Positions 1 to 64,000 of a DNA stretch of 64,000 nt are shown here, piece by piece. The translations under genes and the position numbers were made by a program. The DNA lies in assembly GCF_017948305.1 (NCBI RefSeq), contig NZ_CP072842.1:2300501-2364500 (forward strand). The letters run 5' to 3'. Under the pieces are notes generated by a model. It ran no database searches. It worked only from the letters and a program-made list of their open reading frames with translations, and had not been told where the DNA came from. Origin of the DNA: Faecalibacter bovis (lineage in GTDB: Bacteria > Bacteroidota > Bacteroidia > Flavobacteriales > Weeksellaceae). How positions within the stretch are numbered: position 1 is the stretch's first letter; each line of letters starts with the position of its first letter.

Positions 1-1916
1 TTATCCGTTTTTAACTCACGTAATTTAGCCACCCATTTCGCAGGTTCCCAATATTGTACTTGCGAATCGTGTAAACCAGTCGAAACATACATATTTGGAT
101 AGGCTTTGGCTTCTACATTATCGTAAGGCGAATATTCTTTCATGTAGAAGTAATAATCTTCCTCGTTTGGATTTCCCCATTCGTCGTATTCTCCAGTTGT
201 TAAAGGAATCGAATCATCTAACATGGTTGTTACCACATCTACGAAAGGAACTTGAGCTACAATACCGTTAAACAATGTTGGCTCATAATTAATAACTGCT
301 CCCATTAATAAACCTCCGGCTGATCCGCCCATTCCGTATAAGTGTGGAGTAGAAGTATAGCCTTTTTCTATTAAGTGTTTTGCACAATCGATGTAATCAA
401 AGAAAGTATTTTTCTTATCTAACATTTTACCGTCTTCGTACCATTCACGACCTAAATATTGTCCACCACGAATGTGCGCAATCGCATATACAAATCCACG
501 ATCTAATAAACTTAAACGAACTGAACTAAAGTTAGGTTCGATTGTGTAACCGTAAGAACCGTAAGCATATAATAATAAAGGCGTTTCAGCTGACAATTTT
601 GTGTCTTTGTGATGAACCAAAGAAATCGCAACTTTTTCTCCATCGCGTGCTTCAGCCCAAATACGTTCAGAAACATAATTGTCTTTATTAAAATCACCTA
701 AAACTTCTTGTTCCTTTTTCACTTCAAAAGTTTTGTCTTTCATGTTGAAATCAATCACAGAAGTAGGCGTTGTTAAAGAAGTATATCCGTAACGTAAAAT
801 ATCTGTATCAAAATCTGGATTAGTTCCCGATCCTGCTGTATATGTTTCTTCGTTAAATGGTAAATAATAATCTTCCGATCCGTCCCATGCTTTGATATTC
901 ATTTGCATCAAACCATTTGTACGTTCTTCGATTACTAAATAATTTTTGAAAATTTCAAAACCTTCGATAAATGTTTCTTCACGATGTGGAATTACCTCAA
1001 CCCAATTTTCTTGTCCTGTTTGATCAACAGGCGTTTTCATTAATTTGAAGTTGAAGGCATCATCTTTATTGGTTTGAATATAAAATTCATTTCCAAAATG
1101 CTCAATCGAATATTCTAAATCACGTTCGCGTTCTTGAAAGATTTTAAATTCTGCATCTGGTTCATTTGCTGGAATAAAACGATATTCATCTGAAACAGTT
1201 GAAGAAGAGCCAATGATAATATAATCTCTTGATTTTGATTTATAAATATATACTGAAAAAGTATCGTCTTCCTCTTCAAAAACTAAAACGTCTTCCTCTT
1301 GAGTTGTTCCTAATTTGTGTTTCCAAATTTGATAAGCGCGTAATGTTTCGTCTTTTCTTGTATAGAACAACGTTTTGTTATCAGCAGCCCAAACCGAACC
1401 ACCAGTTGTGTTTTCAATTTTATCAGCTAAAATTTCTCCAGTTGTTAAATCTTTAATTTGAATCGTATAAATACGACGCGAAACATTATCAACTCCGAAT
1501 GTACACATTTCGTTGTTTGGCGAAACAGATAAACCACCTAATTTGTAGTACGCATGACCTTCAGCCATTGGATTTACGTCAAATAAGATTTCATCTTCGT
1601 TTTCTAAAGACTCTTTGCGACGTTTGTGAATAGGATATTCTTTTCCTTTTTGGAATTCAGTTAAATACCAATAACCGTTTATTTTGTAAGGTACTGAAGA
1701 ATCATCTTCTTTGATGCGCGACTTCATTTCTTCGAACAATTTTGCTTGAAGTTCTTCTGTCGGTTTTAAAATTGCTTCAGTATATTTATTTTCTTCTTTT
1801 AAATATTGAATAACTTCAGGGTTTTCGCGTTCGTTCAACCAGTAATAGTTATCGATACGAATATCCCCGTGTTTTTCTAATTTCTTTTCTATTTTTTTAG
1901 CAACAGGTGCTTGCAT
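1..1916 (-). CDS. ptrB: Oligopeptidase B / prolyl oligopeptidase family S9 peptidase (3' end outside window)
   Basis: This gene encodes a serine peptidase of family S9A that cleaves peptides, classically after basic residues. About 638 codons are present and the C-terminus lies beyond base 1. The N-terminal half (about residues 1-400) is the beta-propeller that gates substrate entry. The C-terminal half is an alpha/beta hydrolase with the nucleophile in GGSAGG near residue 530 and the aspartate region GLHDSQVQ near residue 612. The catalytic histidine would lie in the missing part. No signal peptide is seen, so it is probably cytoplasmic. The ATG at 1916 fits the family N-terminus (NYYWLNERENPEV). 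A consensus promoter lies just upstream. The S9 family call is firm; the oligopeptidase B subtype is very likely. Confidence 0.9.
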   Translation of the reverse strand, partial: MQAPVAKKIEKKLEKHGDIRIDNYYWLNERENPEVIQYLKEENKYTEAILKPTEELQAKLFEEMKSRIKEDDSSVPYKINGYWYLTEFQKGKEYPIHKRRKESLENEDEILFDVNPMAEGHAYYKLGGLSVSPNNEMCTFGVDNVSRRIYTIQIKDLTTGEILADKIENTTGGSVWAADNKTLFYTRKDETLRAYQIWKHKLGTTQEEDVLVFEEEDDTFSVYIYKSKSRDYIIIGSSSTVSDEYRFIPANEPDAEFKIFQERERDLEYSIEHFGNEFYIQTNKDDAFNFKLMKTPVDQTGQENWVEVIPHREETFIEGFEIFKNYLVIEERTNGLMQMNIKAWDGSEDYYLPFNEETYTAGSGTNPDFDTDILRYGYTSLTTPTSVIDFNMKDKTFEVKKEQEVLGDFNKDNYVSERIWAEARDGEKVAISLVHHKDTKLSAETPLLLYAYGSYGYTIEPNFSSVRLSLLDRGFVYAIAHIRGGQYLGREWYEDGKMLDKKNTFFDYIDCAKHLIEKGYTSTPHLYGMGGSAGGLLMGAVINYEPTLFNGIVAQVPFVDVVTTMLDDSIPLTTGEYDEWGNPNEEDYYFYMKEYSPYDNVEAKAYPNMYVSTGLHDSQVQYWEPAKWVAKLRELKTD

Positions 1917-1935
1917 AATTTTAATTTTAAAGGTG

Positions 1936-1964
1936 CAAATTTAGGGCTTTTTTATTTGCTCAAA
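1936..1964 (-). promoter_or_regulatory. Bacteroidota-type promoter of the S9 peptidase gene
   Basis: On the minus strand the sequence reads TTTG, then 17 bases, then TAAATTTG. This matches the Bacteroidota sigma-A consensus TTTG-N17-TAnnTTTG. The -7 box ends about 20 bases before the ATG at 1916. The -7 box overlaps the stop codon of the upstream gene, so the peptidase has its own promoter. Confidence 0.75.
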
Positions 1965-2738
1965 TTCGGTTTTAGTCCAAGTTTCATTTCCTTCTTTAAA
2001 TTCGATGATAAGATTTTGATCTTCTACGTATCCAAGAGTATTATAATTCCCTTTTTCAGAAAAAACTTCTACATGTACAACTTTTTCTTTACTTGAAGGA
2101 TAAATGTTAAGAATTGGTTTTTGATTTTGAACATTAATTAATTGCGCTTTGTCTTTAGCAAGTTCAATTAATCGATAAGTAACTCCTTTTGACTCAAATA
2201 AAATATCATTGTTTTTTATTTTGGAAGAATCAATAGGAATTTTGATTTCACCATTTTCCTCACCAATAACTATGTAAGTTTTTGTTTCCACACTTTTTTT
2301 AGTAATGGTTGGCTTTTTTATTTCCTTGGCATTTTGCAAAGGTAATTTTACTATTGCAAGATTTAAGGCTTCTTGATACCCTTTTTCAAAATCTTTTATC
2401 TTAGAAACTCCTTCATATTCCGAAAGGATAGTATCATTACAATCTTTAAAAACAACTTTCAATTTATTTTGAAAAGAACTTTTAATGTTTTGAATATCAG
2501 CTTTACTCGCCAAACACAAATTTTGTTTTAAATCCGAAGGAATATCCTTTGAACCCTCAACAATAATTTCGTACTTCTTTTTGCGAAGTAAAGTTTTTAG
2601 ATAGGTATTTAGCTGATAATCCTCTTTTGCAAAATCAACAAACGTATTCGGAACAATAACATACTTGTAATCACTAACCTGTTGTGCAAACGAAAAAGAA
2701 ACTGAATGTAAGAAAAATGCGACTAAAAGCTTTTTCAT
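1941..2738 (-). CDS. Secreted hypothetical protein, paralogue of its neighbour
   Basis: This 265-residue protein has a signal peptide of about 18 residues ending FSFAQ. The mature N-terminus reads VSDYKYVIVPNTF, then YQLNTYLKTLLRKKKYE, then a conserved cysteine pair (NLCLASKADI and FKDCNDTI). It ends in a beta-rich C-terminal region. The same order of motifs is found in the adjacent 258-residue protein, so the two arose by tandem duplication. I recognise this as a family seen in flavobacteria but know no function for it. Three bases separate it from the upstream paralogue, so they are almost certainly one transcript. Confidence 0.75.
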   Translation of the reverse strand: MKKLLVAFFLHSVSFSFAQQVSDYKYVIVPNTFVDFAKEDYQLNTYLKTLLRKKKYEIIVEGSKDIPSDLKQNLCLASKADIQNIKSSFQNKLKVVFKDCNDTILSEYEGVSKIKDFEKGYQEALNLAIVKLPLQNAKEIKKPTITKKSVETKTYIVIGEENGEIKIPIDSSKIKNNDILFESKGVTYRLIELAKDKAQLINVQNQKPILNIYPSSKEKVVHVEVFSEKGNYNTLGYVEDQNLIIEFKEGNETWTKTEFEQIKKP

Positions 2739-2741
2739 GAA

Positions 2742-3518
2742 TTATTTCTTTTCAGTTAAAATGACTTCTTTCCAAACGTTATTTTCTTTGACTTCGAAAG
2801 AAATTGAATTTTCGTTATAATAACCGATTGAATTGTATGTAGAATCTCCGTTTGTAACTGCTACACGGAAAACACCAGGTTTTAACGCTTTTTCGAACTT
2901 CGCGACTACTTGCGTTGCATTTTCGTTCATGATGATGAAATTAGTTTGATTTAACTCAATTAGCTGATAATTCTTCTTCCCATCAGTTAAAAGTGGAGCT
3001 ACATTAGCATTATCACTTGCTTTCACTGTTATTTGGACAGGTTCCTGCTTTATAAGTTGTGTATTTACAGGTTGAGAAGCTACCATCGATTTTGTAGATT
3101 TTACAGTAGGAACACTTGGTTCAATTTTATCTAAAGCTCTTTTTAAAGCATCTTGATAACCTTTGTCAAATTCTTTTATAATAGAACTACCTTCGATGCT
3201 GCTGATAATTTGGTTTTTACAGTCAATAAAATTAACGTTTAATTTATTTGTCGTTAAACTTTTCGCCTTAACTAAATCTGCGCGTACCATTGTACAAGGA
3301 TCATTTAGAGCTTCTGCTGGCCAAACTGATTTATCATCTTTTAAGATGGTATAGTTTTTTTTACCTAAATAAAAACCTAATCTAGAATTTAATTGGTATT
3401 GATTTTCCCCGAATGATGATAATGCATCAGGTACATGTACGTATTTGTAATCTTTGATTTCTTGAGCATTAGCAAATCCTAATGTTGCTAAAAATATAGT
3501 TGAAAGAATTGTTTTCAT
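2742..3518 (-). CDS. Secreted hypothetical protein, first of a tandem paralogous pair
   Basis: This 258-residue protein has a signal peptide ending LGFANAQ. The next segments, IKDYKYVHVPDAL and YQLNSRLGFYLGKKNY, match the downstream paralogue. Two conserved cysteines follow (NDPCTMVRADL and FIDCKNQI), then KEFDKGYQDALKRAL. The middle linker (about residues 135-165) differs between the two copies. A TAAATTTG box at 3537-3544 on the minus strand is a likely -7 element for the pair. Secretion and duplication are clear; the function is unknown. Confidence 0.75.
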   Translation of the reverse strand: MKTILSTIFLATLGFANAQEIKDYKYVHVPDALSSFGENQYQLNSRLGFYLGKKNYTILKDDKSVWPAEALNDPCTMVRADLVKAKSLTTNKLNVNFIDCKNQIISSIEGSSIIKEFDKGYQDALKRALDKIEPSVPTVKSTKSMVASQPVNTQLIKQEPVQITVKASDNANVAPLLTDGKKNYQLIELNQTNFIIMNENATQVVAKFEKALKPGVFRVAVTNGDSTYNSIGYYNENSISFEVKENNVWKEVILTEKK

Positions 3519-3544
3519 CTTAATTGATATTTAATCCAAATTTA

Positions 3545-3981
3545 AAGGAATAAATAGAAAATAGCATGGTTATGAATCCTAATCTTTGAATTTATTTTTA
3601 TTGATTTGAAGGGTAATTCTGTTGAATAAATCCGTAGAAGAATTTCCAATCACAAAAGTATATTGCCCTTTATTTACAATCTAACTTTGTGAATTTTAGT
3701 CAAAATATGTTATGACAAGTTTATCAAAAGCGATTATTATTTTGTTCTATTATAATTGATATGCTTAAGGAAATTGACATTACAAGAAATTTGTAGCATT
3801 TTTAACCATTGCCTATAAATTATTTATGTTCAGTGGTTTGTAGAGTTTTTAAAAATACAAAAAATATCATTAATATATCGAGTGTTAGATGTAATATCAA
3901 TTGAGTATAAATTACATTATAAGTATTATTGTTTTTATATTATTTTTTAAATTTATATAGAAATTTAATTTAAAATAAAAG
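3545..3981. other. Intergenic region without a gene
   Basis: This AT-rich stretch lies between divergent genes. I see no reading frame worth calling and no RNA gene. A TAACTTTG box at 3682-3689, with TTG 16 bases upstream, is a possible promoter pointing right. It would leave a leader of almost 300 bases before the SDR gene. Confidence 0.4.
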
Positions 3982-4734
3982 ATGGGAATTTTAGAAAATA
4001 AAGTAGCAATTGTAACGGGAGGTTCATCAGGAATTGGGAAGTCGGTAGCTGAACTTTATGCAAAAGAAGGTGCAAAAGTAATTGTTTCTGATATTGATGT
4101 AGAAGGTGGAGAAAAAGTTGTGGCTGAAATTATAGCAAATGGAGGAGTTGCATCATTTTTTAAAGCTGACACATCTACTGCTGAAGAAAATAAAGCATTA
4201 GTGGATGAAGCTATTAGATTATATGGAAAATTAGATATTGCTTGTAATAATGCAGGAATTGGTGGATTGGCTGCTGAAACTGCAAATTATACTTTAGAAG
4301 CATGGAAAAAAGTTATTGATATTAATTTTAATGGTGTCTTTTATGGATGTAAATATCAATTAGAAGCAATGGAGAAAAATGGTAGTGGTTCTATTATCAA
4401 CATGGCTTCAATTCATGGTTTAGTGGCTGCACCTATGAGTTCTGCTTACACGTCATCAAAACACGGAATTGTAGGTTTAACAAAAAACATTGGGGCAGAA
4501 TATGGTCCGAAAAACATTCGTTGTAATGCTGTTGGACCTGGTTATATCAAGACTCCGCTTTTAGATAATAATTTATCAAAAGAACAATTAGAATATTTAG
4601 TTACAAAACATCCAATTGGTAGATTAGGTGAGCCAGAGGAAGTTGCAGAATTAGTTTTATTCTTAAGTTCAGACAAAGCTTCATTTATGACTGGTGGATA
4701 TTATCTTGTAGATGGTGGATACACAGCAGTATAG
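3982..4734 (+). CDS. SDR-family NAD(P)-dependent oxidoreductase
   Basis: This 250-residue classical short-chain dehydrogenase/reductase is the standard length for the family. The cofactor motif TGGSSGIG is at about residues 12-19 and NNAG at about 89-92. The catalytic Ser is in INMASIHG, and the Tyr and Lys in YTSSK near 156-160. The conserved PGYIKTPL follows. Asp at about residue 38 (VSDID), after the second strand, favours NAD(H) over NADP(H). This is the glucose-1-dehydrogenase/2,5-dichloro-diol-like branch, but the substrate cannot be read from sequence. No operon partner is evident. Confidence 0.9.
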   Translation: MGILENKVAIVTGGSSGIGKSVAELYAKEGAKVIVSDIDVEGGEKVVAEIIANGGVASFFKADTSTAEENKALVDEAIRLYGKLDIACNNAGIGGLAAETANYTLEAWKKVIDINFNGVFYGCKYQLEAMEKNGSGSIINMASIHGLVAAPMSSAYTSSKHGIVGLTKNIGAEYGPKNIRCNAVGPGYIKTPLLDNNLSKEQLEYLVTKHPIGRLGEPEEVAELVLFLSSDKASFMTGGYYLVDGGYTAV

Positions 4735-4787
4735 GTTATTGTTAGATTTTCTTTCGAATTTTAGCAGTTTTTTAGTTGATTAATCCT

Positions 4788-4795
4788 TAATTTTG
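4788..4795 (+). promoter_or_regulatory. Putative -7 box of the transaldolase gene
   Basis: TAATTTTG matches TAnnTTTG and ends 23 bases before the ATG at 4819. No good -33 TTTG is seen at the usual spacing, so this is a weak assignment. Confidence 0.4.
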
Positions 4796-4818
4796 CACAA
4801 ACGTAACACAAACAAACA

Positions 4819-5475
4819 ATGAAATTTTTTATCGATACAGCAAATTTAGCTGATATTAAAGAAGCTCAAGATTTAGGAGTATTAGACGGGGTTACTACAA
4901 ACCCATCGTTAATGGCAAAAGAAGGAATTGCAGGAACTGAAAATGTAATTAATCACTATAAAGCAATATGTGAAATCGTTGATGGTGATGTTTCAGCAGA
5001 GGTAATTTCTACAGATTTTGAAGGTATGATTAAAGAAGGTGAGGAGTTAGCCGCTTTACATCCACAAATTGTAGTAAAAATTCCGATGACAAAAGACGGA
5101 ATCAAAGCTTGTAAATATTTTTCAAACAAAGGAATTCGTACAAACGTAACATTAGTTTTCTCTGTTGGTCAAGCATTATTAGCTGCCAAAGCAGGTGCAA
5201 CTTATGTATCGCCATTTTTAGGTCGTTTAGATGATATTTCGATGGATGGATTAAACTTAATCGAAGAAATTCGTGAAGTTTATGATAACTATTTATTTGA
5301 AACTCAAATTTTAGCTGCTTCTGTACGTCACACGATGCATATTGTAAATTGTGCTAAAATTGGTGCTGATGTAATGACTGGACCATTATCGTCTATTTTA
5401 GGATTATTAAAACACCCTTTAACAGATTCTGGTTTAGCTCAGTTTTTAGCAGATCACGCGAAAGCTAATTCTTAA
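4819..5475 (+). CDS. fsa: Transaldolase-like / fructose-6-phosphate aldolase family protein
   Basis: This 218-residue protein is the short TalC/Fsa-type transaldolase, well below the roughly 320 residues of TalB. It starts [16 protein letters not shown] and continues [13 protein letters not shown], the classic family opening. The Schiff-base lysine is in [10 protein letters not shown] near residue 87. Proteins of this group act either as transaldolase in the non-oxidative pentose phosphate pathway or as fructose-6-phosphate aldolase; sequence alone does not settle which. It is cytoplasmic and probably decameric by family analogy. A strong terminator follows. Confidence 0.9.
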
Positions 5476-5521
5476 TCGAATTAGTTTTACAACTACACAA
5501 AAGACAATTAGTTTATATATT

Positions 5522-5551
5522 AAAAAAGCCACTCTTACGAGTGGCTTTTTT
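5522..5551. terminator. Bidirectional rho-independent terminator
   Basis: AAAAAAGCCACTC pairs perfectly with GAGTGGCTTTTTT around a 4-base loop. It sits between the convergent transaldolase and nuclease genes and can serve both. Confidence 0.9.
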
Positions 5552-5566
5552 AATATATTTAGATTA

Positions 5567-6712
5567 TTACTTGATTACAACCTTACGGTTTACTTCAAGT
5601 CCATTTCCTACAATTTTGATGATGTAAATTCCTTTAGATTGGAATTTAACCTCTAATTTATTTTGATTGTACTGGTTTACATTTTCCTGAACCATTTGTC
5701 CATTCATGTTATAAACCATCACTTTATCAATTTTTTTATCATTATTTTTTAATTCAACAATAACAGAGTTATTATTTGTATTAATAACATTGATATCAGG
5801 TCTTTCTTGGTAATTGAAATCAGTAGAAGATAATGTTCCCCAAATACGTTGAGCATATTCAGGATTATCGATAAATGGATTTCTATTTCCTTGGTAGTTG
5901 TAAATTAAATTGTTGATGTCTAATTCTCTTTGAGAAACAGGATCTTGAACATGCCAAGTTAATAATTGACTTAAAAATTCGTCAGAAATAGCTTTATCTC
6001 TCGATCCGTCAAACATAACTTTAGAATTACTTCTTGTAGTTCTGTAAAAATCAGGCATCATATCCTCATAACGAGTTGTAAAATATAAAATTGCTCTTGC
6101 AATGTCACCTTTAAACTCATCGATAGGTTCAACAACAGTTATATCATCATTGTAAACATATTTCCCCTTTGTTGTTCCATTTAAAGATTTACATGGCGTA
6201 TTAGTTGCACCACTGTTACAAGCTGAAGCAGAATTTCTGTTCACAACTTCACCAAAAGCGAAGTTACTTCTCCAACCATTAACTTTTCCATCTGTTGGCC
6301 AAACATGGAAAGCATCTGTACGCATTGGATTAGTTCTATATTCATCAAAAAATGATTGTGGAACTAAATGCTCTCTGTTGTAACCTCCACCTTCTTGACC
6401 AGCTCCTAAATTATCTCCTGGAATATAGTTGTAAGGGTCACGTCCTGTCGGGTTTTCTGAATAAATATCTAAAACGGTATTATCATTTTCGTAATATTTA
6501 TCTCTAAATCCATTTAAAGGATCAGTGCTTTTGTATAAATCTTTTAAACCATTATATGTTCTGTCAACGTGGTTAGTTTTAATTATCTCGTGTAATTGAG
6601 TTTTTAATGTATAGCTTGTTCCCGTTGCAGCATCATAGTATCCTTGAGGAATTTGAGCAAATACTGAAAAACCTAAGTTTAATAATAGTATAGAGAAGAT
6701 AGATTTTTTCAT
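5567..6712 (-). CDS. Secreted endonuclease I family nuclease with T9SS sorting tail
   Basis: This 381-residue extracellular nuclease begins with a signal peptide (MKKSIFSILLLNLGFSVFAQ). The endonuclease I domain (EndA/NucM type, about residues 30-285) has the catalytic His in NREHLVPQSFF, the following HVWPTDGKVNGWRSNFAFGE block and GNRNPFIDNPEYAQRIWG near its end. The last 75 residues form a type A T9SS sorting domain (MVYNMNGQMV ... GIYIIKIVGNG). It is therefore predicted to be exported by Sec and then passed through the type IX system to degrade DNA or RNA outside the cell. It follows its paralogue by 4 bases. Confidence 0.9.
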   Translation of the reverse strand: MKKSIFSILLLNLGFSVFAQIPQGYYDAATGTSYTLKTQLHEIIKTNHVDRTYNGLKDLYKSTDPLNGFRDKYYENDNTVLDIYSENPTGRDPYNYIPGDNLGAGQEGGGYNREHLVPQSFFDEYRTNPMRTDAFHVWPTDGKVNGWRSNFAFGEVVNRNSASACNSGATNTPCKSLNGTTKGKYVYNDDITVVEPIDEFKGDIARAILYFTTRYEDMMPDFYRTTRSNSKVMFDGSRDKAISDEFLSQLLTWHVQDPVSQRELDINNLIYNYQGNRNPFIDNPEYAQRIWGTLSSTDFNYQERPDINVINTNNNSVIVELKNNDKKIDKVMVYNMNGQMVQENVNQYNQNKLEVKFQSKGIYIIKIVGNGLEVNRKVVIK

Positions 6713-6716
6713 AATC

Positions 6717-7760
6717 TTATTTAATAATTACTTTTTTAGTTTCATTAATATTGTTTCCTGTAATTTTTAAGATGTGAATACCTTTATTGTTATTACGGAT
6801 TTCAATATTTTTTTGATTTGAAGTATTATTGAAAACTTTATTTAATTGTCCGTTTGTAGTATAAATAGAAACTGATTGAATCACTTCATTTGTAGACTGT
6901 ACAAAAATGCTAGATCCATTTGTGTAAGTATTGATTTTATTCTCTGTCATTGAGTAATTATCAGTACCTAAGAAAGACCATAAGTTTTGTGCTGCTGGAC
7001 CTCCCCAAATTAAAGTTGCTAAATATGGATTGTCGATAAATGGGTTACGATTTCCTTGTGCGTAAGGATTACTTCTGTTCCCCATGTATTCGTTACGTTG
7101 AATTTCAAGTTCAGATACAGGATCTTCAGCATTCCATTTTAAGAATAAATCGATCATATCATCAGGAGTTGCAGATGAGCTTCCTACACCAACTTTTGAA
7201 GGTTTACATCTATCACCATATCTTAAATACATGTACATCATCATACGTGCAACATCTCCTTTCCATTCGTCTCCAGGATACCAACCTCCATTTGTTTTTG
7301 CAGAATTACCTGAACCCGCTACAAATTTTAAATTTCCACGGTTTGAGTTTCTTTGAACATCAGTAGGACGTAAATGATGTGCATCCGAACCTGGACCAGA
7401 TTCACCTAAATTTGGACTTCCTAATGATTTTGGATAAGTATGCTCACGGTTCCATTGACCATTATTTCCTCCGTTATTATTTTTTCCATTATAGTACGCA
7501 TCAGTTCCAGTAGATGTTTTGTTATATCCGTATAATTGGATTACTCTACTATTATTTGTTGGATCTAAATCTGTTACTTTTAAAGCGTTCCACACATTGC
7601 TGTATGATAATGATCTAGTATGCGTAGAAGTGATTAAATAAGCTAATTCTTCTTTTAATGCAACACCTCTTTTATTGAAATTAATTCCATCATAGTAAGA
7701 CTGCTGTGCTTGCGTAATTATGCAAGTCAAAAATAATAGAATTGTAGTTAAATTTTTCAT
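6717..7760 (-). CDS. Secreted endonuclease I family nuclease with T9SS sorting tail (paralogue)
   Basis: This 347-residue nuclease has a signal peptide ending ITQAQ. The catalytic block is NREHTYPKSLG followed by GSDAHHLRPTDVQRNSNRG, and GNRNPFIDNPYLATLIWGG closes the domain. A type A T9SS C-terminal domain ends KGIHILKITGNN. It is first in a two-gene operon with the other endonuclease I gene. The two are clearly diverged, so the duplication is old. A TACATTTG -7-like box lies 35 bases upstream of the ATG. Confidence 0.9.
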   Translation of the reverse strand: MKNLTTILLFLTCIITQAQQSYYDGINFNKRGVALKEELAYLITSTHTRSLSYSNVWNALKVTDLDPTNNSRVIQLYGYNKTSTGTDAYYNGKNNNGGNNGQWNREHTYPKSLGSPNLGESGPGSDAHHLRPTDVQRNSNRGNLKFVAGSGNSAKTNGGWYPGDEWKGDVARMMMYMYLRYGDRCKPSKVGVGSSSATPDDMIDLFLKWNAEDPVSELEIQRNEYMGNRSNPYAQGNRNPFIDNPYLATLIWGGPAAQNLWSFLGTDNYSMTENKINTYTNGSSIFVQSTNEVIQSVSIYTTNGQLNKVFNNTSNQKNIEIRNNNKGIHILKITGNNINETKKVIIK

Positions 7761-7795
7761 GTATTAATTTTAGTTTTCTTTTAAATTTTGGGATG

Positions 7796-7803
7796 CAAAT
7801 GTA
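7796..7803 (-). promoter_or_regulatory. Putative -7 box of the nuclease operon
   Basis: On the minus strand TACATTTG matches TAnnTTTG, 35 bases before the ATG at 7760. The nearest upstream TTG is only 12 bases away, short of the usual spacing. Confidence 0.4.
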
Positions 7804-8066
7804 AGTTTTTTTTAACAATAATGGATAAGGTTTTTAGTTAAATGAAAATAAATATTTCATAACTAATTGATACTTATCTATTGATGGATAAAACCATAAA
7901 AATCTCATTTTATTAAATTGTTAAATTTTTAATGATAGTTGTTAAAATTGCTGTTATGTGTAAAAAATTAATTATATTAATGAAAAATATGTTAATTATA
8001 TCCAATATATTTTCTGTATCATTAAAACATTAGTTAATAGATTATTTAACCTAAATTTATCACATC

Positions 8067-8180
8067 ATGACAAAATTATTTATTATATCACTTGTAATTC
8101 TTCTAGTTCCCTTTACTTATATTTTTATGCTTTTTATTTCATCTTTCTTCAAAGGGTTTAATAAAATCAACCATGATTAG
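8067..8180 (+). CDS. Small single-span membrane protein (37 aa), hypothetical
   Basis: An ATG opens a 37-codon frame that is almost entirely one hydrophobic helix (LFIISLVILLVPFTYIFMLF), followed by a basic, polar tail (FKGFNKINHD). It is isolated and reads the same way as the next gene. The clean amphipathic end and stop make it plausible as a real small protein, but coding status is uncertain. Confidence 0.4.
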   Translation: MTKLFIISLVILLVPFTYIFMLFISSFFKGFNKINHD

Positions 8181-8258
8181 CATTTAATTGGATTGACTGA
8201 TTTATAACGACATATTCTGTCTTCTAAGAGTTGTAGTTTTATACATAATTAACTGGTT

Positions 8259-8645
8259 ATGATGAATACACTACAACAAATGTTTAGATTAGGTGAAACT
8301 GAATTTGAAAAACTTAAATCAAATTATAATCTCCAAGAATTTTCGTTAGAAATAAATTGCTTTGACATTGGTGAAGGTTTTGAAATCATATTTAATAATG
8401 ATAGTGTGAAAGATTCAATTCAATCGTTCAATACTAATTTGAACACTTTAGAAAATAAAGTTTTAATTGAAGATTATATTGCAATTAGTCTTTTTAACGA
8501 AAAAGGTGTTAGGCTTTATAAGCACGAAAGTAAAAGAAATAATTTCAAAACTAATTCAATTTTTGAGGTTATAAATCAGCCAGAAAAATATCCGAATTAT
8601 GTAGATGAAAATACAATTCCTTGGTGGAAAAGTGAAAAAAAATAA
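8259..8645 (+). CDS. Hypothetical protein (128 aa)
   Basis: This is a soluble 128-residue acidic protein without a signal peptide or membrane segment. It may start at the first or second of two adjacent ATG codons. No family is recognised. The C-terminus ends IPWWKSEKK. It is a single gene closed by a shared terminator with the convergent MutS2 gene. Confidence 0.6.
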   Translation: MMNTLQQMFRLGETEFEKLKSNYNLQEFSLEINCFDIGEGFEIIFNNDSVKDSIQSFNTNLNTLENKVLIEDYIAISLFNEKGVRLYKHESKRNNFKTNSIFEVINQPEKYPNYVDENTIPWWKSEKK

Positions 8646-8672
8646 GCCATTACAATTTTGTAATGGCTTTTA
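8644..8672. terminator. Bidirectional terminator
   Basis: AGCCATTACA at 8645-8654 pairs with TGTAATGGCT at 8659-8668 around a 4-base loop, with T-rich tails on both strands. It overlaps the stop of the upstream gene and separates two convergent genes. Confidence 0.85.
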
Positions 8673-8674
8673 TT

Positions 8675-10825
8675 TTAAATTTTATAAACTTCGTGAACTT
8701 TAATCTGTGTTGTAAATAATCCGTAGTTTACAAAAACAACATCTTTACTTATTTTATCAATGGTTCCAACCGAACTTGATCCATGAATCTTAACTCGATC
8801 ACCCACTTTTAAATTATCTATTTTCTTTTGCGTTGCAACTTTTTCTTTTTGCTCAATCACTTCTTTTTGTTTCGAAATTTCTTTCGAATTTTCTTTTAAT
8901 TCGCGCTGAACTTCTTTTTCAATTATTTTTTCAATTTTCTTTAATTGCTGAACTTCTTTCGTTTTTTTCGCATTTTCCATTTCAACAATTTTCAAGAAAT
9001 TAGCGATTAATTGTTTTTTGTTTTTTGATTTCAAATAAGAATCAGACATATCTACAATTCGCTTTCCAAGCATCATCGTTTTTTGTTCACGATCATATAA
9101 TTGTTGGAAATCATACAATTTTTGCTGAATTTTCTCTTTTGTTTGTTCTAATTCTTCATTCTGAACCAAACTAGTTTCTTTTAATTCTTCAACCTGATCT
9201 TTAGTTTTCTGAATTTCAAATTTTTCTTGCTGAAGTTTTAAAATCGTTTTGTCCAAACTAACTTTTTCACTCTCCACTTTTTTCTTCGCTCGGTTAATTA
9301 ATCTGAAAGGGATTTTATTCTTTTCAGCAACCTCGAACGTAAACGAACTTCCGGCCTGACCTATTTCTAATCGATAAAGTGGTTCTAACGATTTTTTATC
9401 GAATAACATACAAGCGTTAATCGCCTCAGGCAAACGTTCGGCACTTAATTTTATATTGGTGTAATGAGTTGTAAAAACTCCGAAAGATTTTCTTTCGTAA
9501 AATTCTTCGAAGAAAACTTCTGCCAAAGCACCACCTAATTCAGGATCAGAACCAGTTCCAAATTCATCTACTAATAATAAAGAATTTTCATCAGCTTGTT
9601 TCAAGAAATAAGACATCTGTTTTAGTCTATAACTGTATGTTGACAGATGATTTTCAATGGATTGATTATCTCCAATATCAGTAAAAATTTGAGAGAAAAA
9701 TCCGAATTCGCTTTCTTCATCGACAGGAACCAAAACACCTGATTGAACCATGATTTGTAATAATCCAATGGTTTTTAATGTGATAGATTTTCCACCTGCA
9801 TTAGGACCTGAAATAATAATTATTCTACAATCCTTATCCAGAAATAAACTTTGAGGAATTGTACGTTCGTTATTTCTTAAATTATTAAGATATAATAAAG
9901 GATGATAAGCATTTACAAGCTTTATTTGTAAACTATCTTTATTGATTTTTGGTAAAATTCCGTTTATACTTTGCGCATATTTAGCTTTTGCTTGCGTAAA
10001 ATCTATATATTCTAAAAAACGTTGATATTCTTCTAAATTTGGACGGAAAACAGCAATTTTAGCTGTCAAATCCAATAGGATTTGTATAATTAAGTGCTTT
10101 TCATCTTCCTTTAATTCTTCAAATTCACGTCGTGGACCTTGCACACTTTCAGGTTCTATAAATGTAATAGATCCTGTTTTTGAAGTACCTAAAAATTGAC
10201 CTTTTACACGTTTTCTCTGAAAAGATTTTACTGCTAAAACACGACGATTTCCTATAACAGATTCTCGAATATCATCTAAATAATCTGAATGATAAGACAT
10301 CGATTTATTAAATAATTCAGTGATACGAGAATTTAAGTGTCGCAAACGATCACGCACAATTTTAAGTTCAGGACTTGCGTCATCTTTTACTTCTCCGAAT
10401 TTATTAAAAACGGTGTCAATTAATTTAACAATCTCTTTTTCATATTGAATTGAAGAAGCTTTTGTAAAAAGAGTAGGAGTATATTCTTGAAAATTAGTTA
10501 AATACTTTAAAATTTCTTTTACTTGTAAAGCGTTCGATTTTATTTTGAAAAATTCTTCTGCTGGCAGATAATAATTTTCAATTTCTAAGCGCTTTAAATA
10601 TTCGTCAATAATAAAATATTCAGCAAAAGGAAAAGTATTTCCATTTTCAAAACTCGCTAAATATTCGTTGGTTGTATGTAAATCTTTAATTAATTCGTTA
10701 TGATCTAGATAAGGCTGTAACGTTGTAATATGTTCTACAACTTTATCTGTATAAGCAAATGTTGCAATCTCTGATTGTACAACATGAAACTCTAAATCTT
10801 TTAAGGTTTGATTTGATATTTGCAT
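8675..10825 (-). CDS. mutS2: MutS2-family ATPase (Smr-less)
   Basis: This 716-residue MutS2-like protein has the start set at the ATG of MQISNQTLKDLEFHVV; an in-frame extension of 18 codons upstream is not family-like. The clamp/lever domains (about 1-320) precede the MutS ATPase. That domain has a Walker A at SGPNAGGKS near residue 342, then STYSYRLKQM, a Walker B at LLLVDEFGTGSDPE near 420, and TTHYTNIK. A long coiled coil (about 515-665) and a small KOW-like beta domain (VGDRVKIHGSSSVGTID) end the protein. The Smr nuclease domain found at the end of Bacillus MutS2 is absent. MutS2 acts on recombination intermediates and stalled ribosomes rather than on mismatches. Confidence 0.9.
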   Translation of the reverse strand: MQISNQTLKDLEFHVVQSEIATFAYTDKVVEHITTLQPYLDHNELIKDLHTTNEYLASFENGNTFPFAEYFIIDEYLKRLEIENYYLPAEEFFKIKSNALQVKEILKYLTNFQEYTPTLFTKASSIQYEKEIVKLIDTVFNKFGEVKDDASPELKIVRDRLRHLNSRITELFNKSMSYHSDYLDDIRESVIGNRRVLAVKSFQRKRVKGQFLGTSKTGSITFIEPESVQGPRREFEELKEDEKHLIIQILLDLTAKIAVFRPNLEEYQRFLEYIDFTQAKAKYAQSINGILPKINKDSLQIKLVNAYHPLLYLNNLRNNERTIPQSLFLDKDCRIIIISGPNAGGKSITLKTIGLLQIMVQSGVLVPVDEESEFGFFSQIFTDIGDNQSIENHLSTYSYRLKQMSYFLKQADENSLLLVDEFGTGSDPELGGALAEVFFEEFYERKSFGVFTTHYTNIKLSAERLPEAINACMLFDKKSLEPLYRLEIGQAGSSFTFEVAEKNKIPFRLINRAKKKVESEKVSLDKTILKLQQEKFEIQKTKDQVEELKETSLVQNEELEQTKEKIQQKLYDFQQLYDREQKTMMLGKRIVDMSDSYLKSKNKKQLIANFLKIVEMENAKKTKEVQQLKKIEKIIEKEVQRELKENSKEISKQKEVIEQKEKVATQKKIDNLKVGDRVKIHGSSSVGTIDKISKDVVFVNYGLFTTQIKVHEVYKI

Positions 10826-10830
10826 TACAG

Positions 10831-10838
10831 CAAAATTA
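10831..10838 (-). promoter_or_regulatory. Putative -7 box of mutS2
   Basis: On the minus strand TAATTTTG lies only 5 bases before the ATG at 10825. If used, transcription would start at or almost at the initiation codon. No convincing -33 box is seen. Confidence 0.35.
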
Positions 10839-10958
10839 CATAATATTATAATTTTATAAAATAGCTTGTAATAGAACAAAGAATAAAATTTATATGGATC
10901 TTAATTTATAACAAATAAGAAGTAATTATTTTATATTAATTTTATTGAAAATATTATC

Positions 10959-11678
10959 ATGAAATTGAAAATTGAGCAAAGTTGGAATGATGTTTTAGAA
11001 GATGAATTTTCAAAAGATTATTTTTTAAAATTGATAAAATTTGTAGAGAATGAATTTCAATCAAAAACGATATATCCACCTTTTAATCATATTTTTTCAG
11101 CCTTTGATTATACACCTTTCAATGAGGTAAAAGTTGTGATCTTAGGTCAAGATCCATATCATGGACCAAATCAAGCCAATGGTTTAAGTTTTTCTGTGAA
11201 TAATGGTGTGAAATTTCCACCAAGTTTGCAAAATATATACAAGGAATTACAAAATGATTTAGGTTTTTCTATACCAACTTCAGGAGATTTAAGTAATTGG
11301 GCAAAGCAAGGAGTTTTGATGTTAAATTCTATTTTAACTGTAGAAGCTTCTAATGCAGGTTCGCACCAAAAGAAAGGTTGGGAAATCTTTACAGATGCTG
11401 TAATTGAAAAATTAGCTAATGAAAAAGAAGGAATTGTATTTATTCTTTGGGGAAGTTATGCGCAGAAAAAAGGTGCTAAAATAGATCGAAATAAACATTG
11501 CGTTATAGAATCTGCACATCCTTCGCCTTTGTCTGTTTATAGAGGTTTTTGGGATAGTAAACCATTTTCTAAAACAAATGCATATTTGGAAAGTATAGGA
11601 AAGCAAAAAATTGATTGGAAACAAAAAGAAGCAAAAAATGAAACATACATTCAAAGTAGGATTGAATTGGATTTCTAA
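10959..11678 (+). CDS. ung: Uracil-DNA glycosylase (family 1)
   Basis: This 239-residue enzyme removes uracil from DNA and starts base excision repair. It has the water-activating motif GQDPYHG near residue 62 and the uracil-pocket FSVNNGVKFPPSL. WAKQGVLMLNSILTV follows, then the DNA-intercalating loop HPSPLSVYRGF near 186. Length and motif order are normal. The C-terminal 20 or so residues (KQKEAKNETYIQSRIELDF) run past the usual family end and overlap the start of the OsmC gene by 41 bases. Confidence 0.95.
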   Translation: MKLKIEQSWNDVLEDEFSKDYFLKLIKFVENEFQSKTIYPPFNHIFSAFDYTPFNEVKVVILGQDPYHGPNQANGLSFSVNNGVKFPPSLQNIYKELQNDLGFSIPTSGDLSNWAKQGVLMLNSILTVEASNAGSHQKKGWEIFTDAVIEKLANEKEGIVFILWGSYAQKKGAKIDRNKHCVIESAHPSPLSVYRGFWDSKPFSKTNAYLESIGKQKIDWKQKEAKNETYIQSRIELDF

Positions 11679-12132
11679 TCAAAAATCAAGTGATAAATCT
11701 GTTCGGTTTTATTCAAAATCTCATACCATAAAGATTGAAGGTAAAGAAGATTTAAAAGTTTCAGCAGCAAAAGCTTTTAAAGGCGATCCAAGCTTATATA
11801 ATCCTGAAGATTTGTTATTAAGCAGTTTAACATCATGTCATATGATGTCGTATTTATATTGTTGTTCTATTAATAATTTAGAAATCATTTCTTATCAAGA
11901 TAATTCAGAAGCTTTTTTAGAAGTTAATGCTGATGGTAGTGGAAAAATTACTAAAGTTATTCTAAAACCAACTGTAACGATTAAAGAGGAAGAAAATGTG
12001 CAATTAGCAAAAGATTTGCATCAAAAAGCGAGCGAATTATGCTTTATCGCAAATTCGTGTAACTTTCTAATAGAACATGAAATTTCAATTCAAATTGATT
12101 TAAATTCTACTATTCCAAAACATAAAATGTAA
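11638..12132 (+). CDS. OsmC-family peroxiredoxin-like protein
   Basis: This 164-residue protein has the start set at MKHTFKVGLNW. OsmC/Ohr proteins reduce organic hydroperoxides with two conserved cysteines. Here they are in LLSSLTSCHMMSYLYCC and in ANSCNFLIEHE. The glycine/proline segment NPEDLLLSSL that precedes the first cysteine is typical. It overlaps ung by 41 bases and so is probably translationally coupled to it. The substrate subgroup (OsmC, Ohr or YhfA) is not certain; the sequence looks closest to the YhfA/OsmC type. Confidence 0.85.
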   Translation: MKHTFKVGLNWISNQKSSDKSVRFYSKSHTIKIEGKEDLKVSAAKAFKGDPSLYNPEDLLLSSLTSCHMMSYLYCCSINNLEIISYQDNSEAFLEVNADGSGKITKVILKPTVTIKEEENVQLAKDLHQKASELCFIANSCNFLIEHEISIQIDLNSTIPKHKM

Positions 12133-12154
12133 TTTTGTCGAATAAATACATTCC

Positions 12155-12844
12155 ATGCATTCCAATTCAAATCAAGTTGAAGTTGTTGACAGTTTTTCGA
12201 ATTTAGTAGATTTTAATTTTTACGGTTCAAAAAATGCTGTATGTTGGGAAAGGAAATTAATTGGAGATTTTGAGGAGATTACGAATAAATTAGCTTTAAA
12301 AGAGGATATTACGGAAGTTTCAATAGACGATCTTTTGGTTTTAGATTTAACTGAAAAAGGGAATTTAGCAAGAAATATTATAATTTCAGATTTGAAGGAA
12401 CTAACGAAATTCGGAGCTCAACCCACTTTAAATTTATTGAAATCCTATTCACGAGATACTGATTTTGATTTTATTTCTACTGATGTTTATTCTTTCCACG
12501 TCGATCGTTCACCATTATTAATTGATACATATTTGTGTACTTATTATGGCGCTTCGAGTGATATAATTCCAAACGAACAGGTAACTCAGAAAATTTTGAT
12601 TCCAGAAATTAGAAATAAGTTAAGAGAATTTTACGACGAATCAGACGGAGATTTTGATGAATTTTTAAAAGAAAATTTCTTTGATTTACATTATCAATTA
12701 CATGAAAATTCGACTCCGTTAAATTTAGGAAATGGTCATCTTTGGCGTTTAGCTGTAGATCATCCAGATCAGCCTGTTTTACCTTGTGTGCATCGCGCAC
12801 CGATCGAAAAAAACAATGAATTAAGATTATTATTAATTTGTTAG
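12155..12844 (+). CDS. DUF1826-like protein
   Basis: This is a 229-residue soluble protein. The central HVDRSPLLIDTYLCTYYGASSD and the late CVHRAPIEKNNELRLLLIC fit the pattern I know for DUF1826 proteins, whose biochemical role is unknown. It follows the OsmC gene by 22 bases on the same strand, so it is likely cotranscribed with ung and osmC. Conserved His residues in both motifs hint at metal binding, which is an inference. Confidence 0.6.
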   Translation: MHSNSNQVEVVDSFSNLVDFNFYGSKNAVCWERKLIGDFEEITNKLALKEDITEVSIDDLLVLDLTEKGNLARNIIISDLKELTKFGAQPTLNLLKSYSRDTDFDFISTDVYSFHVDRSPLLIDTYLCTYYGASSDIIPNEQVTQKILIPEIRNKLREFYDESDGDFDEFLKENFFDLHYQLHENSTPLNLGNGHLWRLAVDHPDQPVLPCVHRAPIEKNNELRLLLIC

Positions 12845-12896
12845 AATAATCTTTAAATACGTTAAACAATACCTATAATTAGACAAAAATAACAAT

Positions 12897-13229
12897 ATGA
12901 AAAAAATAGATATTACAAGTTTAGAGCATTTAGATCAAATTGATCAAGCGTCATTTAATGAGCCTAAAATCATTTATAAACACAGTACAACATGTGGTTT
13001 ATGTGATATTATTTGGGACATTGTAAAAGAAAGTGATTTTGAACTAAATTATTTAGATCTCTTGACGTATAGACCAATTTCTAATGAAATTGAACGTCGT
13101 TACGGTATTCAGCATGAATCACCTCAGGTATTAATTATAAAAGATGGAAAATGTGTGTACAATGCATCTCATCGAAAAATTAAAAATGAAGAAATCCAAA
13201 AGCAATTGGATCAACTTACTAATGTTTAA
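12897..13229 (+). CDS. ytxJ: Bacillithiol-system redox protein YtxJ
   Basis: This 110-residue thioredoxin-fold protein has the active-site segment IIYKHSTTCGLCDIIWD at about residues 25-41 and the cis-Pro loop ESPQVLIIKDGK near 83-94. The YtxJ family is linked to removal of bacillithiol from proteins. Many flavobacteria make bacillithiol and carry this gene. The CxxC form here (CGLC) gives it two cysteines where some relatives have one. It lies downstream of the OsmC gene, consistent with a thiol-stress group. Confidence 0.85.
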   Translation: MKKIDITSLEHLDQIDQASFNEPKIIYKHSTTCGLCDIIWDIVKESDFELNYLDLLTYRPISNEIERRYGIQHESPQVLIIKDGKCVYNASHRKIKNEEIQKQLDQLTNV

Positions 13230-13237
13230 TATTTAGG

Positions 13238-14689
13238 CTAAATATCCTTCGAGTTTGAAGAAGACCATTTAGAACCAAATGTTACATTACCTTTTTCAAG
13301 CACAATTTCTGAATGTAGGAATTGTGCTGCATTTGCAGATTGTTGAACTTTTATATTACTTCTCTCAATCATTTCTTTTTCGAAAGATTCTAAAACATTT
13401 TGACGAATCGTATCACTTTTACGATCTTCTATTTTTGCAGATGTAATTTTTCTAGCAAGTAAAAGTGCATCTAATAATGCTTGATTTGCACCTTGCCCTT
13501 TGAAGGGACTCATTGGGTGTGCAGCATCACCAAGTAAAGATACTGGTCCAGCTTCATCAAAAAATTCCGGAGTCAATAAATCACGATCATAAACCGGATA
13601 ACCTGTAATTTTTTCGGTAGATGTAGCTTCAATAATTTCAGGAATAGGAGAGTGCCATTGGGTACGTTTTATAACCTCATCTTTTAAAGCAATCGCGCCA
13701 TTTTTACTTAAATTTTTCGCAGCAATTTCATCCATCGGAAAGCTAAATTGCCACATAATCGAATCTTGGTCGTACGGCATCATGTACATACGTTCGGTTC
13801 CATTTGCTGTCTGGAAAACAGTTTTTCCGTCTAATAAATGGCTTTTTGTGTGCTCAATTTTACTTAATGGACAAATTCCTAAAATAACAATGCAACCTAA
13901 ATATTTAAGCGGAAGTGTATCATTATGTTTCATTAATCGACGAACAGTACTACGAATTCCATCTGCACCAACTAATAAATCAAATTTGTAATTAGTTAGC
14001 TTTCCATCAACGTCAAAAGTCAATTCAATTTTATCGTCAACCGAATAATTTATCAGTTGATGATTCCATTTTACATGTTCACTACCACCTAATTGCTCTA
14101 ATAATTTATGACGTAAAGCTTGTCTAGCGATATGAAAATTTGTTGATTTATTTTTATTCTTATTTTGGATTTCATCTTTGTTTTCCAACTTTCGTAAACC
14201 CCATTCGCCAACGACTTCACCTGTAGTTTTATGCGCAAAATGAAGTGTAGAAACGATACCTTCTTCGAAATTAGAAATTCCGAATTTTTTCATCTCTTTA
14301 CTGGCTTGTTGTAACGTTAAACCATATCCTTGAGATCGATCATTAAAAGATTTATCTCTTTCAAAAAGTGTAAAAGGAATTTGACGATGTAAACATGCCA
14401 ATGCCAATGCAATTCCGCCAATACCTGCACCAATAATGGCTATATGTGGAAATTGATCATGATTAGCTGTAGGTCGTTCGTTTGTTTTTATTAAACCAGT
14501 TCCCGAACAATTAGCACACAATTGAATTGAACTTTTTGGTTTTATAGGTTCTTCAATTTTAGATTCATTCTGTTGATATAATTTTAAAGCAGCTTCGTAA
14601 CGTTGCAATTTTCGTTTAGAAATGCCTTGACTTTTTTGCCCATTTCCATAGCATGATGGACAAAAGATAGAATGTTGAATTACGCTCAA
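13238..14689 (-). CDS. FAD-dependent monooxygenase with N-terminal DnaJ-like zinc motif
   Basis: This 483-residue protein starts at a TTG. Residues 1-65 contain two CxxCxGxG-like knuckles (CPSCYGNGQ and CANCSGTGL) about 50 residues apart, the arrangement of a DnaJ-type zinc module. The rest is a class A flavoprotein hydroxylase with GAGIGGIALA near residue 85, the DG motif LVGADGIRSTVRR and GDAAHPMSPFKGQGANQAL near 390. It resembles the UbiH/kynurenine-monooxygenase/TetX superfamily. The substrate is unknown; resistance should not be inferred from the fold. A TATTTTTG box at 14717-14724 (minus strand) is a possible -7 element. Confidence 0.8.
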   Translation of the reverse strand: MSVIQHSIFCPSCYGNGQKSQGISKRKLQRYEAALKLYQQNESKIEEPIKPKSSIQLCANCSGTGLIKTNERPTANHDQFPHIAIIGAGIGGIALALACLHRQIPFTLFERDKSFNDRSQGYGLTLQQASKEMKKFGISNFEEGIVSTLHFAHKTTGEVVGEWGLRKLENKDEIQNKNKNKSTNFHIARQALRHKLLEQLGGSEHVKWNHQLINYSVDDKIELTFDVDGKLTNYKFDLLVGADGIRSTVRRLMKHNDTLPLKYLGCIVILGICPLSKIEHTKSHLLDGKTVFQTANGTERMYMMPYDQDSIMWQFSFPMDEIAAKNLSKNGAIALKDEVIKRTQWHSPIPEIIEATSTEKITGYPVYDRDLLTPEFFDEAGPVSLLGDAAHPMSPFKGQGANQALLDALLLARKITSAKIEDRKSDTIRQNVLESFEKEMIERSNIKVQQSANAAQFLHSEIVLEKGNVTFGSKWSSSNSKDI

Positions 14690-14777
14690 TTGATGGTAGG
14701 TTTACTAAATTTTGTGCAAAAATAAGATTTAAGTTTATATTTCGCTAATGTCAATATTGAATAATCTTTTTAAATAA

Positions 14778-14810
14778 AAACACCTCTATAACTAAAGTTA
14801 AGAGGTGTTT
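14778..14810 (-). terminator. Terminator of the 152-aa lipoprotein gene
   Basis: AAACACCTCT pairs with AGAGGTGTTT around a 13-base loop. On the minus strand it is followed by TTTATTT. It lies 37 bases past the lipoprotein stop codon. Confidence 0.8.
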
Positions 14811-14846
14811 GATTTTATTTTTAATAAATGTGATTGCAATTCAATT

Positions 14847-15305
14847 TTAATGTTGAGGTAAAAATGACTCGAGCGATTTATATAAATTTTCTAACTCATT
14901 AAGATTAGCATTTGAATCGAATGATTTTGTTTGATAAATATTCTTATTGTCTTTAATTTTTATTACAGATTTTAAATTTGTGATATTAAATCTACCGTTT
15001 TTAAGATCATCTGATGAAGGTGAAATAATATCATCCATATTTTTATAATCAATAACACTAATTTGTTCTAATAAGTCATTCCACTGTTTTTCTTCTAATG
15101 GATATTTATAATCCTTATTAAAATTAGTAACGATATAATAATTAGGGTAAATTTTAACTTTACTGGTTGTTGTGTCTGTATTTTGAACGAGTTCGATAAA
15201 TTCAATTTTAGTGGTTTTATTCTTTGAATCAAAGATTGTATTTGATTTACATCCAATAATTAACGTAATAAAAAAAAGAATTATCAACTGTAGCCTTAAA
15301 TTCAT
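14847..15305 (-). CDS. Putative lipoprotein, hypothetical (152 aa)
   Basis: A type II signal peptide ends in LIIGCKSN, so the mature protein should be lipidated at Cys19 and held in the membrane. The remaining roughly 130 residues are polar with alternating beta-like segments. No family is recognised. It is divergent from the T9SS metalloprotease gene, with about 55 bases between the start codons. Confidence 0.7.
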   Translation of the reverse strand: MNLRLQLIILFFITLIIGCKSNTIFDSKNKTTKIEFIELVQNTDTTTSKVKIYPNYYIVTNFNKDYKYPLEEKQWNDLLEQISVIDYKNMDDIISPSSDDLKNGRFNITNLKSVIKIKDNKNIYQTKSFDSNANLNELENLYKSLESFLPQH

Positions 15306-15360
15306 AATAATTTTTATTTTTACTAAGTTAACATTTTATAAATTAATCAATTATAAATCT

Positions 15361-17997
15361 ATGAGAAAATATTTTATTCTTTTATCGGCATTAAGCTTGC
15401 CAATATTTGGGTTTTCACAATGGAATCAAGCAAATTCTAAAAATATTGTGGAAATAAAAGATTCTAAAAAGAATATAGCTCCTATTACTATTTATGCTTT
15501 GGATCACCAATCAATCGAAAATTCTTTAAATCAATTAAATTATAAATTTCCAGAGCAAAGAACGGAAATTAATTTCCCAAATTCTAATGGGAAAATGGAA
15601 ACGTTTGTAGTGTGGGAGACATCAAATTTTGATGAAGCATTACAACGTCGCTTTCCAAATATTAGAGCATTTACAGGGTATAGTAAAACATCTCCAAACA
15701 AAATCGTTCGTTTCAGTTCATCTCAAAAAGGATTGTCTGTAATGATTATGGACAAAGGAATCTCTACTTATATAGAGCCTTATGATGTTTCAAACAAGAA
15801 TTATATTCTATACGATACAAATACGAAAAAGCCAGAAGAATTTAAAGAATTCAATTGTACAGTAGCAAATGAAAACGCTGAAGATTCAACTTCTACTATA
15901 GACGAATCAAAAGTATTAGCTGGAAATTTTAAAACTTATCGTTTAGCTTTATCAAATACAGGTGAATATGGTGTTTACCATGGCGGTACGGTAGAAGATG
16001 TTCTTGCAGCTATGAATAATACAATGACGCGTCTAAATGGTGTATTTGAGAAAGATTTATCGATCCATTTTAATCTAATTGAAGATGTTGTAGATAAATT
16101 AATATTTTTAAGCCCTTCTACAGATCCATATTCGAGTGGAGGTCCAGACGAAGCGCATAGTGTTATTAGTGGTTTAATTAATGTGAACGATTATGACATG
16201 GGCCACTTGTTGGACAAAGAAAATGCAAATGGAGCAGCTTATCTAAGAAGTTTATGCAACAACAGTAGTAAAGCTGGTGGCTGGACTGCACATAATATTC
16301 CTGACGGAGCATTTTATGATATAGATTATGTGGCGCACGAAATGGGGCATCAATTGGGTGCAGGACATACTTATACCTATTATTCAACTCAATCTGATCG
16401 AACTGTAGAGTTAGGTAGTGGTAATACAATTATGGCGTACACAGGAATTACAGGAAATCTAGATGTACAAGCGAATTCATATGATTATTTTCATTCCGCT
16501 AGTATTGCTCAAATTAAAAGTAGAATTAACGGAACTTCATGTGGTGTAGCGACACCAATGCCAACTGAACCTCCGGTTGTAGATGCAGGACTTGATTATA
16601 CTATTCCTGCTAGTACACCATTTGTATTAAATGGAGTTGTGACAGGACCAGAAAGTTCAAATTACACCAATAATTGGGAGCAAATCGATTTAGCTACAAC
16701 TGCTCAGCTAGGAAATAATTCAATTGCATATCCTGCCAAAATTGCGGGACCAATGTTTAAAGCGTTGTTACCTGTAGCGGAAACTTACCGTTATTTTCCA
16801 AATTTTAACAATGTATTAGCTGGTGTTTTAACGACGAAATGGGAATCAGTTTCTAATGTAAATAGAAATTTAAATTTTTCATTAACTACTCGTAACAATC
16901 ACCCAACAGATCCACAAACAACGAGAGATGATGCTAAAGTAACGGTTGTGGCAGAGGCAGGACCATTCGTAGTTACTTCACCTGTAGTTGGTGAATCAAC
17001 TCAATCTGGTCAACCATTTTTAGTCAAGTGGGATGTAGCAAATACAGATGTAGCCCCGATCAATACTTCGTTAGTTAATATTAAATTTTCTAAAGATGGA
17101 GGAAAAACATTTACTTATTTAGTTCAGGATACTGCTAATGATGGTGAAGAATCAGTGACTATTCCTGCAGACTCTCAAACTGATAATGCCTACTTTATTG
17201 TAGAAGCTGTAAATAATGTTTACTATGCAATAAGTCCAAGTTTCGTGGTAGATTATGAAGTAAGAGGCGAGGTTTGTAGTACATACACATACACAGGAAG
17301 TCCGATTGTAATTACAGATGGTCCTGGAGGAAACTCGATTACTTCTCCTGAAGTTACAGCTCCATTAGATATTACAGAAGACGGAAATATTACTAAAATT
17401 AAGGTAGCTTTAAATGTAACGCATCCAAGAGTAGGGAACTTAAATATTGGTATTGAAAATCCACAAGGGAATAGAGCTTTAGTTTGGGACAGAACGTGTG
17501 CAAATAGACCAAATATTAATGCAACTTTCATAGATGATGGTACTACTGTAAATTGTACAGTTTCTCCAATTTCAGGTGAAATTAAGTCTAGTGAATTATT
17601 GAAGATTTTTAACGGAAAAAGTCCAGAAGGTCAATGGAAAATTTATGCTTCGGATAATATGCCTGGTAGTACAGGACAAATTAATTCTTTTAGTATAGAT
17701 GTTTGTAAACGTGATGTACAAGTTTTAAACGTGACTGACGTTGTAAAAGATGTCAATCTAAATATTTATCCAAATCCATCAAAAGGAGATATTAATATTA
17801 GTGCTAAAAATTTAAAACAAGATAAAATTACTGTAACAGTAATCGAATTAACTGGTAAAGTTGTTAAGAAGGAAGTAATTAATCACAATGGTGGAGAATT
17901 ACTTAAAAACTATTCATTACAATTACCTGCAGGTGTTTATATCATTAATTTAGAAGGAGATAATATCAAAATTTCTAGAAAAATTATTATTAAATAG
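15361..17997 (+). CDS. Secreted zinc metalloprotease with P-domain and T9SS tail
   Basis: This 878-residue protein has the start set at MRKYFILLSALSLPIFGFSQ, which is its signal peptide; longer in-frame starts lack one. After a propeptide of roughly 180 residues comes a reprolysin-like (metzincin) domain. Its zinc site HEMGHQLGAGH is near residue 326, followed by the Met-turn area NTIMAYTGI. A proprotein-convertase P-domain follows (about 640-780, ITEDGNITKIKVALNVTHPRVGNL). The last 80 residues are a type A T9SS sorting domain (NIYPNPSKGDINI ... GVYIINLEGD). It should be a cell-surface or secreted protease. It closes with a strong terminator beside the island boundary. Confidence 0.9.
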   Translation: MRKYFILLSALSLPIFGFSQWNQANSKNIVEIKDSKKNIAPITIYALDHQSIENSLNQLNYKFPEQRTEINFPNSNGKMETFVVWETSNFDEALQRRFPNIRAFTGYSKTSPNKIVRFSSSQKGLSVMIMDKGISTYIEPYDVSNKNYILYDTNTKKPEEFKEFNCTVANENAEDSTSTIDESKVLAGNFKTYRLALSNTGEYGVYHGGTVEDVLAAMNNTMTRLNGVFEKDLSIHFNLIEDVVDKLIFLSPSTDPYSSGGPDEAHSVISGLINVNDYDMGHLLDKENANGAAYLRSLCNNSSKAGGWTAHNIPDGAFYDIDYVAHEMGHQLGAGHTYTYYSTQSDRTVELGSGNTIMAYTGITGNLDVQANSYDYFHSASIAQIKSRINGTSCGVATPMPTEPPVVDAGLDYTIPASTPFVLNGVVTGPESSNYTNNWEQIDLATTAQLGNNSIAYPAKIAGPMFKALLPVAETYRYFPNFNNVLAGVLTTKWESVSNVNRNLNFSLTTRNNHPTDPQTTRDDAKVTVVAEAGPFVVTSPVVGESTQSGQPFLVKWDVANTDVAPINTSLVNIKFSKDGGKTFTYLVQDTANDGEESVTIPADSQTDNAYFIVEAVNNVYYAISPSFVVDYEVRGEVCSTYTYTGSPIVITDGPGGNSITSPEVTAPLDITEDGNITKIKVALNVTHPRVGNLNIGIENPQGNRALVWDRTCANRPNINATFIDDGTTVNCTVSPISGEIKSSELLKIFNGKSPEGQWKIYASDNMPGSTGQINSFSIDVCKRDVQVLNVTDVVKDVNLNIYPNPSKGDINISAKNLKQDKITVTVIELTGKVVKKEVINHNGGELLKNYSLQLPAGVYIINLEGDNIKISRKIIIK

Positions 17998-18020
17998 TAA
18001 TTTTCAAATTGTAAAAACAA

Positions 18021-18053
18021 AAAAAAAGTTCTGATTTATTCAGAACTTTTTTT
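18021..18053. terminator. Bidirectional terminator beside the island boundary
   Basis: GTTCTGA at 18028-18034 pairs with TCAGAAC at 18040-18046, flanked by seven A and seven T. It ends the metalloprotease gene. In the empty chromosome it would also end mnmE, whose last bases reappear at 18,079. Confidence 0.9.
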
Positions 18054-18078
18054 GTTTTATAAAGCTATATTTAGGTGT

Positions 18079-18097
18079 TTTACTTTCCGATACAGAA
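18079..18097. repeat. Left attachment-site direct repeat (orphan mnmE end)
   Basis: This 19-bp sequence is identical to 56856-56874. Read on the minus strand it is TTCTGTATCGGAAAGTAA plus A, the codons FCIGK-stop of mnmE, but no mnmE gene is attached here. A diverged third copy is at 35549. Confidence 0.85.
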
Positions 18098-18210
18098 TGT
18101 GTAAAACTCTTTATTTATAAGTGTTTACACATAATGAGGTGTAGTTTTGGTGAAGTGATTTTAATGAAAGTTTAACATTATTTCATAGAAATTAATTGAA
18201 AATCTTCTTA
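18098..18210. repeat. Island left arm, copy 1
   Basis: The roughly 110 bases next to the attachment repeat recur with few changes at 35567-35676. The match includes a run from AGGTGTAGTTTTGGTGAAG onward. It ends inside the 3' end of hipT here and in a hipT relic there. Confidence 0.85.
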
Positions 18211-19130
18211 AATCTGTTATTTACTATTTCTTGATATTCTAGTTTAATATCTTCATTTAAAAAACTTAGTTGTATAAATTCATCCCATTTTGGTTTTACA
18301 TTGATAAATTTTTTATAAATAGTTTGTAAAGATTTCTCAGAGATTTTAAGAGATTTTGCTAATTGATCAAAATCTTCAATTTTTAATCTATTTTTCTTTC
18401 CATTAATGGTTAATGCTGTTTCTTCTTTGTCATCTGGTATAAGAATTAGTGTATTTAATAAATCATAAGCCGGTGATAACTCATACTCATTAAATTCATT
18501 TTCAATTAATGAATAGTTTTTAAGATGCATATCTGCATTAGCAATTAAATAATTGAATAGTACTATTTCAAATAACTTTTGTGCTTCAAAACCACTATTT
18601 CGGGTGAATTTATAGATTAATTTACTTATTTTTTCTATAGATCCACGGTATTTATGTTCAGTTAGATTTTCGCTTAATTGGCAAAAATCTTCAACTGAAA
18701 TTTTTTGATTTTCTTTTCTATCAAATCTTTTTGTTAAATAAGCTAATTCACCTGATTTAAGTCGAATTAATGTATGTTTAGCTGTTTTAATTTTTACTAA
18801 TTCAGCTAGATGCATAGTTAAATCTTCATTTTCAGGTAAATTTATATAGTCATTTGATGCAGGTTTTAGTATATAGTTTCCTTCAAGATTAACAATCGTA
18901 AATCTCGTTTGTTTATTTTCTTCATTAACTAAGCTTAAAGATAGCTTTGGTTGTACTCCTGTCAGTGCTATACTTTTATTAATAATTTTCTTAGCTAATT
19001 CTTCAATTTGTTTATTATCGAAATCAATCTGTGGTAAAGTTTGTTTACCAAATATTTTTTTAGCACATTTAGAATGGAAATCAATTTCGTTTTCTGATAG
19101 TTCTTTATAACAGCTTAAACACTTATTCAT
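18192..19130 (-). CDS. hipT: HipT-type serine/threonine kinase toxin
   Basis: This 312-residue protein is the kinase part of HipA without the N-terminal subdomain. It opens with a cysteine/histidine motif (CLSCYKELSENEIDFHSKC) that may bind zinc. The Gly-rich loop region is SIALTGVQPKLSL at about residues 53-65. Catalytic residues are in NADMHLKNYSL near 197 and SPAYDLLNT near 217. By analogy with E. coli HipBST it should phosphorylate a translation factor or tRNA synthetase and arrest growth. The SIS motif of E. coli HipT appears as SIA. It overlaps hipS by 4 bases and is last in the operon. Confidence 0.85.
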   Translation of the reverse strand: MNKCLSCYKELSENEIDFHSKCAKKIFGKQTLPQIDFDNKQIEELAKKIINKSIALTGVQPKLSLSLVNEENKQTRFTIVNLEGNYILKPASNDYINLPENEDLTMHLAELVKIKTAKHTLIRLKSGELAYLTKRFDRKENQKISVEDFCQLSENLTEHKYRGSIEKISKLIYKFTRNSGFEAQKLFEIVLFNYLIANADMHLKNYSLIENEFNEYELSPAYDLLNTLILIPDDKEETALTINGKKNRLKIEDFDQLAKSLKISEKSLQTIYKKFINVKPKWDEFIQLSFLNEDIKLEYQEIVNNRFKKIFN

Positions 19131-19453
19131 TTTTCCTCATTTTTTGGTATGATAGATATGCTACCTATACAATCTTTACAAAGTATAAGTAGTAGCCCAA
19201 ATCGATCTTTTGTATTTAATTTCCAGTTTTTCACAGCTATATTTAAAAGCCAACCTTCAGGAATCAAGCCATCAAAAAATGGAAATAATATTTTGCTTTC
19301 ATAGCTTTCAAATTGCTTTGGCAGGGTTAAACTAATAGGTTTAGAATATTCATTTTTTAAATATTCTATGTCATATTTAAATATAAATCCGTCCTCATTT
19401 TCAGAAATTATACCTGCAAATTTGTTTTTATAGTATACTAATCCTTCTCTCAT
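19127..19453 (-). CDS. hipS: HipS-like protein (HipA N-terminal subdomain)
   Basis: This 108-residue protein matches the N-subdomain-1 of HipA as a free-standing gene: GLVYYKNKFAGIISENEDGFIFKYD, SLTLPKQFES, then FPFFDGLIPEGWLL and DRFGLLLILCKDCIGSISI. In the HipBST system the small HipS protein is the antitoxin that binds HipT. It overlaps hipB by 4 bases and hipT by 4 bases (ATGA in each case), so the three are translationally coupled in the order B-S-T. Confidence 0.85.
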   Translation of the reverse strand: MREGLVYYKNKFAGIISENEDGFIFKYDIEYLKNEYSKPISLTLPKQFESYESKILFPFFDGLIPEGWLLNIAVKNWKLNTKDRFGLLLILCKDCIGSISIIPKNEEK

Positions 19454-19656
19454 ATCTCAATTTTATCAATAACGCCAACTTCAGATCCAAACAATGCTAA
19501 TACTTGATTTACTTTATCTAATCTTAAAGTTGGTTTACCTTGTTCTAATTCACGGACGAAACGAAGACCAACACCAGCTCTTTCTGCAAGTTCTGGCTGA
19601 GTAATCTTTAATCTTTTTCGTTTTTGTTTTACAAATTCTGCAATTGATAAATTCAT
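19450..19656 (-). CDS. hipB: HipB-like XRE-family DNA-binding protein
   Basis: This 68-residue Cro/C1-type helix-turn-helix protein has the recognition region TQPELAERAGVGLRFVRELE at about residues 18-38, close to HipB of HipA systems. It is first in the hipBST operon. Three near-identical palindromes start 3 bases upstream of its ATG, so it most likely represses its own transcription. Confidence 0.85.
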   Translation of the reverse strand: MNLSIAEFVKQKRKRLKITQPELAERAGVGLRFVRELEQGKPTLRLDKVNQVLALFGSEVGVIDKIEI

Positions 19657-19658
19657 AC

Positions 19659-19756
19659 TATACCCTTTAAGGTATAAATATAGAAGATATTTTTTAATTA
19701 TACCTTATAGGGTATAGAAAATGTTATATAGTTTTTTTTATACCCTTTAGGGTATA
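19659..19756. promoter_or_regulatory. Three HipB-type operator palindromes at 40-bp spacing
   Basis: TATACC-N6-GGTATA occurs at 19659-19676, 19699-19716 and 19739-19756. The starts are exactly 40 bases apart, or about four helical turns, so bound repressors would line up on one face of DNA. E. coli HipB sites are TATCC-N8-GGATA, a similar design. The same set of three recurs at 35774-35872. Confidence 0.8.
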
Positions 19757-19788
19757 TAATTATAGAAATATGATTAGATTATCTATTT

Positions 19789-19867
19789 AGTGCGTTATAT
19801 TGCACTAATTTCACTTTTTTAAACATTATATAAAAAAAGACTCCTTAAAAGTGCATTATATGACACT
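19789..19867. promoter_or_regulatory. Two operator palindromes of the second Hip locus
   Basis: AGTGCGTTATATTGCACT at 19789-19806 and AGTGCATTATATGACACT at 19850-19867 share the form AGTGC...GCACT/GACACT. The second overlaps the start of the rightward XRE gene. Both recur, with changes kept outside the arms, near 35905 and 35966. Confidence 0.7.
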
Positions 19868-20069
19868 ATTATTAATTCATCAAATCAAAGAAAGACGTAA
19901 AGTTTTAGCGATATCACAAGAAACATTAGCAGAGATTTCTGGTGTTGGTTTACGTACGTTGAAACAATTTGAAAGTGGCAAAGGGAATCCTACATTGGGA
20001 ACACTATATAAGCTGTGTGATACATTAGGATTAGAAATTAAAGTAGAAGTTAAATCGATTGAATCATGA
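19860..20069 (+). CDS. XRE-family regulator of the second, broken Hip locus
   Basis: This helix-turn-helix protein of about 69 residues reads MTLLLIHQIKERRKVLAISQ and then ETLAEISGVGLRTLKQFES. A GTG at 19851 would add three residues. It is the HipB-type partner of a second Hip module that faces away from hipBST. Its stop overlaps the ATG of a hipS relic (ATGA). A near-identical copy is at 35976-36185. It probably still binds the AGTGC palindromes. Confidence 0.85.
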   Translation: MTLLLIHQIKERRKVLAISQETLAEISGVGLRTLKQFESGKGNPTLGTLYKLCDTLGLEIKVEVKSIES

Positions 20070-20119
20070 GAATAGCTCAAATTTTATATAAAGGAAAAAG
20101 GGCAGGAGTTCTAAAGTGA
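20066..20119 (+). pseudogene. Truncated hipS start (17 codons)
   Basis: MRIAQILYKGKRAGVLK followed by a stop is the first part of a HipA/HipS N-terminal subdomain. The rest of that gene and most of the kinase gene are missing. The stop overlaps the GTG that opens the next fragment. Confidence 0.75.
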
Positions 20120-20430
20120 TTTTTAAATTAAGTCCAGCTTATGATTTGCTAAATACTAAAATTCATATAGAGGATGCTGATTTTGCTTTAAAAGAAGGAA
20201 TATTACCTAAATCAATTTCAAAAGGAAAAGTTATCGATCAATTGATGGTATTGGGTGAGAAGGCAGGAATAACAGAGAAATCAATTATAAAAGTTATTCA
20301 AAATTTAACTTCGAAAGATGATTTAGTGAAGGATCTAATTGAAAGATCGTTCTTATCAGAGAAACTAAAACGCAATTATTTACAAAGTTATCAGCGTCAA
20401 TTGAAGAAACTGAGAATAGTTACAGAGTAA
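20116..20430 (+). pseudogene. C-terminal fragment of a HipA/HipT kinase
   Basis: This 104-residue frame opens with GTG and has FKLSPAYDLLNTKIHIEDADFA, then the helical end of a HipA kinase (EKAGITEKSIIKVIQNL, LIERSFLSEKLKRNYLQSY). The Gly-rich loop and the NADMHLKN catalytic loop are lost, so it cannot be an active kinase. The frame remains intact and coupled to the 17-codon relic. A matching fragment is at 36240-36533. Confidence 0.85.
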
Positions 20431-20550
20431 AAAAGATGAACAAGGAGATTTCCTTATCACTTTTTTTATAATTTATCATACAAGGAAAATAGGGTAGTTA
20501 TTCCTTCTTTTCAACGTAATTTTATAAGTGAAATAATAGAAATAAAAATG

Positions 20551-20586
20551 TTAAAAGCTCTTATCAATAATGATAAGAGCTTTTAA
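20551..20586. terminator. Perfect 16-bp hairpin terminator
   Basis: TTAAAAGCTCTTATCA pairs fully with TGATAAGAGCTTTTAA around ATAA. It lies between the rightward Hip fragment and the leftward ywbE and can end both. Confidence 0.9.
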
Positions 20587-20604
20587 TTTATAGTTTAATG
20601 CGTT

Positions 20605-20808
20605 CTAAAAATCGTCTTCAATAATTTCCTGTACACGTCCAATTTGTCCATCCATCAAACGAACTTTTATACCACGTTGATGATAAGGCGCAGAAGTCAA
20701 TAAATCTTTCACTACACCCTCAGTTAATTCGCCAGTTCGTTGATCCTTTTTCAATACAATATTAACCAGTGTTCCTGATTTTATATTTGCTCTTGTTTTA
20801 CCATCCAT
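20605..20808 (-). CDS. ywbE: YwbE family protein (DUF2196)
   Basis: This 67-residue protein begins MDGKTRANIKSGTLVNIVLK, followed by GELTEGVVKDLLT and HPRGI-like HQRGIKVRL, then DGQIGRVQEI. This is the conserved small YwbE family, whose function is unknown. It is a single gene with its own strong terminator. It is commonly a chromosomal gene, so its presence inside the island is slightly unexpected. Confidence 0.85.
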   Translation of the reverse strand: MDGKTRANIKSGTLVNIVLKKDQRTGELTEGVVKDLLTSAPYHQRGIKVRLMDGQIGRVQEIIEDDF

Positions 20809-20904
20809 ATTACAAATATCTTAAAATAAATGGAAAAGATATTCATTCTATCGTAAAGGAAATTAAAAAAATACTTGAAATGCAAACAAAAATTGGAGAA
20901 TAAG

Positions 20905-21408
20905 TTAAGCTACATTTTTATAACTAATTTGTTGTTGAATATAGGCATTATTTACAGGTACTAGGGGATGATAATGAATTTCTAATGTATTGGGATCACT
21001 CGTATCATCAACATGATCGTTATATTTGATTTCATATAATTCTTTGCTAATTCCCAATTGATCCAACTGCTGAATTAATTCTTCTCTAAACTCATTGATA
21101 ATAAATCCACCTGAAGCTTTTCGTAATTTTTTAATTTGAGATTTTGAATTTAATTCATCAAATCCTAACAAATGACGATCAATAATTAAATCAATATCTT
21201 CAGAAAACCGATCAATTAAATGATAAGCTTTACTTAATGATGTTCCACCTTTAAAGATAATTGAATTAGCATATTGTGATTGAAAAATAGCTTTCAACAA
21301 AATACAAACCCACCAATCTTTCTCTATTACAAAGGCAGGTAAACCTTTGGCTATACCTGTCTGTTCAAGTATCTGAATTTTTTGTTCTTTCGTAAGGTTA
21401 ATCCACAT
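20905..21408 (-). pseudogene. Truncated AbiEii-type nucleotidyltransferase toxin
   Basis: This 167-residue protein has the AbiEii/AbiGii N-terminus: VIEKDWWVCILLKAIF, then the nucleotidyltransferase core IIFKGGTSLSKAYHLIDRFSEDIDL with G-S and D-x-D. Full-length relatives run to about 280-300 residues; this one stops soon after the second beta sheet (HYHPLVPVNNAY). Such toxins transfer nucleotides to tRNA acceptor ends. With the helical C-terminus gone it is probably inactive. It overlaps its antitoxin gene by 11 bases. Confidence 0.8.
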
Positions 21409-22015
21409 TGTTATTGTCTTTCGTAAGGTTAATAATTTGTTTTTGAACCCAAACAGGAGCGTACTTTAATTGTTTTTGAACTACTTCATTATTTAGTTGT
21501 AGCATACTAGGATGTATTTGATTTAAGAATTCATCTGTCACATTTTTTTGACCTATTTCTTTAAAAGATTGAATTATCAAGTGTAATAATTCATCTTTAA
21601 TGGCAAAGCTTTTAGGAACTGTTTTTTTGAATTGAATGGTACGATTTCCTATTTTGATTTCGCGTTGAGATCCATCAGTTAGATATACAGCTTTTAAAGG
21701 AACCTGAGTTGTTAACCCTAATAAATATAAAGCCAATACACCTGTAGGAGCAATACGTGCTTTATCTCGTTTTGCGATTTGTTTCGCAATTTCTTCAGTT
21801 GTGGGATAAATAGTACCTAACAACGGATCTTTTTTAGGTTTAAGATAAATACCTTGAGCTAAACGCTCAACTAAACCTTCATTTTCTAAACGAGAAAGTA
21901 CTTTACGAATGTTATCTGAAGAACCAAATTTTGAAAAATCATCTAAAAAAAATATTTCGCCAAAAGATGATTTTAAAATCTTTGTTTGTATCTTATTTTT
22001 AGATGTTTCTACCAT
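21398..22015 (-). CDS. AbiEi-type antitoxin (DUF6088-like)
   Basis: This 205-residue protein has an N-terminal winged helix (FLDDFSKFGSSDNIRKVLSRLENEGLVERLAQGIYLKPK) and the family core YPTTEEIAKQIAKRDKARIAPTG and ALYLLGLTTQVPLKAVYLTDGS. It is the antitoxin and transcriptional repressor of a type IV AbiE-like module. A perfect palindrome immediately upstream is its likely operator. A second, closely related copy without a toxin lies at 41998-42600. Confidence 0.85.
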   Translation of the reverse strand: MVETSKNKIQTKILKSSFGEIFFLDDFSKFGSSDNIRKVLSRLENEGLVERLAQGIYLKPKKDPLLGTIYPTTEEIAKQIAKRDKARIAPTGVLALYLLGLTTQVPLKAVYLTDGSQREIKIGNRTIQFKKTVPKSFAIKDELLHLIIQSFKEIGQKNVTDEFLNQIHPSMLQLNNEVVQKQLKYAPVWVQKQIINLTKDNNNVD

Positions 22016-22027
22016 ATTTATACTGTA

Positions 22028-22066
22028 ATATTTGTCACAAATTTAGTAAAAATTTGTGACAAATAT
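22028..22066. promoter_or_regulatory. Operator palindrome of the AbiE-type module
   Basis: ATATTTGTCACAAATTT and its perfect complement AAATTTGTGACAAATAT flank AGTAA, 12 bases upstream of the antitoxin ATG. The matching site of the second antitoxin (42618-42652) changes both arms together. Confidence 0.8.
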
Positions 22067-22086
22067 TAATTTAAAAAATGTAATTA

Positions 22087-23066
22087 ACCGGTAGTGCATT
22101 TGTATTATATTGTATATAAAAGTTGTACAAGCTGCTAAAAAGCAGTAAATTGTAGTTACTACACAAACAATTCAATGCACAACTTTAGAGCAAATTACGA
22201 TAAAATTTTAGAAGTATTAAAGAGTTTAGATCTTGAAAGTGAGAATTTTTTATTTCAGATACGAAAGCCCAGATTATCTGACTTGAAACTAGTTGCCCTA
22301 AATCTGACTTCAGAATACATGAGTATTGATAGTGAATATCAACTTTTTAGAATATTACCTTCTGATATTAAATCACTTATAGAACGCAGTGTTTATAATA
22401 GATGAAAAAGAAGATTATTTATACATATGGAACGTATTCGAAAACTGTTAGCAGAAAAATTTAATGGTTCTGAAAAGTATTTTATTGTGGATAGCATGCC
22501 TTTAGAAGTTTGCAAATTATCAAGAAGCTCACGTAGTAAAATATGCAGAGAAACCGATTATGCAATTCCAAATAAAGGTTATTATGCTTCACAGAAAATG
22601 CATTATTATGGGTATAAACTTCATGCGGTTTGCTCAGCGGAAGGTGTCTTTCAAAGTTTGGATATTAGTCCAGCTTCAGTGCATGATATTCATTATCTGA
22701 AAGATATAAAACAGCAGTTTAAAAATTGTACGCTCTTAGCTGATAAAGGATATTTATCCGCAGAATACCAATTGGATTTGTTTACATCGCACAATATAAA
22801 GCTGGAAGTTCCTATGAGAACAAATCAAAAAAACTATAAAGATCAGCCTTTTGTAATACGCAAATACAGAAAAAGGATAGAAACGTTATTCTCTCAACTC
22901 TGTGACCAGTTCATGATTAGACGTAATTATACTAAAAGCTTATTAGGCTTTAAAACAAGGATACTATCAAAAATACTAACGCTTACTATTATTCAAACAA
23001 TAAACAGAAACCAAAATAGAAATATTAACAACTTAAAAATTAATATTATCTAAATGCACTACGGGT
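22087..23066 (+). mobile_element. IS982-family insertion sequence
   Basis: This 980-bp element has terminal inverted repeats ACCGGTAGTGCATTT and ACCCGTAGTGCATTT, one mismatch apart. It is flanked on both sides by TAATTA, a likely 6-bp target duplication. It carries one transposase gene with an internal stop. Confidence 0.85.
22175..23053 (+). pseudogene. IS982 transposase with an in-frame stop
   Basis: The frame is open from 22175 except for a TGA at 22403-22405, after IERSVYNR, and continues KRRLFIHMERIRKLLAEKFN. One CGA-to-TGA change would explain it. The DDE core is in the second part: FIVDSMPLEVCK, LHAVCSAEGVF, LLADKGYLSAEY and RKRIETLFSQLCDQF. Total length if read through is 292 codons, normal for IS982. 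Reinitiation at 22427 would give only the catalytic half. Confidence 0.85.
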
Positions 23067-23069
23067 TAA

Positions 23070-23248
23070 TTACAGTAATTCTATATCTTGTAATTTTCTA
23101 CCAAACTCATCATCTGCTGCTAATTGAAAGAAATCATCTTGTAAACCTAACACTCTTAAAACATTAAAATAAGCTCCCATAGCAACACTAGATTCTCTTT
23201 TTTCTATTAAACTTAATGTTGATCTAGAAATACCAGCACGTTCAGGAT
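23070..23248 (-). pseudogene. C-terminal remnant of a HipB-like XRE antitoxin
   Basis: On the minus strand this reads PERAGISRSTLSLIEKRESS, then AYFNVLRVLGLQDDFFQLAADDEFGRKLQDIELL and a stop. This is the second half of an XRE regulator of the kind that precedes hipA in Bacteroidota. The 5' half was removed by the IS3 insertion. Its stop codon lies in the IS982 target duplication, so both IS elements abut this small relic. Confidence 0.8.
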
Positions 23249-23309
23249 GGAGTTGCTAACTTTACATAGACAAAATAGAGTTTGATTTTAAGTCTTTATC
23301 TTTGAAATT

Positions 23310-23600
23310 ATGAATAGTAAAGGCACTCGTTACAGCACCGAATTTAAAATAAAAGCTGTAGAATTAAGTAAATCACGAAATAATCTAAGCACCGTAGCTT
23401 CTGAATTGAATATTAGCTATGAAACCTTACAGCGTTGGTACAAAGCCTACGCTGAAGGTAAGTTTGAAAAAGGTGCACCTAACCATTCAGCTGAACAGGA
23501 AGAAATTATTCGCTTAAAGCGATTATTACGAGACGTTACAGAAGAACGAGATATTTTAAAAAAGGTGGTGGGCATCTTCTCCGAGAAAAAAGACCGATAA
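23310..23600 (+). CDS. IS3-family transposase OrfA
   Basis: This 96-residue protein has the HTH of IS3/IS911 OrfA (YSTEFKIKAVELSKS and ASELNISYETLQRWYKAY) and a C-terminal leucine zipper (EIIRLKRLLRDVTEERDILKKVVGIFS). An A6G slippery run lies within the zipper codons, where -1 frameshifting would fuse it to OrfB. Confidence 0.9.
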   Translation: MNSKGTRYSTEFKIKAVELSKSRNNLSTVASELNISYETLQRWYKAYAEGKFEKGAPNHSAEQEEIIRLKRLLRDVTEERDILKKVVGIFSEKKDR

Positions 23601-23629
23601 TTACTTTATATCTATTTATCCAAAAATAT

Positions 23630-24484
<855 letters not shown>

Positions 24485-24520
24485 ATGCTAAACTTCATTT
24501 TGTCTAAATTTTGTTTGTAA

Positions 24521-24853
24521 TTCCAATATTCATTATTTAATTTATCATTTGAATTATTAAACTCTTCTATGTGTCTGACTATTTTCATTATAAATTTGTT
24601 TAGTTAATTATATACAGGTTATGTAGTATTAGTGTAAGGCATGGTCATAAGAGTAGAGGATATTTCTATACTCATAAAAAAACTAACTCTACCTCCTATA
24701 TAGTCTATTGCTTTTATTAATATACCCTTGATGTTGTGGATTTGCAATCCGTGACCTTATAACTCCACTTATATGTACTTAGTACTTTCTCAATAGAGAT
24801 TATTAATTTATAATTTGACTAAATAACATATATTATTTAAATGCTTTACATAA
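24521..24853. other. Non-coding stretch with a REP-like palindrome
   Basis: No gene is visible. GGATTTGCAATCC at 24738-24750, followed by GTGACCTTATAA, is a small palindrome of the REP kind centred on TTGCAA, like the longer GGGCGAATTGCAATTCGCCC repeats at 40-46 kb. It could be taken for a tRNA anticodon arm, but no acceptor or T arm is present. Confidence 0.4.
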
Positions 24854-25069
24854 AATTTTGCTAAAGAGTTTACTGATAGTCGAATTATTTTTGAGGTGAA
24901 AATCCTCTTGAGGAAGAAAGAATGTTATATTAGTGAAATATCATATATATTAGGTTTTAATGATGTGAGTCATTTTTTGAAATTTTTCAAATTGAAAACA
25001 GGTATAAGTCCTAAAATATTTCGAAAGAATAGTCTAATAATTCAATTTATTTTACCCCAATTTTTATAA
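24854..25069 (+). pseudogene. C-terminal relic of an AraC-family regulator
   Basis: A frame without a start reads RIIFEVKILLRKKECYISEI, then SYILGFNDVSHFLKFFKLKTGISPKIFRKNS and stops. This is the second half of an AraC DNA-binding domain. The sensor part is missing. It lies upstream of the surface-protein cassette and may be what remains of its regulator. Confidence 0.7.
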
Positions 25070-25362
25070 TTTATCTGATCTGTTTCTTGTAATAAAGAAA
25101 TCTTTTTCTTTGAATTAACCTGCATTTTGTAGATATTTTATATTCCTTTTTTATAAAAGTTATAATATTCAAAATCATTGTTTTAAATGTTTTCAAAAAC
25201 AGTGCTGTATTCATTCATACGGCAATAGGTACACTTGTATCTAAAGTCATTTTTGTTCTAAAATTGCATAACTATTATTTTCATTATTCTGAAAATTAAA
25301 CCATATGTAAGTTAAGTTGAAAACTTAAACCTAAAACCTATTTTATACCCAACTAAAACCAG

Positions 25363-26097
25363 ATGATGAATAATAATCGTCATATAAACCTATTATTTTC
25401 AGGCATACAGTTTAATATGAAGTTGTATGCCTATATTTTGTGTGTTATTGTACAGGCTATATCTACACAGGTGTATAGCAATTCATCGGTTAATGATTCT
25501 CAAAAAAATAGTGAAACTTATTTATATATTGGAGAGAAGACAACAATAAGAAATGTTTATCTACTACATGTTGTTACTCCTGCAAAAACAGAAAAAACAA
25601 AGCTATATATAAAAGGAAATTCATTTATAACAAATGCTGATCAGTTAAAAAATACTGAGATTATACATTGTGGTAAAGTTGTCGGGAAAAAAGCGAAGAA
25701 ACATATTGTTCAATCTCGACCAAGGGAAAAGAATGCTACCTCAACAACAAAACAGTTGAGTGAAGTTACCCAAAAAGTAAAATCATTATATTATTCTAAT
25801 ACTTCCAGCAGTCGACTTTCTTCAGATAAACGGATACAAATAATGGCAGTACAAACTTATCAAAATAATAAGTGCATATCTGCAACATCAGCCAATGATC
25901 TAGAACTATACATGTCTCTCATACTAAGAGATGAAAATAATAAATATAGAAAAGAAGTCTTTGTACACAAAACCCTTGTGGCGTATTTTAAAAATCGTCC
26001 ACTACCATATATCCTTTTATTTTTTCTGGTAGCACACAGAGTGGATAGGTTTAGAATATTACTCTGTAATGGGTACTCAGAATTTCGGTTACTGTAA
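25363..26097 (+). CDS. Hypothetical protein with signal peptide (244 aa)
   Basis: An N-terminal hydrophobic stretch (YAYILCVIVQAISTQVYSNS) looks like a signal peptide, with the better start perhaps at an internal Met near residue 19. The middle is polar and Lys/Ser/Thr-rich. Near the C-terminus a hydrophobic run (YILLFFLVAHRV) could be a membrane segment. No family is recognised. It is first of three rightward genes and lies 104 bases before the large surface protein, so it is likely part of the same cassette. Confidence 0.6.
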   Translation: MMNNNRHINLLFSGIQFNMKLYAYILCVIVQAISTQVYSNSSVNDSQKNSETYLYIGEKTTIRNVYLLHVVTPAKTEKTKLYIKGNSFITNADQLKNTEIIHCGKVVGKKAKKHIVQSRPREKNATSTTKQLSEVTQKVKSLYYSNTSSSRLSSDKRIQIMAVQTYQNNKCISATSANDLELYMSLILRDENNKYRKEVFVHKTLVAYFKNRPLPYILLFFLVAHRVDRFRILLCNGYSEFRLL

Positions 26098-26201
26098 TTA
26101 ACTAGTTACAGTTATGGTAAGTAAAATTCGAACGATATATAACGAAACAAAAATATAAAGTGTTAAACATGTATTGCTTTACATAAACAAACTTAAATAA
26201 T

Positions 26202-29200
26202 ATGAATATTAAAAAACTACTTTCTCAAGGTGGAAAAGTTTTACCTCTTGCAATAGCCTTACTCTGTGGGAGTAATGCCTATGCAGAAGGATCTAAAGAT
26301 CTATATCCAAATGGAGTAACAGGTGGACGTGCTTTTTTGTATAGTAACTCTTATACAGGTACTATAGGATCTACAGTAGGATCATGGCCCTTCAAAACAG
26401 AAGGAACACATTATGCTTACGTTAAAGCTGGTGAAATACTGCATACAGCTTCCAGTGCACAAGGAATAGGAAATGGTATAATTAGATTAACAGCACCAAA
26501 TGGTACTGTTTATACTTCCTCAGGAACAACAGGACAAATAACCAATAGAACAGCAGAGCTTGCTGGTCCAAGATTAGCGTCGCAAGCTGCAGGAGGCAAT
26601 CGATATGCAACTTATAACCGTACTGCTTTAACGGCAGAAGAAGGGGTTTGGAAAATAGAATTTTTACCGACAGGAAATGTATCTTCTACAGGAACTCCTA
26701 CTGTTTCTAATATTGCAGCTAATGGTAGCTGGACGCAAGGTACAAGCTCAGAGCTTATTGCAGCTTGGGATGTATCTGTAGAGAGTGCAGGAGCTTGGGT
26801 GCCAGGAAGAGTTTATACCAATGTAATGAATTTACACATTAGTGGTAGTCAAACGGCAGGTTTTTATGGAAATATGTATGCGCTGACAAAAGATGGATAT
26901 ATTTATAAGGTAAATAATAACGGGAATAATGGTGTAGGTTTTACATTTTTTATAAATAACAAAGGTTTTTTGACTGACGTAAATGATACTAGCCCTTCTT
27001 ATAAAAGTAAAAATTTCACAACTGGTATTTCTTCTTTTGTACATTCTCCTTTGGCAGCAGATGCAGAGGATAATATAACACATAAAATTTTTTATAGTCA
27101 ACCAGCTCAAGATTTACCTACTTCTGCTAATGGTAGCGTCCCAAATAATAGTACATGGTTGAAAAATACCCCTATTACTCCAAATGCAAGTAATATTAGT
27201 ATTGTAGGAGCTGAAGGAACAGTTGGAGAATTGGGATTAAAAGGAGGGTATATTAATTTTACAGCAGATGCGCAAGGGATTTATACTATTACAATAGAAA
27301 GTTCTGGCCTGCCTTCTTTTGCAACCAGAACTTTAACGGGAACTGCGATTGCGGGTAATAACAAAATATTTTGGGATGGTAAGGATGGTAATAACAACTA
27401 TCTTCCAGGAACTAATGCCTCTGTGTTAGTGAAAGTACAGTTACGTGGAGCAGAGGTGCATTTCCCATTTATTGATATGGAAATTAATCCTAATGGACTC
27501 GTATTAGAACTTTTGAACGGAAACAATCCTCTTTCTGAAGAACGTTTTCGTGTTTATTGGGATGATAGCGATATTTCAAGAGTTGCTGGCACAAACAATA
27601 ACGGGAAAGCCCCTAATCCACTTGATGCAAGTGTAGCAGGTTCGCTTAGTGGACCTACAGGTACTGGAGGACATATGTGGGGACAGCAAAATAACAATAC
27701 CAGTCCATTAAGTAGTACTAACCTTTCTCAAGGATTTGGTAACAATAAATCTATAGATACTTGGTCATATATAAAAGGACCTGTAACAACAGTTAACACA
27801 ACAGTTGCTATTAAAAAAAGTGATTTATCAGCAACAGCTAATATAACAGATGTTTTAGGGGTTTCGGGCATAAATCCATCTTTATCAGAAGGTGATGCGT
27901 TTGGGTTTTATTCAAATATTTGGAATAACGGTCCAGATGCTATTTCTTCAGATGCAGAAGCAACAATAATGTTTGAAATACCAAATGGTGTAAGAATCAC
28001 CAATGTATCAAATAACGGAGGTGTTACATTAACTTATGATCCAGTATTAAGAAGATACACTGGTAAGAAGTCTAATTTTGGTGTAGGTCATATAGAATTT
28101 ATTTTTTCTGCAGTGGTTGACCATACAGATACCAATGCAACCAGTATTACTGGTAGTTTTGCACCAGTTGTACGTACTTTTACAGCAAGTGTATTGCGCC
28201 CAGCAGATTACGTGGACCCTATGGCAACTAACAATTCGGTAAATACACCTCCAACAGATATTTATAATGAGATTGCTTTAAATACTGTTAACGGAGGGAA
28301 TAGAAATATGAGTAGTGCTAGTATTTTCATCTTACAAGATTGTATGATGGATTATATATATGATGAAGGAGCTAGTTATAACGCTGGAGTTATTCACTAT
28401 CAGAATTTTAATACTTCATCTCCATTGATTAAAGATGGTAGAATCCCGTGGGTGAATCAACCTAATATATTGTCATCTACGTTAACTTCTAATGGAGGTG
28501 CTATTACCAACGGTTACCGTTTTTCACCAGGTTACAACGATCCGCTATATGATCCTAATTATATTGGAACTCACTTACCAACAGGTATTGGAGCTACACC
28601 TTCTGGCCCTATCAAGTATTTCGATTCCCATATTGGGGATGGTAGCTATGCAGTAGTACCGCCTGCTTTTGTTAGACTTGGCTGGGATCCTCGTTCGTTT
28701 ACAGACAATACTACTGTAAACGGTTCTTCTGCAATAGTTCCACATTGGGCACCTGGACAATCATATCCACAAGTATATGACTGGACAAATACCTACCCTT
28801 GGGACAACCCAGCAGATCCTTCTGTTCTAAATGTACTAGATATGTCAGGTCATTTAAACGGTGCAGCTTTTCTTGTAAAGGGTAATGTATCTCAATATCA
28901 AGGCATTCGACCATTCTATAGAATAGATGATGTTAAGCCAGAGATGGGTAAAACATATACATTACAATTGTTTTCGTATATAAACTATACGGCTAACACA
29001 GATTATATGTACATGGATTTGGTAGACCGTAATACTGGTGAAGTATATGCGTCAGCACAGTTAAAAGCAGATAATCCGCTACCAGGACCAGGAGCAGTTT
29101 CTTTTGGTTGGGTGCCGCTAAAAGCAGCTATTAATATTGGAACAATAGATTTTACAGGAAAAACAATGGATATCCAAATCCGTGGTAACCGTACAACTTT

Positions 29201-30149
29201 TGGGCATACATTGATAGATGATATTATGTACTTCGAAAACAAAGTAGGTGTACCATCTTGTGTAGTGCCAGTCGATATTTTTGAGCCTTCTGAATGTACA
29301 GAACCAATTTTAGGAGAAGATTTCAGTATGAGTAATGCTACAGATCCAATCGTTAATAATACAATTAGCAAAACTTTTATTCAACCAACTGGAGCAGATC
29401 AAGGCTTTACATTAGATATTTACTATTTAGATAATTCATTTAATATGGAAATTAATGGTAGTAAACTGTCAAATATGGAAATAGAATTTCATAATCAAGG
29501 AGGCATGGTTTCTAATGTTCGTTTTGAGTCAGACGATGCTGGATATGGCCCTACTTTTATAAATGGTATACCAAATATTTGGCAAATCGGAAATGCAGCC
29601 AGTAAAGTACCTGCATTACGCATAGATATAGACCCCACAGGTAATGTTACACTTTGGGGTAGAAGAAGTGCAACAGCTCCATTTGAAAAACTGAAATTGA
29701 TAAACGGTGCTACTTTAAACCGTGTTAATTGGAATGTAACTTCAAGTAATACAATACTAGCTACACAAAGTACTTTATGGCCACCTACAGCTATGATAGG
29801 TACTGGTTATGGTAAAAAAGCAGTTCCATGTGCTGCACCAAAATGTGTTAAACCAGCTGCTTCAGGTACCTCATCAGTTCGTACGAATGTAGGAGTTTCA
29901 ACAAAAGCAAATGTAACATCGGGATGGCCAGAAGTTGTACCAAATGGATATATCGCATTAGAAAGTTCAAATGCTGGTTTAGTAATTCCTCATATGACTA
30001 CAACACAACGAGACGCACTAACAGCGGTTGAAGGAATGCTTATTTACAACACAACAGAAAAATGTGTCCAATTATACAGAGGTGAATCCCCATTGATTGA
30101 TCCTTCAAGAAAAGGATGGAACTGTTTGGAAAGAGGTTGTAACGAATAA
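26202..30149 (+). CDS. Large secreted surface protein (1315 aa)
   Basis: A signal peptide of about 28 residues ends SNAYA. The mature protein is rich in Gly, Asn, Ser and Thr and mostly beta. It includes a DUF11-like segment (WNNGPDAISSDAEATIMFEI, about residues 570-650) and carbohydrate-binding-like parts (about 900-1000). The C-terminus reads SNAGLVIPHMTTTQRDALTA, then GMLIYNTTEKCVQLYRG and a Cys-containing end. That closing motif, rather than a T9SS KxxK tail, is shared with the next gene. Similar proteins occur in Elizabethkingia and Chryseobacterium. A structural or adhesin role is an inference. The codon pattern is more GC-balanced than its neighbours. Confidence 0.75.
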   Translation: MNIKKLLSQGGKVLPLAIALLCGSNAYAEGSKDLYPNGVTGGRAFLYSNSYTGTIGSTVGSWPFKTEGTHYAYVKAGEILHTASSAQGIGNGIIRLTAPNGTVYTSSGTTGQITNRTAELAGPRLASQAAGGNRYATYNRTALTAEEGVWKIEFLPTGNVSSTGTPTVSNIAANGSWTQGTSSELIAAWDVSVESAGAWVPGRVYTNVMNLHISGSQTAGFYGNMYALTKDGYIYKVNNNGNNGVGFTFFINNKGFLTDVNDTSPSYKSKNFTTGISSFVHSPLAADAEDNITHKIFYSQPAQDLPTSANGSVPNNSTWLKNTPITPNASNISIVGAEGTVGELGLKGGYINFTADAQGIYTITIESSGLPSFATRTLTGTAIAGNNKIFWDGKDGNNNYLPGTNASVLVKVQLRGAEVHFPFIDMEINPNGLVLELLNGNNPLSEERFRVYWDDSDISRVAGTNNNGKAPNPLDASVAGSLSGPTGTGGHMWGQQNNNTSPLSSTNLSQGFGNNKSIDTWSYIKGPVTTVNTTVAIKKSDLSATANITDVLGVSGINPSLSEGDAFGFYSNIWNNGPDAISSDAEATIMFEIPNGVRITNVSNNGGVTLTYDPVLRRYTGKKSNFGVGHIEFIFSAVVDHTDTNATSITGSFAPVVRTFTASVLRPADYVDPMATNNSVNTPPTDIYNEIALNTVNGGNRNMSSASIFILQDCMMDYIYDEGASYNAGVIHYQNFNTSSPLIKDGRIPWVNQPNILSSTLTSNGGAITNGYRFSPGYNDPLYDPNYIGTHLPTGIGATPSGPIKYFDSHIGDGSYAVVPPAFVRLGWDPRSFTDNTTVNGSSAIVPHWAPGQSYPQVYDWTNTYPWDNPADPSVLNVLDMSGHLNGAAFLVKGNVSQYQGIRPFYRIDDVKPEMGKTYTLQLFSYINYTANTDYMYMDLVDRNTGEVYASAQLKADNPLPGPGAVSFGWVPLKAAINIGTIDFTGKTMDIQIRGNRTTFGHTLIDDIMYFENKVGVPSCVVPVDIFEPSECTEPILGEDFSMSNATDPIVNNTISKTFIQPTGADQGFTLDIYYLDNSFNMEINGSKLSNMEIEFHNQGGMVSNVRFESDDAGYGPTFINGIPNIWQIGNAASKVPALRIDIDPTGNVTLWGRRSATAPFEKLKLINGATLNRVNWNVTSSNTILATQSTLWPPTAMIGTGYGKKAVPCAAPKCVKPAASGTSSVRTNVGVSTKANVTSGWPEVVPNGYIALESSNAGLVIPHMTTTQRDALTAVEGMLIYNTTEKCVQLYRGESPLIDPSRKGWNCLERGCNE

Positions 30150-30280
30150 GAGTTTTTCATAATTTTTTTTGATAAGAAAAGCAATCTTGGTAAAACTTAG
30201 TTGTTTTACCAAAAACTTTTTTCTAGTTACTATTACAACAAAATAATGAGATAGTAATCTCAAAATAAAAGATAAATAAA

Positions 30281-30841
30281 ATGAGTATAAATAAAATATT
30301 AGCGATTAAAATGTTAGTAACAGCGAGTTTTTTTGCTTCTGTAGCTGTATCAGCTCAAGTCGCTATCGGAAAAAGTAGCATTACAAATAATAGTGTATTA
30401 TTAGAATTTGGCGATGAAGCTACAAATCTTAGAGGTATTATTTTGCCTTCTGTTACTACAGCTCCTACAGATGCTGTAAACGGAACATTCATATTCAATG
30501 TAGCAACTAAAGAGGTGCAAGTTCGAGAAGGAAGAACTAGTACAAATGATCGTTGGACTTCTCTTTCAGCGAAGTTATACGCATCTCAAGAAGGAGGCAA
30601 ACTAAATCCTTATGTGAGTACTGGAGAATCTGTTAACAAACAAGGGATAATTATTGGAGCAGAAACCAGTAGTAAACCAGGTGTTTTGATTTTAGAATCA
30701 GAAACAAGAACATTGGTTCTACCTAAAGTTGCTGATCCTAATACCACTGTAATAGGTCCTGTTGCAGGTAATATAGTGTATGATACAACATCAGATACTC
30801 TAGCTGTGTACGATGGTACAAATTGGAGTTACTGGAAATAA
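30281..30841 (+). CDS. Secreted protein with two LP-type repeats (186 aa)
   Basis: A signal peptide ends VAVSAQ. The mature part holds two copies of one motif: LRGIILPSVTTAPTDAVNGT, then FIFNVATKEVQV, and later TLVLPKVADP with GNIVYDTTSDTLAVYDGTNW. The same motif forms the end of the 1315-residue protein upstream (GLVIPHMTTTQRDA, MLIYNTTEKCVQLY). It lies 131 bases downstream on the same strand and probably belongs to the same surface structure. Function is not known. Confidence 0.75.
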   Translation: MSINKILAIKMLVTASFFASVAVSAQVAIGKSSITNNSVLLEFGDEATNLRGIILPSVTTAPTDAVNGTFIFNVATKEVQVREGRTSTNDRWTSLSAKLYASQEGGKLNPYVSTGESVNKQGIIIGAETSSKPGVLILESETRTLVLPKVADPNTTVIGPVAGNIVYDTTSDTLAVYDGTNWSYWK

Positions 30842-30845
30842 GTAG

Positions 30846-30879
30846 AATAAAGCAGTCTTTTTATAAAGACTGCTTTATT
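30846..30879. terminator. Perfect 15-bp hairpin after the surface-protein genes
   Basis: AATAAAGCAGTCTTT pairs fully with AAAGACTGCTTTATT around TTAT. The tail is A-rich rather than T-rich, so termination may rely on the stem. It lies between the surface-protein gene and the HTH gene. Confidence 0.65.
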
Positions 30880-30903
30880 AAAAAAAATAAGCATTTAGAA
30901 ATA

Positions 30904-31335
30904 ATGAGTGATAATTATAAAGATATCCATATTGGATCGGTTATTCAAAAAGCTGTTGTAGAAAGTGAAATAGAGATAGGTCGTATCTGCAATTTTATAA
31001 ATTGTGATGAAAGGAGAATAAAGAAAATGTATGAATCAAAAATATTGGATACAGAGATTTTACTAAAATGGAGTAAACTATTAGAATATGATTTTTTTAG
31101 ATTATACTCTCAACATCTTATTCTATATGCACCAATAGGAGCAGACAAACCGAAAGATAGTATAAAGAAACAAACTAGTCTTCCACAGTTTCGTAAAAAT
31201 ATCTATACAAAAGAAATCATAGAATTTATATTAGAACAATTAGAAACAAAACAGATGACAAAAAATGAAATAATGGATTGTTACAGGATTCCAAAAACGA
31301 CTCTATATAAATGGATAAGTAAATATACCAAATAA
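30904..31335 (+). CDS. HTH protein with transposase-like C-terminal helix-turn-helix (143 aa)
   Basis: The start is set at MSDNYKDIHIGSVIQKAV; a longer in-frame start would run through the hairpin. Residues 10-60 look like a divergent XRE domain (EIGRICNFINCDERRIKKMY). The last 40 residues form a transposase-type HTH (MTKNEIMDCYRIPKTTLYKWISKY). Proteins of this plan recur next to surface genes in Weeksellaceae. It is probably a regulator, not a transposase, because no catalytic domain is present. Confidence 0.7.
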   Translation: MSDNYKDIHIGSVIQKAVVESEIEIGRICNFINCDERRIKKMYESKILDTEILLKWSKLLEYDFFRLYSQHLILYAPIGADKPKDSIKKQTSLPQFRKNIYTKEIIEFILEQLETKQMTKNEIMDCYRIPKTTLYKWISKYTK

Positions 31336-31615
31336 GGTATAGTCCAATTTCATTTTACAGTATAAAAATCTGATCAAAAAATGATAAAAATAATTCGTCA
31401 TCAAAAAATGATTACTTTGTTTCAAAACAAAACCAAAATAGATATAAAGAACATCTTGGGATACAGTAAATATCACTCAGAATATGATATTTGGTAATAG
31501 AATATATAGTACCTATGATTAATAATAAGGATTAAAAATTTTTGTTAAGTAGAAAAAAAACTCTTTATATATTTTAATTATGATGGAGTAATAAGAATAA
31601 AAGTTAAATAAGAAT

Positions 31616-31933
31616 ATGGAAAAATCAAGCCCTAATTATAAACAAATTTTTAAAGATATTTTAGATAGAAAATACCCTGAAAAAAGAAATGCATGCGAAA
31701 ATATTCTTAATAAAACAACGCTCTCAATTGTAGACATTATAGAAATAAATGCAAAAATATTTGGCAAAGGAATTATTAATGATAGTCAGAAATTTCGTTC
31801 GTATAAAAAATCAGATATTTTGAAGATAATAGATTACCAAAAGGAAAAAGGTCTCAATAATTCTCAATTAGCAACTCATTTTAGATTAAGTCGAAATACA
31901 GTTGCAAAATGGAAAAAACTATTTTTAGTATAA
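31616..31933 (+). CDS. Short HTH protein, Weeksellaceae type (105 aa)
   Basis: The N-terminal half begins NYKQIFKDILDRKYPEKRNACENILNK and the C-terminal half ends in a transposase-like HTH (KGLNNSQLATHFRLSRNTVAKWKKLF). I recognise this as a recurrent short protein in Chryseobacterium-group genomes. It has no catalytic residues, so a DNA-binding regulatory role is likely. It is a single gene. Confidence 0.75.
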   Translation: MEKSSPNYKQIFKDILDRKYPEKRNACENILNKTTLSIVDIIEINAKIFGKGIINDSQKFRSYKKSDILKIIDYQKEKGLNNSQLATHFRLSRNTVAKWKKLFLV

Positions 31934-32039
31934 AATAAACTACGTAATCTATGAAAAACCTAAAAACCTATTTAAAGCAAAAGGTAGTTTTGAAACGTCA
32001 AAATGTAATAATCAAATTAAAACAAATTAAAACTAGAGT

Positions 32040-32231
32040 ATGTCGCTAATAGGTAAAACATTAGAAGAGACAGAAGCTCTTTATAATAGCACAGCAAAAA
32101 AGATTACATCGAATGAATATGAAATTACACTTAAAAAGTATTGTTTTGGACTCTTTTATAAAAGATTGCAATTAAAATGCAATAAGAAAGGAATAATTAC
32201 TCTTTATAGAATATATACAGATCTTCGATAA
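32040..32231 (+). CDS. Small conserved hypothetical protein (63 aa)
   Basis: This small basic protein reads MSLIGKTLEETEALYNSTAK, then YEITLKKYCFGLFYKRLQLKC and GIITLYRIYTDLR. It resembles small proteins that accompany the short HTH genes in related bacteria. No function is known. It ends in a hairpin. Confidence 0.6.
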   Translation: MSLIGKTLEETEALYNSTAKKITSNEYEITLKKYCFGLFYKRLQLKCNKKGIITLYRIYTDLR

Positions 32232-32259
32232 AGAGGTTGAATCAGAAAATTCAACCTCT
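32232..32259. terminator. Hairpin after the 63-aa gene
   Basis: AGAGGTTGAAT pairs with ATTCAACCTCT around CAGAAA. The following AAATATAAG is a poor U-tract, so this is a moderate terminator at best. Confidence 0.6.
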
Positions 32260-32654
32260 AAATATAAGAAGTAGCCAATCTTTCCTATATTATTAATAAA
32301 ACTTAAAATACTATTTTAAAGATCTTGTGTAATGTAACCCGTAATGAAATAAACAATTGTGAGAGCAAACGCTTGTGAGTAGTAATAATGATAAAAAGGA
32401 GTATTTATATTAACCCAAATATGACAATTAGAGTATTGTAAAGATATTTATCAAATAAATTTCGTTTATATATTTATATTTATAACAATATTTTTGTTCA
32501 CGTATAGATTGAGGGTCAACCATAATATTTTTAATATCAAAAATGAATTCTATAAGTTTTTCAAAGTAAACCTTTAGTCCACTTATACTATTAATCTTAA
32601 GTAAGCATATTCAATATTTTGTTAAATATTTACATTTAAAACAAATTAATAATT
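32260..32654. other. Intergenic region
   Basis: This is AT-rich with no reading frame, RNA gene or repeat that I can support. A TATTTTTG at 32489-32496 could be a -7 box, but it lies about 160 bases before the next gene. Confidence 0.35.
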
Positions 32655-34175
32655 TTGAAAATTTTTATAAAATTTATCTCACTACTATTTTTTCCACATT
32701 TGGGCTTAGCTCAAAATCCGGATAAATTTGAAGAAATTTATAAGAAGGTATATTTAGAAATCTCCCAAGAGAATTTCGAGAAAGCCTTGGAGATTTCAGA
32801 TTCATTATATTCGATTTCAGAGTCAATACCGTATCGTATTAAAAGTTTAATGCTTACCGCTACGCTTTGGCAACAAAAAAGTAATTATACAAAAGCAATA
32901 GAATATGCGATTAGCGCACAGAAACTAGCAGAAGATACAGAGGAACCAATTCAGAAAATGAAAATATATGGTTTTTTAGCAACGCAATATAGATTGTCTT
33001 CTTTATTTTATCAGTCCAATTTTTATTTACAAACTGCAATAAAAGAATCAGAAAAAATAAAAGCGATTGAGCAAAAATCAACTTTTTTGGGTATTATATA
33101 CCAAGAAAAAGCTTATTTAGAAATAGATAAAAAAAGGTATCTTAATGCTATTAATCATATCAATTCATCACAAAAATATTTTACAATCAATAAAAATTCC
33201 AATTATAATTTTTTTACAGCAAGTAATGAACAGTTACTAGGTTTATGCTATTATCAATTAAATGATTTGGAAAATTCTTTTATGCATTATAATAAATCAT
33301 TAGATCTTTTCAAAGACCATCCTAATAATCATATAAAAATATTGTCCTACAATGGTTTGGCTAAGATTTATATAAAAAGAAATAATCTTTCAAAAGCAAA
33401 AGAATATATAATATTACTAAAGGATGTTCTTAACCGTTCTGAATATTTATCTTTAAAAGAAGAACTTTTAAAAACGATTGAAGAATTTGGTCAATTAGAA
33501 AATAAAACAGAGGTGGTCTTGGAAATTCGTAAATCACGAGACTCTATATCAAATAAAATTCAAGAGAATATTAATACTTTAGTAAATAAAGAGCAAGAAA
33601 AATTATTGATAAATAATCAGAATTTAAACAAAAAAAAATCCTATAATCTTTATTATGCATTAACAATTTCAATAATTAGCCTTATTGGAATTTTATGTTT
33701 CTTATTATATAGAAATAAATATAAAAATAATCTAAAAATAATTAAAAGAGAGCTTTTTCAATTGAAAGATAAGGAATTTCAAAAAGATAAAAGAGAGATT
33801 GTTATATCTGCTGTTGTTGAAAAAAAAATATTGGCAAAATTAGAACTGTTTGAAACCAATTTATTCTTTAATAAGAAAACAATAACTTTAGCTTCATTAG
33901 CCACATTTTGCGATACAAATGTAAAGTATATGTCTCATTTTATAAATTCACATAAAAATAAAGATTTTAATAACTACATAAATTCACTAAGAATTAATTA
34001 TATTGTTGATAAATTAAATCAAGAACCTGTTTATCGCAAATATAAAATCAGTTATTTAGCTGATAAATGTGGCTTTTCATCATCTAGTAAGTTTATAAAC
34101 GCTTTTAAAAAAGAGAAACAAATTACACCAGGAAATTATATAAACCAATTAAACAAAGAAAAAATTATTCTTTAA
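32655..34175 (+). CDS. TPR-containing AraC-family transcriptional regulator
   Basis: This 506-residue protein appears to start at TTG. A signal-like segment ends LGLAQ. Tetratricopeptide-like helices (about residues 25-310, such as AIEYAISAQKLAEDTEEPIQ) are followed by a transmembrane helix (ALTISIISLIGILCFLLY, about 330-350). A cytoplasmic coiled segment and a C-terminal AraC HTH complete it (NNYINSLRINYIVDKLNQEP ... ISYLADKCGFSSSSKFINAFKKEKQITPGNYI). This one-piece membrane regulator plan is common in Flavobacteriia. It probably controls the neighbouring surface-protein cassette, an inference from position. Confidence 0.85.
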   Translation: MKIFIKFISLLFFPHLGLAQNPDKFEEIYKKVYLEISQENFEKALEISDSLYSISESIPYRIKSLMLTATLWQQKSNYTKAIEYAISAQKLAEDTEEPIQKMKIYGFLATQYRLSSLFYQSNFYLQTAIKESEKIKAIEQKSTFLGIIYQEKAYLEIDKKRYLNAINHINSSQKYFTINKNSNYNFFTASNEQLLGLCYYQLNDLENSFMHYNKSLDLFKDHPNNHIKILSYNGLAKIYIKRNNLSKAKEYIILLKDVLNRSEYLSLKEELLKTIEEFGQLENKTEVVLEIRKSRDSISNKIQENINTLVNKEQEKLLINNQNLNKKKSYNLYYALTISIISLIGILCFLLYRNKYKNNLKIIKRELFQLKDKEFQKDKREIVISAVVEKKILAKLELFETNLFFNKKTITLASLATFCDTNVKYMSHFINSHKNKDFNNYINSLRINYIVDKLNQEPVYRKYKISYLADKCGFSSSSKFINAFKKEKQITPGNYINQLNKEKIIL

Positions 34176-34405
34176 TTTAATAAACTTAGCGGCATAATAT
34201 AATGTTCAATGACTTTTCTATAAATGTTTTTGGACTGTCATTCTGAAAAATTTGAGCTTCTAAGGAAGGCTATAGAAAAAATAGTCTGTTCATGTTATCG
34301 TTATTCTATAAGACAACAAAGATTGAAATTAGTTACATTATAATTTAAAAATAATATCAGTTAACATTGTTTTCTCAGTATTTAGCCTAAATAACAAATA
34401 TAAAT

Positions 34406-35412
34406 TGTGGGTACGTCCGATCCTCGTAGACTAAATTAGTAAAAAACTAATATAGCCTTATGATCATGAAAAAGACAAAAGAAATTGAAGCTTACTTAAC
34501 TTATATTAAAAAATTGCAAGTTCTAAAATACGCTAAAGAATATGGAAATAATTCAATCGCTTATAAATTTTATGGTATAAAAAAGAGTACGTTTTACAAA
34601 TGGAAAAAAGCTATGAAGAACATGGAGAAGAAGGTTTACTTAGAAAGAAACCAATTCCTCGGACTTTTCCCAATCAAATTAAGCAAGAGATTGTAAATAA
34701 AGTATTAGAACTTCGAAAAGAACATAAATTAGGGACTTGGCGAATTAAATGGTATTTAGAACGTTATCATGATATTTTGATATCGGAATCAAGTGTTTAT
34801 CGTATTCTAAAGCGTAATAATGTTGCTAGATTAGACAGAAAGGTGACTAGAAGAGCCATGCATAGTATCAGGTATGAAAAAGAAACACCTGGTCATCATG
34901 TACAAGTTGATGTTAAATTTCTAATATTCCATGAGGTAAATGGAACTAAAATCAAGAGATTTCAATACACAGCGATTGATAATGCTACACGAATTAGAGC
35001 GTTTAAATCTATGATAAATATAATCAATTAAGTTCAATTGATTTCATAAATTATGTTGTAGAAAAATTCCCTTTTAGAATTAATACAATTCAAACAGATA
35101 ATGGACACGAATTTCAATCAAAGTTTCATTGGCATGTTCAAGATTTAAGAATGAGACACCGATTTATAAAAGTGGGTACACCTCAATTAAATGGAAAAGT
35201 TGAACGATCTCATTTAACAGATAAAAAAGAGTTTTATCAACTTTTAAGTTACACAGATGATGTGGATTTAAATCAGAAACTGGAAGAATGGGAAAACTTT
35301 TATAATTTCAATAGGCCTCATGGGTTCATTTAAAGGAAAAACACCTTATGAAATACTAAAATCTAAACTAAAATAATTATATTTAAAGTCTACGAGGTTA
35401 TGAAGTACGACA
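34406..35412 (+). mobile_element. Degenerate IS481-family element
   Basis: Imperfect terminal repeats beginning TGTGGGTACGTCC at 34406 and, inverted, TGTCGTACTTCA ending at 35412 share CCTCGTAGACT just inside. The roughly 1-kb element holds one broken transposase gene. Confidence 0.75.
34460..35376 (+). pseudogene. IS481-type transposase with three frameshifts
   Basis: Frame changes near 34610, 35002 and 35325 break one gene. In order it has an N-terminal HTH (YGNNSIAYKFYGIKKSTFYKWKKA), EEHGEEGLLRKKP, the core HHVQVDVKFL (first D), YTAIDNATR, NTIQTDNGHEF (second D), GTPQLNGKVERSH (E), then FNRPHG and GKTPYEILKSKLK. Each lesion is a single-base indel, so decay is recent or the frameshifts are sequencing errors. 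Confidence 0.85.
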
Positions 35413-35548
35413 AGCTTAGATAACTTCAAAACGATTAATTAATCACATAAAATGAGAAATTTGGAGAAGCAAATAACACAAATTTTTAAAGATAAAATAT
35501 TCTTTTATATATTATAGAAATGTGGCAGTCAAAGGTAGTATTTGGCTC

Positions 35549-35566
35549 TTATTTGCCGATACAGAA
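35549..35566. repeat. Degenerate internal attachment-site copy
   Basis: TTATTTGCCGATACAGAA matches the terminal repeat at 16 of 18 positions. The island arm found after the left repeat follows it directly, so it is probably a former island-island junction. Confidence 0.75.
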
Positions 35567-35676
35567 TATGTAAAAGTCTTTATTTATAAGTGTTTATACA
35601 TAATTAGGTGTAGTTTTGGTGAAGTGATTTTAATGAAAGTTTAACATTATTTCATAGAAATTAATTGAAAATCTCT
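35567..35676. repeat. Island left arm, copy 2
   Basis: This matches 18098-18210 with a few substitutions and ends at the relic of the hipT stop region (TTAATTGAAAATC). The hipBST genes that follow in copy 1 are replaced here by about 60 unrelated bases. Confidence 0.85.
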
Positions 35677-35726
35677 TAGAAACTAGTATTAGCAATTACA
35701 CCGAGTTTAGACTATGGAGCTTTTCA

Positions 35727-35771
35727 TTTTCTACTTGTTTGTTTTACAAAATCTGCAATTGATAAATTCAT
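35727..35771 (-). pseudogene. hipB relic in the second island
   Basis: The minus strand reads MNLSIADFVKQTSRK, the start of the hipB found at 19656, then diverges. The rest of hipB, hipS and nearly all of hipT have been deleted. Confidence 0.8.
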
Positions 35772-35773
35772 AT

Positions 35774-35872
35774 TATACCCTTTAAGGTATAAATATATGA
35801 AATAATTTTTAATTATACCTTTTAGGGTATAAAATTTTGTTTTATAACTATATTTATACCCTTTAGGGTATA
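35774..35872. promoter_or_regulatory. Three HipB-type operator palindromes, second copy
   Basis: TATACC-N6-GGTATA occurs at 35774-35791, 35814-35831 and 35855-35872, spaced 40 and 41 bases. The sites are intact although the operon they served is gone. Confidence 0.8.
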
Positions 35873-35904
35873 TGATTGTAAAAATGTAGTCAGGTTAATA
35901 AATT

Positions 35905-35983
35905 AGTGCAATATATAGCACTAATTTTACGCTTTATATTAAATAAACAGTAATATATCTATAAAAGTGCAATATATGACACT
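35905..35983. promoter_or_regulatory. Two operator palindromes, second copy
   Basis: AGTGCAATATATAGCACT at 35905-35922 and AGTGCAATATATGACACT at 35966-35983 correspond to the sites at 19789 and 19850. The second overlaps the start of the XRE gene. Confidence 0.7.
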
Positions 35984-36185
35984 ATTGATAATTCATCAAA
36001 TCAAAGAAAGACGTAAAGTTTTAGCTATTTCACAAGAAACATTAGCTGAGATTTCAGGTGTTGGTTTACGTACGATAAAACAATTTGAAAGTGGCAAAGG
36101 GAATCCAACGTTAGAAACCCTTCAAAAGTTGTGTGATGCCTTAGGATTAGAAATTAAATTAGAGGTTAAATCGATTGAATCATGA
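35976..36185 (+). CDS. XRE-family regulator, second copy
   Basis: This is nearly identical to the 19860-20069 protein: MTLLIIHQIKERRKVLAISQ, then ETLAEISGVGLRTIKQFES. An upstream GTG at 35967 is possible. The stop overlaps the ATG of a hipS relic. Since its operators are kept, it may repress both copies of the locus in trans. Confidence 0.85.
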   Translation: MTLLIIHQIKERRKVLAISQETLAEISGVGLRTIKQFESGKGNPTLETLQKLCDALGLEIKLEVKSIES

Positions 36186-36533
36186 GAATAGCTCAAATTT
36201 TATATAAAGGAAAAAGGGCAGGAGATCTAAAGTGGTTTTAAACTAAGTCCTGCTTATGATTTACTTAATACCAAAATTCATATTGAGGATGCTGACTTTG
36301 CTTTGAAAGAAGGAATATTACCCAAATCAATTTCAAAAGGAAAAGTTATTGATCAATTGATGGTATTTGGACAGAAGGCAGGAATAACAGAGAAATCTAT
36401 CATAAAAGTCCTTCAAAATCTAACTTCGAAAGAAGATCAAGTGGTAGATTTAATTGAAAGATCGTTTTTATCAGAGAAACTAAAACGAAATTATTTACAA
36501 AGTTATCAGCATCGATTAAAGAAATTAAAATAG
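36182..36533 (+). pseudogene. Fused relic of hipS start and HipT C-terminus
   Basis: The relic begins MRIAQILYKGKRAGDLKWF and stops. A shifted frame then reads LSPAYDLLNTKIHIEDADFA and on to LIERSFLSEKLKRNYLQSY. The junction is at the same place as in the 20066-20430 relic, so the deletion came before the duplication. Here an extra frameshift separates the fragments. Confidence 0.8.
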
Positions 36534-36617
36534 ATATAAAGTAAAAATGCACTAAAGAGTATTCTCCTTGTGCATTTTGGAAATATTTATAAATAGAATT
36601 GATTCATAATAATAAAT

Positions 36618-37394
36618 CTATATTAATTCTAAGTGCTCTCTTATATATTGACTTAATTCATTTAATAATAAGTCTGAAATATTAATACTTAATTGATTTG
36701 TATGGATTACTAATCGTGATGGATTAGTGATATCATCGTAATGTAAATTAATGTAATTAGTTTTAGTGATTGGTAGAGTTCCAGTTTCAGCATCAAATTT
36801 TACGTTAAAGAGTTTTTGTATATCAATATTAAAATCTCTTACATAATTCCCAACAGCAAATAGTACTATTGGAAAGCTTTGATAGTAAGGATGTGTTAAC
36901 AATTCTTGTCGGTTATTAATACTATTCTTACGATCAATTGTATTAACTAAATGACTATATTTTGCAGTAGAACTATTTAACTCAGTAATAAAGCATTTTT
37001 CATGAAAATTAATGTTTGAGCTTTTTCGATTTTCATTATAAATTTTATCTAAAAGTTTCTGATAATTATAAAATGTTCTACTTGTACCTCCGTTGTTACC
37101 AGTTCTTTTATTTTGAATTTTATTTAACTGACCTTTATAAGGATATAAAGGGTTATATAATGGATAATCAATAAACCAAGAAGTTACAGAATCTTGATGG
37201 ATATTATCCTCTATATTTTTTTTCCAATCTAATGCGTTATTTAAAATTTCTCTTTCATATTGTTCATAATTAGAAATTTTATCAATCGCAGACTCTTTAC
37301 CAATGATTAAAATTTTAGAAGAAGGATTACCAGTTCCTAAATAAAAATTAGTATCATTATTAAGTACTAAATCATTAAAATAATTTTCCATCAT
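36618..37394 (-). CDS. Uracil-DNA-glycosylase-fold-like protein linked to hsdR
   Basis: This is a 258-residue soluble protein. NPSSKILIIGKESAIDK near residue 25 and the late LVIHTNQLSINISDLLLNEL resemble motifs 1 and 2 of the UDG superfamily (the loop after the first strand and the H-x-x-x-x-S loop). In between lies ITELNSSTAK. The call is an inference from motif spacing. It overlaps hsdR by 4 bases (ATGA), so it is the coupled last gene of the restriction operon. It could act on modified or uracil DNA, or be a catalytically dead fold used for recognition. Confidence 0.5.
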   Translation of the reverse strand: MMENYFNDLVLNNDTNFYLGTGNPSSKILIIGKESAIDKISNYEQYEREILNNALDWKKNIEDNIHQDSVTSWFIDYPLYNPLYPYKGQLNKIQNKRTGNNGGTSRTFYNYQKLLDKIYNENRKSSNINFHEKCFITELNSSTAKYSHLVNTIDRKNSINNRQELLTHPYYQSFPIVLFAVGNYVRDFNIDIQKLFNVKFDAETGTLPITKTNYINLHYDDITNPSRLVIHTNQLSINISDLLLNELSQYIREHLELI

Positions 37395-40300
37395 CTATTC
37401 TTCTTAAAATTCTCAGCTTGCTCTAAAACATTTTTATACACATCTTCTTGCGTGATTGGAGGATATCCAAATTCGTGAAGCTTGATGATAATATCCATTT
37501 TCAATTGTGCTTTAATATCATCACGTTCAGCCCAATCTGGATATTGAGAGGCATTGTCTACAATCTTTTTTATTTCACGAGCTAGTTCTAGCATTTTATC
37601 TTTATCGAATTCAAATCCATAATTTTTACAGATGACATCCAAAATATCGTAGAATGCTTTTTCTTCATAATCGATTCCTAAATCTTCAAATGAAGCCATT
37701 TCAGTGCGTAATTTGATGATTAAATCTAGCATTTGTTCTGCTGTATCAGCTTGAATACCATCATAATCTAAAATATCTTTTTCACTACGTTCGTTGTAAC
37801 GATCCACAATGCTTTTTAAACGATCAGCAAAATCTTGACCTTTAACTTTATTCACTTTTTTAAAGTCAGTAATCGTTTGTTTAAGTAAACGTTCTAAGAT
37901 TTTAATCTTTGTGTTCGGTAATTCAAGATTAGAGATTTTCTCAATGAATTTATCGTTAAACAAATCAATCGCATTGGCTTTATGATCATCCAGTTTAAAG
38001 ATTTCCTCTACACCTTCAGAAATTATCGCATCTTCTACCATTTTAGCTACTTTCTCATTCATTTGAGCCGTATCAGGTGCTTCGCCTTTCGTCAATTTTA
38101 CTACAATTGATTTGACAGCAAAATAGAAATGAATTTCATCAACTTCTTTAGGCGTGAACAATTCAGAACCACTCACTAAATTATAAGCTGACTTTAATTT
38201 CTTCGTTACATTGACAAAGAATTTCTCTGAATCTTCGGTTTGTAAAACAAATTCAGAAGCTTTGTTTAAACAATTTAAACGCTCAACAGGATTTCCTTGG
38301 TAATAATCAGTAGCATCAAATTGATGGAAATATTGACGTAATAAATCCATTTGGTCTCTAACGATGATTTCAGCTTGATTTAAGTCCTCAAAATCATCAT
38401 CGGCTGTTTGGTTATTGAACATCCCTAACGCTTTGTTCAAGTTCTTTTTGATTCCAATATAATCAACCACTAATCCACGATCTTTTCCTTCGTATTTTCG
38501 ATTGACACGAGAAATCGTTTGAATTAGATTATGCGTTTGTAAAGGCTTATCAATATAAATGGTATCTAAAAAAGGCACATCAAATCCTGTTAACCACATA
38601 TCCACGACAATCGCAATTTTGAAATTGGATTTGATTTGTTTAAACTGTCGATCTAATTCTTTTCGTTCATCTTTATTACCCAAAAGTTCCCAAAGCTCTT
38701 TTTCATCATCTTTATTACGTGTCATCACCATTTTGACACGCTCTATTGGCTTGATTTCTTTTTGCTCTTTCTCATTTAATCCTTCCGAAATATTTACTTC
38801 TCCCCATTCAGGTCGTAAAGCCAAAATCTCTTGGTACAATTTATAAGCAATGGTGCGAGAAGCACAAACAAACATCACTTTTCCTGCTACCGTAGCTTTT
38901 TCTGCGATACGCTTTTCGTAATGCGCAATAAAATCTTGTGCAATAGCTTTGATTCGGTCGGTATCTCCTAATACCACTTCCATTTTGGCAATGGCTTTTT
39001 GGCTGGCTTCTACATGATATTCAGATGCGCCTTCGGCTACTGCATTTTCGTGATAATTTTCAATTTCTTGAACTTTATTGTAATCTAAATTGACTTTGGC
39101 GGCTCTTCCTTCATAAACCAAACGAACGGTAATTTCATCATTTACCGATTCAAACATGGTGTATTGATCCACCACGTCTCCAAACACTTCTAACGTTTTA
39201 TCGATAGGTGTTCCTGTAAATCCTACATAAGTTGCATTCGGTAACGAATCGTGCAAATATTTTGCAAAACCATACGATTTGTTTACCGTTTGTTTTTCGT
39301 GATCAATAGTCACTTTTAAATCCAAATTGACTTGCGATCGATGAGCTTCATCCGAAATACAAATGATATTGGTACGGTCGGATAAGATTTCAGCATCTTC
39401 AGCAAATTTCTGAACAGTCGTTAAATAAACACCACCGCTTTCAATTCCTCTTAAACGAGATCGTAAATCAGCTCTTGATTCGATATTGATGATATTTTCA
39501 TCCCCAATAAATTTCTTGGCATTAGTAAAATCCTTCGACAATTGATCGTCTAAATCGGTACGGTCTGAAATGATAATAATCGTAGGACTAGCAAAATCGG
39601 TCGAACGCATCAATAAACGCGTTAAATACAGCATCGTATAACTCTTTCCACAACCCGTAGCACCAAAATACGTACCTCCTTTACCATCACCTTCAGGTTT
39701 ACGATGGACTAAGATGTTTTGATACAATTTATTGGCTGCATAATATTGCGGATAACGACTTAAAACCTTTAGCTCGTGTTTTGAAGTATCAGGAAACAAA
39801 ACAAAATGATGGATAATATCAACCAATCGTGTTTGATTCAACATTCCTTGCACCAAAGAAGTCGTAGTTTCAATACCTGTTAAAGCTTTCTTTTCTGCTC
39901 CAGTAATTTTATTCCAACCGTAGTAAAATTCGTAAGGAGAAAATACTGTTCCGGCTTTGTTATTCACCCCATCACTAATCACACAAAACACATTGTATTT
40001 CAATAGTTCGGGTATATCTCTTTTATAACGTGTAGTTAATTGTTCGTATGCTTTAAAGATTGTTATTTCTTCCTCAATTAATGTTTTGAATTCAAAAACC
40101 ACGACAGGAATCCCATTGATGTATAAAATCAAATCAGGAATTCGTAATTCTGTTCCTTGAATTTCTAATTGATTAACAATCTTGAAGGTATTATTTTTGA
40201 TGTTTTCTATATCAATATAGCGAATATGCAAGTCTTTTTTGCTGGGATTATTACGTTTAAAAATTAAACCATCTGCCAAAAGCTTACAAATTGTTTTATT

Positions 40301-40531
40301 CGATTCGTATAGAGTAGAAGTCGACTGAAAAGCTAACTCATTGATTAACGTTTCAATTTCAACTTCTTCTAAATCGGGATAGCGGTTGAAAAGAAAAGAA
40401 CGTAAATCTTCTTTGAGTAAAACCTCTTGATTAGAAGTTCTAATTAATTCTTTCCCATTAATATAGTGATAGCCTTCTGTTTCCAGAAGGCTTATAAATG
40501 CTTTTTCTAATTGTGATTCAGTGTATTTCAT
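37391..40531 (-). CDS. hsdR: Type I restriction enzyme subunit R (HsdR)
   Basis: This 1046-residue motor and nuclease subunit has an N-terminal PD-(D/E)xK nuclease (PDLILYINGIPVVVFEFKT, about residues 130-150). The SF2 translocase has its Walker A at GATGCGKSYT near 292 and DEAH at ISDEAHRSQ near 395. FTGTPID, DMWLTGFDVP and QTISRVNRKYEGK follow. The C-terminal helical part contacts the methylase. It cuts unmodified foreign DNA after ATP-driven translocation. Gene order is hsdM, hsdS, OLD nuclease, inserts, hsdR. All motifs are intact, although hsdM is frameshifted. Confidence 0.95.
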   Translation of the reverse strand: MKYTESQLEKAFISLLETEGYHYINGKELIRTSNQEVLLKEDLRSFLFNRYPDLEEVEIETLINELAFQSTSTLYESNKTICKLLADGLIFKRNNPSKKDLHIRYIDIENIKNNTFKIVNQLEIQGTELRIPDLILYINGIPVVVFEFKTLIEEEITIFKAYEQLTTRYKRDIPELLKYNVFCVISDGVNNKAGTVFSPYEFYYGWNKITGAEKKALTGIETTTSLVQGMLNQTRLVDIIHHFVLFPDTSKHELKVLSRYPQYYAANKLYQNILVHRKPEGDGKGGTYFGATGCGKSYTMLYLTRLLMRSTDFASPTIIIISDRTDLDDQLSKDFTNAKKFIGDENIINIESRADLRSRLRGIESGGVYLTTVQKFAEDAEILSDRTNIICISDEAHRSQVNLDLKVTIDHEKQTVNKSYGFAKYLHDSLPNATYVGFTGTPIDKTLEVFGDVVDQYTMFESVNDEITVRLVYEGRAAKVNLDYNKVQEIENYHENAVAEGASEYHVEASQKAIAKMEVVLGDTDRIKAIAQDFIAHYEKRIAEKATVAGKVMFVCASRTIAYKLYQEILALRPEWGEVNISEGLNEKEQKEIKPIERVKMVMTRNKDDEKELWELLGNKDERKELDRQFKQIKSNFKIAIVVDMWLTGFDVPFLDTIYIDKPLQTHNLIQTISRVNRKYEGKDRGLVVDYIGIKKNLNKALGMFNNQTADDDFEDLNQAEIIVRDQMDLLRQYFHQFDATDYYQGNPVERLNCLNKASEFVLQTEDSEKFFVNVTKKLKSAYNLVSGSELFTPKEVDEIHFYFAVKSIVVKLTKGEAPDTAQMNEKVAKMVEDAIISEGVEEIFKLDDHKANAIDLFNDKFIEKISNLELPNTKIKILERLLKQTITDFKKVNKVKGQDFADRLKSIVDRYNERSEKDILDYDGIQADTAEQMLDLIIKLRTEMASFEDLGIDYEEKAFYDILDVICKNYGFEFDKDKMLELAREIKKIVDNASQYPDWAERDDIKAQLKMDIIIKLHEFGYPPITQEDVYKNVLEQAENFKKNR

Positions 40532-40579
40532 AATAGATTATATTCTCCTTTATTTCCATTGGGTCAGTTGGGGCGGTTG

Positions 40580-40599
40580 GGGCGAATTGCAATTCGCCC
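40580..40599. repeat. REP palindrome 1
   Basis: This is the perfect 20-bp palindrome GGGCGAATTGCAATTCGCCC, followed by tandem TTCGCCCTTACTAT-like units to about 40650. It lies between hsdR and the RAYT gene. Confidence 0.9.
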
Positions 40600-40656
40600 T
40601 TACTATATTCGCCCTTACTTTTTTCGCCTTTACTATCTACGCCCATACTTATGATA

Positions 40657-41280
40657 TTACTGTGATAGGTTATATTCATCGTTTATCCATCGTTTAGGAT
40701 TTTCAATAATGTAATTACTAATATTGATAAAAGCCTTTTCATCTCTTATGATATGTTCATAGTAGTTACGTTGCCAGATTTTATAATCTAAGGATTTTAT
40801 GATTTCCCTCGTTGGATTAGTTGGGAAAGTTGGGGCGGTTGGGGCGAATTGCAATTCGCCCTTACTATCTTCGCCCTTATTATCTTCTGTTCGTTTTATA
40901 AGTTCTTTTATTCTTTTTATAGTAGCTATTTTATAGCCTCTTACGATTGCACCTATGGTTTGGGAAGGCGATTTTAAAGCGCCTACAATATTGCTTGATT
41001 CTTTAGGATATAGTATTTCTATAATACCATGGATATGATTAGGCATTACTATAAATTCGTGTATTACAACATTATATCGAACTGCCTGCGTATGTAACCA
41101 CTCATCAGCTACAAGTTGCCCAAATTCATTCAAATACATGATACCATCTTTTATATCACCAAACAAATGCGCTCTATCTTGACAAACTAAAGTAACAAAA
41201 TACAATCCCGCTTGGCTATAATCATAGCCAATCAAACGTATCGACTTTCGATGGTGTTTATAAGGGTTGTATTGTTCCAT
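40657..41280 (-). CDS. REP-associated tyrosine transposase (RAYT), IS200-like
   Basis: This 207-residue Y1-type transposase has the HUH metal motif in MPNHIHGIIEI near residue 78 and the late KIWQRNYYEHIIRDEKAF with the nucleophile Tyr. RAYTs are domesticated IS200/IS605-type enzymes that move REP palindromes. The variable loop before the Tyr motif (KGELQFAPTAPTFPTNPT) is itself encoded by a REP palindrome and flank, inserted in frame. Helices with cysteines are absent. It appears intact. Confidence 0.9.
   Translation of the reverse strand: MEQYNPYKHHRKSIRLIGYDYSQAGLYFVTLVCQDRAHLFGDIKDGIMYLNEFGQLVADEWLHTQAVRYNVVIHEFIVMPNHIHGIIEILYPKESSNIVGALKSPSQTIGAIVRGYKIATIKRIKELIKRTEDNKGEDSKGELQFAPTAPTFPTNPTREIIKSLDYKIWQRNYYEHIIRDEKAFINISNYIIENPKRWINDEYNLSQ
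40842..40861. repeat. REP palindrome 2, inside the RAYT gene
   Basis: This is a perfect copy of GGGCGAATTGCAATTCGCCC in the coding sequence, read in frame as GELQFAP. It marks the left edge of a roughly 480-bp tandem duplication. Confidence 0.9.
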
Positions 41281-41291
41281 AACTTAGCTAT

Positions 41292-41759
41292 TTAAAAGTA
41301 TAATATACTGATAGTTTTTTGGGCGAATTGCAATTCGCCCTTACTATCTTCGCCCTTATTATCTTCTGTTCGTTTTATAAGTTCTTTTATTCTTTTTATA
41401 GTAGCTATTTTATAGCCTCTTACGATTGCACCTATGGTTTGGGAAGGCGATTTAAAAGCGCCTACAATATTGCTGGATTCTTTAGGATATAGTATTTCTA
41501 TAATACCATGGATATGATTAGGCATTACTATAAATTCGTGTATTACAACATTATCTCGAACTTCCTGCGTATGTAACCACTCATCAGCTACAAGTTGCCC
41601 AAATTCATTCAAATACATGATATCATCTTTTATATCACCAAACAAATGCGCTCTATCTTGGCAAACTAAAGTAACAAAATACAATCCCGCTTGGCTATAA
41701 TCATAGCCAACCAAACGTATCGACTTTCGATGGTGTTTATAAGGGTTGTATTGTTCCAT
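41292..41759 (-). pseudogene. Truncated RAYT copy
   Basis: This 155-residue frame is nearly identical to the first 140 residues of the intact RAYT, including MPNHIHGIIEI. Right after the REP-encoded GELQFA it runs into the flank of the intact copy (QKTISILYF). The Tyr motif is missing, so it cannot transpose. Confidence 0.9.
41321..41340. repeat. REP palindrome 3, at the duplication junction
   Basis: This is a perfect GGGCGAATTGCAATTCGCCC at the join between the two RAYT copies, inside the last codons of the truncated copy. Confidence 0.9.
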
Positions 41760-41803
41760 AACTTAGCTATTTAAAAGTATAATATACTGATAGTTTTTTG
41801 TTG

Positions 41804-41823
41804 GGGCGAATTGCAATTCGCCC
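41804..41823. repeat. REP palindrome 4
   Basis: This is a perfect copy at the right edge of the duplication, upstream of the truncated RAYT. CGCCCATACTATCTTCGCCC-like units follow. Confidence 0.9.
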
Positions 41824-41997
41824 ATACTATCTTCGCCCATACTAACTTTGGCCACTGTTTCAAAAAACTTGATTAATCCTCTATCAACAAAAGGCTAATA
41901 AAAGCTTGTTAATTAGTGTTCGGTGAATTTCAAAGAAATTTTTCATGTTGTGTTTTTTTGGCTTTTGTAATTAGTATAGTAGAAATTGTTACAAATT

Positions 41998-42600
41998 TTA
42001 TCTTTGTGTATAAATATTATTGATGTGTTTCTGTATCCAAACCGGTGCATATTTTACCTGCTTTTGGACCACTTGGGAGTCTAGCTGCACTACAGAAGGC
42101 TTTATTTTTTCTAAAAAAATTTCGGTTACTTTATTTTGGCTCACCTCTTTGAATGCTTGCACGATCAAATGCAACAATTCATCTTTTATGGCAAAACTTT
42201 TAGGAACCGTTTTTTTGAATTGAATGGTACGGTTTCCTATTTTAATTTCTCGTTGCGAACCATCGGACAGATACACCGCTTTTAGAGGAACTTGTGTGGT
42301 TAGCCCCAACAAATACAAAGCGAACACACCCGTTGGTGCAATACGTGCTTTGTCGCGTTGTGCTATTTGCTTGGCTATTTCTTCCGTAGTAGGATAGAGG
42401 ATACCTAACAAAGGATCTCTTTTGGGTTTTAGATAAATGCCTTGAGCCAAACGTTCTAATATACCTTCATTAACCAAACGAAAAAGTGTTAAACGGATAT
42501 TACCTGGTGAACCATACGCATAGAAATCTTCAGCGAAAAATATTTCGCCTAATGATGATTTTAAAATCTTTGTTTCTATTTGATTTTTAGATGATTTCAC
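41998..42600 (-). CDS. Orphan AbiEi-type antitoxin (DUF6088-like)
   Basis: This 200-residue paralogue of the 21398-22015 antitoxin has the same winged helix (RLVNEGILERLAQGIYLKPK), then YPTTEEIAKQIAQRDKARI and LGLTTQVPLKAVYLSDGS. No nucleotidyltransferase toxin follows; the RAYT/REP cluster lies there instead. It keeps its own operator palindrome. Codon usage is somewhat more GC-rich than in the first copy, which fits a separate origin. Confidence 0.85.
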   Translation of the reverse strand: MKSSKNQIETKILKSSLGEIFFAEDFYAYGSPGNIRLTLFRLVNEGILERLAQGIYLKPKRDPLLGILYPTTEEIAKQIAQRDKARIAPTGVFALYLLGLTTQVPLKAVYLSDGSQREIKIGNRTIQFKKTVPKSFAIKDELLHLIVQAFKEVSQNKVTEIFLEKIKPSVVQLDSQVVQKQVKYAPVWIQKHINNIYTQR

Positions 42601-42617
42601 CTTGTTTTATCTTTTTG

Positions 42618-42652
42618 TTTTGTAACAAATTTAGTGAAAATTTGTTACAAAA
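42618..42652. promoter_or_regulatory. Operator palindrome of the orphan antitoxin
   Basis: TTTTGTAACAAATTT and AAATTTGTTACAAAA flank five bases, 17 bases upstream of the ATG. Compared with 22028-22066, the C-to-A change in one arm is matched by G-to-T in the other, so symmetry is conserved. Confidence 0.8.
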
Positions 42653-42723
42653 TAGCTTTTGTGTTTTTTTCGTTTTAAAAGGCTTATAAACTTTGTTTGT
42701 ATGTGATTAGAAGTGTTTCATAA

Positions 42724-44520
42724 TTATTTAAGTAACACAAGAAAATCTAACAATTCTTCTTCAACTACTTCTTGCCATTCTTCAACCGTCATATTTTCGA
42801 AAATTTTGAAATTATTTTTTTCTCTAATATTCTTGTAACCTAAACCTTTTTCAGAAACAATATTTTTTATTAAAGTTTTGACATTATCTTCTGGTGTAAA
42901 ATTTGGAAAAGTTTCTAATTCGCAATCATAAACTCTTTCGATACATCTAGGATGATAGTAATTTTCAATACAACTTCGGAATATTACGTATGCTTGAGCG
43001 TTTTGTTTTCGATTGATATAATCTTGAGCTTTTTGATGTTGTGAATCTTGTTTATTTTGTTGTTTATCACTATCAATTAATAAAAATAATTTTCGACCAG
43101 AATTATCAAAATAGTCAAGATTTAAAAAGCTATCTATATCAGCTCCTCCGCCAAATGGTAATACCAAAACTTTTGGATTTCCAATCAAATTAAAATCTAA
43201 TAGTTTTCGACATATTATATCATAAAATTTCATGTCATTTGTACTTTCAACAAATAAGATACTTTCATGATTATCTCTTAAATTAAATGATGGTTTAATT
43301 CCTAACTCATCAATGATTTTAAATAAAAATTCTCTCTCATTACCTTCAACTGCATTTTCATAATTTGATTGAGTTCTTTTTGTACATAAAACGACACCTT
43401 CAATATGTGTTGCACCTGCAAATACAGGAGAGTGTGTTGTGGTAACAACTTGGTTTTCATTCGATAATTCTTTTAAAGCATTCAATAAATCTTGCTGAGC
43501 CGTTGGATGTAAAAATGTTTCAGGTTCTTCTATTAAATAAATGATATTATTCCCTTTACTTTTCTGAGCCAGATATCTAAATCTAGCAACCATAAATAAT
43601 CTACGATAGCCTGTACCTTTATGAGTCATTGGGATGAATTTATCATCACCTGCGAATTGAAAGGAAACATCAACACTTTTGATTGCATCTTTCCACGCAA
43701 CATTTGGACTAATATCAATATCTAATAAATTAGAAGCATATTCTTGCATATAAGTTTTAAGAATATCAGCTTCTTTTTTCATTTCAGCATTAATCTCATT
43801 CTTAAAAATTACTAACCTATCTTCAACACGACTAAAATATTCCTCAATTTCTGTGACCGTAGCTGTTTTAAATTTTGTATCAGCTTCTAAGCCATAATCT
43901 GCTTTAAACATTTCTACTTCTGGAAATAATGATGAAATCTTCATGTCATCAGGAATCCAAAAATTAGCTCTAGGCTCATCTTTAAAATGCTCCTTTATAA
44001 ATTTTATTTTCTCAGCTTTAGAATTTCTTCCTTTACCTTCTACTGGAATTACAATTCCAAATTTTTCTACAATTGCTGTGATTTCTTCATCAGATTTAAA
44101 ATATAAACCTTGAATTTCAGAATTTTCAAAATCATTAATTAGAATATGCTCTTCACTCCAAGATTTTCCGATATTATATGCTATTCTTTTATAAATAATA
44201 GAATTATCGAAAATCAAATCATTAATAAATTCATCTAACCCTTCAGTCTTCTTTACTTTTGATTTTACTTTAGTTTCAAGTAAATCAGAAATTGAATCTG
44301 AGCTGAATTGAAATTCAAACTCAATTGGTTTACTTAAATCATTAAAATCTGTTTGTGTTATGGTGAAACTTTTAATGTCTAAAAATGTTGCAATTGCATT
44401 TAATACTATTGTTTTACCAGCATCATTTTTACCAACTACTGATGAAAATCTAGCAAGATTTATTGAGCGCGTTTCTTTTACTCCTCGATAATTAGTTATT
44501 TTTAAGTTAGAAATATACAT
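42724..44520 (-). CDS. OLD-family ATPase-TOPRIM nuclease
   Basis: This 598-residue protein has an ABC-type ATPase with Walker A in VVGKNDAGKTIVLNAI near residue 35 and the signature/Walker B in YLIEEPETFLHPTAQQDLL near 333. THSPVFAG follows. The C-terminal TOPRIM domain has ILFVESTNDMKFYD near 424 and LLIDSDKQ near 480. OLD and GajA proteins of this plan are nucleases in phage defence. No GajB-type helicase is next to it, so this is not a standard Gabija system. It lies 41 bases after hsdS on the same strand and is probably cotranscribed with the restriction genes. Confidence 0.9.
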   Translation of the reverse strand: MYISNLKITNYRGVKETRSINLARFSSVVGKNDAGKTIVLNAIATFLDIKSFTITQTDFNDLSKPIEFEFQFSSDSISDLLETKVKSKVKKTEGLDEFINDLIFDNSIIYKRIAYNIGKSWSEEHILINDFENSEIQGLYFKSDEEITAIVEKFGIVIPVEGKGRNSKAEKIKFIKEHFKDEPRANFWIPDDMKISSLFPEVEMFKADYGLEADTKFKTATVTEIEEYFSRVEDRLVIFKNEINAEMKKEADILKTYMQEYASNLLDIDISPNVAWKDAIKSVDVSFQFAGDDKFIPMTHKGTGYRRLFMVARFRYLAQKSKGNNIIYLIEEPETFLHPTAQQDLLNALKELSNENQVVTTTHSPVFAGATHIEGVVLCTKRTQSNYENAVEGNEREFLFKIIDELGIKPSFNLRDNHESILFVESTNDMKFYDIICRKLLDFNLIGNPKVLVLPFGGGADIDSFLNLDYFDNSGRKLFLLIDSDKQQNKQDSQHQKAQDYINRKQNAQAYVIFRSCIENYYHPRCIERVYDCELETFPNFTPEDNVKTLIKNIVSEKGLGYKNIREKNNFKIFENMTVEEWQEVVEEELLDFLVLLK

Positions 44521-44561
44521 AATTCATAGTGTTTCTTAAGTTATCAGTGTTTAGTTTTTCT

Positions 44562-45797
44562 TTACCCCTCCAACGTTGCTAAGCGACTTAACATCAATGA
44601 TTGGAGTTGAGTGAGTTTTTGGTTTTGCAAAAATAAATTCTCTAATTTTTTTCTTATAATTAATATATTATTATCAAATATTTCAACTAAATCCAATGTA
44701 GGATTTAAAAATCTTAGCTTTGGGATTGTTGATACGTTTAATGCTTGCATTACAGTACCTGTATCTTTATTATCATCAATTTCTTTTTTCATATAATCAG
44801 ATAGTAATAACGTTATTAAAAATGATGGAAAATTAAAACCTTCCTTTAACCTTAAAGCAGTCATATTTCTACCTAATGCTGCATTTACACCTTTTGGTAT
44901 TTGAGCAATGCCATCAACACCAACATTTGTAATAAAACAATCACTGTTATTTAGCTCAATACGTGATGTCCATAACTCATAATCTTCGTCTGAAATATTA
45001 TATTTTTTGCTAAGATCTAATAACCCATATTTACCTATATTATTTACCTGCAAAAGAATATTTTGACTATTACTTTCTTTTATTTCTTCAGGCTTCTTAG
45101 AATGTAAGCAATCTATTACATAAGTTATGTCTCCTAAATTTGAAATAACCCAACCTCCAGGGATTTCCTTTTCTAATTCTTGGTTGTACACCATTGCACC
45201 ACCAGAAGATTTGTAAGGTTTACCTTCTTCGTTTGGAAATTCAAAATCGACAAACCATTGCTTGTATAAGGTTTGAGCAGTGGCATCTAACTTCTCGCAG
45301 ATTTGTTCGTTGACTTTGATTTTTTTTGCTACCGCTTGGTATTGGGCTACAATTTCGCGTTGTTTTTCGATGGAGGGAACAGGTAATTCTACTTCACATA
45401 AATCTTCCCAGTCAAAAGATTCTCTTGTACTTCCATGCGAATGATAACGAGCATAACGATCAAATTCTGGTCGAGAAAACCACATCATCAAATATTCAGG
45501 TAGCAATTCATTTTTATCTATTACTTCAAATACTATGTAGATTTGAGAAACCAAAGCCTTTTCATATTCATCAGCTAATGCAATAGATATTTTATCTCCA
45601 TTTCTTGATGTAATGGTTCCGTATGCGAATTGTCCCTTTTCAATAATTTTATATGTAGACATATCCGTTCCAACCGTATTTGCAATGGATGGAATCAGTT
45701 TTTTTGTAATACTTACACCAAGCAATGTATCAACTTGTAAATCTCTGTTACGATTATTTACTTGTTGAATATAATCACCCAACTTTTTATAACTCAT
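44562..45797 (-). CDS. hsdS: Type I restriction specificity subunit (HsdS)
   Basis: This 411-residue protein has two target-recognition domains. The first (about residues 1-150) ends in the conserved helix VELPVPSIEKQREIVAQYQ, with a long coiled spacer (about 150-200). The second (about 205-360) ends in a matching helix (NLFLQNQKLTQLQSLMLSRL). It sets the DNA sequence recognised by the M and R subunits. Its start overlaps the end of the original hsdM frame by 11 bases, the usual coupled arrangement, which the hsdM frameshift now breaks. Confidence 0.9.
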   Translation of the reverse strand: MSYKKLGDYIQQVNNRNRDLQVDTLLGVSITKKLIPSIANTVGTDMSTYKIIEKGQFAYGTITSRNGDKISIALADEYEKALVSQIYIVFEVIDKNELLPEYLMMWFSRPEFDRYARYHSHGSTRESFDWEDLCEVELPVPSIEKQREIVAQYQAVAKKIKVNEQICEKLDATAQTLYKQWFVDFEFPNEEGKPYKSSGGAMVYNQELEKEIPGGWVISNLGDITYVIDCLHSKKPEEIKESNSQNILLQVNNIGKYGLLDLSKKYNISDEDYELWTSRIELNNSDCFITNVGVDGIAQIPKGVNAALGRNMTALRLKEGFNFPSFLITLLLSDYMKKEIDDNKDTGTVMQALNVSTIPKLRFLNPTLDLVEIFDNNILIIRKKLENLFLQNQKLTQLQSLMLSRLATLEG

Positions 45798-46062
45798 AGC
45801 CCAACGATTTAAATACGTTTGCTACTTCTTGCTTCAATGCTTCTTCTTGTTGAAATAACTCTTTCAGTTCGGTTTGCAACGATTGCATTTGGGTATCGTA
45901 GTCGATGTTTTCGTCACGGTTTACAAACGCTATGTATTTGCTTGGTACCAACGAATAATCCTTTTTACGAATTTCTTCTAAAGTTGCGCTGTAACAATAT
46001 TCGGGAACGTTTGCGTAAGTTGGGGCGAATTGCAATTCGCCCGTACAATCGCTCTTTCTCTC
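45787..46062 (-). pseudogene. hsdM: Displaced C-terminal end of HsdM
   Basis: In a frame different from the main hsdM frame the sequence reads TYANVPEYCYSATLEEIRKKDYSL, then VPSKYIAFVNRDENIDYD and a coiled end (LQTELKELFQQEEALKQEVANVF). This is the normal C-terminus of a type I methylase, which docks HsdS. It has been put out of frame by the REP palindrome at 46023-46042. Confidence 0.85.
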
Positions 46063-47410
46063 TCTCATCGTCGCCAATTTCTTCACCGCTAAGTGTCTGC
46101 CAGTTATGATAGGTTGATGCAATCTGCTCAATATCTTTTTCAGAAAACTGAATGAATTTCTTTTCAAACGGTTCACCTTTTTGACGTAAATCCATAAACA
46201 ACACTTCACCTTCGCGGTTACGGTAATGTCGGGGAGAATCGCAATTCGCCCTTACTTCAGTGCGTTCCATTTTATTACGGTTCAAAATCCAAAGTGTCAC
46301 CGAAATATCTGTAGAATAAAACATCGCTCTTGGTAAAATTACAATTGCTTCTACCAAGTCGTTTTCTATAATTTGTTTACGGATTTTGTATTCTTCACCA
46401 CCACCCGAAAGCGCACCATTGGCTAAGATAAAACCAGCGACACCGTTTTGCGATAGTTTAGAAATCATATTCAAAATCCACGCATAGTTGGCATTGGATT
46501 TTGGAGGAACTTCGTAACCAGTCCACCGTGGATCATCCGTTAATTCGTTTTCCGCGCGCCAATCTTTTAAATTGAACGGAGGATTCGCCATGATGTAATC
46601 AGCTTTCAATGCTGCGTGCTGATCGTCACCAAACGTATCGGCCGCTTTGTTTCCTAAATTGGCAGAAATCCCACGAATGGCTAAGTTCATTTTAGCCAGT
46701 TTAAACGTGGTATTCGTTAACTCTTGTCCGTAAATGGAAATGTCTTTTTTGTTTCCTTGGTGTTTCTCAATAAACTTCAACGATTGTACAAACATACCAC
46801 CCGAACCACAAGAAGGGTCATAGATTTTCCCTTTGTAGGGTTCAATCATTTCGGCAATCAAGTTTACAATCGACTTTGGCGTATAGAATTCTCCTTTCCC
46901 TTTTCCTTCGGCAATGGCAAATTTGCTCAAGAAATATTCGTACACACGTCCTACAATATCTTGGGCTTCATCACGAAGCGTATCGATGTTATTGATAGTA
47001 TCCAATAAAGCCGAAAACTTAGATTGATCCAATCCTAATCTTGAGAAATAGTTGTCAGGTAACGCACCTTCTAAAGATTTGTTGGTACGTTCTATGGTTT
47101 TAAGTGCGGTATCTACTTTTAGCGTAATGTCTTCTTGTTTGGCATTTTCGATAATGTATTCCCAACGCGATACTTCAGGCAAATAGAATACGTTTTCTGC
47201 CTGATAAAATTCTGGTATTTCTAAGAAGGCTTCTTTACCTTCAGCTTTTAATTCTTCTCTGCGTTTGATGAATTTATCACTTGCAAATTTCAAGAAGATT
47301 AAACTCAATACCACGTGTTTATATTCTGAAGGTTCTATTGAACCACGTAATTTATTTGCTGCATCCCAAAGGATTTCTTCTGTACTTTTGGTTTGTACTT
47401 TTTTGGCCAT
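45965..47410 (-). CDS. hsdM: Type I DNA methyltransferase subunit (HsdM), C-terminus frameshifted
   Basis: This 481-residue frame includes the N-terminal helical domain and the methylase core. The AdoMet motif IYDPSCGSGGMFVQS is near residue 200 and the catalytic NPPF in YIMANPPFNLKDW near 276. After GEEIGDDEREKERL a REP palindrome shifts the frame, and the last 30 or so residues are non-native (GRIAIRPNLRKRSRIL). A second REP copy adds an in-frame RANCDSPR in the loop before HYRNREGEVLFMDLR. Loss of the HsdS-docking end probably inactivates the enzyme. Confidence 0.85.
   Translation of the reverse strand: MAKKVQTKSTEEILWDAANKLRGSIEPSEYKHVVLSLIFLKFASDKFIKRREELKAEGKEAFLEIPEFYQAENVFYLPEVSRWEYIIENAKQEDITLKVDTALKTIERTNKSLEGALPDNYFSRLGLDQSKFSALLDTINNIDTLRDEAQDIVGRVYEYFLSKFAIAEGKGKGEFYTPKSIVNLIAEMIEPYKGKIYDPSCGSGGMFVQSLKFIEKHQGNKKDISIYGQELTNTTFKLAKMNLAIRGISANLGNKAADTFGDDQHAALKADYIMANPPFNLKDWRAENELTDDPRWTGYEVPPKSNANYAWILNMISKLSQNGVAGFILANGALSGGGEEYKIRKQIIENDLVEAIVILPRAMFYSTDISVTLWILNRNKMERTEVRANCDSPRHYRNREGEVLFMDLRQKGEPFEKKFIQFSEKDIEQIASTYHNWQTLSGEEIGDDEREKERLYGRIAIRPNLRKRSRILLQRNFRRNS
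46023..46042. repeat. REP palindrome 5, frameshifting hsdM
   Basis: This is a perfect GGGCGAATTGCAATTCGCCC inside hsdM. The frame changes exactly across it. Confidence 0.9.
46232..46251. repeat. REP palindrome 6 (degenerate), in frame in hsdM
   Basis: GGGAGAATCGCAATTCGCCC differs from the palindrome at two positions and encodes part of an extra loop (RANCDSPR). The frame is kept, so this older insertion was tolerated. Confidence 0.75.
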
Positions 47411-48011
47411 ATTGTTAATCTGTACTTAAGTTGTAAATATACTAATCGTTTTACTGCTAATGAAATCATAACAAAAGATAATTACTTACTATTAAACCTA
47501 TTTGTAATGATATTAACAAACATAAATATTTATAACGTCAAAATAAGTCGTTTGGAAATGTGTTGTATCAAATAACATAGAATAAGATAGGAGGGAAGTG
47601 GAAAAATAGACAATTAATATTTAGGCAAATGTTGTAGGAGTTGAATTGACTAGTAGAATAAAACAGTTATTCATACAACCGTTGACAGAATTGAAATAGT
47701 ATATATAAAATTAATTAATTTGGTTCCTTTGAATGAAGAAGTTTATGAATTGTAAGTAACGAAGCATTAGAAGACGCTCATTAAAATAGTATAATGGAAA
47801 AACGCTACAAAAAAGAAGTGAAATCTTTAGAAATGGTGAGTTTTTAAAAAAAATAATCGCTTTGAATATTCTGATGTGTATAAATACCACATTAAAAAAC
47901 TGATTGAGCTATTGAATGAAAATTAACCCCTCATTAATCTTTATGATAATTAATTGATTCGTAGGCTTTTTAATCGACTTGTTGAGATTATACAGTCGAT
48001 TTAAAATTAGT
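47411..48011. other. Non-coding stretch upstream of hsdM with coding debris
   Basis: No intact gene is seen. A short frame from 47794 (MEKRYKKEVKSLEMVSF) is followed, after a shift, by NNRFEYSDVYKYHIKKLIEL and a stop. This looks like the remains of a small gene that I cannot identify. Confidence 0.35.
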
Positions 48012-48035
48012 AAAGCCTCCGAAGTTGGAGGCTTT
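48012..48035. terminator. Terminator of higBA
   Basis: AAAGCCTCC pairs with GGAGGCTTT around GAAGTT. On the minus strand it comes right after the higA stop codon. Confidence 0.8.
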
Positions 48036-48037
48036 AT

Positions 48038-48394
48038 TTAATATACTTGAATTAGAACTTCGGAAGGAATATGTAATTTTTGGGTTAAAGTACGGATCAT
48101 TTCAAGAGATAATTTTCGCTTTCTATTTAAAATTTCACTTGCTCTACTTTTTAATCCAATCATTTCTGCTAAATCATTTTGTGTGTAGCCCATTTGTTCC
48201 ATTCTAAATTTAATTGCTTCAATTGGATCTGGTAAATCCATAGGATAATGTTCTTTTTCATATTTTTCAATCAACATTCCCAAAATCTCCAATTCATCAC
48301 TTTCTTCCGTTCCAGGAAGTGCGTCAAAAATCACCTCTAGTCTTTCTAAAGCTGTTTCGTAATCTTGTTCTGATTTTATAGGTTTCAATTTCAT
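48038..48394 (-). CDS. higA: HigA-type antitoxin
   Basis: This 118-residue protein begins with the HigA N-terminal helical segment (MKLKPIKSEQDYETALERLE) that wraps the toxin. It ends with an XRE helix-turn-helix (MGYTQNDLAEMIGLKSRASEILN). It is the DNA-binding antitoxin of a HigBA type II system. Three bases separate it from higB, in the toxin-first order typical of HigBA. Confidence 0.9.
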   Translation of the reverse strand: MKLKPIKSEQDYETALERLEVIFDALPGTEESDELEILGMLIEKYEKEHYPMDLPDPIEAIKFRMEQMGYTQNDLAEMIGLKSRASEILNRKRKLSLEMIRTLTQKLHIPSEVLIQVY

Positions 48395-48397
48395 AAT

Positions 48398-48691
48398 TTA
48401 AATGGTATTGGCATTAATTTTATCATATTCTGCGTGGGTTCCTATAAAACGAATCCACATCATTTGATGCATGAAGTTTATTTTAACAATTAATCGGTAA
48501 TGATTTCCCTTAATATTAAAACATATTCTATTATCTTCTAAAATACTTGCGCTTGGATACTCGGTCTTTATCTCATTACTATTTTTCCAAGTTGCTTTTT
48601 CTGCCTCTTGATACCAAGCTTTTAATTGCTGTTCACTATCTGCATGTTTTGTCCAAAAAACACGTAATGTTTTTATTGCTATAACTCTCAA
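48398..48691 (-). CDS. higB: HigB-type mRNA interferase toxin
   Basis: This 97-residue RelE-fold protein of the HigB_toxin family opens MRVIAIKTLRVFWTKHADSE, followed by LKAWYQEAEKATWKN, FNIKGNHYRLIVKINF and WIRFIGTHAEYDKI. HigB cleaves mRNA on the ribosome. The system appears intact and is next to the restriction genes. Confidence 0.9.
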   Translation of the reverse strand: MRVIAIKTLRVFWTKHADSEQQLKAWYQEAEKATWKNSNEIKTEYPSASILEDNRICFNIKGNHYRLIVKINFMHQMMWIRFIGTHAEYDKINANTI

Positions 48692-49105
48692 TTAAAATAT
48701 TTTATACAAATTTACAAATTATTTCCCAATTCGGGAACTTTTTTTTCAAAACTCTTTTGTCGAACTACTTCTGGTGAAAAAGAAAGTATACTTATTTATA
48801 TTAGTAATAGCTACCCCATCTTAGTTGAATGCAAATATTGTAATAAGCATTAAAACTTTTAATTTTTCAGTATAGTTTTCATTTCTCTGCTAAATAATAT
48901 TCAGCTTTCATTCGAGGGGGTATAATGAATTGCATGCTGTCATGCTGGCCAGCCTACACACCATCTTGACGGCAATCCTGTTAGCATTCTTGATATCTGC
49001 CTCGAAAAAATTTACAAATGACCGTTATTTCAATCAAAAACATCTATTTTGTATGAAATAACGAACATTTTAGTCTTAGTTATTAAATTACATTTGGATA
49101 AAAAT
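48692..49105. other. Intergenic region with a GC-rich patch
   Basis: There is no intact gene. At about 48911-49005 the base composition rises sharply above the surroundings. On the minus strand this patch encodes EADIKNANRIAVKMVCRLAS and then MTACNSLYPLE before a stop, perhaps the end of a lost gene from another source. I do not recognise it. Confidence 0.4.
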
Positions 49106-49660
49106 CTACCGTTCACTCGTTAAACATCGCTGCTGTATAAGTTTACAAGCCTCAAGTAATTTATGATAATCAAGGATTGATACACTGCAAACAAAGTCTT
49201 TTCCATAAGTGTCATCAGCCATTGCGGCAAGTATTAGATTAAAAAATGATTTACTAACCTTTTCAATTCGATGCTTTTTAAAAATATTTTCGAAAACGAT
49301 ATAGGGATTTTCAGTCTCATTTAGATCTAAATATTTCACTTCTTGCAACCGTTTTTCAGAGAAATGATATTCGCAAAAATTCCTTCTATTAAATTCCTCT
49401 GGATTTATAAAAATTTTATACCCTAATTTTATAATAGACTGAAAAACAATGGTATCATAGATTACTTCTGAAACTCTTCTTCTATCATACATTACATGAC
49501 TTAAGGAATATAAACAATAATGATCTAATTGTTGATGAAAATATTCCATACCTGCTTGTTCTTTTAATAAAACCAAAAGTTCATACGGGCATTCAACCTG
49601 ATCTTTCGTCCAATAATAGGAATCTAAAGTTAATTCAAACATCTTCATCATAAATTTCAC
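49106..49660 (-). CDS. Unknown small helical protein B (184 aa), two-repeat domain
   Basis: This soluble protein could start at any of three Met codons in the first seven. It consists of two copies of one domain of about 80 residues. The second copy reads NPYIVFENIFKKHRIEKVSK ... LILAAMADDTYG ... YHKLLEACKLIQQ. The first is a more diverged match (CPYELLVLLKEQ ... VFQSIIKLGYKI). The same domain occurs twice in the preceding gene, which it overlaps by up to 26 bases. No known family is recognised. It is last in the four-gene operon. Confidence 0.7.
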   Translation of the reverse strand: MKFMMKMFELTLDSYYWTKDQVECPYELLVLLKEQAGMEYFHQQLDHYCLYSLSHVMYDRRRVSEVIYDTIVFQSIIKLGYKIFINPEEFNRRNFCEYHFSEKRLQEVKYLDLNETENPYIVFENIFKKHRIEKVSKSFFNLILAAMADDTYGKDFVCSVSILDYHKLLEACKLIQQRCLTSER

Positions 49661-50180
49661 GATTATAAATTAACCAGCATGCATCTAACAACCTATTGAT
49701 GTTGATAAATGAAATACAAATATCTTCTGATGGGCAACTGCCATAACTCCCTAAAGTATGCTCCATAATATCTTCTAAATCTAATTCAATTTGTGAAAAG
49801 CTTTGTTCATTAAAAACATGCTTAATAATCAGGTATGGATTTAAGTATTGCTCGTAGGTTAAACCAGATGCATAGACTAAATACTTCGAATGTAATACAT
49901 CATTAGACTCACTTTTACGTTCATATTGATCAATATTCCTTAAAATTTTAAAACTTGCGCGAATTAACGAATTTGTCATTGTGAAAAACTTTAAAGACTC
50001 AAAAGGGTTTGTGTAGATTTCGTATTTATCATCAAATGCATGTTTTAAGATTTGATTAAAATTTGTCTTTATTTTAGTGATCGATTCCGTTTCAAAAAAC
50101 ACTTGAATTAGTTTATATGGATCTTTAATTTTGTTTCCATGCCAAAGCTCGGCTCTTAGATATAACTTTTCTTTTTTCAT
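49635..50180 (-). CDS. Unknown small helical protein A (181 aa), two-repeat domain
   Basis: This soluble protein also has two copies of the repeated domain. The N-half is DPYKLIQVFFETESITKIKT ... ILKHAFDDKYE ... NSLIRASFKI and the C-half is NPYLIIKHVFNEQSFSQIEL ... IMEHTLGSYG ... INRLLDACWLI. The shared pattern is NPY, a helix ending in V-F, a longer amphipathic helix, then a final helix with LL-AC-LI. It lies 6 bases after the 520-residue gene. Function is unknown; a binding or adaptor role is an inference. Confidence 0.7.
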   Translation of the reverse strand: MKKEKLYLRAELWHGNKIKDPYKLIQVFFETESITKIKTNFNQILKHAFDDKYEIYTNPFESLKFFTMTNSLIRASFKILRNIDQYERKSESNDVLHSKYLVYASGLTYEQYLNPYLIIKHVFNEQSFSQIELDLEDIMEHTLGSYGSCPSEDICISFININRLLDACWLIYNREIYDEDV

Positions 50181-50185
50181 GAGAT

Positions 50186-51748
50186 CTAATTTTTAAATTC
50201 GTTTGAAGATTGAAGGTGGGCAAATAATGTGGTAACAAACTTATCTACTAAGGTACAGGTGGATTCATCTAAGAGCAATTGACCTTCTTCTATAAATTCA
50301 TTTTGTAATTTTTGCAATAAGGAACTAAGCTGATTTATTTCGGTAGTAGAAAATTTATCAAGTAAAGTATTATTTGCAAAAATCATTAAATTCCATAGTG
50401 TTATGAGGTTTTTTGATTGTGGTTTGTAAATAATTTCACTATAAATAAATGTTTTTAAATGATTTATGAAGAAATCAACTAACATTTTCTTGGAAATATA
50501 TTTTCTAGTGTTTTTACTTTCTAATATCGGTTTAATGTTGGATTCATAATGAAACAAATTCAATTCGTATAATCCTTTTAAATCATCTATAGTACAGATT
50601 TCTTCATTGTGCCAATGAATTTTAGGATAATAACCAGCGCTATAAATTTTATTCTTGGATTTCATTACCTTTTTAAAAAAACATTGATATTTATAAAGTT
50701 TACTTTGAATTTGATAGCGTGTATAGCAAATACTTGTTAAACAAACATCTTCAATGGGATTATGTTCTATGTGTTGCAAATAGGTTTTTAGTTCTTCTGT
50801 TGCTTTCTGTTTAATTACAACAAATACATAAAGATGTTCGTGCAGTCCACTATTACCAAAAGTTGTGATTTGATGAAACACAAACAATTCTTCAACCTCA
50901 TCAAACTTTTTCAATTGATTTAAAGCTTCATGATGCATTAATTCATGACCGTAAACTTCATTACTTTTTTCAACCCTTAGTATGGGACTACCATTATATT
51001 TATCCGTATATAGTGTGATATTTTGATGAACTAACTTGTAGAATAATTTCTGAATCTTTTGAAGACTTTTTCCAAAATCGTCGTAATAGCCTGAATCATC
51101 ATCATGAATGATATAATCAATTAAAAAGTAAGTTTGTTCATCTTTTTTAACCAATAGTTTTTTCATTTCTGGAATAAAACGCTCTAAAATCAACATGCGT
51201 TGCGTTATTGTTTTATTTTCAAATGAAGTTCCGAAAACCATGAGTTCTAAATACGTAATATCATTTGCAAATGCTTTTATGATAAATTGCCAAGCGCCTT
51301 GTAATTTTTCTGTTATAAAATCTGTACTTATCTTATTTAATAGCTGATGTTTTTCTTCATAACTATCCCTTATTTTCATATGATAGGTCTCTTTTAAATA
51401 CGTATGCTGTGTTACTTTTTCAGTGCTATACAAACAATTATCTTCATAAAGTAAATGAGCGAGTATGAAATCGTTAAATCGCAGAGAATATTCAAAATCT
51501 TTCTTATCAAGAAAGACAATTAAAATTTGATTTTCTCTTAAAATAGCATTTTGGTAATCGACAGAAATTGATTTTTCAATTTCTTTTTTATCTATCACTT
51601 TTAACCATAAAATATGATACTCCGTACGCTCGGTTTTATCAAACCAAATAGCTCGAATTGCTTTTGAACGAATACTTTCTTCCAATTTACAGTTTAATTC
51701 ATCTGGGAATCGAACTGTTTTACTGTTTCTTTTTTCTTGAATATTCAT
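50186..51748 (-). CDS. Unknown 520-aa protein, possible nucleotidyltransferase/HEPN-like fold
   Basis: There is no signal peptide or membrane helix. The plan seems to be two alpha/beta parts (about residues 30-110 and 270-350), each followed by long helices. The second alpha/beta part reads EELFVFHQITTFGNS and LYVFVVIKQ, followed by YPKIHWHNEE. This resembles the layout of tandem nucleotidyltransferase plus HEPN proteins of Bacteroidota, but neither the G-S/D-x-D nor the R-x4-6-H catalytic motif is evident. It lies 11 bases after the 540-residue gene and shares its overall layout. Confidence 0.6.
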   Translation of the reverse strand: MNIQEKRNSKTVRFPDELNCKLEESIRSKAIRAIWFDKTERTEYHILWLKVIDKKEIEKSISVDYQNAILRENQILIVFLDKKDFEYSLRFNDFILAHLLYEDNCLYSTEKVTQHTYLKETYHMKIRDSYEEKHQLLNKISTDFITEKLQGAWQFIIKAFANDITYLELMVFGTSFENKTITQRMLILERFIPEMKKLLVKKDEQTYFLIDYIIHDDDSGYYDDFGKSLQKIQKLFYKLVHQNITLYTDKYNGSPILRVEKSNEVYGHELMHHEALNQLKKFDEVEELFVFHQITTFGNSGLHEHLYVFVVIKQKATEELKTYLQHIEHNPIEDVCLTSICYTRYQIQSKLYKYQCFFKKVMKSKNKIYSAGYYPKIHWHNEEICTIDDLKGLYELNLFHYESNIKPILESKNTRKYISKKMLVDFFINHLKTFIYSEIIYKPQSKNLITLWNLMIFANNTLLDKFSTTEINQLSSLLQKLQNEFIEEGQLLLDESTCTLVDKFVTTLFAHLQSSNEFKN

Positions 51749-51759
51749 TACACTATAGT

Positions 51760-53352
51760 TTAATTGTTCTCAAGTTGTATTTCATTAAACAGCTTTTCGC
51801 AAAGTCCTAAGGTTTTTGCACATGAAAGCTGATCGATATCTCTTAATAGGATATTATTTTTAGGTAAGAAGTCTATTGGAGTACTTAGTAAATGAAGTAT
51901 AGTTTGGACTTCAATAGAGTCAATATATTTAAAGTATATTTCAGGTAAAAGGGCTTGAAATAATTTTATTAAATATCTGCTACTGTAAATAGCAGGAATG
52001 TATTGTAGCTTTTGATATAAAAGCCCAAGAATTAACTGTTGCAAGATGTTTTTAAGAAGTAAAATATGTCCGGATTGGTAGACTAAATCCTGCTTTTGAA
52101 AAGCAGTAAACCAAGGCGAAATATAGGTTAAGCGTTGTGTCCAATACTTTTCTTGTAATTGTTTGGTATTATTAGCTTTATAAAGCTTTTTGTTTATTAC
52201 TAAGTTGTTTTTCATATACAAAACATTTTGATGTAATATGTATTTATTTAAAAATAGCTGTAAAGTTTCTTCATTTTTTTGAAGCCATTCCAACGTATGA
52301 ATTAAACAAAATACTTCTACTTCCTTTTTGAAATGATTAGAAACCTCTTGAACTAATGCATCGTGTTGTTGAATACGAAGTGTTGGGGCAATTATAAGCA
52401 GATTAAACTTATAAGTATGGGTGCCATTTGAGTCATTTATTTTTTCTGTACTTAATAGATAAATGGCATCTATTTTATATTTACTGATTAAAAAAGTAAC
52501 GAGATTTTTTAATAGCGTTTTTTCATTTAAACGATCCGGTAGTTGTGCATCGATTCGTTTCGAGTAAAAGATATTCGTTCGTTTAAATCCATGCGTTAGG
52601 AGATCTAATGCGCTTTTCATGGTTTTATCGAAAATACTTTTGGGAGTTTCTCCCAGTGTATAGTGCGATTGATCGATAAATAAAACCTCTTTCATTTTAG
52701 TGATTTTATAGACGATTTTTGAGAACATTGGATAATACGCATCTATAAATAAAATAAATTCTTCCTCGTTATACCTGTGATGGAGGCTATTTGGAAGCAG
52801 CATATTTTTTAACAAGTCATAATAGTAAGAAAAGACTTCAAGTAAAGCTAAATGTGCCGATTGGTAATGTTGCTGTTTGACCAATGGATCAACAAATACA
52901 GAGATAGCTTCATGTACTTTATTATCAACTTCCTTAATGTAATTTCGGAAATGAAGTTTAGACTTTTGTTTATCTGTACAGTAATAATTTTGGAATAAAC
53001 TGTTCCATCGCTTAATATGATTGCTGTAAATAACATAATAAGGTTGTAAATGCAATTGCAAATAACTAAAATGGAAATGGGAATCATTTGATGAAACGGT
53101 ATGATAATTTATGGTTATTAAAATATCATACTTTTCTAAAGCATTTAAGGCATCTATTTGTGGTTGTAACTCACAAACTAAAGCATCATAATTTTGTTTA
53201 TCAACGACTATGGTTAATATTTTTAGTTTACTGTGAACCACAACGGTATAAAACACCAACATAAGTTCTAAACTACATACCGCATGGGTAATAAAATTTT
53301 GAACAGGCATTGCCAAGTCTTTTGGTAGGTTTAATGTATTTATTTCTTTCAT
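51760..53352 (-). CDS. Unknown 530-aa protein, possible nucleotidyltransferase/HEPN-like fold
   Basis: The start is set at MKEINTLNLPKD; in-frame ATG and TTG codons up to 53382 would add ten residues. The first half has LKILTIVVDKQNYDAL and DILITINYH, then helices (AHLALLEVFSYYYDLLKN). The second half repeats the plan: IDAIYLLSTEKIND, KFNLLIIAP and EVFCLIHTLEWLQ, then HILLLKNILQQLILGLLYQK, which resembles a HEPN core helix. Catalytic residues are not evident. It is first in the four-gene operon and divergent from an XRE gene. Confidence 0.6.
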   Translation of the reverse strand: MKEINTLNLPKDLAMPVQNFITHAVCSLELMLVFYTVVVHSKLKILTIVVDKQNYDALVCELQPQIDALNALEKYDILITINYHTVSSNDSHFHFSYLQLHLQPYYVIYSNHIKRWNSLFQNYYCTDKQKSKLHFRNYIKEVDNKVHEAISVFVDPLVKQQHYQSAHLALLEVFSYYYDLLKNMLLPNSLHHRYNEEEFILFIDAYYPMFSKIVYKITKMKEVLFIDQSHYTLGETPKSIFDKTMKSALDLLTHGFKRTNIFYSKRIDAQLPDRLNEKTLLKNLVTFLISKYKIDAIYLLSTEKINDSNGTHTYKFNLLIIAPTLRIQQHDALVQEVSNHFKKEVEVFCLIHTLEWLQKNEETLQLFLNKYILHQNVLYMKNNLVINKKLYKANNTKQLQEKYWTQRLTYISPWFTAFQKQDLVYQSGHILLLKNILQQLILGLLYQKLQYIPAIYSSRYLIKLFQALLPEIYFKYIDSIEVQTILHLLSTPIDFLPKNNILLRDIDQLSCAKTLGLCEKLFNEIQLENN

Positions 53353-53523
53353 AATCAACAATTTAAATAATGAATACATCAAAATTGATTAATTATAACA
53401 AGGTATCGAACCATAAAGTAAAGTAACGTACCATGATTACGTGGTAAATAACATATTGAGGGAAAATTTTTAGAGAATATTTTAAGAAAATAGCCTATAT
53501 TTGAGTATATATAATTTTGGCTT

Positions 53524-53937
53524 ATGGTAACGACACAAAAAAAACATATAGGACGCAACATCAGTCGCATTCGTGAAATGAAGGGAATGAAACAAGAAAC
53601 TTTAGCTGAACTGTTAGGTATTAGCCAACAAAAAATGTCGGTAATTGAAAACACACCGGATTTGGAAGATGCAAAACTGGACAATATCGCGAAAGCCCTT
53701 GAAGTACCTACACAAGCCATTAAAGAATATTCGGATGAACGAATGATTAATTACGTAAATAATTTCTACGACAATAGCTCATCTCAAGGTAATAGTTTTA
53801 ACCAAGGAATGTATACAACCTTCAACCCTTTAGATAAACTGGTAGAGGCATATGAAGAGAATAAAAAATTATACGAGCGTCTGTTAGCTGCTGAAAAGGA
53901 AAAATTAACTTATATAGAGCAATTATTAAAAAAATAA
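53524..53937 (+). CDS. XRE-family regulator, divergent from the unknown operon
   Basis: This 137-residue protein has an N-terminal HTH (IGRNISRIREMKGMKQETLA, LLGISQQKMSVIE) and a linker with YVNNFYDNSSSQ. It ends in a C-terminal coiled coil (KLVEAYEENKKLYERLLAAE) that should dimerise it. It shares a roughly 140-170 bp control region with the leftward four-gene operon and is its probable repressor. A hairpin terminator follows. Confidence 0.85.
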   Translation: MVTTQKKHIGRNISRIREMKGMKQETLAELLGISQQKMSVIENTPDLEDAKLDNIAKALEVPTQAIKEYSDERMINYVNNFYDNSSSQGNSFNQGMYTTFNPLDKLVEAYEENKKLYERLLAAEKEKLTYIEQLLKK

Positions 53938-53970
53938 ATTGTTATAAAAGCACACTATATTATATAAGTA

Positions 53971-54006
53971 AAAATAGTCTATGAATTTAATTCATAGACT
54001 ATTTTT
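53971..54006 (+). terminator. Terminator of the XRE gene
   Basis: AATAGTCTATGAA pairs perfectly with TTCATAGACTATT around TTTAA and is followed by TTTTTGTTT. Confidence 0.9.
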
Positions 54007-54458
54007 TGTTTACTGCTTTTATAATAAAAATATAGTTATTGTACTTTCTGCTTTTGTATAAAGTATTTAAATGTTTTTTACAATCAATGATAAGTATACA
54101 ATAGTAACATTTAGACTCTTAACTTTAGAATAATGATAATTCATACTCTTCTCCAGTATATAATTATCGGAGAACTTATTTTATTAATTAGTCTAATCTA
54201 TCATTTTATTTTTACTCATCTCTCACATAAAATAGTGATGATGATAGTTAATTAGTGGCAATAAGATACTATAAATAAAGGCAGGATAAAGGCAAGATAA
54301 AGGCAGGATACTTGCGGTAGAATGACTGGAATAGTATTGATATAAATATTTGTTTTACATAATGTAGTAAATCAATAAATCTTTAAATGAAAAAAAATTA
54401 GAATATTTATTTCATAATTAATATGTTTGCAACATACTAAATACAATAAAGTACAATT
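54007..54458. other. Intergenic region with three 11-bp tandem repeats
   Basis: No gene is seen. ATAAAGGCAGG, ATAAAGGCAAG and ATAAAGGCAGG lie head to tail at 54275-54307. The rest is AT-rich without clear signals. Confidence 0.6.
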
Positions 54459-54884
54459 ATGAAAAAAGCTGTTCTATTAGCAGGTTTAATAACTTTTACA
54501 TTCTCTTTAAGTAGTTGTGGAGTAATGTTTGGAGGTAGCCATTATGATGCAAATATAAAAGTTGCTGAACATCCAAATGCTCAAATTTATGCAAATGGAG
54601 AAAAGATTGGAGAAGGAGAAGTTTCTAAATCATTTAAAAGAAACAAAGATTTAAAGATTGAAGTAAAACAAGATGGTTGTGAACCAAAGTCACAGAATTT
54701 TGAAAAAACATTTAGAACTGGAAACTTTATTTTAAGTGTTATTTCATGGGGATTACCAGGAATTGTTGTTGATTTAGCTTCAGGAGCTTCATATAAACCA
54801 GATCATAAACATAATAATTCAATTGAGAAAGTTTCAGATAAAAAGTATAATTTCAATATTGATTATTCTGAGTGTAAATTATAA
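54459..54884 (+). CDS. Lipoprotein with PEGA-like domain (141 aa)
   Basis: A type II signal peptide ends SLSSCGVMF, with lipidation expected at Cys19. The middle segment (HPNAQIYANGEKIGEGEVSK, about residues 45-70) resembles the PEGA-type beta motif. A hydrophobic stretch (GNFILSVISWGLPGIVVDLASG) lies near residue 95 and may lie in the membrane. Related lipoproteins are common in Bacteroidota. Function is unknown. It is a single gene with its own terminator. Confidence 0.75.
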   Translation: MKKAVLLAGLITFTFSLSSCGVMFGGSHYDANIKVAEHPNAQIYANGEKIGEGEVSKSFKRNKDLKIEVKQDGCEPKSQNFEKTFRTGNFILSVISWGLPGIVVDLASGASYKPDHKHNNSIEKVSDKKYNFNIDYSECKL

Positions 54885-54890
54885 ATATTT

Positions 54891-54921
54891 CAACCTCAAC
54901 TATTAATTTTAGTTGAGGTTG
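54891..54921. terminator. Bidirectional terminator
   Basis: CAACCTCAACTA pairs with TAGTTGAGGTTG around a 7-base loop, between the convergent lipoprotein and YbjQ-type genes. Confidence 0.85.
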
Positions 54922-54927
54922 CTTGTT

Positions 54928-56022
54928 TTATAACAATTGCTCTTTCAATATTTCAATTTTTTCTGTTAGATTTTCAATTGCTGAATTTTTATTATAAAAC
55001 TTAGCATTAAAGCCATATTTATCATGGTAACAATGTTCACAATATTCATTTTCTTTATTGTTTGTATGTCCACAATTTGAATTTGTACACTTCCAAACTT
55101 CAATTTCTTCTGAAGAAAACATTCCTTTTTTCTTAGTCGTATATGTTACAATTTCTTTTACATTGTTGTTTATCGAGTTTAAAACATCTTCTATTTCTGC
55201 TATATCATTGGAGTCATAAATTGCTTTATCAAATCTTGTTAGAAGAATAGCTATTTTTTTATCTATGTGGTTTTCAGATTGTAATAAATGTTTAATCTTA
55301 TTAAAATCTATTAGATTTAATTCTTCTATGATTTTATATATAGCAACGTTCATTTCTGTATTATTACTATTTTTTAAGTATTTGTAAAGTTTATCTATTA
55401 CAATATCACTATCTAAGGATTGTAAATATCTTGAGTATTGAACTTTAAAAGGTTCTATTTCATTTTCTGCATTATTTTTTAATAGATATTCATATATAAC
55501 AATTAAGAAATCAAAAGCTTCTTTTATTTCATTATTGATTATTAATTCCCAAAATTCATTTGTGATATTAGCTTTATTTTCAGTTAATTCTTTAATTGTT
55601 TTACGAGTTTTAATTAGGTTGTTTAAATAATCAGCTGAAACAATGTTGTTTTGATCTTTTTGAACCTCATTATTTTCAAATAATATTGGTGTACCGATTG
55701 CAGTAATCATAAACATAGATTTTCCCTTTCCTGAGATTTCATCTACATCTATTTTAAGTCCTACGATACAATTTGCACCAAGTCTATAAGCGTCTAATTT
55801 CAGCTTATTAATTGCTTCATCATAGATAGAAGCTATTTGTTTTTGAAATTCGATAGAGCGACCTCCAAATACGTCTGAAAGGCCACCGATAAAATCAGAG
55901 ATTAAGTTTGTACCAGCTACTACATGAGAAGTTACTGGATTAAAATGTTGTACTATTTTGTAATTTCCAACTGTTGTGGTTGTTAATACAAGTATTTCTT
56001 TAGGGTTGGTTAGTTTTTTCAT
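54928..56022 (-). CDS. YbjQ/UPF0145-domain protein with C-terminal zinc ribbon
   Basis: This is a 364-residue protein. Residues 1-125 match the YbjQ (UPF0145, once called heavy-metal-binding) family, a pentamer-forming fold: GGRSIEFQKQIASIYDEAIN, LGANCIVGLKIDVDEI and MFMITAIGTPI. The middle (about 140-290) is helical. Near 315-340 is a zinc ribbon, CX4C ... CEHC (CTNSNC and YCEHCYHDKYG). It is preceded by the 125-residue gene with 3 bases between, so the two form an operon. The role is unknown. Confidence 0.8.
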   Translation of the reverse strand: MKKLTNPKEILVLTTTTVGNYKIVQHFNPVTSHVVAGTNLISDFIGGLSDVFGGRSIEFQKQIASIYDEAINKLKLDAYRLGANCIVGLKIDVDEISGKGKSMFMITAIGTPILFENNEVQKDQNNIVSADYLNNLIKTRKTIKELTENKANITNEFWELIINNEIKEAFDFLIVIYEYLLKNNAENEIEPFKVQYSRYLQSLDSDIVIDKLYKYLKNSNNTEMNVAIYKIIEELNLIDFNKIKHLLQSENHIDKKIAILLTRFDKAIYDSNDIAEIEDVLNSINNNVKEIVTYTTKKKGMFSSEEIEVWKCTNSNCGHTNNKENEYCEHCYHDKYGFNAKFYNKNSAIENLTEKIEILKEQLL

Positions 56023-56025
56023 TTT

Positions 56026-56403
56026 TTAAATATAAAATTGCCCTTTATCTATAATGTTTTTATGTATAGATTTCAAGTTTTCATAATCTTCATTTAATTG
56101 ATTAATGTCTTTATATTCTTTACTTTTAGTATAATTATCATTATTATCTTTTGATTGAAATTTGAGGATTAGAATATTATCTTTTATCATAATATTAGTA
56201 TAAAGCTCACACTTTTTTATTGTATTATCATTTTTATTATAGAATACCGCAGTCTTTATATTATTATATAAACACCATCCCAGTATCTCATAATTTTTGT
56301 TTTTTGATAATGAATAAGTAGTCTTAATAGTTTGTTTTAAAATTGTACTACTAATTTTAGTTTTTTTAAGAATTACTTCGACGTTTTTAATTTCTACTTC
56401 CAT
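56026..56403 (-). CDS. Hypothetical protein (125 aa)
   Basis: This soluble, Lys/Asn-rich, beta-rich protein reads MEVEIKNVEVILKKTKISST ... YEILGWCLYNNIKTAVFYNK. It has no signal or membrane segment, and no family is recognised. It is first of a two-gene operon with the YbjQ/zinc-ribbon gene and is presumably functionally linked to it. It is the last gene before the island's right boundary. Confidence 0.65.
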   Translation of the reverse strand: MEVEIKNVEVILKKTKISSTILKQTIKTTYSLSKNKNYEILGWCLYNNIKTAVFYNKNDNTIKKCELYTNIMIKDNILILKFQSKDNNDNYTKSKEYKDINQLNEDYENLKSIHKNIIDKGQFYI

Positions 56404-56439
56404 AATAATGTAATTTTTGTTATTTAAATATATAAATAA

Positions 56440-56459
56440 ACCCTCAAATAAATGAGGGT
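56440..56459 (-). terminator. Small hairpin upstream of the 125-aa gene
   Basis: ACCCTCA pairs with TGAGGGT around AATAAA. On the minus strand a T-rich run follows, as in a terminator that would stop read-through before the two-gene operon. Confidence 0.5.
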
Positions 56460-56788
56460 CTGAAGTTTTATTAAATGCTACATAAATAACATTATCTACA
56501 TTAATTATGATTTCTGAACAATTGCCAGTTGTGATTAATTAGAAAATCAGCTAAATCATATCCTTTATTACGTTGTTTAGTTGTGGCAACTTTTTCTAAA
56601 TAATCAGATACACAGATCTGTATAATTGCTTAGGATCAAAGATTTTAGCTAATTCATTTAAAAAATATAAAATTACTATAGCTTTATTAAGAGGAATTAA
56701 GGACCTTTATTTCACTCATTTCTAAGAAAAACTATAGTAAAAAAATCAATATCTAAGAGGATATAAATAAAGTGTATTTTGTGAAAAA
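56460..56788. other. Right island arm, no gene
   Basis: There are AT-rich bases and scattered stops in all frames that I followed. It does not match the right end of the first island unit (35413-35548). Confidence 0.35.
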
Positions 56789-56822
56789 TAAAACCTCCTA
56801 AAATCAGCGTTTTAAGAGGTTT
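56789..56822 (-). terminator. Terminator after mnmE
   Basis: AAACCTCCTAAAA pairs with TTTTAAGAGGTTT around TCAGCG with one mismatch. On the minus strand it has a T-rich tail. It lies 35 bases past the mnmE stop, inside the island, so the island supplies mnmE with a new terminator. Confidence 0.8.
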
Positions 56823-56855
56823 GTTATATGTTTTGTTATGGTTTACTTAGATGAG

Positions 56856-56874
56856 TTTACTTTCCGATACAGAA
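56856..56874. repeat. Right attachment-site direct repeat (3' end of mnmE)
   Basis: TTTACTTTCCGATACAGAA covers the last codons and stop of mnmE. It is identical to 18079-18097. Confidence 0.85.
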
Positions 56875-58254
56875 CTTCCCGAAAATAGTTCCTAAAATAT
56901 CTTGGTCCACGTCAATTTCTCCGGTGATGTGTCCTAAATAAGTTAAGGCTTCGCGGATGTCCATGGCTAATAAATCACCTGGAAGACCACTGTCCATTCC
57001 TTGTTTAATTTTACCAATTTGGATTAACGTATTTTGTAAAGCTTCTAAGTGACGTGAATTGGTTACAATTGTATCATCTTGACTAGAACCTTTCAATTTC
57101 ATTTGATAAACCAACTGCTCTTTTAATGCATCAATATTGTATTGATCTTTTGCTGAAATTTCTAAATGAACTACATCTTTAAATTCTTGACGAATAGCAT
57201 CAGAAATCGCCGATTGCTTGTTTGTTACATCAATTTTATTGGCAACGTTAAATAGGATTTTTCCTTTACCTTGAAGTTCATCTAATTGTTGCGCAATTTG
57301 ATTTTCTTCGGTAATATTAGCATCGTACAGGTAAATCACGATAGTTGCATCGTTAATTTTTTCGAAAGTTTTTTCGATACCTATTTGTTCAATTGTATCT
57401 CCAGCTTTACGAATTCCGGCAGTATCAATGAAACGGAATCCAACACCTTCGATATAGATTGTTTCTTCGATGGTATCACGAGTTGTTCCTTCAATATCCG
57501 AAACAATTGCACGTTCTTCGTTTAATAAGGCATTTAATAAAGTAGATTTTCCTGCATTTGGAGCTCCGACAATAGCAACAGGTACACCATTTTTAATAAC
57601 ATTTCCGAAGGCAAACGAATCTGCCAAACGTTTTAAAATTGATTGTAACTGATTTAATAAAGCATAAAATTGAGTTCGATCAGCAAATTCTACATCTTCT
57701 TCAGAAAAATCTAACTCTAATTCCATTAAAGCTGCGAAATTAATCATCTGATCACGCAAATCTTTAATTTGATTAGAAAATCCTCCACGCATTTGTTTAA
57801 TGGCAACTTCATGCGATGCTTTAGAATCTGAGGCAATCAAATCCGCAACGGCTTCGGCTTGAGTTAAATCCATTTTTCCATTCCAAAATGCTCTAAATGT
57901 ATATTCTCCTGGATTGGCATTGCGAATGCCTATTTTATTTAAAAGTTCTAAAACTTTTTGCTGTATATAAATAGAACCGTGTGTAGAAATTTCTACGACA
58001 TCTTCACCTGTGTATGAATGTGGATTTTTAAATATAGAAAATAAAGCTTCGTCAATAATTGTGTCATCATCCATAACATAACCTAAGTGTATGGTATGTG
58101 ATTCTGCATCAGTTAATGATTTGTTCTTATTAAATTTTGATTGATAAATCTGAGCTACTTTGGTGATGGCTTCTGGTCCTGAAATTCGTATAACGGCTAT
58201 GGCACCCATTCCGTTGGCTGTAGCTAAAGCGCAAATTGTATCGTTATTTATCAT
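56857..58254 (-). CDS. mnmE: tRNA modification GTPase MnmE (TrmE)
   Basis: This 465-residue protein works with MnmG to modify the wobble uridine of certain tRNAs (cmnm5U), using 5-formyl-THF and GTP. The N-terminal formyl-THF domain opens MINNDTICALATANGMGAIA. Helical regions flank the G domain, with P-loop GAPNAGKSTLLNALL near residue 231, VSDIEGTTRDTIEE (G2), IDTAGIRKAG (G3) and NVANKIDV (G4). The C-terminal CIGK carries the essential cysteine. The island insertion preserves this end exactly, so the gene should be functional. Confidence 0.95.
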   Translation of the reverse strand: MINNDTICALATANGMGAIAVIRISGPEAITKVAQIYQSKFNKNKSLTDAESHTIHLGYVMDDDTIIDEALFSIFKNPHSYTGEDVVEISTHGSIYIQQKVLELLNKIGIRNANPGEYTFRAFWNGKMDLTQAEAVADLIASDSKASHEVAIKQMRGGFSNQIKDLRDQMINFAALMELELDFSEEDVEFADRTQFYALLNQLQSILKRLADSFAFGNVIKNGVPVAIVGAPNAGKSTLLNALLNEERAIVSDIEGTTRDTIEETIYIEGVGFRFIDTAGIRKAGDTIEQIGIEKTFEKINDATIVIYLYDANITEENQIAQQLDELQGKGKILFNVANKIDVTNKQSAISDAIRQEFKDVVHLEISAKDQYNIDALKEQLVYQMKLKGSSQDDTIVTNSRHLEALQNTLIQIGKIKQGMDSGLPGDLLAMDIREALTYLGHITGEIDVDQDILGTIFGKFCIGK

Positions 58255-58258
58255 TGTA

Positions 58259-58266
58259 CAAAAATA
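58259..58266 (-). promoter_or_regulatory. Putative -7 box of mnmE
   Basis: On the minus strand TATTTTTG ends 4 bases before the ATG at 58254, a near-leaderless arrangement like that of mutS2. No -33 TTTG is clear at the right distance. Confidence 0.35.
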
Positions 58267-58394
58267 ATTAAAATCTAATTAATATAGTCTGATTATAATT
58301 TACGTATTATTTTTTTACTATAGGTTTATAGTATATATTTGCGGCTGCTTAAAATTTAAGTGTTTTTAAATAAGGGAAATAACAAAAAAAAATT

Positions 58395-59173
58395 ATGTAT
58401 ATTAATAAACTGTTTATACTATTAAGTTAATTTTTAGTATCATCATTAAATGCACAAGTAGGGATTAATACAGATAAACCTACACGAAAATTGGACATTA
58501 ATGGTGATTTAAGAATTTCAGACTTGGATAATAATTTTCTTTTGCCCAAGTTTGTATCAATAATTTAAATCCAAAAGCTACACTAGATATAAATGGTGAC
58601 CTAAAAATTAATAAAACAGAAATTAAAAATACTGATCCAACTATAAAAATGTGTTAGTTGTCGATAAAGATGGAAATATTGATTATCACGATAAAACAGA
58701 ATATAATTGATAATGTATATGAATATAGTGTAGAGACAAAAAACATTATATATCTACAACACCAGATATTACAAAACAAGTACCTTGTGGTAAATTTTTA
58801 ATTAGATTTGCTGAAGCTAGTCCAAATAATACAACGGTAAATCCAGTTCCTCAGATTAAATTAAATAGTAATACAGAAAATTTACAAGAAAATATTTTTT
58901 ATTCGATTATTTCTAAAAAGAATAGTTCTTAAAATGGTTTTGGTAATTCTGCTAAGTTAGAAACAAATAAGACGATCACAGTGGATAAATCTAATTTTAT
59001 AAATTTAGCTATAAACAAGTAGTTCTTATTCTATAAATGAATTGATTGAAGTTTATCTAAGTTATCCAGGAGACGAAGATTTTTATAGATTAACTTTTAT
59101 TGCAAGAACAATGCAATCGTTAAGTGGTTCGGGAGATACAAATAGTTACACTTTACTTTGTGAGAAATTCTAA
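58395..59173 (+). pseudogene. Decayed secreted-protein gene
   Basis: An ATG opens MYINKLFILLS, then TAA at 58428, then FLVSSLNAQVGINTDKPTRK and LDINGDLRISDLDNNFLLPK. Later frames give ATLDINGDLKINKTEI, GKFLIRFAEASPNNTTVNPV and a final YTLLCEKF before the stop. Several stops and shifts break it. The intact ancestor would be a secreted protein of about 250 residues whose N-terminus resembles the LP-type repeats of flavobacterial surface proteins. It ends in a good terminator. Confidence 0.75.
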
Positions 59174-59183
59174 TCAATTAGAT

Positions 59184-59216
59184 AAAAAAAACCACTTCAT
59201 AAGAAGTGGTTTTTTA
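59184..59216. terminator. Bidirectional terminator
   Basis: ACCACTTC at 59191-59198 pairs with GAAGTGGT at 59203-59210, extended by A and T runs on the two sides. It lies between the pseudogene and the convergent SIMPL gene. Confidence 0.9.
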
Positions 59217-59217
59217 A

Positions 59218-59952
59218 TTATTTCGTTCCAAAACTAGTTTTTACTGTAATCTGAGCAGTTTTTTGTCGGGAAGTCGTATTAAATGATCCACCATAAGAAT
59301 AAACTTCATTATCATTTTTACCTGTGATTTGAAAAATTCCTAAATCAGCTTTTTTCAATTCACCTAAATTGCTTCCAGCTTTCGTTGCAATATTTTCAGC
59401 GCGCTGTTTTGCATTTTCTGAAGCTTGTGCGATTAATTCTAATTTCAAATCTTCTAATTTTGAATAATAATAGTTCGGATTTGATGAATTTAATTCAATT
59501 CCTTGACTTATTAAATTTGAAATTTCTCTTGAAGCTTTTTCAATTTTATCCAAATCTTTCGATTCAATTGTTACATCCTGAGATAAAATATATCCATTAA
59601 AATGGCTGATTGAATTTCCATTCACATCAGTTCCATATTGTATATCTTTTGTAATATTAACCGCTTCAAAAACTATTTCATTAGCTTTAATTCCTTGCGA
59701 TATTAAAAAATTTTTAACTACAATTTGATCTTGTTTTAATTGATCTGAAGCCGTTTTTAAATCAAAATTATTACGACTATAAGTAGCTCTCCATTTAACT
59801 AAGTCAGCATCAAAATCCTTTAAAGCATTTCCTGTTACATTTATATTTTCGTTGCTGTTAAATTTATATTTATAGGCATTTCCGATAATTAATGTAGCAG
59901 TTACTAAAGCAATTGCCGCTATGGTTGCAACAATTAAAGATGTTTTGTTCAT
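59218..59952 (-). CDS. SIMPL-domain (DUF541) protein
   Basis: This is a 244-residue protein with an N-terminal signal anchor (SLIVATIAAIALVTATLIIG). The SIMPL domain follows: INVTGNALKDFDADLVKWRA, VKNFLISQGIKANEIVFEAVNI, YILSQDVTIESKDLDKIEK, then ENAKQRAENIATKAGSNLGE. Related proteins (e.g. BP26/OMP28) form channel-like rings in the periplasm; their role is poorly known. It is a single gene. Confidence 0.85.
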   Translation of the reverse strand: MNKTSLIVATIAAIALVTATLIIGNAYKYKFNSNENINVTGNALKDFDADLVKWRATYSRNNFDLKTASDQLKQDQIVVKNFLISQGIKANEIVFEAVNITKDIQYGTDVNGNSISHFNGYILSQDVTIESKDLDKIEKASREISNLISQGIELNSSNPNYYYSKLEDLKLELIAQASENAKQRAENIATKAGSNLGELKKADLGIFQITGKNDNEVYSYGGSFNTTSRQKTAQITVKTSFGTK

Positions 59953-60027
59953 ATTTATAATATAGATTTTAGGTTACATTATAAATATTTCAAATGATAT
60001 GCCAATATGAATGAAATGCGAATGATA

Positions 60028-60636
60028 TTAATCCATGATAAACAAAATTAAATCACCTGATTGATAAGTGATTTCAATTTCATCATCAACAGCTATATTT
60101 CTTGTTCCAATTCGATTTATAATATTCAAATCTTCATTATTTATTGGATATTCTAATCCTTTTGTAATAATTCCTTTCGTTTCAGGAAATGGAAAAAGTG
60201 AAATGGTTTTCCCTAAAATATTATTTAATTTAAAAGGGCTGGAAATGAAGCTATATGTTGAATAATTATCATAAAAAGTAATCGATAATGAATCTTTAAA
60301 TTTATACGCTGCGTTTAAATTTCCTAAAAAATGATCTTGTTGTTTTCCACTTGCTCCTAAAACATCAACTGAATTAAAGCCTTGATTTTTGATAATTTGC
60401 AATGCTTTTTCAAAATCCGTGAAATTTTGATCCGGAGTATGTATTATTTCAGAACTTTCGGGAAATTTTTCTGTTTGAATCGAATCAAAATCGCCTGTGA
60501 TGATATCTGGTATTATTCCTAAATCTTTAAGATATTCATACGATCCATCAGTACAAAAAATCTTTTGATACTTTGTGATGATTGGAGTTTTATCTGGAAC
60601 TTCTCCGTTTAGAAATAGAATCGCTTTTTTATTCAC
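60028..60636 (-). CDS. thiN: Thiamine pyrophosphokinase
   Basis: This 202-residue enzyme converts thiamine to thiamine pyrophosphate with ATP. Motifs are IFCTDGSYEYLKDLGIIPDI, ITGDFDSI, then TPDQNFTDFEKALQII and VLGASGKQQDHFLGNL. The substrate-binding C-terminal domain is beta-rich (KGLEYPINNEDLN). It overlaps the preceding gene by 8 bases. No TPP riboswitch is visible. Confidence 0.9.
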   Translation of the reverse strand: MNKKAILFLNGEVPDKTPIITKYQKIFCTDGSYEYLKDLGIIPDIITGDFDSIQTEKFPESSEIIHTPDQNFTDFEKALQIIKNQGFNSVDVLGASGKQQDHFLGNLNAAYKFKDSLSITFYDNYSTYSFISSPFKLNNILGKTISLFPFPETKGIITKGLEYPINNEDLNIINRIGTRNIAVDDEIEITYQSGDLILFIMD

Positions 60637-61195
60637 CAGGAATCCATTTAATTTCGTCGTGATTATTATCCTTTGCTATTTTACGAGCTGCTGTAAATAA
60701 ATAATCAGAAAGACGATTAATGTATTTTGCTAATTCTGGTCTAATTTCTTCAACATGCGATAAACTAACGATTAATCGTTCAGCTCTTCGGCAAATACAT
60801 CTAGCAACATGTGCATGAGAAGACGCTTGATTTCCACCTGGAAGAATAAAATGTGTCATTATTTCTAACTCAGCATCAATCGCATCAATCCAATTTTCCA
60901 ATTGTGTAATGTCTTCCTCTTTTATCATTACTTTTAGTCGAGGTGTGCCGTTTGCTAGCATAATTTTATCAGCTGGTGTAGCTAATTCAGCACCAATATT
61001 GAATAAATCTTTCTGAATTGTAATAAATTCTTCATTAAGCTTAGCATCGATAGGATAAGATCTAATTAATCCAATGTAAGAATTTAATTCATCAACAGTT
61101 CCGTAGGTGTCAATTCTAATGTTATCCTTTGCAACTTTTGTACCTCCGTATAATGATGTAGTTCCTTTATCTCCAGTTTTCGTATAAATTTTCAT
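60629..61195 (-). CDS. pduO: Cob(I)alamin adenosyltransferase, PduO type
   Basis: This 188-residue enzyme transfers the adenosyl group of ATP to cob(I)alamin. It has MKIYTKTGDKGTTSLYGGTK, IDTYGTVDELNSYIG, FILPGGNQASSHAHVARCIC-type motifs, and RRAERLIVSLSH followed by YINRLSDYLFTAAR. These are the ATP- and cobalamin-binding segments of the PduO/MMAB family. It lies 8 bases into thiN, so the two are coupled. Confidence 0.95.
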   Translation of the reverse strand: MKIYTKTGDKGTTSLYGGTKVAKDNIRIDTYGTVDELNSYIGLIRSYPIDAKLNEEFITIQKDLFNIGAELATPADKIMLANGTPRLKVMIKEEDITQLENWIDAIDAELEIMTHFILPGGNQASSHAHVARCICRRAERLIVSLSHVEEIRPELAKYINRLSDYLFTAARKIAKDNNHDEIKWIPGE

Positions 61196-61229
61196 GTTGT
61201 TTTTTTAATGATTTTAAAAGTAATGATTT

Positions 61230-62453
61230 TTATTTATTACCAATTAATAGCTTAGTTGATAATTTGAAACCAAAAGCCGTAATTAATAAAACTATTGCAG
61301 TACCAAACCATAACATTTCAAAATTATATTTCGTTGCGATCCATGTTCCAATAAATGGTGAAACTATAAAAGCCAATGCTCCAGAAAGTCCATTTATTCC
61401 CATATAAGCACCTTTATTTTTAACACCAGCTCGTAAAGCGGTAACGGTAGACAGGAAAGGTAAAACCAACATTTCGCCAATACTCATCAAGAAAATTGCC
61501 ATATACATGATAATTAATGCATGTGTAAATCCAAAAATTGAATAACTGATTGCGGTAATGATAGAACCATAAAATAAAATTTCTGTAATTGTAAATTTCT
61601 TTTCTGCCCAATGCACTAATAACATCTCTAATAAGAATACACAAAAACCACTGAAACCAATTAATAATCCAATTTCATTTTGAGATAATTTAACTACTTC
61701 TTTATAAAATAATGGAAGTGTATTTAAAATTTGGAAAAATGCAATACAAAACGTTGAACAGAAAACTGTAAATAATATAAATTTCCAATCTGTATATGCA
61801 TTTCGTTCTTTTACAGGAGTTTCAACTTCTTGTACTTCAGCTTCTGTAGGATCAACTTCGTTGCGTTCTTTTCTATTGTAAAAGAATTTTATAAAGGCGA
61901 TTCCTGCAATACCAGCTGCGATTGCGTTTCCGTAAAATAATAAATCATAAGAGTAATTTGATAAAAATCCTCCTAAAGCAGGACCGAACGAAAATCCTAA
62001 ATTAACAGCCATACGATTTAATGAAAATGCACGCGTAATGTTTTCTTTCTTTGCATACTTTGTAATTGCTACCGAATTTGCTGGTAAAAAAATCATGGTA
62101 ACCGTACTTAAAACTAACATCATTAATGCTGCTGATTCTAAAGTTTGGAAATGAGGTAAAATAGCAAATAATGGAGCACTTAGAAATAAACTTATTGCCT
62201 GGACTTTAAAATTTCCAAGTTTATCTGTTAAATATCCACCTAAGAATGAACCAATTAATGAACCAATTCCAAAGCAACTTAAAACGATTCCGGAATCTTC
62301 TAACGTAAATCCTAATTTATCAGTTAGGTATATTCCTAAAAATGGTAATACCATAGATCCTGTTCTGTTTAATAGCATTACAATAGCCAACATCCAAGAT
62401 TCTTTTGATAAACCACTGTACGAATCTATATATATTTTTAGTATCTTTTTCAT
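61230..62453 (-). CDS. MFS transporter (407 aa)
   Basis: The start is set at MKKILKIYIDSYSGLSKES; a longer frame adds 18 polar residues across a TACTTTTG promoter-like box (62471-62478). Twelve hydrophobic segments are visible. Motif A-like GGYLTDKLGNFKVQ follows the second helix, and the hydrophilic loop between helices 6 and 7 is acidic (EVDPTEAEVQEVETPVKE). It resembles drug-exporter-type MFS proteins such as MdtH-like transporters. The substrate is unknown. Confidence 0.85.
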   Translation of the reverse strand: MKKILKIYIDSYSGLSKESWMLAIVMLLNRTGSMVLPFLGIYLTDKLGFTLEDSGIVLSCFGIGSLIGSFLGGYLTDKLGNFKVQAISLFLSAPLFAILPHFQTLESAALMMLVLSTVTMIFLPANSVAITKYAKKENITRAFSLNRMAVNLGFSFGPALGGFLSNYSYDLLFYGNAIAAGIAGIAFIKFFYNRKERNEVDPTEAEVQEVETPVKERNAYTDWKFILFTVFCSTFCIAFFQILNTLPLFYKEVVKLSQNEIGLLIGFSGFCVFLLEMLLVHWAEKKFTITEILFYGSIITAISYSIFGFTHALIIMYMAIFLMSIGEMLVLPFLSTVTALRAGVKNKGAYMGINGLSGALAFIVSPFIGTWIATKYNFEMLWFGTAIVLLITAFGFKLSTKLLIGNK

Positions 62454-62571
62454 ATTCAAATTTTCCGGTGCAAAAGTAAGATGTATTTTATTATTTTTTT
62501 CTATCAATTACGCTTTAATACTAGATTTTTATACATTTGAGAAAATTTAATTTCATAAACCTAAGCAAACG

Positions 62572-63429
62572 ATGTTGCAATCTTTATTTCTAAAACTATT
62601 CATATTAATTAATGGACTTGGAGCTTCTTCAGGAATTGTTTATCATAAAAATCAACTTTATGTTGTTTCTGATGATTTACCATATTTATTTCAGTATGAT
62701 ATTTTAGATAATTCTCAAAACAAATCTAATTTTAATACATTATTGCCAATAGAGGAGATGACAAAAAAGAATAAATTAGATTTCGAATCGTTAGCAATTG
62801 TTCATAATCAAATATTAGCATTAGGTTCAGGTTCTAATGCAAATCGTAACGAATTACATAGTTATAATTTAGAAACTAAAATTTTTTCGAGATATGATAT
62901 TTCAGATAATTATAATGAATTAAGAACAAAGTTTGATTTTGATGTAAAAGATTTTAATATTGAAGGTTTTGCATACAAAAAAAGAAAATCTTATCTTTTT
63001 AATAGAGGTAATGGGAAAAATAAAATCAATGGAATTTTTATATTTGAAGGATTGCCTCATGATACAAAATTAAATAAGTCTGAATTTATTCCAATTCAGT
63101 TACCAATAATAAATAATGAATTAACTACGTTCTCTGATGCAATAATTGTAAATAATAAAATTATATTTACGGCTACAATAGAAGCTGAGTCATCAACACA
63201 AAGAGATGGGCAAGTAAAAGAATCTATTATAGGTATAATAAATATGAAAACTTTTCAGGTAGAAAAATATCATATTATTGCAGAAAAACAGAAAATTGAA
63301 GGGATTACATTAAAAAAGAAATCATCAAAAGGTTATACATTTTTAGTTTGTGAAGACAACGATGATGATTCAGTTACATCTAAAATTTATGAATTAAATG
63401 TTTCAAAAAATTTTCAGGATATATACTAA
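62572..63429 (+). CDS. Hypothetical beta-propeller-like protein (285 aa)
   Basis: The N-terminus is moderately hydrophobic (SLFLKLFILINGLGASSGIV) but not a clear signal peptide. The rest repeats short beta motifs (YHKNQLYVVSDDLPYLFQYD, DFESLAIVHNQILALGSGSN, FNIEGFAYKKRKSYLFNRG, IEGITLKKKSSKGYTFLVCEDND). These suggest a propeller of the DUF6929-like sort. Family assignment is tentative and function unknown. It is a single gene. Confidence 0.65.
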   Translation: MLQSLFLKLFILINGLGASSGIVYHKNQLYVVSDDLPYLFQYDILDNSQNKSNFNTLLPIEEMTKKNKLDFESLAIVHNQILALGSGSNANRNELHSYNLETKIFSRYDISDNYNELRTKFDFDVKDFNIEGFAYKKRKSYLFNRGNGKNKINGIFIFEGLPHDTKLNKSEFIPIQLPIINNELTTFSDAIIVNNKIIFTATIEAESSTQRDGQVKESIIGIINMKTFQVEKYHIIAEKQKIEGITLKKKSSKGYTFLVCEDNDDDSVTSKIYELNVSKNFQDIY

Positions 63430-63507
63430 AACCAATTAATTTATATAAACAACACATAATTTTTGTAAAAAAATGGGTCAATTTGCGATAAGATAATGCA
63501 CAAATAA

Positions 63508-63539
63508 TTGTGAAAGTTTTCTTAAGACTATTATATTTG
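63508..63539 (+). promoter_or_regulatory. Promoter of secD/secDF
   Basis: TTG at 63508-63510 and TATATTTG at 63532-63539 are separated by 21 bases. This fits the flavobacterial form TTG-N17-23-TAnnTTTG. The ATG is 31 bases further on. Confidence 0.65.
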
Positions 63540-63570
63540 CCCGTTAAAAATTATTTTTAAAGACACAATT

Positions 63571-64000
63571 ATGCGAGGAAGAGGACTGATTGCGATATTC
63601 GCAATTATTTTAGGTCTTTTGTGCATCAAGCAGCTAAGCTATACTTGGTACACAAACAAAGTCGAGAAAGAAGCAAAGCGTCTAGCAGTTAAGCCAGCCG
63701 ACGAGCCACGTATCTTAGACAGTTTGGCACAAAAACCATTAGATTTAGGGATCATCAAGTATGATTATAACGATGCGAAGAACAAGGAAATTAACTTAGG
63801 TTTAGATTTAAAAGGTGGGATTAACGTAATCTTACAAGTATCTGAGCGTGATTTAATCATGTTATTAGCTTCTAATTCAGAAAATCCTATGTTAACTACA
63901 GCTTTGGATAATGCTGATGTAACACATAAATCGAATGGTAATAAACCATACGTTGAAATTTTCTTTGAAGAATTTGACAAGATTAAAGGAGCTACAAAAT
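63571..64000 (+). CDS. secDF: Protein translocase subunit SecD (probably SecDF fusion), 5' part
   Basis: The first 143 residues are present. A first membrane helix (RGLIAIFAIILGLLCIKQLS) is followed by a periplasmic loop and the family signature NLGLDLKGGINVILQVSERD near residue 75. SecD/SecDF uses the proton gradient to pull proteins out of the Sec channel. In this group the gene is usually one fused secDF of about 1000 codons; the window ends too early to show that. Confidence 0.9.
   Translation, partial: MRGRGLIAIFAIILGLLCIKQLSYTWYTNKVEKEAKRLAVKPADEPRILDSLAQKPLDLGIIKYDYNDAKNKEINLGLDLKGGINVILQVSERDLIMLLASNSENPMLTTALDNADVTHKSNGNKPYVEIFFEEFDKIKGATK

Follow-up and report, generated by a model that had tools for sequence, protein, structure and literature searches.

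The operon described here, which lies in a 64,000-nucleotide stretch of the Faecalibacter bovis genome (the window), is a member of a gene family that is uncatalogued in the sources searched and that represents a variant on HEPN/MNT building blocks. None of its four gene products (A-D; Table 1) reaches the cut-off of a curated Pfam or NCBIfam family, none matches a PADLOC 2.0.0 family at E<=1, and comparison with PHROGs gives chance-level matches only, which bears out, in the libraries searched, the proposal of an earlier sequence-only reading that the system is undescribed. Searches of PDB sequences with A and B also returned nothing convincing. The same reading held with regard to the XRE regulator, the folds, the helical repeats and the defence-rich surroundings, but not in its claim that exactly these four genes form a unit. 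The analysis yields a gene set, X, B and C plus E or A, for a family absent from the searched libraries, and suggests how HEPN and MNT folds may persist without chemistry.

Operon layout and predicted folds

The tight operon with its divergent XRE gene is real: A-B-C-D are separated by gaps of 11 and 5 bases and then by an overlap, and X faces them from the opposite strand. X is assigned by a match to HTH_3 (E 8e-6) and, in PADLOC 2.0.0, matches HTH-containing models only. The candidate operator between X and A is an inverted repeat, TACCA-8-TGGTA, that was spotted by eye and has similar counterparts in two relatives. The two large proteins are distant paralogs, as are, by phmmer, the two small ones C and D. 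For the genes and pairs tested between the window and the same-genus orthologous units L034 and L035, dN/dS is 0.12-0.36. Identities differ between genes, C being 97% and B only 68% identical to the homologs in genome G012, and B 85% and C 73% identical to those in G001; the histories of the operon genes are mosaic, gene by gene.

Table 1. Features of the operon and its control region in the window
Feature	Position	Strand	Description
Gene D	49106..49660	-	180-184 aa, C paralog
Gene C	49635..50180	-	181 aa; modelled as two three-helix units, fold searches without clear match
Gene B	50186..51748	-	520 aa; residues about 12-110 NT1, about 97-252 HEPN-like, about 265-376 NT2/MNT-like, then a helical bundle at the C terminus
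Gene A	51760..53352	-	530 aa; distantly paralogous to B, laid out like NT/HEPN, without aligned catalytic motifs
X-A intergenic region	53353..53523	.	holds candidate operator
Candidate operator	53429-53446		inverted repeat
Gene X	53524..53937	+	137 aa XRE-family HTH protein, divergent from A

An AF2 model of B, of moderate confidence, has the order nucleotidyltransferase (NT), HEPN, nucleotidyltransferase and helical bundle, with the HEPN and MNT matches of the fold comparison falling on separate parts of the protein. The best six rows of this comparison all cover residues 97-252 and include 2q00, 2pbe and 3jyy, which are listed as HEPN-superfamily structures in the part of a 2013 HEPN survey considered here (PMC3710099), together with 4nqf and the sacsin structure 3o10, both titled HEPN. 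Foldseek agrees weakly (4nqf at probability 1.00, the HEPN toxins 7ae2/7ae9 at 0.84-0.90, E about 0.1). The suggestion that the large proteins are NT/HEPN-like is supported. The model of C, which is better than that of B, consists of two three-helix units, in agreement with the repeated helical domain proposed for the small proteins; fold searches gave no clear structural match for C, a HEPN likeness included.

The catalytic residues expected of these folds do not align within the family. A GS..DxD-like pattern is found in NT2 of none of the 24 B and five A sequences aligned, and in NT1 of a single B sequence (1/24) and no A sequence (0/5). In the HEPN part, the histidines at residues 132 and 134 of the window protein are present in 21/24 and 23/24 sequences, respectively, but an arginine at R-x4-6-H spacing accompanies them in just 9/24 and 8/24, with no aligned motif. 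As aligned, both the HEPN and the NT catalytic motifs are thus missing in the sampled family, which makes active RNase or nucleotidyl transfer unlikely. The best-supported picture is that the large proteins, as modelled, would keep the MNT and HEPN folds for binding rather than for chemistry.

This layout can be compared with several known systems. The likeness to HEPN-MNT toxin-antitoxin systems (HepT-MntA, type VII) lies at model level in the presence of HEPN and MNT folds in one system. However, those systems have separate toxin and antitoxin genes, whereas the window family fuses NT, HEPN, NT and helical parts in one chain, and the window unit differs further in its two paralogous copies, XRE gene and helical partners and in having no aligned R-x4-6-H or GS..DxD. 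Aminoglycoside nucleotidyltransferases comprise an NT and a HEPN-like C domain; B instead possesses a second NT domain and no aligned GS..DxD. According to the portion of the 2013 survey drawn upon, HEPN domains fused to MNT are typically devoid of predicted RNase residues (PMC3710099), and B resembles these inactive fusions in its fused HEPN and missing RNase residues; the same portion describes no family with the layout of B, an XRE partner or proteins like C and E (PMC3710099). Islands that carry the module also hold Gabija, Mokosh, DRT, restriction-modification and other defence systems, yet no PADLOC model matches A-D.

Distribution and genomic setting

The window form, in which X is divergent from A-B-C-D, is one of several arrangements. 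A was found in 3/60 relatives (the window's own genome included), all within the window's genus, where A, B, C and X occur together in 3/14 genomes and the two other A orthologs are 82-83% identical. Among these three genomes D is intact only in that of the window, being interrupted by a premature stop in one relative and mostly gone from the second. Loci of the wider family carry a single B, in most cases a single C, and an additional gene, E; on these grounds the exact four-gene unit is not supported. A-B pairs are also present in genomes G151 and G137. B homologs occupy 63 matching places, some partial, in 48/296 genomes of the family Weeksellaceae and 5/33 genera, and were found class-wide in 3/295 sampled genomes, two of them from the same family; C-family matches occur in 41 of the 48 B-bearing genomes.

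Twenty-four loci were surveyed from named contigs, several being near relatives of each other. The commonest form, X divergent from C-E-B, accounts for 19/24 (in Chryseobacterium, Epilithonimonas, Flavobacterium and Empedobacter). The E protein has 212-227 aa, and three examples scanned gave no Pfam match above cut-off. The other five comprise X and B only (L065), X, C and B without E (L074, L075), and B, broken up in one case (L063), without X, C or E in the stretch examined (L055, L063); L072 carries two C copies, parallel to C and D of the window. A further small gene, F (52-58 aa; for example the six-frame piece 11774-11953 (+) of L073), lies <=1 kb downstream of B in 11/24 loci, including that of Empedobacter brevis, and has only a sub-threshold DUF2624 match in Pfam; no counterpart of F was found in the window.

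Type I restriction genes and mnmE flank the unit in the window. Eleven genomes of the genus lack A, and the mnmE 3' side was examined in ten of them, one of the ten being a 3.3-kb contig end (L167); a tyrosine-recombinase-like gene lies within about 1 kb of mnmE in 6/10 (two by Pfam, four by eye). In G008, a 95% identical HsdM occupies the mnmE 3' side without the unit. In this genus the unit is thus optional cargo at a variable site. Across the window (56857-58254) and L164-L173, the mnmE 3' side is a variable insertion site of the genus, often with a tyrosine-recombinase-like gene. Among the neighbouring genes, the window hsdM (45787-47410) looks shortened, at 481 aa against 521-547 in relatives; its PF02384 match stops at 277 of 311 and a second frame (45787-46209) overlaps its 3' end. 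Within the type I restriction genes, hsdS and hsdR are separated by an AAA_15 ATPase gene (OLD-like) at 42724-44520. A 1315-aa protein without Pfam match at E<=0.001 is encoded at 26202-30149.

The defence-rich surroundings noted in the window recur at other loci of the family. In 8/20 loci the first open reading frame of >=150 aa on the X side matches PADLOC (E<=1e-15), the matches comprising GajB, GajA, MkoA, a DRT-associated primase twice (L067 and L076, which are alike), type I and type IIG restriction, and Ppl. HsdM lies <=10 kb from 7/62 B places against 0.48 expected, three of the seven being orthologous loci. In the flanks, 106 proteins from 15 loci match 167 PADLOC families; 131 proteins from 18 random regions match 69, which among the matches listed are mostly helicase models.

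Mobility genes show an association as strong as that of defence genes. Relaxase or serine-recombinase homologs occur in 14/21 long-flank loci, with one more having a weak tyrosine-integrase match only, and mobility proteins lie <=5 kb from 11/21 modules against 0/36 random regions, a comparison that is biased, as its queries came from the flanks themselves and from mnmE islands. No invariable link to one mobility machinery was found: six of the 21 (L054, L060, L061, L072, L074, L075) gave no mobility match, and others have either relaxase or serine recombinase. One serine-recombinase lineage is linked to the module: of its ten places at >=74% identity, nine have a B gene no more than 8 kb away, and the last, in G311, is a partial match (residues 219-521) in a genome where no B was found. 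Among the matches listed, no place at <=71% identity is near B (compared by eye), and most serine-recombinase places are without B. This B-linked lineage of large serine recombinases adjoins the module downstream of B in L066, L067, L068, L073, L076 and L077.

Stand-alone C genes and a structured RNA

Searched with a C-family profile, single genomes yield as many as 10 copies, and most copies in those genomes lie away from B. In 20 hand-picked stand-alone C loci (C open reading frame called in 17), a 258-base non-coding element was found in 13, as well as in one random control region; in L121 it is not directly upstream of C. Copies include L118:4829-5084 and L124:5157-5414, with 12 further ones. 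The consensus fold has 64 pairs, of which 15 show compensatory changes. Compensatory cells number 41, whereas shuffles give 12.7 and slid versions no more than 9; the alignment scored is also the one from which the structure was derived. A single copy compared with its own shuffles folds 3.6 sd below them. The copies scanned have no Rfam match. By BLAST the RNA is widespread, being present in 200/296 sampled family genomes, and is found class-wide in 8/295; it was found neither in the window nor in the window's genome.

A small divergent open reading frame (73-132 aa) lies at the RNA 5' end in 28 of the 30 best loci, and C in 20 of the 30, fractions biased by the choice of loci, which are those matching a single copy best and partly coincide with loci read earlier. 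Most of the divergent frames are HTH-like by eye, and one was confirmed by Pfam. Seven class-wide matches fall outside the family. Five of these are strong, and at every one of them the 3.3-3.5 kb read shows a small divergent HTH-like frame but not C; the other two are weak, one of them at a contig end, and have neither. Near the HTH-RNA pair in two loci from other families (L174, L175) lie genes that by eye resemble an ImmA/IrrE-type peptidase and an ADP-ribosyltransferase.

Proposed mechanism and alternatives

The explanation preferred here, which is put forward tentatively, is a mobile, XRE-controlled TA/Abi-like module of inactive NT-HEPN tandem proteins and helical partners, its defence role being suggested by the association with defence genes. 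In such a module A and B would be the catalytically dead NT-HEPN tandems, C and D (with E and F in relatives) their helical-repeat partners, and X would repress the divergent promoter region. The surfaces with which MNT and HEPN domains bind nucleotides or RNA and their partners would be retained in A and B, which might act as sensor or scaffold, whilst C and D (or C and E) would bind A and B and carry or gate the effect. Entry of a phage or mobile element may then release the complex, such that the cell is harmed or arrested or the invader is blocked. Consistent with this are the folds of B, the absent motifs, the PADLOC and HsdM context, the divergent X in 19/24 loci, selection, mosaicism and patchy occurrence.

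The main rival, which is considered doubtful, proposes that the unit is a backbone module of integrative or mobilisable elements, in which X, C, E and B govern island excision, transfer or maintenance and the defence genes are mere cargo. The relaxase and serine-recombinase homologs near the module, together with the one recombinase lineage linked to B, argue for this model, but it is opposed by the six loci without mobility match, by the lack of B at most serine-recombinase places, and by the failure of B to match anything in plasmid, phage or viral-contig collections. A strict addiction module evolved from HEPN-MNT, with one of C, D and E as toxin and A/B and X as antitoxin and regulator, would accommodate the HEPN and MNT folds of the model, the XRE gene and the compact, overlapping genes; it appears improbable, as no HEPN or MNT catalytic motif aligns and relatives lose D yet keep the rest. 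Slightly more improbable is an RNA-linked regulation in which stand-alone C works together with the structured RNA, a part that in the window unit would be taken over by the NT-HEPN proteins. Although the RNA precedes many stand-alone C genes, no copy was found in the window or its genome, and the five strong loci outside the family are devoid of C in the stretch read.

A broader and unlikely scenario derives the window unit, as a protein-rich version, from a large and so far unrecognised XRE-governed class of modules in Bacteroidia, whose simplest form would be a divergent small HTH gene with the structured RNA, which C joined later and in which pseudo-enzymes on HEPN/MNT folds replaced the RNA in the window lineage. 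If true, this XRE/RNA class would represent a new RNA- or pseudoenzyme-based principle of immunity or addiction.
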